A stretch of DNA of 64,000 bases, taken from positions 12,395,276 through 12,459,275 of the forward strand of contig NC_135568.1 in NCBI RefSeq assembly GCF_964340395.1, read 5' to 3'. Below the pieces are notes generated by a model. The model had not been told where the DNA came from. It searched no databases and was given only the letters and a program-made list of their open reading frames with translations. This DNA comes from Glandiceps talaboti (lineage: Eukaryota; Hemichordata; Enteropneusta; Spengelidae). Below, one piece after another: positions 1-64,000 of the stretch. The number at the start of each line of letters is the position of its first letter. Position 1 is the stretch's first letter. The translations under genes were made by a program, and so were the position numbers.

Positions 1-391
1 GAGAAAACGACGCTGTTGACAAACTATAAGTGCGCCCTCACTCACCTACAGCTGCAACAAAATAAGACTAAATCCGAAGTACTCCATTTATTTTAATTCT
101 TGTCTGTGATTAGTCGAATCAGTAGACTGTGGATCAGTAGATGTTTACACTCACTGTGCAATGTGTTAAGTGGGCAATTAAAGCAAAGCTGGTAAACTAT
201 GATAAGACAGTGATTACGGTAGGAAATAGGCAAAAACAAAAAACAGCGAGAGGAAACAATAGTTATGATCACAATATTTTAAAACTTTTTATTTGAAATA
301 TAGAGAATATAATATTAGAAATCCGAAAATCGCAAAACCGAAAACAACAATCTATGGAATATTACACGCCCTACACGCCCCTATTCGAGTA

Positions 392-449
392 CCGCCACGG
401 TGAAGTTCCTGCCTGGTCGAACCAGGGGCATGAGGCAACAATTCTGGTG
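392..449 (+). repeat. Left outer copy of a 9.7-kb-spaced inverted repeat
   Basis: The 24 bases at 426-449 are the exact reverse complement of 10090-10113. Similarity continues outward, with gaps, to about 392 (10147 on the other side), including a small palindrome around CCTGGTCGAACCAGG. Read inward on both sides, the core is open and gives QGHEATILV, preceded by N on the left and D on the right, with one synonymous difference in the Gln codon. It could therefore be an old coding exon or a terminal inverted repeat. Homology stops abruptly after ...ATTCTGGTG on both sides. Confidence 0.75.
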
Positions 450-1628
450 AAACCCAAAAATGATAATGATATCCATGTATTATGTAATAAAGGCCCAAGT
501 TAGCTATGAGTCACATTTGCATACTTACTTCTTTATTTGTAGTTTATTTTAATAAACTCATTATACATGTCTACACATAGTTGTTATTTTGGGTATGTAT
601 TTGTAGTAAATTTGTACACTTTCCGGTCTTTTAAAAAATGAAACATTTTTAATAATCGCAGAAAAAGTTTATATAAATATGGAAGACTCCAAAAAAAGAA
701 TAAAGGAAAGAAACTATATGGATAGATTTTGTCTGTAATGGTTTAATGGAACATGATCATGGTGCATGCAAAATTGACGCTTAGTTCGCTCGCGACAGCT
801 GACGCCTCGATGCGTGACGTGCTGCTTGCCGTGCTCGAGCTCGAGCTCAAATGCATTCCTTGCTTAAACTTGTAATACAGAGGGGTAGGACAAGGCATCG
901 AATAAACCAATCAGGACGCTTCAATTCGAACATGTGACCCATGAATTTTCGCTCGATGCTCGATACCACCTGCTGCCCTCTTGTGGTGAGGTATATATTT
1001 CGCATGTTTCAGTACATTGTGGCGTTTGCGGGACAGTAAAACAGATTGCCGAAACAGCATATTATATGAACTGAAGCTCCGAAACGGTGCGTCTTTTGCG
1101 AGGGATATAAATAAAAACACAATTGATAATATCTTGGTTTAATCAATATTTGATGCCGTAGAGTTACGGTAGGCTCGAACACACAGTCGATTCCGGTCTA
1201 TATTATTTTCATAAAATTACGTAAAAATAATCATTAAACATTACTCGTCATATCTGTGTCTCTTCAAAATATACCTTTGAATGAAAGAGAAAACGTAACA
1301 ACATCATTTGACTGAGTAAACAAAAACGCGTAAGTTTGCCCGAAACAGAAAGCGTCCGTGAACGAGGGCGATGTGGTTTCAATCTTACGACGAAAAAGAA
1401 CACCAGAGTGTCCTACCCTTCCTTTTTTAGCAATTGAGCAAATTGAGCAAATTGAGCAAATGTCGAGCTCGTGCATATGGAATTTTCAAAATCCAGTACT
1501 TTTATGGACGGTTGCAAAGATTCGAATCATTCGAGCTCGCGATCGCGAGCGCGCGACAAGACAGATAATTTATATGACCGTTGGGGGCGCTACACAATCG
1601 GTACACTCCACACACGTTCAGTCTACAA

Positions 1629-1756
1629 GATCGCCATATATAGTCATGCTATTTTGCATATATGAATATTTATGATCGAATCGTTCCTAGGGAGATGTCT
1701 TTAATTTAACCAATCACAGCTGTAAAATAATATTCAGTGTTCTATGAAGCATGTAA
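1629..1756 (+). promoter_or_regulatory. Left promoter-like block, inverted match to 9769-9871
   Basis: Read on +, the order is GATCGCCATATATAG (TATA-like), AGTCATG, GAATATT, CGTTC, TTAACCAATCA (CCAAT box) and ATGTAAAT (octamer with one mismatch, about 1750). The same motifs occur in the same order, with shorter spacers, on the minus strand from 9871 to 9769. The block lies 210-340 bases upstream of the ATG at 1966. Which direction it drives is not settled: the TATA-to-CCAAT order would suit outward transcription, while the downstream ORF suits inward. Confidence 0.5.
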
Positions 1757-4455
1757 ATAACGTGATTATTGACATTACCATACAAAAACAATTGTAGAAA
1801 TTACAAATATTGAGAGAAAATTACAAAATGTACACAAAATATTCTCCTACATCTTATTGGTCAATTGACAAATGATTGACAGTTAACGCTCCCGATCGAT
1901 GAAATGATAGTCACTGAGCTCGAGCTTACAATAGCAGACGACACTTTTAAAGATAAGGTTCAACAATGCAAACGCATCAATCTTTGTCAAGCCTTGCAGC
2001 AATTATTTTAGCCTTTTTATTTTTAATTAGCATTATTGTGATCGTTGTGTTTGTTGGCCATGGCCCACAGAAGAAATGTAAAAACCCGTTCCATGAAAGG
2101 TGGAATAGAGGTTCTGAGCGTGAGAAAACCGGGGTTGAAATAGCGAAATATGTACGGAAGGACTTTCGCAATGCCTTCGCTAGACTTGGAGTTCACAGGA
2201 CAGCTAGTATCTGCACCAACTGCCTTCGTATGGCTGCAATGCGACGGGAATTTACGCAGCACTTCAATAATGTTGCGGAGCGGAAAGTTCAGGTATGTAC
2301 AAAAGAGGTTGTTTTTTATAACTCTGAGGGCGATGTATATAATGACCTCTCACGTTTGACCGATGACCTTGTGCTTCCAAGTTGCTGAACGACATAGCCT
2401 TTGTTGTGAACTGATAATATGTTGATACAGTTGATATCTGGATCCCACTTGCAATTTGCAGTCTGTCTCTGTGTTGTAACATACATGTAGTCAGAAATTT
2501 TCTTTGTACTGACCGAGCCTCGTCTCGTGCGGGATCCGGAGCAGTCCTGTTTGACGACCGTGGACGGGACACAACTCTGACAAATAACAAATGTAGTCCT
2601 GCTTGTAATAATTGTGAACACTGACAAGAAACATTACAGACACTGTCAGAATTGAGTCCCGACTTATTCCGGTTGCAGGACTAACAAATTCAATGTCTCT
2701 AAACACGGAGCTGAGAACGAAAGGGACAATGTCAGCATTGAATCTCGACTTTCAAGTCTGCAAGCAGGACGAGTTTCGATGCAGCTGAGCAAACTAAGTT
2801 TACTTCTATATTCGTAGGAGCTTTTTTTGTAATGATGATTTGCTCGTGTAACAGTAAATCAAATATGTATTATAGTTCTATAGACTTATGTTGACAGTCA
2901 GTGTATAGTTAGCAAGTGTAAAAACTTTATTGATGATCACTACATTTGTAGTTGTTTGACGACTCGTTTAATAATTGGAGACGCGGGGTGACACACCTAC
3001 GAGTGGTATGTACTATTTTGTGTATTTCATTTGTGTGATATTTGGAATTGCTTTCTTCACAGGCTGATCGCAAACGAAAGGAGACCCATGAAGAATCTCC
3101 AGCTACATGTATAGACATCGACTATATTCATGATATTACACAGTCACAGGTTAGTCATGATATAATTGGCTAAGTAAGGTCAGGCCGTTTACATTATATA
3201 AACAGCTAGAAATCCACATGTAGATTACAGGACATGCCTGTAACAGACCTCCTGCACCTCCTAAAACAGGGTATGTGAAAAAAGTGATGTTATATAGGGT
3301 CTATAAATCTGGTAAGATTTCATAGCTGTACTAATAGACATGTGACAGCTAGCAATTATGACTATTGTGATCTGTTTGAAAAATTTCATGTACAAATGCA
3401 GTTACATGGTCTGTACATTTCTGTACATCTTCTCAGAGATGTTTTCACAGTATGAGTGATGTAACTGGTCTGTTGATATAAGTATGTATACTTATCAGTT
3501 TGTATTATCTAAGAATATGTACCAAACGATATATTAGTGTTTTAATTATAAACAGTGAAATGTTGATAAAATAAGATCTGCTAATACACTTGTATACACA
3601 ATCCATGTATACAGTTATATCAACACAGATACAGCAACATGTAGAAAAAACATTATACTCTAATAGAAAATGATCCATCCTTGATTTTTCAGTAGACTTT
3701 TGAATAACAATGACTATGTACATGTGTGTGGGAGTGCATAACACCCCAAAACGAATATTTAGATTTGAAATGAGTTACTAGTACTTTTGTTTTAAAATAC
3801 TAATACCCAACTAGCAGTAATTGTTAATTTCACTAATCCCATACTTCCAGTATCCAATTATCCATAGAGTGCATATATATTTCTTGATTCTCACTAAATT
3901 CCTAATTCATGGGTTGATTTTTGCTGTATGATTTATTTAGTGTCCAAGCAAAGGATGTTCATCTATCCCAGGTCATATTACTCGTACAACACTCCAAAAC
4001 CAAGCTATAGCTACGGTAACTCCAATTGATAGTCACACAAAGGTAAGATGCTATTTGTGTTGCATATTATTTAATATGTTACTTTATTGGCAATGGTAAA
4101 AATTTTAAAATTATACGAAATTTACATGATACAGTACACATTTGCTGAACATGTTCACAACAGTATTATATGTTGTTCTTATAATTGTAAAATTGAATAA
4201 ATGAAATCTATGTAGTGTTTTTAAGTACTGCATTTATGATTGACGATGTACATTGTGTACTTCATTATTATGGATGGCTGATATAATATGCATGTATTTG
4301 TAACATCATGATATTAACAAATTCAATGAATTTTTTTTTTTTAAGTATAATGGTGTTGCAGATACAACTGTCGTATTTCTGAAGCAGCAAGAGGTGGTAC
4401 ACTTTGTCCTGAAACAAAGGCAAGTCACAGTTACTGCTGTACATTGCATATTTTA

Positions 4456-4562
4456 TTTTAACGAGTAAGCTCAGTTGGCAGGATCACGCTTGTTCGTATT
4501 CAGGGGATGTGGGTTCGACTCCTACATCCCTATATGTCTCACTTGTCTCTCCTCATTTTTCA

Positions 4563-4593
<31 letters not shown>

Positions 4594-4608
4594 CATACAT
4601 ACATACAT
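4456..4608 (+). mobile_element. tRNA-derived SINE with (CATA)n tail
   Basis: An A-box-like stretch (TAAGCTCAGTTGGCAG, from about 4465) is followed by a canonical B box GGTTCGACTCC in a T-arm that still pairs (GTGGG/CCTAC). No acceptor stem closes, and the unit runs into a CATA tetranucleotide tail (4565-4608). This is a pol III-derived retroposon rather than a working tRNA. It sits in the candidate intron between 4419 and 4966 of the + gene. Confidence 0.6.
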
Positions 4609-4965
4609 GTATAATCTTGAAGGACTGGTTTATGTAATTAGTTCCAATGTATACATGAGCGAAAGATACACTGATATGAAAGCGATTACATGACATAAAA
4701 ATGACATGAATATACCAATTTTCCATCACTTGAACATGTAACCTGTAACACATGTAACATGTAGCACATAGTCAGTAGACCGATTCAATAACATCATACA
4801 TTTTGGTGTACACAGTACTACAGGCAATGATACCAAGCTATATTGTATGTTCCATTCATGTCTGCCATGTAGGTAGTTGTGACATAGTAACTAAGAGTCA
4901 TTAAATGAAATGAAAGTATGCAACTTCTAGAGATTTAACAGTTTTGTATTTTACACTTATTTCAG

Positions 4966-7167
4966 ATACCAGAATATGCTAACATGTACAACCTTGATGT
5001 TGTAGGCGAATACCAGCAACTAATTAGTGAGCTGAAAGATCAGGTAAAGTCCCTAATACAGGATGTAGATGAGTTAAGTGAAGAAGTGACTTCTCTTAGA
5101 AATGAAAATAAGGACCTGTTAGAAGATAAAAATAAACTAGAAGATGACAAGGATGAATTACAAAAGAAATTAGACAATATGTATGAAACACAAAAACAGA
5201 GGATTGAAGCAGTCAAACAAATAGGTTTCATAGAAAATAAGAATGCCTATGAAGAAACAACAAAACTGACCAGGGATAAAGATAGAAGGAGCTTAGATAA
5301 TCTAATAGATGTCAATTTAGTCAGTCACATAAATTCTAGAAATCCTGTTGTTGTCGCATTTATAAATGCAATAACAGCTAAACAGACAGAAAGTGGGATT
5401 GGTTTAATAGGGAATAGTGAATCAGTTAAAATAGAATTAAATGTGTAAATTGTGTAATTAAGTAATGCCACTGACATCTGTAGTGTATGTAATCACAGCC
5501 ATCCAAAGGTTGAAAATAGAATTAAATGTGTAAATTGTGGTAACTTTGGTTTGAAAAGAAAGAGTAAAAAAGGTGTGGATACAAAGACATACAGGACAAA
5601 AAGCACTTGTGATGATAATACAATTTTATTTCATGAGTATACTGGCCACACAGTGACTAATGAGGGAGGTACCCAACGGGTAGTAATGAAATATGAAGGA
5701 AAATCCCCAGACACTGAAAATGTACTTAACCAAGTTAGGAAGGCCAATATTAGTCTTGTAGACCCTATGTTTGTAAACCCATCTTCTCTGGAAGCTATTG
5801 TAATAATTCTTAGGGCAATAGGGAAACATGCAGGGATTCATAAATACTGCAACGGTAAAGGAAAGAGGGAATGGACCATTGTAAGATGTGATGGCTTACT
5901 CCAGCACATCATAAGAATAAGCTATTCATAAGTATGGGGATGAGTTTGATTGGGTGGTTCTTCGCACTGGTCCAGGTCATGAAGAAATGAATATGATAAG
6001 ATCTTTTGCAGAAATGTATTGGGAAATTATCTATTCAGAGTTTGGGAAGACACAGGGTTTTGTGACTGAGAAGGCTCAGCTTTTCTTTAAGAGATGTGGG
6101 GACCACCATCAAAGTTTTGATAATTTCTGTAAATTCCATGAAGCTATCTATCAAGAGTTACTTTGGCCATATACGTGTGAGTCTCAAGTTCCATCACCTT
6201 ATGACTTTTGGAATGGATAAGAAACAAAAGTAGTGATGAAACGATACAGTTTGTTTGGACAACAATGCTGCAACATTGCCTTGGAATTCATTTGTTCAGG
6301 AAGGGGGTCCGAAACAATGATACTAAACTTTTCAGAGCAGGGAGACAATTATTTTCTCCAGTTTGGTTTGGACGTTGTCACCCAAAATACCAGGAAATAG
6401 AGTCATGGGATGAGTATGATAGATTGTGTTGGCCAGAGGCCCTAAGGGAGGTATTAGAACAATATGAATCTGTTTCTAGATCTGGAAAGCCAAATAAACA
6501 CCAGGGTTTGGACTTTGTCCTTGAAGAATATAATAAATCAATCAAATCATGGATAGTGGGGACTCCTGACTATACTAAGTGGGAAAGGGTCATTCGCAAC
6601 CATCACAGTCTTGTATGTCTCCGTAACACCACATTGATGGCACTAGGAATGAGAGTTGACAATTCATTTGATCGCAATCTTCCTCCATATGAAAACGATC
6701 TTGTTAACTTCAAAGTGGTGTTAAGGTCCAAGGCATATCTTACACCTAACCCAGGTAGAACAATTACCAATATTCATGGGGAGGATCTTGACATTGGTTT
6801 GCTAGATTTTAATAGCGAGGCAGGTATGAGAAGAATGAGATTTGTCACTCAGTATCTATGGGCCTCTAAGTTCCCTCAGAGAAGAGAACACGTCCCTGTA
6901 ATTTTTGTTACTAAAGAAGAAAGGGCAAAATATAACAAACTAGAATCTAAATCTGTGGCACAATTAAAGTGTGAAATGCAATCCTACTTGTCAGTGATGT
7001 CTCCAGAAAGAAGAATAGAGTGGGATAGTAAAGTAACTAGACTGAGTAAAAGTAGGGTTGTTAAATCAACATGGTTAAAACCTGTCACAGAAATCCAGGA
7101 TGCAATAATTAATGAAGTGGGGGAAAGTGATGGTAATGTAGATGGTATTTCTGAGGATGACAAGTGA
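4966..7167 (+). pseudogene. Large 3' exon of the degenerate + gene, in four frame segments
   Basis: Segment 1 (4966-5448, after TTTCAG) is a Lys/Glu-rich coiled coil, roughly 60 residues of heptads from GEYQQLISELK. It ends at TAA 5446, with a second in-frame TAA at 5455. The same frame reopens at 5458 with CSVCNHSH...CVNCGN, a CxxC-x12-CxxC zinc ribbon, and runs to 5931. A shift near 5915-5932 leads to HKYGDEFDWVVLRTGPGHEE (from 5927) and on to 6220. Another shift at the T-run 6206-6209 (one extra T would rejoin the frame) leads into the last 320 codons, ending at TGA 7165. That last part contains HQGLDFVLEEYNKSIKSW and RNHHSLVCLRN. Each segment reads like real protein across the breaks, so the open frame was under selection until recently or the breaks are sequencing indels. 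Confidence 0.55.
5428..5539 (+). repeat. 27-bp direct repeat 85 bp apart at a frame break
   Basis: Bases 5428-5454 and 5513-5539 are identical. The second copy encodes the zinc-ribbon part NRIKCVNC. The first copy, read in the upstream ORF's frame, supplies the stop at 5446. A local template-switch or partial duplication would explain both the repeat and the break. Confidence 0.8.
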
Positions 7168-7785
7168 GACAAATATTTGTTAAAGTGAAGATTAAAATTA
7201 TCCAGTGAAAATGTAACTATTTTGATGCTACAATGTGAAGTGTATCTTTTCATGATTTCAAATATATATGTATAGACTCTGATAGTTTAAAAGATTAAAG
7301 TAGAAAAATTAAATTTAGATTACATTAGAGTTGGTTTCTATAATATTTAATGCTAGATGTTAGTTTCACTGTTTATCTCAGCAATAACATTTTTGCATTG
7401 TCTTTTTCAGGTATGGTGTTTGGGGTTCCACCTTTCATATACGAATCATAAATCTAAACATGGCTGATTTGGAGTAATTAATTCATAGAAATAATGAACT
7501 GTCAAGTTGCTCTCTACATCTTTATACAAATATACCAAAGTCAAAACAAGACAAATGTCACTGTAGTACAAATTAACACATGACACTGTGTTGAATAATT
7601 TTGTTGTTGGTGTAGGTCTGAAATACCATTATTAAAATAATTGGATTGTTTTTAACATTTTCTGTCCATTTTATATTTGTAGACAACAAATAAGCATGAG
7701 GGCAAATTGACATTTCATGTAAAATTTCAAATTGAAATTGTCCAGTTATTAATGGTAATGATGCATACATGTGTTTTTTATAAAA

Positions 7786-7826
<41 letters not shown>

Positions 7827-9179
7827 ACACACATGCATGCATGCACACAATACATCTATTCAAGTAATTGGTCGAGTAGATAGCATATTCAGTAAGGAGT
7901 CAGTTGTTTTTTATCTGTAGCTTGTTTCACACATTTTTGGAGTTTTTATATATCCAACTGATTCTGGTAGTACCTTACAGCACTCCTACTGAAGGCTTAC
8001 ATACATGTTCATACTATGTATTGTATGTACGTATGTATGTATGTATGTATGTATGTATGTATGTATGTATGTATTATATGTAATACTTGTAAATGTTTCA
8101 ATTCAGAAGTTTTATTTGAAAATAAAATTCATTGTATATCATAATTCATCGTCTATCATTTTCATTCCCTTATAGATACATGCTTGCTTAGACATAATTT
8201 GATTGCAAGTTTGACTAGAAATAACGCCCAATTGTCCATCTAACCATCCCTTACCACTCAACCATCTACCCATCAATACCTATTTAGCCCAAACTCCATT
8301 CCCCAAAATAGTAAATAATGACAAACCAGTAGTTAATTGTGACAACTGTGTATATAAACAGTTGAAGGTCTTAACACTACAAACAAGGAGTATGTGTAAA
8401 AAGAAATTAAGACATCAATTACAGTGTCCTTGCTAGTATTTCTCGTTTTCTCAGATAAGAGATAAAATATTGAATTAATGAAATAAGTGACACGAGTAAT
8501 ATATTGTGCAAGTGACATCAAAAAAGACAATTTATTGTTTGTCTTTTTGATATCATGTTAGAAAAGTGATGATGATCCCATCACACCAAACAAGTGAGAA
8601 ATAAAGTAGTCTGTGACAAAAGTTATATCAATCAACATAATAGGGGTATCAAAAGTACAATGACATGTTTTGCAAATTAAGTATATTGCCAAGTAGTGCT
8701 TCGGATTTGTTTTAGAAACAGCTGTAAGTTGAAAGACCAAAGCATATCTCTTGTTAAATTAGAAATCATCATTAACACACCCACCTTAATTTTACACACA
8801 TAACCAACCATTGAATCATAGAAATACATCACGTGACCAAGGTTTGCCTGAAGTCACAAACATGTACGTAATGATCTGTCAAACAAGTGATGATTGCCCC
8901 CCCCCCCCTCCACGCCAAAACCAACGACATCAGCAAACACGAACTAGCTACAGTATAGTCTCTGTATGTCACAACGATAACGTAATACTATAAACATATG
9001 TGTTGTATCCTAATCAGCGTTTACTCAATAGCACACTGGTGACGGTAATCTGTGTAGTTTACCTACCTGTGATGTATTCAAATCAAAATTCAAACTTCGA
9101 ACTCTACACTAAGTTAACATTTTGTGAAAGTGCACAGAACAGCTTTCATAACACCATGAAACCATGTAATTCACATTTC

Positions 9180-9227
<48 letters not shown>

Positions 9228-9246
9228 TCACGCATTGATTACGGTA
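7168..9246. other. Intergenic between convergent genes; microsatellites only
   Basis: I see no coding exon here. An AC/CATG-rich microsatellite lies at 7785-7846, GTAT repeats at 8029-8074 and an AC repeat at 9181-9226. A C-run at 8896-8908 is flanked by ordinary AT-rich sequence. Confidence 0.7.
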
Positions 9247-9284
9247 GTTCTCTTTTTGGAGGATGTGTGGCCCTGAAAAGGGCC
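9247..9284 (-). terminator. Histone-type mRNA 3' end: stem-loop plus downstream purine element
   Basis: On the minus strand 9284-9269 reads GGCCCTTTTCAGGGCC: a perfect 6-bp stem with a TTTC loop, preceded by CAAAAC and followed by ACACA. This is the metazoan replication-dependent histone mRNA 3' stem-loop bound by SLBP. Ten bases further on lies CAAAAAGAGAAC (9258-9247), matching the purine-rich histone downstream element that pairs with U7 snRNA. The stem starts 20 nt after the HIRAN ORF's stop, close to histone gene spacing. I saw no AATAAA nearby on this strand. Confidence 0.85.
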
Positions 9285-9304
9285 GTTTTGATTTGGTTTG
9301 GTGT

Positions 9305-9697
9305 CTAGGGGAACAAGACAGGAAAACTCTGGTTCAGGACTATGTCCTTTGCCCGAGTGACGTCCTCTGTCTTCACCATGAAGCCGGCCGTACACATCTG
9401 AACTTTACCATACCGCCGAGAATGGAAGAAACAACGGCCCTTTGGCTTCAAATAATACCGTCCATTTGAAGCTAGACGTGCATCAATCACTTTTGCTAGT
9501 AACTGAGCAGCGTCTCTCTTCAAATGGCCGAGTACTTTTTGATGTTGTTCCATTCCATTCTCGACGATACCGCAAGCATTCGGATCATGCACGTTATTCA
9601 GTTCATGGATGATGTTGTATCCTCTCCCTGGCGTTAGTTCCCCCGAATAATGGTGCATTCCCACAGCAATTACGTTTCTGATGATGACTTTCGGCAT
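9305..9697 (-). CDS. Stand-alone HIRAN-domain protein, intronless, histone-like mRNA ends
   Basis: The ORF encodes 130 aa from ATG at 9697 (MPKVIIRN); an in-frame upstream TTG at 9754 is not a eukaryotic start. The whole protein looks like one HIRAN domain (HIP116/Rad5 N-terminal): VGMHHYSGE, the Pro-Gly turn, ELNNVHDPNACGI and VLGHLKRDAAQLLAKVID match the N-P-x-D-x-N-A and V-G-H-L core. In HLTF this OB-like domain binds 3' ends of single-stranded DNA and helps reverse stalled replication forks. Here no helicase or RING follows and no intron is visible. The stop (9305-9307) is followed at once by a histone mRNA stem-loop, and an octamer ATTTGCAT (reverse) and a CCAAT box lie 70-115 bases upstream. 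The inferred behaviour is S-phase-limited, non-polyadenylated mRNA. DNA-end binding is assumed from the family. It is convergent with the degenerate + gene. Confidence 0.8.
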   Translation of the reverse strand: MPKVIIRNVIAVGMHHYSGELTPGRGYNIIHELNNVHDPNACGIVENGMEQHQKVLGHLKRDAAQLLAKVIDARLASNGRYYLKPKGRCFFHSRRYGKVQMCTAGFMVKTEDVTRAKDIVLNQSFPVLFP

Positions 9698-9768
9698 CGT
9701 GATTAAAACTTTGTTGTGGTTTTGCTCTGGTTCAGCAGACGATAAGAAAAACAAAAGTAAGCGCGCCT

Positions 9769-9871
9769 ATTTGCATAACCTATGACCCAAACTTTCTGTG
9801 ACGCTGATTGGTTAAAATGAAGAGTAGAACGTACTACTTAATATTCATGACTAATTCCTTATATGGCGATC
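9769..9871 (-). promoter_or_regulatory. Octamer/CCAAT/TATA block upstream of the HIRAN gene
   Basis: On + the order is ATTTGCAT (9769-9776, a perfect octamer), GATTGG (9806-9811, inverted CCAAT) and TTATATGGCGATC (9859-9871). Octamer and CCAAT are typical of histone H2B promoters. The block is the inverted counterpart of 1629-1756. It may act in both directions. Outward, the order octamer-CCAAT-TATA would place a start near 9895-9900, but I find no ORF there. Confidence 0.5.
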
Positions 9872-10089
9872 GACTTGACTGACGTTAGACCAGACATGCA
9901 TTACGCATGTTACGTCCCAGTCCGCCGTATTCTATTTGTATTTCAGCGCGTTTCAAGTTACTGTATTTTTCTGTGTTTTCGATGTATTTTAATTAGATAT
10001 TAATTATTGATTCAAGATAATGAAGTAATTATAAACTTGACGGAACTTTTTGATATTGTCTTTATTCATGTTATTCAATTGTTGATAGA

Positions 10090-10147
10090 CACCAGAATTG
10101 TTGCCTCATGCCCTTGGTCGAACTGACCAGTCAAAGGGCACGGCGGC
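10090..10147 (-). repeat. Right outer copy of the 9.7-kb-spaced inverted repeat
   Basis: This is the counterpart of 392-449, with an exact 24-bp core at 10090-10113 and diverged similarity outward. It carries its own imperfect hairpin, TGCCCTTGGTC...GACC..AAGGGCA, at 10108-10140. I could not identify a target-site duplication outside either copy. Confidence 0.75.
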
Positions 10148-12100
10148 AGGGTGACAAACGGCTCTCACAATCGAACCGACACATTACTATTATACTAAGT
10201 TAAATGCATATTGGAATTCATTCCCATACTGGGTAAAAAGGTTGCTTTGTCTTCGAGCAAGGATTTACAAACTATCTATCCCATAATTTAACGTGGCTTA
10301 ACCATACTTCGACTGTGGCCAAACTCATGCAAATAAGTGGAAGTCAACATGTGGTTCGAAACTAGTCCCCTCCCTTCTTCGTCCTGTGAAACGCGTACAC
10401 CGTGCCGTCTGCAAAAAAAGGATTAGTTCGAAACCTGAATGGCGTGTATTGAATGGAATGTACTAACTGTAAAAAATATTAATTATATTGTAGTGTAAGT
10501 AGACTGTGGTCTAAAGGTCTCTAAAATATCCATAACTTTTAAGTTGCCAGGTATTAAACCTTTGTAGGTATGAAAGTAAACAAGCACCGAATTTCTTTAC
10601 ATATTAAAACGTCACACCGACGTTCCGGTCATTTCACACGATACGAGAGACCTTCTTCAGGGACAAGCTCAAAACACAGACCACAGTTAAAAGTACACGA
10701 CGCGACGTGCACCGGTCAAGCCAGAAGTCCATAAAAACTGGGAAAGTACCACGTTCCATCAAGATCAACAATAGATATTTCAGAAATAACGTAACATTTT
10801 GTATATACAGCCTGTAGTTAAATCGTCATAATCACAGGTACTCGAATCAATGTGTAGAAAAAAATGTATTGTATATAAATAAGACACATACATATTATTT
10901 TTTTTAAATCATACACATTTATTCGAGTGCCTGTGGTCATAATAGTGTTAATATTGTCGAGTCTTGATTGTTTACAGCGACATCACGATTTCACCTAGTA
11001 CCGCCGGCAGATGTACATTCACGTGATGTGAGAAAGTGTCCACATGATAGCCTCATGCCGGTTCCTGCAACCTCCTGACATAGATACATTTAAAATGGTG
11101 TCAAATTATCCTTTCTGTGCATGCACCCATGAACTCGTGAAAGTAAATAAAACGAAATAATTGACGGGTATCTTTGACGTCAGATCTAACAAATCACATA
11201 TGACCGATTTCCAAACGTAAAGCTTGCGTGTGCCCTTTGTATAATGCGATGTATCAGGTGACAGGCATTCTGTAACACACCCGGTATAGTTCCTTCAATC
11301 ACTCGCAATAGATGGAAAAGTGTATAATGAAACTGAATAATAAAGCACCCCTACCTTTTTTCTCTTGTTATCTCGAAGTGGTCGATTGACGTTTTCCATG
11401 TTTGCTCAACGGCTAGTTTATCGTAGCGTGAAAGCCGCTTGGATAACTGGAAAGCCCGCAACGGTTCAGTGGTGGGTGTCGCCTCACTGCAGAGTAGCTA
11501 CTCCGCTCACTTCGCTCATTATGCACCAGGGCCACAGATATGTTAATGACAAACTTGTTCACATTGTCTTTCCTGTTATACAATTGTTAGTCAAAGTGAA
11601 AGTATTGACTCTGAACAATACGGTATCTGTCCATAAAAAGATATTTGACCCCAGTACATTACCCCCCCCCCCCCCCCATTCTATACAATATAATGATATA
11701 TTAGTACATACATTGACTTTTTTGGGGGAAACGACACCACACTAAATAATTTTTATTCGTTAGTGGTCTGAGTTTTCAGTGATGTACGTAAAGGGGGTCA
11801 AACGATGCATTCGCCAGCTGGTTCAGACCCCAGGTTCGGGACTCTGGTTGACCGACTAAAGTTATTACGTACTCTGTTCGGTTCCTATCGCATTGTCCAC
11901 TCACAGTCTCTCTATAAATACACTAGTCCTGTTTGCATACAGAGTAATCCGGGACTCGATTCTGACAATTGTCCCTCCTACATCACGGTCAAGTCAGCAA
12001 TATAGACTTGTGCACCGCCTGTAAGCAGGGCTATAAATACACCGACCAACTCAGAGTATCGACAGCTATTCAGTGTGTTTCAGTGCAATGTTGTGTATCT
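10148..12100. other. No gene recognised
   Basis: AT-rich sequence with a C-run at 11661-11677. Two TATA-like CTATAAATACAC motifs (11912 and 12030) have no following ORF that I can support. A partial foldback end at 12002-12034 is the reverse complement of part of the element at 28679-28769. Confidence 0.6.
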
Positions 12101-12127
12101 AGTACTCTCGGTTCCCATTAGACTCGA

Positions 12128-12221
12128 CTGTAAGATACGTCGTGACGTTTCGCCCTCACCGGCCTTCTCTGTTAGGGGTTGGCCGATGTTTGAGGGCGCC
12201 CCGTCACGGCGTACCTTACAT
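12128..12221. mobile_element. MITE-like foldback element
   Basis: The ends (12128-12158 and 12191-12221) are inverted repeats of about 31 bp with a few mismatches (TGTAAGATACGTCGTGACG against TGTAAGGTACGCCGTGACG, then CGCCCTCA on both). A direct repeat GGTTCCCATYAGA flanks the element at 12110 and 12226, the expected footprint of insertion or local duplication. Confidence 0.7.
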
Positions 12222-12788
12222 ACTAGGTTCCCATCAGAGTTAAAATCATAAACCCTGTTCACTAGAGGCGCAGACAAAACTATCACTATTTGGTTGGATC
12301 AATACACTCATTAGCCTATAGATCCATGGTTGTCTGAACTAAAAATAAACACATTCCGAAAGTATATGTATATCGAGTAATATAAGGTGTAAGACCCGCC
12401 CATGCGCACATAGGTGTCTGGTCTACTTCAGGCGCTCGACTCCTACAGGTGGGACTCGACTGGTGTGTCTTTAACACTTGCAATCATGCTACACAACATT
12501 CTTACAAGCGAAGCCAGGTCACGTGTTTCCCACAGGTCACAAGACATCACGGTTATTATACAATGGGCGTGTATATGCTCTCACCCTTCCTATACAATGG
12601 ATGGATAAGGGGAGATGCCAAGTCCCGATCATTAGCACAGTCTTGAATGTGACTTACTAGTACAAGTATTTACATTGACGTCATAATTTACTGGGGGTAA
12701 AATGGACTATTGAAAATTATAAGCTCCTGTTGTACACCAATATATATATATATCGCATGATCTACTAAGTATATGACACTGGCAGTAG

Positions 12789-12886
12789 TAGACCGTGAGA
12801 TACGTCGTTTTTCTCAGCCCTATTTGGCTTCTTGAACTGCGAGTCCTGGCTGATAGCATGGCACAAATATCGTATCTTACAGTCTA
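12789..12886. mobile_element. MITE-like foldback element, family member 1
   Basis: The terminal inverted repeats are TAGACCGTGAGATACG (12789) and CGTATCTTACAGTCTA (to 12886). The interior has CTGGCTGATAGCATGGCACA, which recurs in the element at 26291-26371 with one change, defining a small family. Confidence 0.7.
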
Positions 12887-12925
12887 TGGCAGGGGTTGTC
12901 GTCCACATGCACAACGCTAACGTTA

Positions 12926-12930
<5 letters not shown>

Positions 12931-12982
<52 letters not shown>
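12931..12982. repeat. (TG)n microsatellite
   Basis: A pure TG dinucleotide run of 26 units. Confidence 0.95.
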
Positions 12983-12983
<1 letters not shown>

Positions 12984-13474
12984 CGTGGCGTATTGAGAGA
13001 CTACGAGTACCAGGAAATTTCTTCAACAAAGCAGTCTTAAAAAGTGATGAAAACACTGAAAACTTTATTCCCAGTAACTGATCAACAATGAACCATTACA
13101 CAAAATAATATATCGCACTACAAAATAAAAATAAAATATTACGGAAATGTTGAAATTAAAAAAAAATGAACATTCATAGCTGATCAATCAGAAAACGACT
13201 TGCACTTTGATTTAACAAACACCAAAATGATAAACATGGATACAGGGTGTGGATGTTGTTTGATAATTTGTAATTTCTCTTTTAGAGGTTAAAGGTCACT
13301 TTTATAATTGATAAATAGCAGGTGCTAGTAAATAGTATGTCTTGTAGAATTTACCTACATAGATGTACATAAATGTATATACGGACGTTTTGTACTCGTA
13401 TTAAAATGAGGGGCGAAGACAATAGTTCAAAGTTGAATTTAAAAAAAAATTAACTGCTTTAGGCTAATAAAATA

Positions 13475-13775
13475 ATTGTGAGTTCCGATTACGCTCAATT
13501 TTAGAATAGGTGGGGTACTAGCGAGAATTTTTTTTCCATGTGTGTGTCTACTTCAGGTTTTCCATTGTTTTCCACATGGTCTCTGTGTTGTTTATTTCTT
13601 CCCAACAGATATACAGCCATTACAGACTGCAAGAACAGTTTTATATTGTCTTTTTAAGTTGATGTCAGGTTCCGCATACACAGTTTCTGGCGAGACTTCA
13701 CAATTTTCGAATATGTGAATAAAAGTTTAGGGTCGGCAGTGAAAAACTAGGTGGGGTCGGGTAACCTAACAAACA
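13475..13775 (+). repeat. 300-bp dispersed repeat, copy in + orientation
   Basis: Closely matches the reverse complement of 54090-54440 along its length. Shared anchors include TTTTAGAATAGGTGGGGTA, TGGTCTCTGTGTT, ACAGCCATTACAGA, TATTGTCTTTTTAAGTTGAT and TTTAGGGTCGG. There is no ORF; an unclassified interspersed repeat. Confidence 0.75.
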
Positions 13776-13810
13776 ATTTTTTCTAGACCTTAAAGTGTGC
13801 GTGCGTACGT

Positions 13811-13882
13811 GTATGTATGTATGTATGTATGTATGTATGTATGTATGTATGTATGTATGTATGTATGTATGTATGTATGTAT
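13811..13882. repeat. (GTAT)n microsatellite
   Basis: A tetranucleotide run of 18 units. Confidence 0.95.
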
Positions 13883-14424
13883 GGTGGGGGGTTGAACTGT
13901 TGATACTTCTGTTGTCAACTTTTTACAACAAAAGTTGAAGTTTCAACAGAAGAGTTTTTCCCCACTACATACACACCTTGTATTAATAGTACTACGCATT
14001 GACTTGAAGTTAATCGTATTCGTAGTAGTCTGAAACAATTATAAATCATGACAAATTAATAATTTAGAAGGAGTGGGGGTGCAGGGAGCTGAGACCTACT
14101 TAAGCAATTCATTTTTTTTCTATATATTGACTTCGCCCCTAACAACTGCTGTTATCGTTCGAACACTTTCACATGTCGGTACGTGTACTTAATATTGCAT
14201 TGTATCGTGAATTCGAGGTTGATTCAAATAGAATCGTGAGATATATAAATTGAAGGTTTTGGAGAACAGAAGAGAACGAACCAGTACGTGTTCAATTCTT
14301 GGCTATTTAGCCTATGCTAACTTCGAAACATTCACATATTTTATTCCCGGTTTTATAGACTTGGTTACCAGACTTGACATTGTTATTTGCCAGAACAACC
14401 AAGCATACAATTATGCCAAATAGC

Positions 14425-14634
14425 AAAGTGATATTAACTGCTAACCTAGGGAGTCCAGCATAAAACACACAGACGAAAATTTTTGATTGTCTCTTGATTA
14501 AACAAGGCGATCTACCTGAACTCAAATATAACAGGTTTATCGACCCATTCAACATCTTAAAGGACCAAGAAGCTAAGGATTGTCCAAAAACACTTTAACT
14601 TTGGAGTAGAAATATTTGGATATATACATATTCT
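14425..14634. repeat. 210-bp segment duplicated at 15347-15554 (copy 1)
   Basis: The segment is about 96% identical to 15347-15554 in the same orientation, with scattered substitutions and one small indel near 14596. On the minus strand both copies keep an open frame (NGSINLLYLSSGRSP..., then a hydrophobic part). The frame has no known domain and no start I trust, so I do not call a gene. Confidence 0.8.
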
Positions 14635-14642
14635 CCGCAACA

Positions 14643-14712
14643 TTGTTGAGTGGGCAAGTGAATAAACATTCAGACAATGTTGAGTGGGCAAGTGAATAAA
14701 CATTCAGACAAT
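14643..14712. repeat. Tandem duplication of about 38 bp
   Basis: GTTGAGTGGGCAAGTGAATA...CAGACAAT occurs twice head to tail, with no substitutions that I can see. Confidence 0.9.
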
Positions 14713-15346
14713 GGTTATTCTTAATTGTAGCTTAGTTAAGCGGCTAATAGACATTGTTCAACTATAACGACATTTGAGCTTCTCAAAACAAAAATAAAAA
14801 GCAGCGGAGCTATTTCGACCGCTAGGACGCTTGTTATTTTTGAGGATGCATAATTTTATATCACCTGCTTCATTGCAAATTAGTGAACCCCTTAATCTGA
14901 CTTTCTAAAGTTGTCTTGGCTTCAAACAAAATATTTTAGACAAAGGCATGACAGAACTGTTTCTACGATTCCAATCGAAAAGACATAAGACATTCCAAAG
15001 ATTTACTTAAAAATGCTGCATGCTGTATAAAAATGGCGGGGAAATTTGGCGGGAAAAATGCTTGGTACTCACGATTTTTAAAAAATGTGTACAAAATAAT
15101 ATGGATTGATATGCATTCACTCTTCTATAACAAACAATTGTATTTTTAAATAATAAAATTTGGCATAAGCAGCAACGAAATATTTTACAATATAAATTAT
15201 ATACAATCATTCTAGGCCATAATAGCCTGGGTACATGTCAGAACAGAAGTGGATAGCGTTATCTTGTTACAAGTAGGGCACAAAATATAACATTTACATC
15301 ACTATAATATACATCATTACTATATTCGAGTTCTCACAACACTACC

Positions 15347-15554
15347 AAAGTGATATTAACTGCTAACCTAGGGAGTCCAGCATAAAACACGCAGACGAAA
15401 ATTTTTGATAGTTTCTTGATTAAAAAAGGCGATCTACCTGAACTCAAATATAACAGGTTTATCGACCCATTAAACATCTTAAAGGACCAAGAAGCTAAGG
15501 ATTGTCCAAAAACACTAACTCTGGAGTAGAAATATTTGGATATATACTTATTCT
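15347..15554. repeat. Duplicated segment, copy 2
   Basis: Partner of 14425-14634. Its minus-strand frame extends upstream to an ATG at about 15720 (128 codons, hydrophobic), but no splice signals or family match support a gene. Confidence 0.8.
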
Positions 15555-16092
15555 TGAGAATAATGAATACATTTTCGAAACTGCATAAACTACAGACAAC
15601 GTTGTGCCTGTCTTTGACTAAATCCATTAGACAACGATAAATTAAAAAAACAAACAAGACTAGATCGGCAAAAGAAAGGATTACTACAGCTTCTACAGCA
15701 TTACAATTTTCTCCCGCCAAAATTTAGTTGCAAAATCACCGAAATATTCAATAAATATATTTGATTGCAATTGCAACAGACATTTCTGACAGTTACAGGT
15801 AAACGTCACAGTCACTAATGGAAATAGAAACTGGAATTCGCAAAGGGAGTATGGAAAGTGGTCAGTCAATATTAACCTCTGACCTTTGACCCGGTGATAA
15901 GCATGAGCTCTACGAGTCTATGAGTTAGTACACCAGGAAAACGAAATAATTGTATCAATATTATCGCCTGCGACAAGCTATTGATTTGGAAGACTTAACA
16001 TCTGAGTTCAGTATCATCAGCATGGTGACACCAGGAATGTTAAAAAAATAAAGTATAACAATCACCAGGTGCGCATGTGCAAAACCCATGTC

Positions 16093-16098
16093 TTTATT
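16093..16098 (-). terminator. Candidate poly(A) signal of the SLC34 gene
   Basis: AATAAA on the minus strand, about 250 nt after the SLC34 stop codon; no closer canonical hexamer was noted. Confidence 0.45.
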
Positions 16099-16347
16099 TC
16101 AGCAGGTATTTCAACTTTGGAAATGTTAATAGCAAAAACTGAGTAAAAAGGGAGACAAAAACAAATTTTATCCCAAAAATATGGCTGGGTTAATTGGATA
16201 AAATGTACTTTGGCATGGCTAGCAATGGTTTGTGTTATAAAGATGTAAACATAGTCAGAACTAGTTGTGACTTGTATTGAAATGCAGTTTGAATATGCAC
16301 ATTATTAAGAACCAGTAGCCCTACAAGTAAATATTTTTCATATTCAC

Positions 16348-24471
<8,124 letters not shown>

Positions 24472-25420
24472 CTTTGGCACCGTGAACGAACAGATATCTC
24501 ATACGGTAGGGACTGCTCTGTAACTTGGGAATGGTTTCTTTCACTCGCGCTCTTTCCACGGAGTGGCCGGTGGTGTCATATATGTACACTTTCTATTGTA
24601 AGGAGGACAGCGATTTGCATCATAATTAACACGTGGACCTCATGTCTCCAGTCAAATTGAGCACGTGAAAAGGTGAAGCTGTCCTTGAACATTTCGTCTC
24701 CTTTGTTTAAAGAGTTATCCTCTGTAATCGGTCACGTTCACGTTCAACTTACCATCTGTCAAAATGACAAATTAGACAATGTCATGGTGGCCCTGCAGAA
24801 TTGCCCTTCACGACCATTAATACAGTTTGTTCATTGGAAGTGGCGATACGGATCAAAGTCAGTATAAAGTTAAACAATTTAATCAATGAAACAACTTTTA
24901 GTATGTTTTTCTCCCAGTAAAAAATAAAGTGTGGAACAACATAAACCAAGGCCGTTTTTGTCACTAAATAAATAAATAACAAAAACTGACAAATGTGTAT
25001 AAAGAGTGTGTTATCGTACATGTATACAAAAAGTGATTTGTAAACAAACGGTAAACTCAAGTGATCATAAAAAAACCGTAAGAAATCAAAACAATTTATG
25101 CATATTCCTGTTTGACTGAACGCTCCCGGATATTCGCGAAGACGTTGCCACGTATCCTGTCAGATAAGTTGTGTTTACCGAGTTTATTTACAAACCAGTT
25201 CCTTGCGCACAATAATTATCAAGCTTACGTTTATTATGTACTTATTTTTGCAAGCGTTTAGTTACAAACCCTGACTTGGTCTATGTTGTTTTTCAAAATA
25301 GAAAACAACAGCGAAGTCGTATTATTGATCCATGAGCCCCCAAAAATATATACCGAAGTGGTCACTCATATGGTCAATATACAACTATGGAATAGAGGTC
25401 CATATACTACATATACATTA

Positions 25421-25643
<223 letters not shown>

Positions 25644-26290
25644 GGAAATAGTTATCATGACCTCATTACGTACGCGTAGTTCCTTCAACAGGTGGTTGAA
25701 CACCATATTTCCATTTTATTTCCCCAAGTACTTCGCTTCAAAGTTTAGGTTAACTTTATTTATCTATATTATCATTCCAAACACAGGTTTTGTGAATCTT
25801 ACTCTGCATGATAAAACAAGTTGCATAACTACTACATGTAGGCTTTGTATTTCCTTGGCATTGTCAAGGTTATGAACCCTGCATTTATAATTACGAACCA
25901 TGAAACTACCGAAAGGGACGCTAATTTGAATTGTAAATTTTACCCGATTTTGCTGATGTGTCAAAAGGGATATCAAAAGTTATTTAAACACAATAAGAGG
26001 TGTTATGTAGAGTAACTATTGAATGGAATACTGACTCAGATAGAATCGATGTAGAATGACAGATATGACAATTATTACGCAGTGAGTTCAGACCTTGTCT
26101 ACTGATGAGAATATTAGGATAATTCAGGAATGGTTAAACTAAACTAAAGCAAAAATTACAACGATAATATTCTGATCACGTGACAAAATATCTAAACTGA
26201 CAACAAGTGATACTAATACTTAACAGAGTAATTTAACATAGCGGTCAAACAGCTAAAACAAACAAATATCTCCAGGCAAGGATACAACGA

Positions 26291-26371
26291 TAGACTGAAA
26301 AATACGTCGTGTTCAGGGTTCAGTGTTCCAGTGCTGGCTGATAGCGTGGCACAAATCTATCTCACAGACTA
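26291..26371. mobile_element. MITE-like foldback element, family member 2
   Basis: Starts TAGACTGAAAAATACG and ends CTATCTCACAGACTA; the interior GCTGGCTGATAGCGTGGCAC matches the element at 12789-12886. Confidence 0.6.
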
Positions 26372-28014
26372 ATACGACGGATGACATCGTATCAATATCG
26401 GGTATCGTTTACAATTCAAACAAGTGTCCCTTTCGATCGCTTGTTTAGTTTTTTTTAATTGTAAATTCATGTTATATAATCACCAATTTATGCTAATTAT
26501 CGCATTAATTTAAATGGCATTATTTTTGGGTCATTCGTTTTCCACACAATACCTATTCCTGACTGTGGATTTTTCATTAATTCCACACAGAATACCAGTA
26601 CACACACATTAAAATACATGTATTTTGTAAAGGCATTAACTTAATGATCGTCATTCAACAGTTAGGAACCCGCTATAGTACTACTAATAATATGTTTATC
26701 GGAGACATGTAATCACAACAAGACAAGTCGAAACAAGGAATTACTACGGCCAACAAGTCACTACAGTCAGTGTACAATATATACAGGTAACACTGTTGAA
26801 AGAAAAAAAAGCAGAGTACATCCATTACAATAGTAGAATACATTAGTGTATAATGTGACATTATACTTTAGGTTTGTACATACAATACATCACATCTTCT
26901 GTTGAAGGCCTTTGAACAAATTTTGAACCGATCGAGTCTTGGTTGTTTAGTCATTGAACAAATCAGTTGCAGTTCCGCTATGTTACTTCGTTACCAAATT
27001 TCTACGAGAGGTAGAACGTGACACCACGAAGTGACAGGGTCCATGTTAATCTGGTTTAGTGTGCTACTGGCATACATACAACAAGACACTCAAAGATATA
27101 TCTTCTCAACAAGTAACAGTTACAGTACTCATTCGCAATCCTCTTGACTAGCTTTCAGCTTACCCAAGCTTATCCGAACACAAGCGTGGCCGAGAGCTGA
27201 AGCCATAAATCCTGAACCACCAAACAAGTGTTTTGAAGTTAAATCATATTATCCTAACAACCGTTTATACTCTTATTAACAAATCATCTATAGGCATGGC
27301 GGAAACTTTTAAAATATACAATTGTTTGTAAATAAAATAAGAATCTTACTCGCCATTGCTCTGAAATATACTTTATTGGGATGGAGGAAGTTCTGGATGA
27401 AGTTACAAATCTACATATATCATAATTACAGATTGAACTGTATATTGTATAGTTTCCTAGCCACGTCAACGCAAGCCACGCTAATGCAATCACATACAAG
27501 AATCTCTTAGTTGTCTGCATGGAAGTAGAACCCCTACTTCCATGGTTGTCTGTGATGCACTATGATGTAGCGAATGAGTGCTGTAACTGTTACATGTACT
27601 ATTGTTTCTACCTCGCTTATTATATTTAGTACGAACAATGATATATCAACAAAGACTACCTGGGCATTGTTATCAGTAACTATATATTCATCTGGATGCA
27701 CACCACGCCCGAGTTCTCTTTTGTTTCGAGTTATCGAATTGTTCGATTGAAAAGGTTTTTCTTCGTTTACTATTGTTCTAAAGTAAATGATAACTTTATA
27801 AATTGTACCTGGCTAATTCACAGTCGTGATAATCACATACCATTATGTTTAATTTCTATTCTTTGCAGGGTTTGTAAAATTCCCGCCAAAAAAAATCAAC
27901 AACTTGCATTGCATGGTTCAATCTTTTTTTTTTTTTTTTTTTGCAAAGGTAAACTGACGTGCCTCTAAATACAACACTGTTACATGTGGTGATTTACGAT
28001 GACTGGTTAGTACC

Positions 28015-28330
28015 ACTGGGTGATTTTGAATTTCCGACGTTTTCACTTTGTATTTCTCAGTTGATTTTTCGATTTCCAATATTTTTGCTTTTGAATTTAA
28101 TTCTCTATTGATTTTCAATTTCCAAAAAACTGCAAATGTGTACACGACGTTCTCACTTTGTATTTATCAGTCGATTCCTCAATTTTCAACACTTTTACCA
28201 GGGCCTTGATATTTTCTTTTGAATTTCTCAATTGATTCCCAATTTCAAATATTTTCACTTTGCATTTTTCAGTTGATTTTCAATTTCCAAATCTGCGAAT
28301 GTGTAAAATACAAAATCGACGTGGAAATTC
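28015..28330. repeat. Diverged tandem repeat, TTTCACTTTGTATTT motif
   Basis: The block TTTTCACTTTGTATTTCTCAG followed by TTGATTTTC-AATTTCCAA recurs about four times with drift. Non-coding. Confidence 0.6.
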
Positions 28331-28678
28331 AAAATTCACCATGAAATAATTTGTGATGTTCCAAACGCCCGACACACGTCATCAAAGTGATTTGTATTCT
28401 AATAATCTAGAATACCAATTAGGCATGCATGACTGATAACAATAATTAAATAACGACCAGTTACGTGTGCATATACTGGGATCATATATGATTTACAAGA
28501 CGAGATAATGCATCAACTCGAAGACCTAAAGTTCGGGATTTGTTCTAGTTTTGAACGTCTGCCCAGGTTTTGAGGCAGGCTTCAGAACATTCCCATTACA
28601 CTAACGCCAACTCTCTACATACACACCAACAACACCAACGTATTGCTGAACTTTCTTGATCTTGGGCTCAGACTACTA

Positions 28679-28769
28679 TAGTCCTGCTTGCAGACGGTGC
28701 ACAGGTCTAGATTACTGACATGACCCTGGAGGAGAAGGAAGGGGCGACTTACGTATGCAAGCAGGACTA
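28679..28769. mobile_element. MITE-like foldback element (TAGTCCTGCTTGC family)
   Basis: The arms TAGTCCTGCTTGCAGACG and CGTATGCAAGCAGGACTA are inverted repeats with one mismatch over 18 bp. A partial relative lies at 12002-12034. A diverged pair of the same ends occurs at 2594-2607 and 2758-2772 in intron 1 of the + gene. Confidence 0.7.
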
Positions 28770-29438
28770 AGACCACTATATCTTTTCACATGCTTTTAGT
28801 GGTCTGAGACGGGCTTTTACAACACTGTTTAACCAGTCTAGAAGACACGACTTGTAACACCATGCTATAAAAAACACACACTGAACAGCAAGACATGTCT
28901 GACCCTGCTACCTGTGTATATATGTTCATTTACCATGTAGCGTCATGTGGACGGAGAATACGTGCGTATATACCTGCACAATAGTAACGACATACTTCAA
29001 AATGCCTTCTATTTGAACAGTTTCCGTTAAGTCCACGTGTGTCGTCGTGTACACACCGTGCAAGACCCACTCATTGATAAAGTGACTAACCTCTGTGTAG
29101 TGTTCATAGAATGTCGACTGTCTTCACCCTTCTCGTAAATGGAACATTTATGTACATTTTTGATATGTAAATAAGATGACGTCAGGTCGCATCTGTTTGT
29201 CTTTTGTTCCATCTACTGTAGTCAGACGACTTTTACAAATCGACGAATGAAATGGTTCAACCATAACATTTGTTGAAAAAATGACAGTTGGACCATGCAG
29301 TTCTAAATGATATTGCGTTGACTGCACATTGACTTTCCCTCTCCAACGTCCAAGCTTGCATGTTGAATGTCAAAATTCGATTAGATCTTGTCCAGTTTGA
29401 CGAACATCATCATCAAGCTAGATACAGATTCATCTATT

Positions 29439-29505
29439 GTATGTATGTATGTATGTATGTATGTATGTATGTATGTATGTATGTATGTATGTATGTATGT
29501 ATGTA

Positions 29506-29542
<37 letters not shown>

Positions 29543-29559
29543 ATGTATGTATGTATGTA

Positions 29560-29608
<49 letters not shown>

Positions 29609-29663
29609 ATGTATGTATGTATGTATGTATGTATGTATGTATGTATGTATGTATGTATGTATG
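29439..29663. repeat. Compound (TATG)n/(TG)n microsatellite
   Basis: TATG blocks alternate with two TG blocks. The Tyr-Val-Cys-Met and His-Thr-Tyr-Ile frames are artefacts. Confidence 0.95.
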
Positions 29664-31135
29664 AATGAATGAGTACAATTCAACCTACACTGGCTGTACA
29701 GTATTATGAGTAAGTCATGAATGTTTAAACAGAACAGTTTCAAAAAAAACCTCTCCAGTTGCAACTTCAACAGCCCTAATAAAATATATAACAAAGTCCG
29801 TGACGGTTACAGACTGTCTCTGATTTGCTCATTTCTATTGGCAGTGACATCTCCATAGACACTCTAGGAAACGAGTAGAATTTAGAGCTAGGGCAGGTGA
29901 GGAGAAAATACTTTGGTCAAATTGTTTTTTCCGCAGCCCTTTCACGCTCTCAAAATATGTCATGCCATCCACCCCAAAATGAACCCAAAACTGTCATACT
30001 CCCCAAGTCTTGCCAAGGCTACACAGACTGTTATAAGCGCAATTATGTGCCCCCACCACACACACACTTCCCGCATTTTGGAGATGTATGGCATACTGCA
30101 TACGACTAAATTCTATGCTTCTATCATCTCTAGTTCCTTAGCAACAGGGCAGTGAATGTGAGGTACTAAAGCAGAAAAAAGTAAGTTTTCAAAAATTGAT
30201 GACAGTGATGTGACCTCTTTTTTATTTCCTTTGGTATCTGTACATAAGAGCTTTTTGATAATAAAATAATATAAAATTGATATTATTACAATGTATATGA
30301 ATAATCCCGTGCGAAAGACTGACACATGAAACAATTGTATCAATTCTAACTTTTGTTCTGCACAGCTTACTTTGTTACGCTGCATTACATCACCAAGCAT
30401 TCCAGTGTAAGCTATCGATCCAGCTATCAAAGATAGGAAGGAACACATTGTATATTTTAAATGGTTTTCACCATTATTTACTGACAAACAGTCTTTTCAA
30501 AATACGTCATCAGTTATTTCCCACGAACCTACCTGCAACTACCTCATTATCGGCATTTAAAAAAAGAAAAATTGTTGAACGTTTTTACCTTTTCGGATGT
30601 ACGTATGCCTGGGTCGTTATTCACTGAAGCTTGTTTCATTACAGCAGTTCATCAATTTGTCAAAACATATGTTTTTTTCAGTAGAATAAATTTTCTCTAT
30701 ACAGTTGACTCCTGTATGTATGCGACCAATGCCCCCCCCCCCCCGCCCCGGCACATGCCCATACTTATTCGGGTATTGTAAGCTTGCTATGATAAACAGT
30801 GTACGTACTAAACGACCAACAACGTTTATTTGAACCCCAGGCAATGTATGTCCTCGCAAACCAGAGGTGATATTTTCTCCATGACACTGCGAAATATTAA
30901 TGTTTTTTGGGGTTTTTAATTTAGACCATTTCATATGGGTGTATGCGATAAGGTTTATTAATCAATATTTTACCGTAGACCCCTAGTTATACTTTCACGC
31001 ATGCAATCTTCCATGTCGAACTGTAGTTCGAAATCCCAGCATATATTTATGCCTCACACACGGATCAGTGTTTGGCCCTTGATTTGTTTCAGAATGGGAC
31101 CAGTTGTGACTTCCTCATAGTCTCGTACGTATTGG

Positions 31136-31440
31136 ACATTATTGAATCATCTATGGGTAGACATTTTGTGTCGTAGTACATATAGTATGATGCTATATAT
31201 GCAATCAAATTGATTTTTGGGTCCGCACTCAAAAATCACCCCCCCATGAATCACGATTTTAACTGATTACTCTACTACTTATACAAATGTAGATAAAATA
31301 GATCTCTAATTGACATGTATAACTATGCCTAATTATTGGTATTTTAACAGTTTTCAGTGAATATATTATTTAGTAGCTTCTATTGACCCAGCCAAACACT
31401 TTGATACGAGTTGTCAAAAAATCTAACAGTGGCGATATAC
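31136..31440 (+). repeat. Dispersed repeat (ATTGATTTTTGGGTCC family), copy 1
   Basis: TATTGAATCATCTATGGGTA, then ATCAAATTGATTTTTGGGTC, then CTAATTATTGGTATTTTAACA and TTCAGTGAATATATT recur at 37946-38070, 42324-42660 and, reversed, 55440-55690. Confidence 0.7.
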
Positions 31441-31794
31441 AATATACAATGCATTTTTTTATTAAAAATTCAAATTAAGTAGTACACATTTCTCATCTAT
31501 ATGGCAACCTTAATTAAAAGTGTCTTTTCGTCTTGATGAATATGTGGTCTCAGTTATACATCACATGTACATGTAGTTTAACTCTACCCATAAATGACAA
31601 CACCACAGCCTCGGACGGATGTTTTGGCTAAGACACTTCACAGACAATGAAGAGATGGCGATGAATACTACTACACGCATGATGAATACAATCAGACATT
31701 GCAGATATTTTCTATCGTGGTACTTTGTATATTTACTTGTTGATGTAGTCGGTTTGACGTGATTAAGATTGCCGACGCAGATTTACTCTAGAGC

Positions 31795-32105
31795 ATGCAT
31801 TGACTTCGTGGTCTTTGACGACACAACCCCCTAAGTTTGCATTGAATTCGTGGTTTTTGACGACACGCTACCCCTATTTTTAATTGCATTGAATTCGTGG
31901 TTTTTTGAAGACACAACCCCTAACTTTAATTGCATTGAATTCATGGTTTTTTGACGACACAACCCCTAACTTTGCATTGAATTAGTGTTTTTTTGACTAC
32001 ACAATCCCCTTAATTTTGCATTGCATTCGTGGTTTTTGAAAGTTGACGATACAGTCCTTCAACTTTATAGCGGGTTAAAAAATCTGCATTGAATGCGTGC
32101 TTTTT
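31795..32105. repeat. Minisatellite of about six 50-bp units
   Basis: The unit is GCATTGAATTCGTGGTTTTT, then GACGACACAACCCCTAA and a T-rich spacer. Units differ by small indels and substitutions; no ORF. Confidence 0.85.
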
Positions 32106-32677
32106 TTTAAAAGGCTGAATCACATTGACGTCAGAAGTTACCAGGGTAAAATGAAACATCATGCCAAAAAGGAGTGATCTTTACTCTAAGTCGTTAGGCG
32201 CAAGATGATTGATAACCAAACGAAAAACTATTCAAGGCAAATCTGTTTGATCCATTGTACGTATTTTAGTAAAAAAAATGTGTTGTTGTTTTTCATTTGA
32301 AAAACAAACTATATATGATATGCCGCTATGCAGAGTTGATATAGTTTAGGGTGTTTAATACCTTTGCTGGTAATATTGACACAAATTTATTTCCGATTCG
32401 CATTTCACGTGAATTAAAACATTGATGTCATATCGTATTCGGATTCTTTAGGAACATCACAAACGAATTTCACAATAATTTGTTAATTTACCTCGGAGTT
32501 TGTAGTTTGCAGTTCACATCTTTTTAGACTTTATTTGCATATAATTATGGGGTCAATTTGTTGTGAGTAATATTAAGTTTAGATACTACTACTAGAAATA
32601 TCGCAATTAAATTTCAGACCAATCTGCCGAGTAGTGTTTTTATTTTCACTGTTTGACCTAATAACCTATATTTCCAG

Positions 32678-32919
32678 ACCTATTGAAATCGTACATCAAT
32701 GATGGGGTCATGTTGCCTTGCACAGCTAACTATTCAACAATGTTGAAAAATGTTAGAGGTTTAGCTTTTGACCCCAAACGGTCATCAATTCTTAGGCCTT
32801 ACAGAATGATTGGATTCCATCCAAAAATTAACAAAATACGAGTAACAAAGGATGACATAACCGCAGACGACAAAATGTGGTCATTTACTTTACCGACATC
32901 CATCAATTCAGAGATCCAG
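32678..32919 (+). CDS. Candidate orphan exon of an unknown gene
   Basis: It is preceded by TATATTTCCAG and followed by CAG|GTACCG. The 242 nt enter in phase 1 and leave in phase 0, with one open frame (LLKSYINDGVMLPCTANYST...) of ordinary composition. Charged and hydrophobic residues alternate as in a beta-rich extracellular domain, but I recognise no family. No partner exon was found on + within the window. It could be an isolated exon of a gene with large introns, an exonised fragment or chance. Confidence 0.35.
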
Positions 32920-33631
32920 GTACCGAAAATGATTACTGATTACATACACGTATTTGCATTTGTTTTTTTTTCACTCTTTTTTTTTGAAGAATGTTTTTAA
33001 CACAATAATGTGAAATAGCGACACGACGTGATTGCGAACAGTCGAGTGAACACTGAACCTTGGGAGACTACAAGTAACTGAAGGAAAAAGTTGATCACAT
33101 TTTACATTTTACTTTACATTCCGGTATAGCTCATAGATAGCTTGGAATGTTCTCAGTCGTGTCACTTTAATTATCGACATTGTTTTCGTGTTTCCTGAAA
33201 TGTTCACAACCGTTAGTAGTCGGGAATAACATACAATTTATTAATACATACAACGTACTTGTCATATTTACCCCGATCGGGATAAATGAATTTTTAAATG
33301 GAACTGTTCAAGTCAGTATGGTTGTTTTTACAACGTGCATCCATGCTGATCGCTATACAAGGGTAAAATTATTTCAGCTAAAACTTTTTCAGGACTCTTC
33401 AAATACGTGTACTGAAAAATTACCATGAACAACCCACGTACACTTCCCCCGTTTTTTGTAAGTCTTTTGAGAGTAGCAAGTGTACAGATTGGTTTCAATA
33501 TGCGTCATATCGTAGGTACGTGCGCCAGAGCGCGCGCGTGTATGTGTACGTACGTACGTGCGTATGTATCACGTGTAACGGGAGATGTGGGAGGGTGATA
33601 CATGATACATGTGATAAGTGTGATGTGATGT

Positions 33632-33632
33632 G

Positions 33633-33703
<71 letters not shown>

Positions 33704-33720
33704 GAGATGGGGGGGGGGGG
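33632..33720. repeat. (GA)n tract ending in a G run
   Basis: GA repeat with two GG interruptions, then 12 G. Both GA tracts at 25425 and 33632 are followed within 100 bp by CAACAGGTGGTTG, hinting at a shared larger repeat. Confidence 0.9.
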
Positions 33721-36268
33721 TTGATGAAGTAGGTACCGTGGTATTCAACAGGTGGTTGCAGACAGTCTTTTATTGTTCTCAAAAGATATCCCGCAAACCC
33801 ATTTTTATAACAATAAGGAAAACAACATTTCAGATTTCGTCAAATGCGATACCATTCTTTTGTTCAAAATACAGGTTATGAGACTAATACAAATACCGAA
33901 GAGGTCACATGACAGGTTGATCCAGGGAATGCCCTCAACTCAACTGCAGTAAACACCAGCCAAACAGATTGTAACGTAGGGCTGGATTACTTCAGCGTTA
34001 CACGTAGTGTGTATTTAATTTACCTATATCACAAATGCCATGTTTATCACATGTTTACATCTAAGTCGTATTTATACATTGCATAATACCACAGTGTAGA
34101 AAAACAACATTTTTTTTGAGTTAGGTGATAGAAGTAGTTTGTTATTGCACTGTGTTGTTTTATGTCCTTGTGAAAACGAGAAACACTCTTTTTTGAGTTT
34201 AGTACACCCAGCTTTTTGATATCTCAGATAGACCCAGGAGATCTCGCTCGAGGTATACAACCTCCTTCAACCAGACCTTGAAAGAACGGGAAACAACCTG
34301 TTGTCATAATATACATAGCAAACCACTGTATTTCAATGCAAGTTGGGATTAGGAGTCACTGAGAAAGTGAAGGTCGGTCATCGCCGCCGGGTCTAGTCGA
34401 GCGTTGAGCTAAACCCCTTTTGTTTCGCAACACATAAGGCAAAATAAAAATAAAAAGTTTGTTTCCGATAACTTGACTTAACATGACGAAAATCGGAAGT
34501 TTGTTTCATTTTTACTCTAATTTTTTGAATGACTTCTCAAAGGAGTGAATGTTTTCGCCAGGTGTTTATGGCGTCAGGTGATTATTGACCGATGCTTCGT
34601 AATTGAGGACCTGATCGTATGCATGTGACAGCTACAACCCCCCCCCCCTCCGTTCATTGTACTGCTATAGTCTAAAAAGACATGATTTCTCTCTGGAATG
34701 CTCGTTAAAAACTGACCACAGATGAGGCAAAGGCATGAATGTGTACACAGAAATAGAAGTAAAGTGTTAGCATTTTATCTTAAGTTCTGTAAAAAAAGAG
34801 TTTAGGATGGGGGGGGGGGGGAGGGGGTCGAGTTATCGGCAACATACCATATTTTATTTGGCCTAAGTTTAATCTCGGATGCAAATAAGTTTGAACTGAA
34901 TGAATAACCGTACCGTCAATAGAAAACACAGAGACATGCATTGTTACACAGCTTGTTAAATGTTTCGGTTTTTTCATTTTTTTAGTAAACATTTTGAAAT
35001 CGCCATGTGGATAGGAAACTTAGCCTACCTACAGTCTTGAGAAAAGAGGCTGGCGTTATTTCAGCAATTTTAATGACTGACATTTTTTTTATTTTTGAAT
35101 TTCGCATGCCATTATGGTTACACTCATTGTTTAGAACGTGTTATGTTGAAGCCACGCACCATTTCAACCTTTTTTTCATTCTTAAGCGCACTTTTATTAT
35201 TATTGTTATTTTAAAAAATATTGCTCATTGGGAAAGTTTTAAAATACCAAGCATACCAATCAGAGTGTCTTGGGGTAAGATATTGTAAAGTGCGTTGGCC
35301 CCCAAACGACCTTTCTCATACTGGCAGTCGCGATGATAAAATGATGCGAGTAGCTTTATTTTCAATCGTTTCCACGCAACATGAGCGCCCTCAACGACGA
35401 AATTTAAAAGGTTTTCCTCCACCTTCTCGTAGATAGCTGTAACTCTCAACAACGCACATTTTTATGAAAATGACTAATATATTTCCTGGAGTGGTGTGAA
35501 TTTTTATAAATAGAGAGAAAAACCTTAACATTCTAAATCATACCTTAATATGAAATAAAAGAAACTGACTCACTTTTGTTTTTATTTCTTGAAACTTTAT
35601 TGGGAGTTGCCCTCCACCTAAGAATCCAATGCATAGAACTAGTCATCCAGCTATCAACATATACACCTCAATAAAGCAGAAAAATATGACAAAATTCCAT
35701 CAAAAAACACAGAAAATATCTACAAGTCATGAAATAAACATCAAACAAAGCCATGGTAAATCAACACCTGCAAATAAATTAATATGCAAATTATGCAAAT
35801 TTCATTTCAATATTATGCATGAACTATTCCATAGTTCAAATAAATTAAACCTAAAAAACTCAATTTTTTTCTTTTCAAATTTTGATGAAATAAATCAGAT
35901 ACAGCAGTCAGTTATGCTGATAGGATGTTACAGTAGTATACACACCTGTTAAATTTGCATTTTATATATGAGAAAATGATTTTTGATTGGTCAATTAACC
36001 AATATAGAATTAGGTACCAATAGGCTTCTAACTTTCTTTACTATTGATCTCCTGAACCCTTGATGTGTAGTCGTCATGGCAATAAGTCAACGGTACTTTG
36101 GTAAAGATCTGATGATTACTTTGATTTTCCTTCATGAATATTTACCAAAAAATTCTATGGCAGAAATTTGTTCAAATATTTGCATCAAATCATGTGATTA
36201 GACTTCTGTAAATTGATTGGTTGTTGCATTGATTCACAAATTATCATAAAAGTCAAACAGAAAACCAG

Positions 36269-36400
36269 ACTAGCGTGGCTAAATGAATAAACAGTCTATG
36301 AATGTCTACTGACTAGCGTGGCTAAGTGAATAAACAGTCTGTGAATGTCAAACAGTGAACTAATGTGGCTAAACTGAATAAACAGTCTGTGAATGTCAAA
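36269..36400. repeat. Three tandem units of about 47 bp
   Basis: The unit is GACTAGCGTGGCTAAATGAA, then TAAACAGTCTGTGAATGTC, head to tail with minor changes. Confidence 0.9.
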
Positions 36401-37945
36401 GATAGAAAACTCAACTTTTTCAAACTTCCACATAACTGAAATTAGGAAAACTACTTTATAAGATCCTGCAAACTGAAAACGGATCAGACAACCAAAACTG
36501 CTACAAAATGGAATTAACTATCAAAACTTTCCCTGGCAAGAACTACAAAATCAAAAGAGCTATAACAATTCTTTGGCAAGTTCTCTAATTACAAAAATGT
36601 CTATCAAAGAATTTTACACTGTTGCACCTCCTCCTATCAGTTTGACAGCTAAGCATTGTAAAAGATTATTGATAGTACTACACACCCCTTTTTCCTAAAG
36701 AATGAACTCATCCATCATAGGAAAACAATGGGATGAAACTAAATTAAGAACAAAGTGGGGTCAGTTTCACAAAAGCAGTCTGGTTCTATTCAGTCCTTAG
36801 CTAAAAACATGGCTAAATAAATACAAGCGAGTTTCTCAGTTACTTTTTCAGAATCACGCCTAAGTCATTACAATGTATCTCTCTCTTATTTAGTATTTAG
36901 TATCTCAAAGTTTGTGTTAACTAGTGACAGAATTCTACTTCGTCAGCTGAGGGTTTATTCACATCCTTAACTCACTTTAGACACAACTGCACATGCACAG
37001 GACACTATCTGTATATACAAGTACAGGTTAGTCATGCCAAACACATGTGATAAATAAAAGTACACTGTAGTTTCATAGGCACTATCAAGGTTAACATTGG
37101 TAGCAGAGCATAGAAGTGTCATTAGACAGCAATAACAATCCAGTGACACTGGGTCAAAGACATAGTGTATGAGACATGGAAGAATGAACTTGCCATTCGG
37201 AGACATGACAGATTTAACAAGCATTTGCCGTAACAGTAGTTTCATTGGTAATGTCAAGCGTTATTATTTGGGAAGCTTGAGATTAAAATACCACAACACA
37301 TAGTCTCCGGCGATTGCAATTCCTCTCTAGAAAACGATGTTAAAATTTGACAAGATATACCAGGACTAGATTTTTAAAGATAGCATATATCAGTTTTTAG
37401 TTTAGCCGTATTTGTAGTTTCTGATATGTGATTTCAACTCTGATATGGTGTTCAAATGATGTTATTTGTCAACAGAAATATACTAAAGTGAGACTGTTAT
37501 ACACTGGACCCAATACACATGTAGTATATACCCTGAGCTAATTTGTAACCCAAACAAATTTGAAGATGATGAACAACATTAAAGTTGAAGTAACAGCAAC
37601 TGGAATGCTGTTTTATAGTTGTTTTCTTAGACACAATAATAATCTTTTATTTTTATTTATACTGGATAGTTCTTTAAGTATATAAACACTTATCTCCCAA
37701 GAAGTCCAGTGAGAGCCATCCCTCATGGGTTCAGTGTTAATGCAGGAGGAAACCGGAGTACCCAGGGAAAACCTGCATTGTTCGGTAGAGTCAAACTGAA
37801 TGACACTCTTCTTACTTACTACAGCATGGTAAATTTAATCAAACCCTGAATGGGTTTGTACCCGACTGCAGAGGTAAGAGGCAAGTGGTTTAACCACTTG
37901 GCCACCAAAAACCCAGTTGACTTTCTCATAACATTGTACACCCTG

Positions 37946-38070
37946 CACAGTATTGAATCATCTATGGGTAAATTGTTCATGCAGCAGTACACAAAGTATG
38001 GTGCAATATGTCCAATCAAATTGATTTTTTGGGTCTGCACTCCAAAAACAATCATAAATCTATGAATTTT
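37946..38070 (+). repeat. Dispersed repeat (ATTGATTTTTGGGTCC family), copy 2
   Basis: Partial copy with the TATTGAATCATCTATGGGTA and ATCAAATTGATTTTTTGGGTC anchors; see 31136-31440. Confidence 0.7.
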
Positions 38071-39319
38071 CCAGACTCGACATACTTGGCTATATTGAAT
38101 ACTAAAATGTGTCAATGTCAAGATCTCAAGATCATTATGACCTTGCACCTGCATGGTGTGACCCCTTGTTTTTTTTCTTGATTTTTCACTGACAACTGGT
38201 TGGCGTTTTCTTGAACAAAGTAACAGTAAAAGATTATGACATATTTCTTAAGCACATACCACCTTAATAAGTTATGATACAATACAGTTATTGGTCAGTG
38301 TAGATATATAAATAGTTCAGGTCATCAGGTTTTTATATTATGAATACTACTACTACATAATTTAGTATTAAAACTTACACATCTGTTCTGTACCCTCACA
38401 CATGTATACACCCTTATATAACCATTTTTGTGGTCCAAAAAATCAACTATAAAATTTGGAAGTTGGTCTTTCTGAATGAATTCAGACTAGAGGTATTTGT
38501 ATGCATAGTACTTATGGGAAGAAACAGTAAAACTCAATATCACTCTGGATATTGGTATAAAAGTTAGATACTCCAGGTACTGAACTTTGAACTCTGACCC
38601 CTCCCACGAGTGACCTTTGAACCCTGAATAAATTAACACTTACTGAGGTTACGGTATAGATAGTACTTTAATATGAGAAGAGACAGTAAGACTGAACTCA
38701 CAAAATCACTTTGATATACGTATAAAAGTTGTAGTTTATTTTTGGGCATGAATAATTTACGAAATTACAATTTAGAACAGGTCGGACACTCTCCACTTTG
38801 GCGAAACAGTGCACAGAGAAATAGTAACGCTTCCCGCCAGTCCTTCATATTCAGTGAAACTGTTGTTAATGCATATATATGCATTTCAGTCGGACTTATT
38901 TTTGCAGAAAAATCATTTCCACATATTTAGCTGAAATAGACCTACTGCTGAAATACATACGACTACAGTATTCTCGGTACTGATCTCTGAACTATGACCT
39001 CCAGGTGAACTTTGACCTCTGACCACAAAGTGAATGTCACTATGAAACTATTCGAAGGTTTATTAGATATGAATTTTATGATTCCTGAATGTTTTGTTGA
39101 GAAAAAAGTTTTTCCTTTTTCAACACAGCATAGTAACTGAACATTGAATGAAAACAAAGGTAAATATTTTGAAAATAAACATTTCGGATATGTCAATAAA
39201 CATTCGCATCAAACCTATGTATGTTTAAAATATTCTGTTTTGTGGTTTGCATTTGTATATATTAATATTCTATCCTCTACGGTTGATAATGAATCTAATA
39301 ATATGACTGTGAATGTGTT

Positions 39320-39550
39320 CCAAGTGCTGATTGGCTAATAACTGCTAACAGCATTTCAACAGCCAATCAAATGTGCTCTTTATGAAACCAGAAGCATGTG
39401 TTCCAAGTGCTGATAGGGTATTAAACAAATGCATAATATAAGCACTATTAGTCATTCTAATTTGACATTTTATATTCAAAACAAAGCCTAAAATGTATTT
39501 CAACTGCTGCTTGGCTGATAACTGCACAAACAGCATTTCAATAGCCAATC
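39320..39550. repeat. Repeated palindromic units just 3' of MPND
   Basis: TGCTGATTGGCTAATAACTG, then AACAGCATTTCAACAGCCAATC and a second copy at 39505-39550 with few changes. Each contains an inverted GATTGGCT/AGCCAATC pair. Confidence 0.6.
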
Positions 39551-39626
39551 GTATTTGATCTATAGTTTTAAACTTCAGAGTAAGTTTTATATTTCATTCC
39601 TTGTTTGAATAAATACAATGTACTCT

Positions 39627-39632
39627 TTTATT
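39627..39632 (-). terminator. Candidate poly(A) signal of the MPND gene
   Basis: AATAAA on the minus strand, 99 nt beyond the stop codon. Confidence 0.6.
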
Positions 39633-39730
39633 AATCTTGAGCTTTCTTGCCAATTTAATTTCTTATTATTTACTGTATGTTTACTTTTTTATGCATTTTT
39701 CTCCTGTTTTCCCTTTTTTCAGTGAAATTT

Positions 39731-41207
39731 TCAGAGAAGTAACTGATGAAGAAATTCCAGAAATCTTCCATCTGTCTGGTCCTTTGGAAGTTTCTTTGCC
39801 AGTGATCCCTACAGAAAACAAATAAAACAGAATGCATGTAAGAAACATTCATATACAGATATTGCGAGATTGTATATTTTTTACTATGAAGGGATGAACT
39901 GAATCTCTTTAATGGGGAGAGGTAACATTTTGATATCTTCTAAACTGAACAGTATCCCAATCTGATTAAAATCCAATGTGGAGTACATGGCACGATTTCT
40001 TTTTGGCTGTTATGTTTACTGCTGTTTGTTCTTTTGTGAGCACTCATTACATACACCTGACACGATACCATAGGTTTTCCCTAACCCAATCTCATTGTCT
40101 GCGCTCCGTGCTCATTCTCTTTTTGAACAGAACTTTCTGAAATACTGTACCCGTATGTTTCAGTGCATTATGCGTTTTCACTGGTTGAGTGAATTCACTT
40201 GTGCTCTCGTGCGGCTTGGGAAAGTTATGGTATTGTGTCAGATGTATGTTCTGCTTGTATTTTTTTTTAATTTTTACAGTTTTCGTAACTTACTTTTGTT
40301 GTTGTGGAAAGTTTGTCTATAGTCAAGTAAATCAAACTTACAGGCTTTGTACTGAACTTTTTTTCTACACATAAAAACTATTTCATCTACTGTTTACTAC
40401 CTTGAGTTTATCCATAAATGTATTAGATTGGTGCCACATGTCTGAGAAGCGTACCATGTCTGGACTCCCTTTGTAATAATCAGATAACCATTTCTGAAAT
40501 AAAAACATTACATTCAAATTGTTACACTATGTAGTAAGGGAAAGGAGACAATTCAAGACTAAAGCTTCCCTCTGGGTCTCTGCAGAAACTTCCAGGTGTC
40601 TGAAAACACCTTTACACACCCTCAAACAGGTGATAATGAGCATGTAATGAGAACACAGCATCAGCTCAACAAAGAGTCTTCCCAAACAAAGAGTCTTCCC
40701 ATCTATTGTTTTAATGTTCTATTGGTATGATATGCAAATATGAAATTGATACACCAGGTAATAGTTGGTCTGTGCTTTGTTGTTGAAATTCATTCACAGA
40801 AAATCAATCTCTATAATAATAATGTTGGTTTTTATATGTGCTCAAAGCCCTTTACAATTATTACCCCTGATATGGATCTATATTGGCACAATGGCCCTAT
40901 ATACTTCCTCAACTCCCTGGGGAGCATACAATCCATTACAGCCTTTATAAGTGCATAGAATTAAAGTATTCACATTGCAACTCTATCCTATCAGGTCCCC
41001 AATTGTACAGCTGGGTTGACTGAGGCACAGTCATGGTTCAAATCTTGCCCATTAAGGACTTTAGCCACTTTAACCACAAACAGCAGTGACAGGGCTTGCC
41101 CATCATGACTCCAGAGAGGGAAGTGGAAGGCATTTGAATTTTGGTATAATGAAGAACAACACATTTGCAGACACATAATCTTTACGGACCAGAAATGTGT
41201 TGTACAG

Positions 41208-41238
<31 letters not shown>

Positions 41239-44200
41239 CATAAGCCATACTACTGTTGCTAAATTCCATAACTCTATATTTAGAGAGTTTGCACTACATG
41301 AATGGATGAGGGGCCCTAAGCATAAAGAAATGTCGGTGCAAAATTAGTCTCCTTTTTGTTTAGTGATTTGTGATCAGAGAAATCACAGTATATAGAAACA
41401 GTGTAATACTTACCATTTCATTGAGAATATCTTGAGAGAGGTAAGTATCAACCTGACACTTATACTCTATATGCATAGGTGTACAATTCTTGCTGGGATT
41501 TGACTGAACAATGAAAGGAGAAAGCACAATTGGTTCATTATCATTTATTTATCACACAATGGAGAACAATTACTGTGACTACTTCTAGAATCACACTAGA
41601 CAGTTGACAGTCATTTGGACTTTTAAGCAATACATCTTTGAAACAGGTTTTCATTTCATGATTCTCTTTAAAACATACTCATTAAGAACTATACCCAGTA
41701 ACTGTATAATCTGTATCTAGCTATTTATCGTTTATTTAATATTTAGTTTACACCGCCCTCTAGTTACTTCAATTAACAGTGGCCATATGGATGAGGATTG
41801 GGTATTTATTTTGGATTTTTAATTTATAAAGCAATTCTACAATGGCTTTCTACTTTAAAAATCAATGTGAAACAACATATGCCAAATCTATGTGTGTCAC
41901 TGAATACATTGCAAAAAGCTGGGAAAAATGTGCAAAAAGTTTGTATAGACATTTATCATGAGTTTGCCATGTTACAAACACAGATTTAGTCAATGTTTTT
42001 TCATATTAATTTTTCACATAGGAAGACATGATAAAATTGTTTTATGAATTAAAAATCAAAAATAAATACCCAGTCCTCATCAATATGGCCACTATAAGAG
42101 GTGATACAATGAGAAACATAGAATAAAGTACAGACACCCTATGTATAGTTATGATATTCTTGTCCCATGCACTGTAAAGTTGAACAATCTTACCTCATCT
42201 GGAGCCATTACCCAATATGCCCTGAGAGAAGATTCCTTTTTAGGTTGTTGATTATCATAGGGTGCTGAAGAACAAACAGACAATATTTATACTTATCATC
42301 AAAAGAACAACTGCTTAGAGTTGCACTAGCTGCAACTGGACCTTTTTGTTTTGTGTGAAAATGTCTTGTATAATAACTTACTAGTAATATAGTTCACCAT
42401 GAACTGTATTGCGTCACTAGTGGGTTAACATATTTTTTGTAGCTGTATACATGGTAAATAAAATAAAATTGATTTTTGGGTCTCCTCCTAAAAATTAACA
42501 TCGTCAACAACAATTGAAATTTCAACCTGTTTCTATACTGCTGATGGATAATATCGACCACTGATTAACACATATGTCTAATTATTGGTAATTTAATACT
42601 TTTCAGTGAATAGATTGTTGTTGGCTGATCGAAAAATGATACTACCAGTTACAACTAGTAAAGTATTAAACATGGTGGCAAATTCAAACCAAGTTATCAC
42701 TCAAGACCTATAGTTTCAACTACAATAGATAATATTGACCACTAATTAACAGATACAATGTTTATTTATAAGTAATTGATCAATTTACGGTGAATATATT
42801 TCTGGTTATTTGACAAAAAATGATAATACACTACAGTTACAACTAGTATAGTTTTAACATGGTGACAGATTCAAAACCAAACTTTTGCTCAAGATTTAAA
42901 CTTGTCACTACACTACCTACATATAATATTGACCACTAATTAACAGATACAATGTCTTTTTATAAGTAACTGGCCAATTTTTAGTTATTTGATGAAAAAA
43001 ATGTCCCAGTTGCAGCTAGTACAGGTTTCGTGGCACATGACTGTAATAAATTCAACTTTTATGTTTTATTTCAAATTGTATACTTAGAGATACTCTTTCT
43101 TTTCCCAAATATAATCAATCATACAGACTTGAGGTCATCGATACCAGGTCACATTCTAGACATGAGGTCACTGACATGAGGTCACATTCCTGACATGAGG
43201 TCATCGATATGACGTCATACAGTTTACTAGAAATGTACACAGCTTCACAGATCATTAGTAACAGATAATGATTATGTGTGTTTATGGTCCTCTTTTAACA
43301 ATGTGAGTATAGTTACATCAAGGCAGCCATTTGAAATGACAACACTGGCACAAACCGTATCTACCGGAGTCATAAATCATGCTTGATAGTGAGGCTATTC
43401 ACCCATAACAGTACCGGGGTACCTAGATAAGGACACTCACCTATAACATCAGTCTGCCCTCTAAGCCAATTTGATGCACCACTGACACACACGATTTCCA
43501 GTGATGCACCAAAATTTGGTGTTCTCCTATCTCTTACTATGTGGTGACTCACAAGAAATGACAAGTTTTTTTTATTATACTGACTCACAACAATACAATT
43601 TGGCTATGATTAGAGGGCACACTGAACAGCATCTAGATATGGACACTCACCTATAATAGCCCCTAGACATGGACCAACAGCTGGTGATCCTGAGGCTTTG
43701 AGTTTCATTTGATATTCCAGCTGACAGTCTAGATCACGTAATGAGGGATGTGCTTGGCATGATGGATGACTGTGATACCAACCAACTAATATTAAACCAT
43801 GTGAATCCATCCGTTGTCTGATCTGTTGGCAAACAGTACAGAAAGTCTTGAGTGATCGTCAGAAATGCATGTCTGGATAAAGTAGTTTTTTCTTTGTTTA
43901 TAAACAATTACAATGTGAATTGTATTCCCCTTTGTCATCTTTGATCTGTTGGCAAACTGTACAGAAAGTCTTGAGTGATCATCAGATACGCATGTCTTCA
44001 TAAAGCTTTTTTTTCTTTATTGACAAATACAGTGTGAATCCATTTGTCATCTGTGATATGTTGGCAAACAGTACATAAACTTTTGAATGGTCATCAGATA
44101 CGCATGCCTAGATAACGTGTATCCTTTTGTGATCATTACGCAAGTTCTTACCCATCCCAAGTCCTGACTATCAAGTCGATTTTTTTTTAATACCAAATCG

Positions 44201-47200
44201 TAAATCGTGCAAACTTCTGTTCAGAAACAAAGTGTTGCTTGAGCATACCTAGCTACAAGCTAGATTTTCATAGCATATTGGACCTCATAGTGTAAGTGTG
44301 TGTAACCAAATGGTACACTTTAAATTACATGCCACAGACTTTACTAGATTGCACCTATGTAAGAAATGATATGACCAAACCACGCCACCCCCATGATGTG
44401 CAAGTTCCAGTGCACTGTACACAGGCTATTTGCATGAGTGCTTGCAGTGTTCTATGCAGCCGTACTTTCACAAGCATAGCGAGTGAAAGTGCAGCAGAAA
44501 ACACTACATGAGTGCAAATACCCTTAAGTACCCACACTGGAACTTGCACATCATGGGGTTCTGTTATTCTTACATATGTTTGTCCTAAACAGCAAATTTC
44601 TGTAAAAATAACACTGTGCAATCTCATACTTTTGTGTTCAACAAATGACCTTTCTCCATTTGCATACCATTTGCATGTAGGTTATGTTATGGTTATCATT
44701 TGTCATGTAGGTTATGTTTTTGGTATTGTACTGCAGTGCAAATACCACTAGTATGCGCATGTACTGTGCAAGTAATCTCTAGTACACATGTAATAATACT
44801 TTTACTGGCTTACATACACGACAGATCTGTAACTACCACAGTACCAAGTATAAAAGATATCAAATTACAATTGTATCATCTTCTTTTGAAGTTTTTGTTT
44901 ATGAAAAATAAAGTCTACAATCACAAGTTACCATAACACCACTTGCCCATCCTCTGAAATGTCATGTATTTAGAACACTTGAGAAGAGAATAAAGAAACA
45001 AACATTGTTGGTCAAAGTTCAAGCTTACCTCTTCCTCTACGATGAGAGCTGTGTCTCTATCACCAAGACGACAACGACAAGGGAAGGCTTGTAATATTTG
45101 CAAATCTGTAAATAAGTGGAAACAGAATTTAAAAACTTGCAAATTTTGTACTACAACACAGTTTAATAATAAAGTCACTATGTTCTGTACGTTGTGATTA
45201 TTGTGCAACCAATTTGTCCAAATTTATCAAATATATTAACAGATTCTTACTTTTTCCATTGATATAATGTACTCGCTACTACCAAACCAGAGTGACTATA
45301 CAGTTTCACACTCTGACAGCATGACGACTTTTTCCATTGATATAACATACTCGCTACTACCAAACCAGAGTGACTATAGATTTTCACACTCAGACAGCAT
45401 GACATCGAACACAGTGTATTTTGTTACAAATGACATAAAACAAAATACAGACACTGATAGTAGGCACACATATAAAATGATACATTTTATCTCACTGTGA
45501 ACTAATCAACATCATTGTCAGGTGGGACAAAGAAGATTCAAACAAAAAACTTTTTATTTGTGTTCATAGTAAGATAAAATGTAAGGTTTCATGTCTTAGC
45601 ACGCTATCAGTGCCTGTATTTTCTTTCTGTACTTCATAACAGAAAATGTTATGTGAAAAGTAAAAAACATAATGTTGCCTAAATTGACACTTTTTCTGAT
45701 TTGGTACATGTAGTATGTACACTGTTTATACCACATCGTGATCATTTCTCACTTACACCGATGATAGACTCATTTGTCTAATTTTGTAGATCAACATACA
45801 TTTACAGGCTACAATAGTTTTAGTGCCATATCCTAGCATGTATGACCTTGGTGACCTCAGTAAATCTATGCATAAGTTGTTTATATAATACATGAATCAA
45901 CAGGTGGTTGTATTGCCGACTTATATAAAGTACCAGGATGTGTGACCTCTGGGTCAACAAAAAGGTCCCCATACCAAGGGCGAGTTCAGGATAAAAATCC
46001 ACGATCTGTTAGCTAAAATGTCCACGTCACTATGCTGTAACTGTGCCGGCTCTCATCTGCTATATGACAGCTAGCATAGTACAACGCCAACAACGTGGAC
46101 ATTCTAGATAATGAATCGCAAACCATTTTTATCCAGAACTCAATCCAGTTGTCTGTATAGGAATTAATGGTGGTTATGTTGTTGACCTCTAAAAGTACCA
46201 GGATGTATGACCTATGGGTCACAAAAGGTCAACACAGCAGTACAGGAATCAACAGGTGGTTATATTGTCAACCTCTAAAAGTACCAGGATGTATGACCTC
46301 TGGGTCAAGAGTAGGTCAAGTCACTTGGCTGACATACTAGTATCTTCATACATATGTTTTCAACAAGGTACACAGACACACAGATATACAGACACCCATA
46401 CTTCAGTGCAACATAACTTATGCCTTCAAAAAAATAATGTCATGTAAGATCAACTGTTTTTCCCTTGACAATATAATGATTTCATCATTAAGTTTTGATA
46501 ATTGAATAAAAAAGACAAGCCTGTGGATGTGAGCAGTACTTTATGTTAGCCTTTGGTACTTAGTCTTGGTATAACCAGGCCAAACTTGTGGATGTGATCA
46601 GTACTTACGTTGTGTGTTTGGGTCCCAGACACCACCTAGATAACCAACAACTTCACTTCTAGTCAGATGGCAGTGAAAATCCTGTAAAGAAAAGTAGAAA
46701 GCAGACAGTGACTATCCATACGTAGATGGGGTTGGACAACATAATTGAAGGCAAATTTAATATGTTCCGTATATAAGGTCACAACACAACATGCTAAAAA
46801 GTGTATAAAATTGATACCATGTTAATAGGTACATATATTTTTGCAACTGTCCTGGCAGTGTCTAATTCAAATTACACACAAAATTGATTATTCGCATCAA
46901 AATCATGTTCTACCAGGTACCTATTTATGTGACAAGGTAAATCACAGGAATGACACCTTCAGTGTGCCTTCTAATGATAGCACAAATTTTGTTGTTGTGA
47001 GTCAAAATGATACAAAATGGGATTTCTTGTGAGTCATCACATAGTTAGAGATAGGGGAACATCAGATTTTGGAGTGTCACCAGAAATTGTGTGCTTCAGT
47101 GGTACATCAAATTGGTTTAGCGGGCACCTTCCTGAGATAAATGGCATAAGAAAATCTAAAGCAACTTGGGAAATTTAGACAAACAAAGAATTTTTATCTT

Positions 47201-50200
47201 CATAGTATGTGTGTCACATAATATTTTCACTACTAGAAAATTTTGTGCCTTTACACTCTTTAGCTAGTTCTCAAAGACTAATTTTTACTAATTACCAGAC
47301 TGGTACCATTGTGTTCACACATACAAGAAGGCATAGTCCCTACTTATTTTTGAGTTTTCGTTTTCCATGTGAAATAAGCAAAATAAGCATTTAGCGAAAA
47401 TTTACAGATTTACAGTATCTACTGAAAAAAAACGTTGCTATAACAACTGTATATTTGAATAAATCATACAGTAAACTACAAAAGATATCTATAAACATTC
47501 TAATACTTACCATGAGCATAAGGCAGTTGGTTTTTATAGAAACAGAAAAGGGTTGATTTTTACCAAGAGATGAAAAATCAGCACATTGGACAAGTGTTTG
47601 TGGATCCCTGCTAAAGAGTAATGGAATACAAGAAACCATGTCAGCAAGACGAATGATTAGAGAAAAACAAATTGAAAATTTTCATCAAGTTTCTGCATTA
47701 TTAAAGGAGAAAGGTAAGTATGATCAGAAACTTTAGCAATATGCAAATGTATGCAAATTGTTGTTCAAACATCAACTTTTGGCAACACTGCAGGGATATC
47801 CAGATTACAATAAATTATCAATATTCAAGCAGCTTTTGGCGACATTCCAAGAAATCTGTTCAAATGTATACAAAGTATCATTGTTCATACATTTAATTTT
47901 GGCAACATTCCAAAAAATCTGCATAAATATATACAAGGTATCATTGTTCAACATTCCAAGAAATCTGTACCCATGTACATACAAAAGTATCATTGTTCAA
48001 ATGTTTATCTTTGGCAAGATTCCAAGAAATCTGTTTCATATCTTGTATATGCAAATTTTATTTTTCAAGTGTTATTGCATCATTGCCAACATTCAAGCAA
48101 GTATACTATAATGATGCTGCAACAACGCCAATGATGCAATAATGAAACAAATTCATATTTTCAAATGAATTTTAAGTCAATTAGCACAGAGTATGTTCAT
48201 GCCAAAAGTAAAAATGATGAAAAGTTATAATAAAGATTTAATAAATTTGACTGACCATTCTGGAGTTCTTTTGTCGAGTGATGAGTAACTGACCACTTCT
48301 CTGTCTTTACTTTCTGATTTGACGGACCCTATGAATGATAAATTTAACCCTGTAGAAACGAAATACCACATGTACTTTCTGTTAAAGTACAGGATGTATT
48401 GGGATATACAGTAGACCAATAGATTATCATTTAGTAATACTTAGTAATACTTAGTAATACACAGACATAAGACAGAAATACATTCCAGTATTTTATTATA
48501 GACAACCACAATAAGATAAATTTGTAACACTCATGAAGACCAAATCACACACAAAGAAATCTCGCCATGTATCTTTATTTAGCATTTTGATTTCATGAAA
48601 GAACCCAATAATTTATTTATGTATTTACTTATTTTTGTTTCATTTTCTTATTTTTGATGTACTTATTTATTTAGATATCTAGTCATTTTGTATGTCTTTA
48701 GATTTCTAGTGTCTGATATGACAAGTGCAAATGTTTGTACGTAAGGCTAGTGACCATAGTACTAAATACAGGATTGATTGATTTAGTAATATTGTCCACG
48801 TAGAAATCTATGGATGTACTTGATTTTCAAAAACAAACGTGAAAAGTAAGCGGTAATATCCCTGAAGAAGACCCTGGATCTGCCCACTGATGGAAATATG
48901 GTGGTTTAAAAGAAGAATTTTTAAATAAATTTGTGAAAAAGTAGCTGGGAAAACATTGCAGAGTACCCGGTTGTTTTGTGCTGGCTACCAGCCCTTATCA
49001 ACATCCCTGGAAACATAACACATTGTAATTCTACAATTGATGTACGATTGTGAATAAAGTATTTATAAACAAAATATGCAATATTGTTACAAAATGTATA
49101 CACTACATATGGTAGATTTATCAAAATGTGTTCTTCCAAACATAAATGCATTTTGACTTGCCAATGAATAGTTTTAGTCCATGCCACCACTCCCTATTAT
49201 ATCACAGCCTGCCCTCTTGTGGTCCAAAGATGACATAAATACTACATTTGTGATATTTCATATTTTATAAACAAACATTACTGCTACAAAAACCTGTACG
49301 ATAATTTCAAAAGTTTTGTTAATACTTTTTAATTTGATAATACAAAACTATTGTGATGAAAGTGTTTACCTTTCAATTTGATATCATCCATTAGCCTCCT
49401 GAAAGAAAATAGCAAAGATGTGTAAGCAGAGATAAACGAAAGGTTCCAAATAAACTACCACTGAGGGCAGCAGACTCTAAAGATGTCACTATAATGTTGC
49501 TGTCTCAATATCTAATATGGACATATTTGGATGGTAATCTGGTAATCTTTTATAAATCACGTAAATTTATATTCAGATTTTATTTAAGTGTCCCTAGTTA
49601 CAGTCTAGGTTTTTTGTTGTGTGGGACCCTGACGTGTATGAAATAGATAATAGCTACCTACACTTTATTCTACCTTTTATTATACATACCGTTTTCTTCC
49701 TGTACCACCTTCTGTACCATGTTGTCTTGGAGTACTACCATCTTTCCTTGGTCTTCCCCTGGGTCGTTTCACCGGCATATTCCTAGCTTCGTTGCTGTAG
49801 CCATTTTGTTCATATTTAGGTGATCTCTGTGCGTGTTGTAAATTTGTTTGTTCCTGCCTTGGAGATCTGTACTGTTCATGAGGTTGTTGTTGTTGTTGTT
49901 GTTGTTGTTCTTGTCTCACTGATCTTTGTTGTTCAGTTTGTTTTTTATCATTATCACAATGTTTGTTTTCTTTATTTTCCCTGTCCTCGACGGTACACAC
50001 TTTGTCTTCCCTGTTGTGTTTAGTACTATTGTTATCCGTGATGGAGTGGTTACTGGGGCTTGATGTCTACAAAGAAATTGACACATCAGTATGATTTGCT
50101 GTACATCATACATTTACTACAAAAAGCTGTTTTTTGTCTCGCAGCAGATCTCATGAGATCCCATGTGAGCCATTGCATCCATAGCAACCACTTGAGGGTG

Positions 50201-52387
50201 GTCAAGCTGAAAGTGATATACACTGAGCAACACTTTTGTTCTCAACATCAGCACATAAGGCCATGGTGAAAGCTTGAACACGATCACATTTGACAAATGT
50301 TGTTGCTAGACATATTTGCAGATCTTGCTAGATATGAAACATGATGTAAAATCCCTTATTATTCCCCAATAACTCTCTTCATTTAGCTGAGAAAAACTAT
50401 GAATGACATAAGGGCCTTGTCACCACAAATGAAAGACAAGTACTAATAAAACCTTATCTCATACCTAATACTATTATCCGTGATGGAATAATTTGATAAA
50501 TGATTTGTCATTTATGATATACTAAACTACAATTTGATACTGTAAACCTAGACATTTTTGCTACTAGAAAATGTTGCTAATTTGTGACTAATTTTTACCA
50601 GACTTGTACCATTGTGTTTGTGTACACGAAGACAATTTTAATTTTTTAGTCACTGCTTAATATTTTGTGTATTTGTTTTCCAGCGAAAATAAATCTTAAG
50701 AAAAAAATTTCCAGGTTGACAGCATCATCCCAAAGTCTTTGTTCAGCTGAAGAAATATGAGTGACCTAAGGGGCCTTATCACCGAGTTAAAGCCAAGTAG
50801 TCAACGTGTAGTGACAAAACCCTGATGTCATGAGTGCTTTGTGACTGAATGAAGGAAAATGATGGAGAACAATATAATTATACATGTGCATGCTTAACAG
50901 ATGAGAATGGAAATTGCTGGAGGAGGGCTTCACCCAACACTAGATGAACATAGCCTCAGCTAACTAACTAAAACTATGCTTAATTTAAGAAAATATGAAA
51001 AATAATGTCATTTTGATGACCAAAACAATACATACCACAGGAGAGGGTATTTGAAAATCTAGCTCTGGATGTTGCTTTCGGAACCACACTGATTTAAATT
51101 GGTCCAGCTTCTGTCCTTTATATTTCACCTAGAAAATGAGTAACATGATAAAACATACAAAATATAAATACTAGTACCAGTAACTTGATTAGAACAAAGT
51201 AAACTGTACATGTCAACACCGAGGGCGCACAACATCATAAGTTATAGCTAACTGGCAAGACAGTACTTGATTTGAAAGCATTATTATGAAGTAAACTACA
51301 TATATTACCACTGGGATGTACTATATTGCAATTTGACTTACCGATGACCAACCACAGCCTGATTTCTTTGCTGGATTCACAACCTTCTTACAGTATATGG
51401 CCCAGGCACTGGGAGAATTGAAGATCTGTTTTGTATCTTGCCACCGAATTTTACCATCTGGTAACAAGTCACCTGCAAACTTTTTACCCTGAAATATAAA
51501 TCCAGATTACATTATAAGAACACATGAAAATACTCACACTTCGTGCAAACGATCAAGGTGACACAGAGCTACCAAACGGGATAGGATTTCTTGGGTTGTA
51601 CTGTAATGGCTGCACTAATGTTAACATTTATAGATTCACTCACTGCTAGCAAATATAGAAAAGGGATATACTGTATACATATATACTGTATAGTATACCT
51701 TAAAGATATTAAACACTATCTCAGGTTTACAATTAGCCCAGACTCAAGTCATGAGGGGATTTTGACTATTGCTTCCCCTATTCGCTATCATTTCCTAAAA
51801 TTTGTGTATTCATTTCAAACCAAAAATTAGATTATTTATGATTTCAGACAGTGACAATAATGATACGATAATCAAGTTTTAATATATGATACTGTTCCAC
51901 TCTCCTTGTTAGTTCTAATCATATGATGTTATTGACATCATCTCACAGCAGGCAAATAAAAAAAAAATGAGAATTCGTGCTGGCTTTCTCGCCGAAGCTA
52001 AAAGTTTTTTTTTTCAGGAAATGCTAGGTGAGAGGAAAATGAGTCAAATTCCCCACATAACTTGACTCTAGGTAAGTTCACAATGTGCTATCTTTCTATC
52101 CAATTAGAAGTCTAGGATGCAAACTATGATGTTGGTGTGACCCTTGAATCTTAACCTTTGAACTCTCCCCATGTATCATAATGTAATAGAGTTCTTACCA
52201 GGTAATCCATAGATAGGCAACCCTCCCCAGCTTCTATGATTCCATCTGACAACAGCATTGCTAATGATATTCCACGACCTGTGACAACTTCACGTGATTT
52301 CTTCTTTGGTGTCGGTGTACTGTGGCTAACAGTTTCATCCTCCTCATATGCATTCATCTCCACATCGTCCTCAATGCTCTCATCCAT
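39731..52387 (-). CDS. MPND: MPND-type protein: RAMA domain, AT-hook, MPN+/JAMM metalloprotease, 553 aa
   Basis: The 14 coding exons are 52387-52199, 51488-51342, 51128-51036, 50066-49690, 49398-49370, 48328-48256, 47610-47511, 46681-46609, 45105-45029, 43822-43651, 42264-42194, 41503-41414, 40493-40401 and 39808-39731. They total 1662 nt and all phases agree. RAMA spans about 42-135 (FNSPSAWAIYCKKVVNPAKK, GCGWSS, VKYKGQKLD), a module proposed to sense modified DNA. A charged linker follows with eight Gln (CAA repeat) and an AT-hook, KRPRGRPRK (243-251). The MPN domain has Glu346 (SEVVGYLGG) and HSHP...SLRD with H403, H405, S413 and D416. That is the full JAMM motif H-x-H-x7-S-x2-D, so zinc-dependent isopeptidase activity is likely. 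The start used is the first ATG in its exon (MDESIEDD). That exon is open further 5' to its acceptor at 52408, so an upstream coding exon is possible. It probably acts in the nucleus, inferred from the AT-hook and the family. Confidence 0.95.
40850..41060 (+). repeat. Dispersed repeat (ACAATGGCCCTATATACTTC family), copy 1
   Basis: Shares ACAATGGCCCTATATACTTC, GGAGAGCATACAATCCAT and AAGTATTCACA-TGCAACTC with copies at 53030-53160 and 53398-53580. It ends with ATGGTTCAAATCTTGCC, B-box-like. Located 3' of MPND exon 12, in its intron. Confidence 0.7.
41212..41238. repeat. G27 homopolymer
   Basis: A run of 27 G, a likely assembly weak point. Confidence 0.95.
42324..42660. mobile_element. MITE-like copy of the ATTGATTTTTGGGTCC family with terminal inverted repeats
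   Basis: The ends CACTAGCTGCAACTGG and CCAGTTACAACTAGTA are inverted repeats. The interior has the family anchors (AAATTGATTTTTGGGTC, CTAATTATTGGTAATTTAA, TTCAGTGAATA). Two further degenerate partial units follow to about 43030, ending CAGTTGCAGCTAGTACAGG. Confidence 0.65.
43131..43215. repeat. Short tandem array of AGGTCA half-sites plus TGACGTCA
   Basis: Five AGGTCA motifs in an irregular GACATGAGGTCAC-type repeat (43131-43205), followed by TGACGTCA at 43210-43217. Located in MPND intron 10. Confidence 0.7.
43651..43822 (-). CDS. MPND: MPND exon 10: JAMM catalytic motif
   Basis: 172 nt, phase 0 in and phase 1 out, donor ATAG|GTGAGT. It encodes IRQRMDSHGLILVGWYHSHP and the rest of the zinc-binding motif. 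The acceptor (CCAACAG) sits in a region triplicated in tandem upstream (43811-44110). Confidence 0.95.
43811..44110. repeat. About 120-bp tandem triplication covering the exon 10 acceptor
   Basis: TTGGCAAACAGTACAGAAAG, then TCTTGAGTGATCRTCAGA and TGTGAATCCATTTGTCATCTG recur three times. The first unit overlaps MPND exon 10's 5' end. In the second the CCAACAG acceptor is intact; in the third it is CCAACAT. Confidence 0.8.
44388..44558. mobile_element. Long-arm foldback element
   Basis: CCCCATGATGTGCAAGTTCC at the left is the complement of the right end, and pairing continues with gaps for about 80 bp. A related half-element occurs at 56305-56395 (GCATGAGTGCAAGTG, CTTGCAGTGTTCTCTGCAG). Confidence 0.75.
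45252..45408. repeat. Tandem duplication of about 77 bp
   Basis: TTTTTCCATTGATATAAYRT, then ACTCGCTACTACCAAACCAG and CAGCATGAC, twice head to tail. Intronic. Confidence 0.9.
45895..46325. repeat. Three 75-bp repeats, the array split by a foldback insertion
   Basis: The unit is AATCAACAGGTGGTTRTATT, then AGTACCAGGATGTATGACCTC and TGGGTCA, at about 45895, 46160 and 46245. Between units 1 and 2 sits 45984-46139, whose ends GTTCAGGATAAAAAT and ATTTTTATCCAGAAC are inverted repeats, with a second inverted pair AATGTCCACGT/ACGTGGACATT inside. Confidence 0.75.
47205..47420 (+). repeat. Dispersed repeat (TAATTACCAGACTGGTAC family), copy 1
   Basis: Shares CTACTAGAAAATTTT, CTCAAAGACTAATTTTTA, ACCAGACTGGTACCATTGTG and GCGAAAATTTACAG with 50535-50710 and 62565-62810. 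Confidence 0.65.
47745..48085. repeat. Five diverged tandem units of about 64 bp
   Basis: The unit is TTGTTCAAACATYWACTTTT, then GGCAACATTCCAAGAAATCTG and ATATACAAAGTATCA. It generates an open + frame (47758-48111), but composition and repeat structure argue against a gene. Confidence 0.8.
49690..50066 (-). CDS. MPND: MPND exon 4: linker with polyQ and AT-hook
   Basis: 377 nt, phase 0 in and phase 2 out. Rich in Gln, Asn, Arg and Lys; eight consecutive CAA codons; ends with KRPRGRPRKDG and GGTGRKR. The AT-hook core GRP flanked by basic residues predicts minor-groove binding at AT-rich DNA. Confidence 0.9.
50535..50710 (+). repeat. Dispersed repeat (TAATTACCAGACTGGTAC family), copy 2
   Basis: A shorter relative of 47205-47420, followed directly by a foldback element. 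Confidence 0.6.
50724..50881. mobile_element. MITE-like element (GAGTGACYTAAGGGGCCTT family), copy 1
   Basis: ATATGAGTGACCTAAGGGGC, CTTATCACC and a terminal GAATGAAGGAAAATGATGG match 61680-61832. In that copy the TATTCC...TTTTTCATT end is the complement of AATGAAGAAAAATATTGGGG. A third, shorter relative lies at 50362-50455. Confidence 0.6.
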
Positions 52388-52407
52388 GCCTGCAGACACA
52401 GGAGAGG
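52199..52407 (-). CDS. MPND: MPND first recognised coding exon, start of RAMA
   Basis: The acceptor is CTCTTATAG|CC and the donor CTG|GTAAGA. It encodes an acidic N-terminus, PTPKKKSR (a possible nuclear localisation signal) and GRGISLAMLLSDGIIEAGEG, the beginning of RAMA. ATG lies at 52387. Upstream of it the frame stays open to the acceptor in phase 1, so the true start may be in an exon beyond this point. Confidence 0.9.
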
Positions 52408-53029
52408 CTATAAGAGTAGAAAAAAACAAAAGTTATTTACAACTCAACTCTAGAGGACAGTAATAATCATTGTGTTACATTACATGTCGAGAATGAATCG
52501 ACAAACATTGAACAGCACAAAATAGTCTGTAAGATATGCCATGTCAGGGTGCCCTCAATACAAAGACCCCATGAGATCAAAATACATAATCACTGTTATG
52601 GAAATGCCAACCAGTGAATTAGTTGGGGAAATTCCGAACTAGTTGAGAATTTATTATGAGGTTCAATTCCCCTTCCACCTAGCTACAGTGCAGTACACAT
52701 TGTTTTTAAAACACATTTTGCATTCAAACTAGAAAAGTAGTGATCATTGCAAGTGATAATATTTTTTACCACAAATGCTCATCAGCTTGGTAGATCAAAT
52801 GACTTACAAAGATTATAACACACAGGCAGTTCAAAGTTTGATCTGTCTTGGTCAATGACCTTACATGCATCAGAATGACAAATTTAAATTAGTCACATGG
52901 TCCATAGACCCCATATCATTGGTGGTATGAGCCCCAGGGGTCCGATTACAGTATTACTAAAAGACAAATTCTATGGTTACATTTATATTTTTATTCTTTG
53001 TACATGTACATGCATAGTACTTTCTCAAA
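52408..53029. other. Upstream of MPND; no exon recognised
   Basis: AT-rich with no ORF support. If MPND has a 5' UTR exon, I cannot place it here or further upstream. Confidence 0.5.
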
Positions 53030-53580
53030 CCATTTTGCAATTAGTAACCGGCACAGACCTGTACTGCCACAATGGCCCTATATACTTCCTATTAAAATTC
53101 CCTGGAGAGCATACAATCCATTGCAGCCTCAGTAAGCATATCGGATTAAAGCATCCATATTTTTTTTTTTTTTTTTTTTAAATTTATTTACATAACTGGT
53201 CTGTCAAAACCATTTTACATATCAAAAGCAAACTGGAAAAAATAAATATACATACAACAAAATAGTTACAGTTCATCAGAAATAAATATAAATTAATCCG
53301 TCAAAAAAGCACTGCCCCCGAATAAAAGTGCTTGTTATACTGAAAGCAAATACAAAGGTTAACAATAGTACACTCTCAAAAAAATCCATATTGCAACCTC
53401 TATCCATTTTGCAATTAGTAACTGGCACAGACCAATAATGCCACAATGGTCGTCCTACATGTACTGTATATACATGTACTTCCTATTACACTCCCTGGAG
53501 AGCATACAATCCATGGCAGTTTCCATAAACATACTGGATAAAAGTATTCACAATGCAACCTCTATCCTACCATTTAGTTT
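53030..53580 (+). repeat. Two tandem copies of the ACAATGGCCCTATATACTTC repeat
   Basis: Copies begin at about 53033 and 53403 (CATTTTGCAATTAGTAACYG). The first is interrupted by the retroposed insertion at 53162-53383. Confidence 0.75.
53162..53383 (-). mobile_element. Retroposed 3' fragment with poly(A) tail and 9-bp target-site duplication
   Basis: Flanked by ATCCATATT at 53153-53161 and 53384-53392. On the minus strand it ends TGTAAATAAATTT followed by an A run (+ T-run 53162-53179), i.e. poly(A) signal plus tail. About 220 bp long, interrupting an older repeat. It fits a 5'-truncated LINE 3' UTR or a processed mRNA end; the source is not recognised. Confidence 0.85.
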
Positions 53581-54089
53581 ACTACAAAACAAATGGCGTG
53601 CAACATCACTTAATATTGTTATTCCATACAGTCTTTAAAAAAAATGTTTGTTATACATAAACGGAGACAGTTTACATATTTATAAGTCAAAGGATATAAC
53701 CTTGATATATAGCTGTTTTTATTTGATAAATGCCAAAGATTAGTTTTGACACAAATACCATGGGATACATTAAATATAGATTTGTAGATAGTATAGAATA
53801 TAAATGCTGGTCATGTTGTTGTCTGTTTATCATAACCATGTAGTTGTATCTCCATGGAATTCAATACAAGTATAGGTATGCATATTTATGAGTTGCCTGT
53901 CAGGAACTGTCTCAATGAGATGAACAGGGCAATCTTTGTCAGTGTTTTTCTTAAGGGTGGTAAGTAGGTAAAACTTACATGAGTTTCCCAGTCATTTTAT
54001 CGAGGGTTCCCCACCAAAATAATATTACAATGTATGGGAACTATGTCAGTTCTACCAAATTTAACCCTGTCTGTTAGGCCTAATAAAAA

Positions 54090-54440
54090 AGAGGTGTTGT
54101 TCTGGTTACCTGACCCCACCTAGTTTTTCTGGCCGACCCTAAACTTTTTTTACATATTCAAGAAAAAATAAATAAAATCACGAAATCTCAAAAGAAATAA
54201 TGGCTGCGGACACTGATATCAACTTAAAAAGACAATATAAATTTGTTCTTCCAATCTGTAATGGCTGTACATCTGATGGGAAGAAACCAATAACACAGAG
54301 ACCATATGGAAGACAACGAAAAACATAACTACATATATAAGACATTCACATATGACAAAAAAAAAATAAAAAAATAAAAAAAGAATCTACCTACCCCACC
54401 TATTCTAAAATTGAATGTAATTGGAACCACACAATTTTTT
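54090..54440 (-). repeat. 300-bp dispersed repeat, copy in - orientation
   Basis: Reverse-complement partner of 13475-13775; here it has gained an A/T-rich stretch (54355-54385). Confidence 0.75.
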
Positions 54441-54954
54441 TTCACATCTTACCAGGGTTCTCACACCTTAGCAAAAATACTGTTTGTGGTATACTCATTT
54501 TCTTTGTATTGTAAATCTTATTGTGTTTTGATTAAGTTTTAGTATGTCTTTTCATGGTGTATATTTTTTACTTTCGAATAGTTGGAAGATTGGCCTTTTT
54601 GGCTAAAATCATTTTGAATACCATTGTTGCCATGGAGTTGAATATCTCATGAAGAGCAGTTCCATTTATTTGGCCAAGTTTTAAAAAATCCATTACTGGA
54701 ATTTATTTCCTCTCCCTGTTATTTTACTATAGTTATAAAAATCTACCATGAAATAAATTTATTTTCATGGGCAGTCAATTTTCATATAACTTCTTTCAAT
54801 ATAACTAAAAAAAATTTACGCTAAGAAATTTATGCCCAAAAATTTGTGCTGAAATGGAATCCTGACATTTATGCAGTTATTTAATAGTCAGTTATTTTGA
54901 TTTCAATATGGAAAAACCATCAGTAGAACTAGTTTTGTGACATTTTGTGATTGA

Positions 54955-55915
54955 TATTTCCAGTTCAGATCATAAATTTCGTCAAATCTGGTTTGACCTT
55001 CATACTGCAAAGTCATAACTTTTCCAACTATACTGCCCTGATCTGTTTAATGTAGACTCTATACATAATGTATATCGTACATCAAGTCATAAATTTTCAG
55101 GCATACAATACAAAAATGATAAAACTTCTGAAATCTGATTTAACCTTCGCACTGCAAAGCCATTTAACTGTTCTAACTATATTGCCCTGATCCATATTAA
55201 TACACATCATATCATAAATTTTCATGCATAAGGTTTCAAAATGAGAAACATCTGAAATCTAGTTTCACACAGTGTAAAGCTGTATAACTTTTCCAACCAC
55301 ACTGCCTTTATCACTATCAGTTTAATACATATACTGTATGGGTTCGAAATTTACTTTAATTTTTTTAGACACGTGGACCACCAGTTTTTTTATTTTGGTG
55401 GTCCAAAGCAAAATGTTAGTGGTCCCATTACTTGTAAATCATTCATTACCACTTTTAAACCTACACTAGCTGTAACTGGGCATTATTTTTTCAATCAGAT
55501 ATCCAACAAGTAATATATTTGCTGAAAATTCTTAAAATACCAATAATTAGACTTTCTTGAAATCGTGATTCATTTGGGAAGGAGCTGATTTTTGGGTGCG
55601 GACCCAAAAATCAATTTTGATTGAATATACTGCAGTGCACCATACTGGGTGTGCTGCGACACAAATGTGTTTATCGACATGGGATTCAATACAAATGTAC
55701 ATCTCATGGTGAACAATATTATGAGTAAACTGTTACATCTAACAACATAGTTTTGTAGGTATAGCATAGGTACAGTGTAGATTATAGATTTTCATACATT
55801 CTGTACAAAATGATAAACTTCTAAAAATCCAAGTAAACCTTCATACTGCAATTTCATTTAACGTTTCCAACTTTACTGCCCTGATCCTTTTTAATCTGCA
55901 TTGTGTGAGACAAGC
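54955..55915. repeat. Tandem array of 135-165-bp units split by an insertion
   Basis: Units share CATAAATTTTCAGGCATA, AAAATGATAAAACTTCTGAA, TTYRCACTGCAAAGYCAT, TTTTCCAAC and ACTGCCCTGATC. Three lie at 54955-55335 and a fourth at about 55790-55905. Between them about 450 bp carry a reversed copy of the ATTGATTTTTGGGTCC repeat (55440-55690) and a GGACCACCA/TGGTGGTCC palindrome (55378-55402). Confidence 0.75.
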
Positions 55916-56523
55916 CCACAACATGATAATCACTTTGAAGACATAAATCAACGATATTTGATAGCCAGGCCTCAATTGATAATGATGTGCACACTAACCC
56001 TGAGGGATAGTTTGCCATTATACATACAAAAGCTACATACACTCATAAGCTATATTTCATGTGTTCTATTTGATGGACTTCAATACACCATCATCCCTCA
56101 GGCTTTGTTTCAGGATAGTGAAGACTTTAATAGGAGGCTATGATGTTGATATACATATACTCCAGGAGAACTAGATAAATAGTGAAGCTTTCATTTCAAT
56201 AAATTAGTTGGCCTATTAAAGCAGTGAGTGAATACTTGCTAAAGATACATGTATGCTTGTCAATATTTAAAATCAAATTAGTCAAAGTAAATATTATAGC
56301 AGAACGCATAATGCATGAGTGCAAGTGAGGCATACTTTGTGTATTTACACTCCTTGCAGTGTTCTCTGCAGTCCTTCTTTTATGGGCGTAATTGAGACAC
56401 TACTAAAAAATTAGAGAAGATGTGACGAGTAAATCACATATAGAAACAAACCCAAAAAAGCACACACAAAACCCCACCAAACAACAACAAAAAAAAATAA
56501 AGGGAGAGTAAAGAACTTCAGAA

Positions 56524-61300
<4,777 letters not shown>

Positions 61301-61321
61301 TAAATAACTAATGATACTGTT

Positions 61322-61379
61322 CAACACAACACAACACAACACAACACAACACAACACAACGCAATACAACACAACACAA
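61322..61379. repeat. (ACAAC)n microsatellite
   Basis: A pentanucleotide run with two variant units. Confidence 0.95.
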
Positions 61380-61679
61380 GGACCAAATTCCACATTCCGA
61401 AAGCCCACTCCTGATCCTTCAGATACAGGGCATCGTTGCAAATATTCCATCAATCTAATACATGTACATTCATTTTTTTTATTTGTATGTAAATATACAT
61501 GAAACATGTACAAAATGTTCATTGTACATTGTATATATATCAATTTAAGTTTGTTCTGAGAAGCTGATACAAAATTAGCAAAATAATGAAATAAAGACAT
61601 CTTCAAGTACAGTTCAAGTTCATTTCACTTTTCACTCTCCTTCAGAATACTATCATCCCTTTTGCAATAATCTGAAACA

Positions 61680-61832
61680 TTTCTATATTATTCCACGATA
61701 TTTTTCATTTGGCCAATGAAAATATGAGTGACTTAAGGGGCCTTGTCACCATGAGTCGCTAGACAAACACTATAAGTCATGAGTATTTTCTGGCTGAATG
61801 AAGAAAAATATTGGGGAATAATATAATTACTC
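61680..61832. mobile_element. MITE-like element (GAGTGACYTAAGGGGCCTT family), copy 2
   Basis: The ends TTATTCCACGATATTTTTCA and TGAAGAAAAATATTGGGGAA are inverted repeats; the interior is shared with 50724-50881. Confidence 0.65.
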
Positions 61833-62564
61833 CTGTATACAATGTACCTTTTCAAGCATAATTCATGCAAAACCGGGGGAAATAATCATGTGTTAGAACG
61901 TTTTGACACATACATGTATTTTGAACACCACAGAACCAGTGGGTTGCCATGACATAGAATGACCAGGGTATATAACCCATATTTGTTGTTCAAAGACAAT
62001 ATCTTGGCTTGTGCACAGTATAATAGCACATGTACATGTACACTATGAAGTATAAACTCGACTTTTAAAAGTCATGGCGTCTATATTAAAGCTGTACTAC
62101 CACATACCAGTAAAGAATTAAACTGCATTAGTGGAGTAACAGATGAGATGGTTACATAACAGGATAAGTCCAGAATTAAGACATCCAAAATACAATACAT
62201 GTTTCTACATACTTGTGTAAAAGCTTGGCACAATAAAACCCAGGCAAGTGAAACGGAATGACCCTGCTGCCTTTTTTAGAATTCATGTCTGGTTTATCAG
62301 GTTTGAAATACAGTACACATGAAGTATGTATATTGGTCATCTAACAAAAACATAGGATATTCTAAAATCATGTATAAAACACCTTATTTTGAAGGAACCT
62401 AGTATTTATCATGTAGACAAACAAACAAAACTACTAGTATATCACATTGACAAACATGACAGGTACATGTATGAAGATAAGGTACTTATAAAGTCATATC
62501 AATATGCAACAAAAATGGCTACATTTTCGCTATTTCATAAATATTGTAAACCTAGATATTTTAA

Positions 62565-62810
62565 CCACTAAAAACTGTTATGATTTTAAAGTCTTCAACT
62601 CTTCTCAAAGACTAATTTTTTAAAACTAATTACCAGACTGGTACATTGTGTTCATGTACAAGTAAAGGCATTTTAGTCACTACATGTACTTATTTTTACT
62701 AATTCCCAGTCTGGCTATGTACAGTCACTACTTATTTTTGAATTTTTGTTTTCCTGCAAAATAAGCGAAAAAAAAGCCTTTAGCACAAAAGTCAAAATTT
62801 ACAGTAGTTC
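62565..62810 (+). repeat. Dispersed repeat (TAATTACCAGACTGGTAC family), copy 3
   Basis: Full-length relative of 47205-47420 (CTCAAAGACTAATTTTT, AATTACCAGACTGGTACATT, AGTCACTAC, CAAAATTTACAGTAG). Confidence 0.65.
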
Positions 62811-63379
62811 TATTGGAGAATACCATTTTACTCACTTTAGCGTATTAAAATGAGTATTTACGTTATGCTTCAGGTTTGAGAATATACTCCAGTCCCTCGA
62901 CAAAGGAAAGTTCCAAAACCTAGTACAAGTTGAAAATCGTGTATATTTTATACCGTTATTTTGGTGGAACCATAGACATTTGAGAGATGCAATGTATAGT
63001 GGAACCCTAGTATTATGCCTGGAGGACTTTCAGGGCAGATTTGACTTGCTTTAGTTCCTGTAACAAAAACACTAATAGTTAAGTAAGAGTATAATAAGTA
63101 TGGCGACCCAGACTCTTTTATTGTATATAGTCACTCACCTTGGGGAACATATTTTATTTTTTCCAAACACTTAAGTTATTTTTCACAAATTAGCATATGA
63201 AAGCCACCCCTTTGTAATTCTCAAGATAAATGTATGTGTTTGCCATTCAGAAGTTTGTATTTAGAAAACACCCAGTCTTCCATTGCTCCATGGTGCATGG
63301 TGACCCATTTTGAATTGACAGGTACTAGTACTCAAGTATTTTTTTTCCTTTTTATCACAAGTTTCAGGGCTCAAAAATG

Positions 63380-63660
63380 ATTTTTTTTTCATTAGTACTA
63401 GTAGTCCCAGTGGGCTACCACTCTAAAATTAGTAGCCAACGGACTAGTAGTCCAATATTTGTAAACTGGAAAACGGAGGACTCCATAAGCATGGAAATAC
63501 AGTATGTACACATATTAGTATTGAAATGTCTTTATGTCTAAGATCTTCTGTTTTCTAAATCATTACACAATTAGTGGTAGCCCACATGGGCTACCAGCTG
63601 CAAACTATAGTAGCCCCATGACACGAATTGGTAGTCTGTGGATCAAGAACTACCATTAAT
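63380..63660. repeat. Palindromic repeat around GTGGGCTACCACT
   Basis: GTGGGCTACCACT (about 63409) and AGTGGTAGCCCAC (about 63571) are inverted copies. Each is flanked by further TAGTAGYCC-type motifs. Possibly a degenerate foldback element; no coding signal. Confidence 0.5.
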
Positions 63661-64000
63661 TTGGAGCCGAGTTTGATGGAATAAACACTTCAAATCTCCA
63701 GGTGTTCACGATCAGTCTTCCATCACGCCATCACTTTGGTCCTACATTTGTAATTAACCTTTTCAAATGATATTTTTCATTTCCTGATTTCTAATACTGA
63801 AGAACAGTCTTACAAGTTTCTTTATGTAATCCAAGTATACACCAGATAATTCATATTTGTGTTTCCAATTAGTAAAGTGGATAAAATCTACTTTTAATGT
63901 GGGGGTACAGTCTAAACATAAACATTTTTTCTGCAAATACTAATTGTTTCATATACATGTAACAAGAAGTGTTTTCATTATTCTACTTACATCAGATCAT

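Follow-up and report, generated by a model that had tools for sequence, protein, structure and literature searches.

A transposon-borne HIRAN gene with a histone-type 3' end in the genome of the acorn worm Glandiceps talaboti

In the present study, a stretch of 64,000 nucleotides from Glandiceps talaboti (contig NC_135568.1, hereafter the window) was found to carry a short intronless gene for a HIRAN protein, in which the stop codon is followed by a stem-loop and a downstream element of the kind that ends histone genes, and which lies at one end of an element classed here as a DNA transposon. We consider it probable that this accessory gene of the transposon uses SLBP/U7-type 3'-end formation like the histone genes of the host. 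The most surprising result is the occurrence of histone-type ends on transposon genes in this genome, rather than the HIRAN gene itself. Metazoan histone mRNAs have been described as unlike all other mRNAs in that they end in a stem-loop and not in a poly(A) tail (available text of PMC12775136).

Several lines of evidence bear on the identity of the gene and of its 3' end (Table 1). The Pfam HIRAN domain (PF08797) covers residues 10-74 of the 130-residue product with 33.1 bits, above the cut-off of 24.7 for the domain. The Rfam Histone3 family (RF00032) matches window positions 9289..9245 with 37.0 bits against a gathering score of 34 (E 3.6e-7), and no other Rfam match reaches its gathering score within the 64-kb window. 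An intronless HIRAN ORF, a histone stem-loop 20 nt past its stop and a purine-rich downstream element had all been claimed in the original prediction, and all three were confirmed. The same downstream string occurs in the majority of the host histone genes that were inspected: at the H2A, H2B, H3 and H4 loci from the genome-wide Histone3 search, and at an H1 locus recognized by eye, the stem-loop is mostly followed by CATCCTCCAAAAAGAGAACTACC, which is also present in the HIRAN gene. The spacing differs slightly, with 7 nt between stem and downstream element in the HIRAN gene vs 8 nt in host histone genes, and with 20 nt between stop and stem vs approximately 24-32 nt. In histone pre-mRNA, cleavage takes place shortly past the stem, which in the HIRAN gene would be at about the position of ACACA. 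Since AATAAA motifs lie approximately 730 and 1,150 nt downstream of the gene, a polyadenylated form is also possible. A core-histone gene or relic adjoining the HIRAN ORF was considered and rejected, as no significant core-histone match was obtained with tblastn in the 64-kb window. Judged from the sequence, the likeness of the 3' end of the HIRAN ORF to the histone type is far beyond chance.

Table 1. Features of the window and groups of stem-loops away from histone genes (plain numbers are window positions; L numbers are loci and C numbers are contigs)
Feature	Location	Strand	Basis or remark
Element classed as DNA transposon with HIRAN gene, 8,265 bp	1618..9882		homology limits (HIRAN side, 12 other copies; other side, two copies)
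Terminal inverted repeat, HIRAN side, TCAGTCAAGTCGATCGCCATATA	9860..9882	-	end comparison
Terminal inverted repeat, other side, TCAGTCTACAAGATCGCCATATA	1618..1640	+	end comparison
Target-site duplication, HIRAN side, CGT (+ strand)	9883..9885		read off flanks
Target-site duplication, other side, CGT (+ strand)	1615..1617		read off flanks
143-aa stop-to-stop ORF in element, without Pfam match	1957..2388	+	ORF and Pfam
ORF series 4939-5448, 5458-5931, 5921-6220, 6205-7167	4939..7167	+	ORF reading; possible exons
CCAAT motif	9807..9811	-	motif search; weak
Octamer ATGCAAAT, 79 nt before ATG	9769..9776	-	motif search; weak
HIRAN ORF, 130 aa, intronless, stop TAG included	9305..9697	-	ORF reading and Pfam
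Histone stem-loop GGCCCTTTTCAGGGCC, starts 20 nt past stop	9269..9284	-	Rfam RF00032, 37.0 bits
ACACA after stem; predicted cleavage about here	9264..9268	-	sequence and general rule for histone pre-mRNA
Downstream element CTCCAAAAAGAGAACTA, putative U7 site	9245..9261	-	identical string in most host histone genes
Group A, ten repeats	L102, L105-L113; C20:3.97-7.45 Mb and C21		97-98% identical over ~3 kb
Group B	L103, L104, L114, L119		related in DNA
Group C, ~2.6-kb elements	L152-L166 (L169, L170 noted alongside)		TTAA target sites
HIRAN fragments in small elements	L117, L118, L120-L126		C-terminal part of HIRAN-like ORF; tblastn
Group D, different contigs	L116, L132, L167, L168		like sequence before stem (by eye); ORF ends DDSE in L116, L132
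Singles	L115, L131, L133, L134		

The interpretation given in the original prediction is supported in part and was widened: the claim that this is a stand-alone host gene had to be given up, and the HIRAN gene was found to be the terminal gene of a multi-copy element. In 13 copies the homology ends at the same place on the HIRAN side, 185 nt before the ATG (window 9882), and the flanks beyond are unrelated; the first base at this end differs in two of the 13. At the other end, the homology breaks off at window 1618/1619 in the two copies that were traced that far; both ends have been seen in three of the 13 copies, and one further copy was traced no farther than about window 5814. The ends form imperfect inverted repeats, TCAGTCaagtcGATCGCCATATA and TCAGTCtacaaGATCGCCATATA. 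Target duplications, read by eye, are CGT (+ strand) in the window and TTA at C4:26.08 Mb, and TTCG for the copy at C13:19.69 Mb provided that this copy has lost its final base. One copy of the element is without window 7210-4228. Because of the inverted-repeat ends, the target duplications and the dispersed copies with a common end and unrelated flanks, positions 1618-9882 are classed as a terminal-inverted-repeat DNA transposon. The series of ORFs between 4939 and 7167 possibly represents exons of a larger gene of the element itself. Using Pfam, no classical transposase was recognized in the element, the only candidate being the ORF at 6205-7167, which is weakly DUF6589-like (23.9 bits, below the cut-off of 27). 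Outside the transposon, the window also contains a Na/Pi cotransporter ORF (16348-17268, minus strand; PF02690, 44.1 bits), probably an exon of a gene whose further parts, judged by eye, extend in the direction of 20.5 kb.

Whether the 3' module is kept was followed at HIRAN loci across the assembly from which the window comes (590.4 Mb, 47 contigs). The loci were chosen by protein match, blind to the stem-loop: all 44 candidates were scored, and the 32 matches obtained, five of them with stop codons, were counted as 28 loci because four of these are split in two. Thirteen copies have a full-length open frame and are 98-100% identical; they lie on C2, C4 (two), C5, C6 (two), C7, C8, C13, C14, C22 (the window), C23 and C45. 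In every one the ORF is intact, and both the stem-loop and the downstream element are preserved without change. These copies vary at 7 of 393 sites in the ORF, 5 of 185 upstream and 1 of 75 after the stop. Four of the seven variable ORF sites change an amino acid, and thus no purifying selection on the protein is visible among the 13 copies; the stem-loops of such young copies may have been kept through recency. The other 15 loci are partial or diverged (42-96% protein identity, most only 42-57%). Nevertheless, a stem-loop with at most two mismatches is present at 12 of the 15, giving 25 of 28 loci overall, and the downstream element is present with at most two mismatches at 11, the remaining four having at least three. 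Histone3 matches at E up to 3e-4 were obtained at 11 of the 15 loci, four of which are above the gathering score. The stem-loop is lost at L197, L198 (downstream element still there) and L202 (stem disrupted). The original prediction had named absence of the stem-loop at orthologous or paralogous HIRAN genes as evidence against itself; at the paralogous loci, the module is kept in most cases. By eye, the stretch between stop and stem varies between HIRAN subfamilies, and the stem and downstream element are retained; this comparison points to selection on the stem-loop and downstream element.

The host might supply the required partners. The RNA-binding domain of SLBP (PF15247) is encoded on C16, with two matches of 51 and 36.2 bits (cut-off 27). 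A search for U7 snRNA (RF00066) gave no match in the genome, and the controls were equally without match, so that little can be read from this negative. Upstream of the gene, the octamer and CCAAT motif of the original prediction are both present, and the octamer stands 79 nt before the ATG, a distance as in host H2B promoters, where an octamer was found in nine of nine cases (77-81 nt before the ATG in eight and 90 nt in the ninth). However, these motifs are common, with 20 octamers in both orientations and 147 CCAAT/ATTGG in the 64-kb window; moreover, the HIRAN octamer is reversed compared with that of the two host H2B promoters read for orientation, and the region upstream of the HIRAN ATG showed no TATA box, whereas one is present in eight of the nine H2B promoters examined. 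Because octamers are so frequent, little weight is placed on the promoter; the two motifs were set aside as strong evidence, and the likeness to histone promoters is suggestive only.

The genome-wide Histone3 search revealed that the HIRAN gene, with its complete 3' module, is only one among several non-histone families that end in this way. From 86,667 first-look candidates, 75 stem-loops were scored (the stem-loop of the window itself being outside the 75), and 74 of these, all except L168, are above the cut-off. Twenty-nine lie with histone genes: 26 have an upstream core-histone match by tblastn (one a degenerate H3), one follows an H1 recognized by eye (L147), and two lie in the H3 array L141, each lacking its own ORF. 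This array, at C5:9.006-9.015 Mb, holds four stem-loops, of which two are without an upstream H3 ORF and one follows a degenerate H3. The other 46 lie away from histone genes and comprise groups A (10), B (4), C (15) and D (4), HIRAN fragments (9) and singles (4), where A, B and C were grouped by DNA identity and D by eye. Since the stem-loop score was the criterion by which these loci were selected, their numbers do not measure how often elements keep the module, which the HIRAN protein search alone provides.

In group A, an ORF of 147-151 aa resembles the P2RX7_C domain at 16.8 bits, below the Pfam cut-off of 23.5, and the stem-loop lies 60-70 nt past its stop. In group B, an ORF of more than 100 aa is present in L119 only, which was also the only member run against Pfam; it encodes P2RX7_C (PF20478, 55.6 bits) and ends 144 nt before the stem. 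In group C, a 189-aa ORF (186-189 aa in four of the 15 copies) resembles that of group A by eye, without a P2RX7_C match; the stem-loop follows after 40 nt, and the downstream element is the variant AAAAAGAGTGTACC. Clear element ends were recognized in two of the non-histone groups. Those of group C are AGGCCCGTAT...ATACGGGCCT, flanked by TTAA (on the left in several copies, on the right in the two copies fetched), and those of the HIRAN fragments are CCGGAGTTTTC...GAAAACTCCGG, delimiting an element of approximately 920 bp with TA on both sides in seven of nine. The fragments were assigned by tblastn, at E 4e-8 for L122 and down to 3e-5 within the group, and the one ORF run against Pfam, that of L122, gave no match. 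Among the singles, L115 encodes a DDE_3 transposase (56 bits) in interrupted frames, the last stop being 109 nt before the stem, and L134 has a 110-aa stop-to-stop ORF, with no Pfam match above cut-off, that ends 25 nt before a perfect histone stem-loop and downstream element; L131 and L133, with short ORFs only, may not be genes. Taken together, we regard it as an evenly balanced question whether several unrelated DNA transposon families, with HIRAN, P2X7-C-terminus-like and DDE_3 transposase genes, took over the histone 3'-end pathway, so that their non-polyadenylated, replication-coupled mRNAs would form a second large class of SLBP clients beside the histones. The estimate goes no higher, since group C was linked to P2X7-C by eye and few of its ORFs are intact.

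Concerning the HIRAN protein, the nearest solved structures are the HIRAN chains of HLTF, with a weak match (E 0.0065). In the alignment to HLTF, the equivalents of Asn90, Asn91 and Asp94 are kept, and the stacking residues Tyr72 and Tyr93 are both His. The residue roles were taken from PMC4666394, the consulted part of which identifies Y72 and Y93 as stacking residues and states that mutation of Asn90-Asn91 abolishes the post-replication repair function of HLTF. By analogy with the HIRAN of HLTF, binding to DNA ends or to single strands is possible for the 130-aa protein, which could act at transposon ends or at forks. The ORF itself also contains an imperfect inverted repeat (window 9411-9569, approximately 69% over 132 bp).

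In protein databases, relatives of about equal length are P0001 (98% identity), P0002 (61%), P0003 (55-57%) and P0004 (49%), and many others follow at roughly 25-40%, including those of the bivalves Mactra antiquata, Pinctada imbricata and Tegillarca granosa; the proteins of M. antiquata and P. imbricata have 125 aa each. Pfam HIRAN was detected at E up to 0.01 in 35 of the 39 members of the alignment of relatives. P0003 extends beyond the usual C-terminal end with KRPFSGPTYPPRRELP, a tail that is compatible with read-through of CGGCCCTTTTCAGGGCC and the downstream element and that has a counterpart in none of the other sequences among 83 proteins. Among 200,000 shuffled tails, none was compatible with the exact stem-loop, 25 were compatible with a looser consensus and 84 with the loosest pattern, and a frame-tolerant alignment of the tail with the 3' UTR of the window scored 46, vs at most 20 in 150 shuffles. 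The predicted P0003 protein has no stop before the stem and may represent a copy that is damaged or was misread; it may also come from the same species as the window. No relative of the HIRAN protein was confirmed in the viral contigs and prokaryote genomes searched, and a stem-loop pattern search of the viral contigs gave 101 stretches. Among the open-licence papers searched, including the consulted portions of PMC4666394, PMC5706932 and PMC1924863, there was no case of a histone stem-loop used by a non-histone gene, of a HIRAN gene with a stem-loop or of a transposon with a stem-loop, in agreement with the statement in the original prediction that no described non-histone example was known to its author.

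Other explanations of these observations have to be weighed. The module might be a relic of histone-gene origin that is passively carried along, the HIRAN mRNA being polyadenylated or not made at all. The near-identity of the young copies throughout and the loss of the stem-loop at three of the 15 older loci are what such hitch-hiking would produce, but the module is still recognizable at most loci where about half of the protein residues have changed, the stop-to-stem stretch differs between subfamilies, and several further ORF families have the same module at a short distance past their stop; we consider this explanation unlikely. Even less probable is that HIRAN is a replication-coupled host protein merely copied by the transposon. 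The small bivalve proteins of like length fit a host gene, yet the 28 loci are scattered, the 13 intact copies have one element end in common within unrelated surroundings, and no single non-mobile locus was identified among the 44 candidates scored, with flanks compared for the 13 intact copies. A hairpin that lies near the HIRAN gene by chance has a negligible probability given its Rfam score and E-value in 64 kb, the downstream element of host-histone type and the stem-loops at both the recent and the further HIRAN loci, and was rejected.

Herein, we propose the following mechanism for the preferred reading, an accessory gene with SLBP/U7-type 3'-end formation. HIRAN would be an intronless accessory gene of the 8.3-kb terminal-inverted-repeat transposon, and its pre-mRNA would start from a promoter within the last 185 bp of the element. 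Since the known histone pathway works in this way, we infer that transcripts of the HIRAN type would be cut past the stem by SLBP and the U7 snRNP, together with CPSF73, instead of being cleaved and polyadenylated. An intronless transposon gene would likely gain a compact terminator, a splicing-free export route and expression during DNA replication. If this is true, the histone 3'-end pathway is not restricted to histones and can be exploited by selfish elements, and the expression of transposon genes would be tied to DNA replication. Poly(A)-based RNA-seq would also capture too few of such mRNAs, and this is perhaps why they went unnoticed.

Compared with HLTF/Rad5, the protein shares the Pfam HIRAN domain and the equivalents of Asn90, Asn91 and Asp94, but it is hardly more than a single HIRAN domain, Tyr72 and Tyr93 are replaced by His, and the match to HLTF is weak. 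Like the terminal-inverted-repeat DNA transposons, the element has inverted ends, short target duplications and dispersed near-identical copies; it differs in its accessory gene with a histone-type 3' end, and we know of no described transposon with such a gene. The replication-dependent histone genes of animals resemble the HIRAN gene in the short intronless ORF and the stop followed after approximately 20-30 nt by a stem-loop, in the purine-rich downstream element, here of host type, and in the octamer at the H2B distance, which in the HIRAN gene is without a TATA box. In contrast, the HIRAN gene is one base shorter between stem and downstream element, encodes a HIRAN protein instead of a histone and is carried by a transposon.
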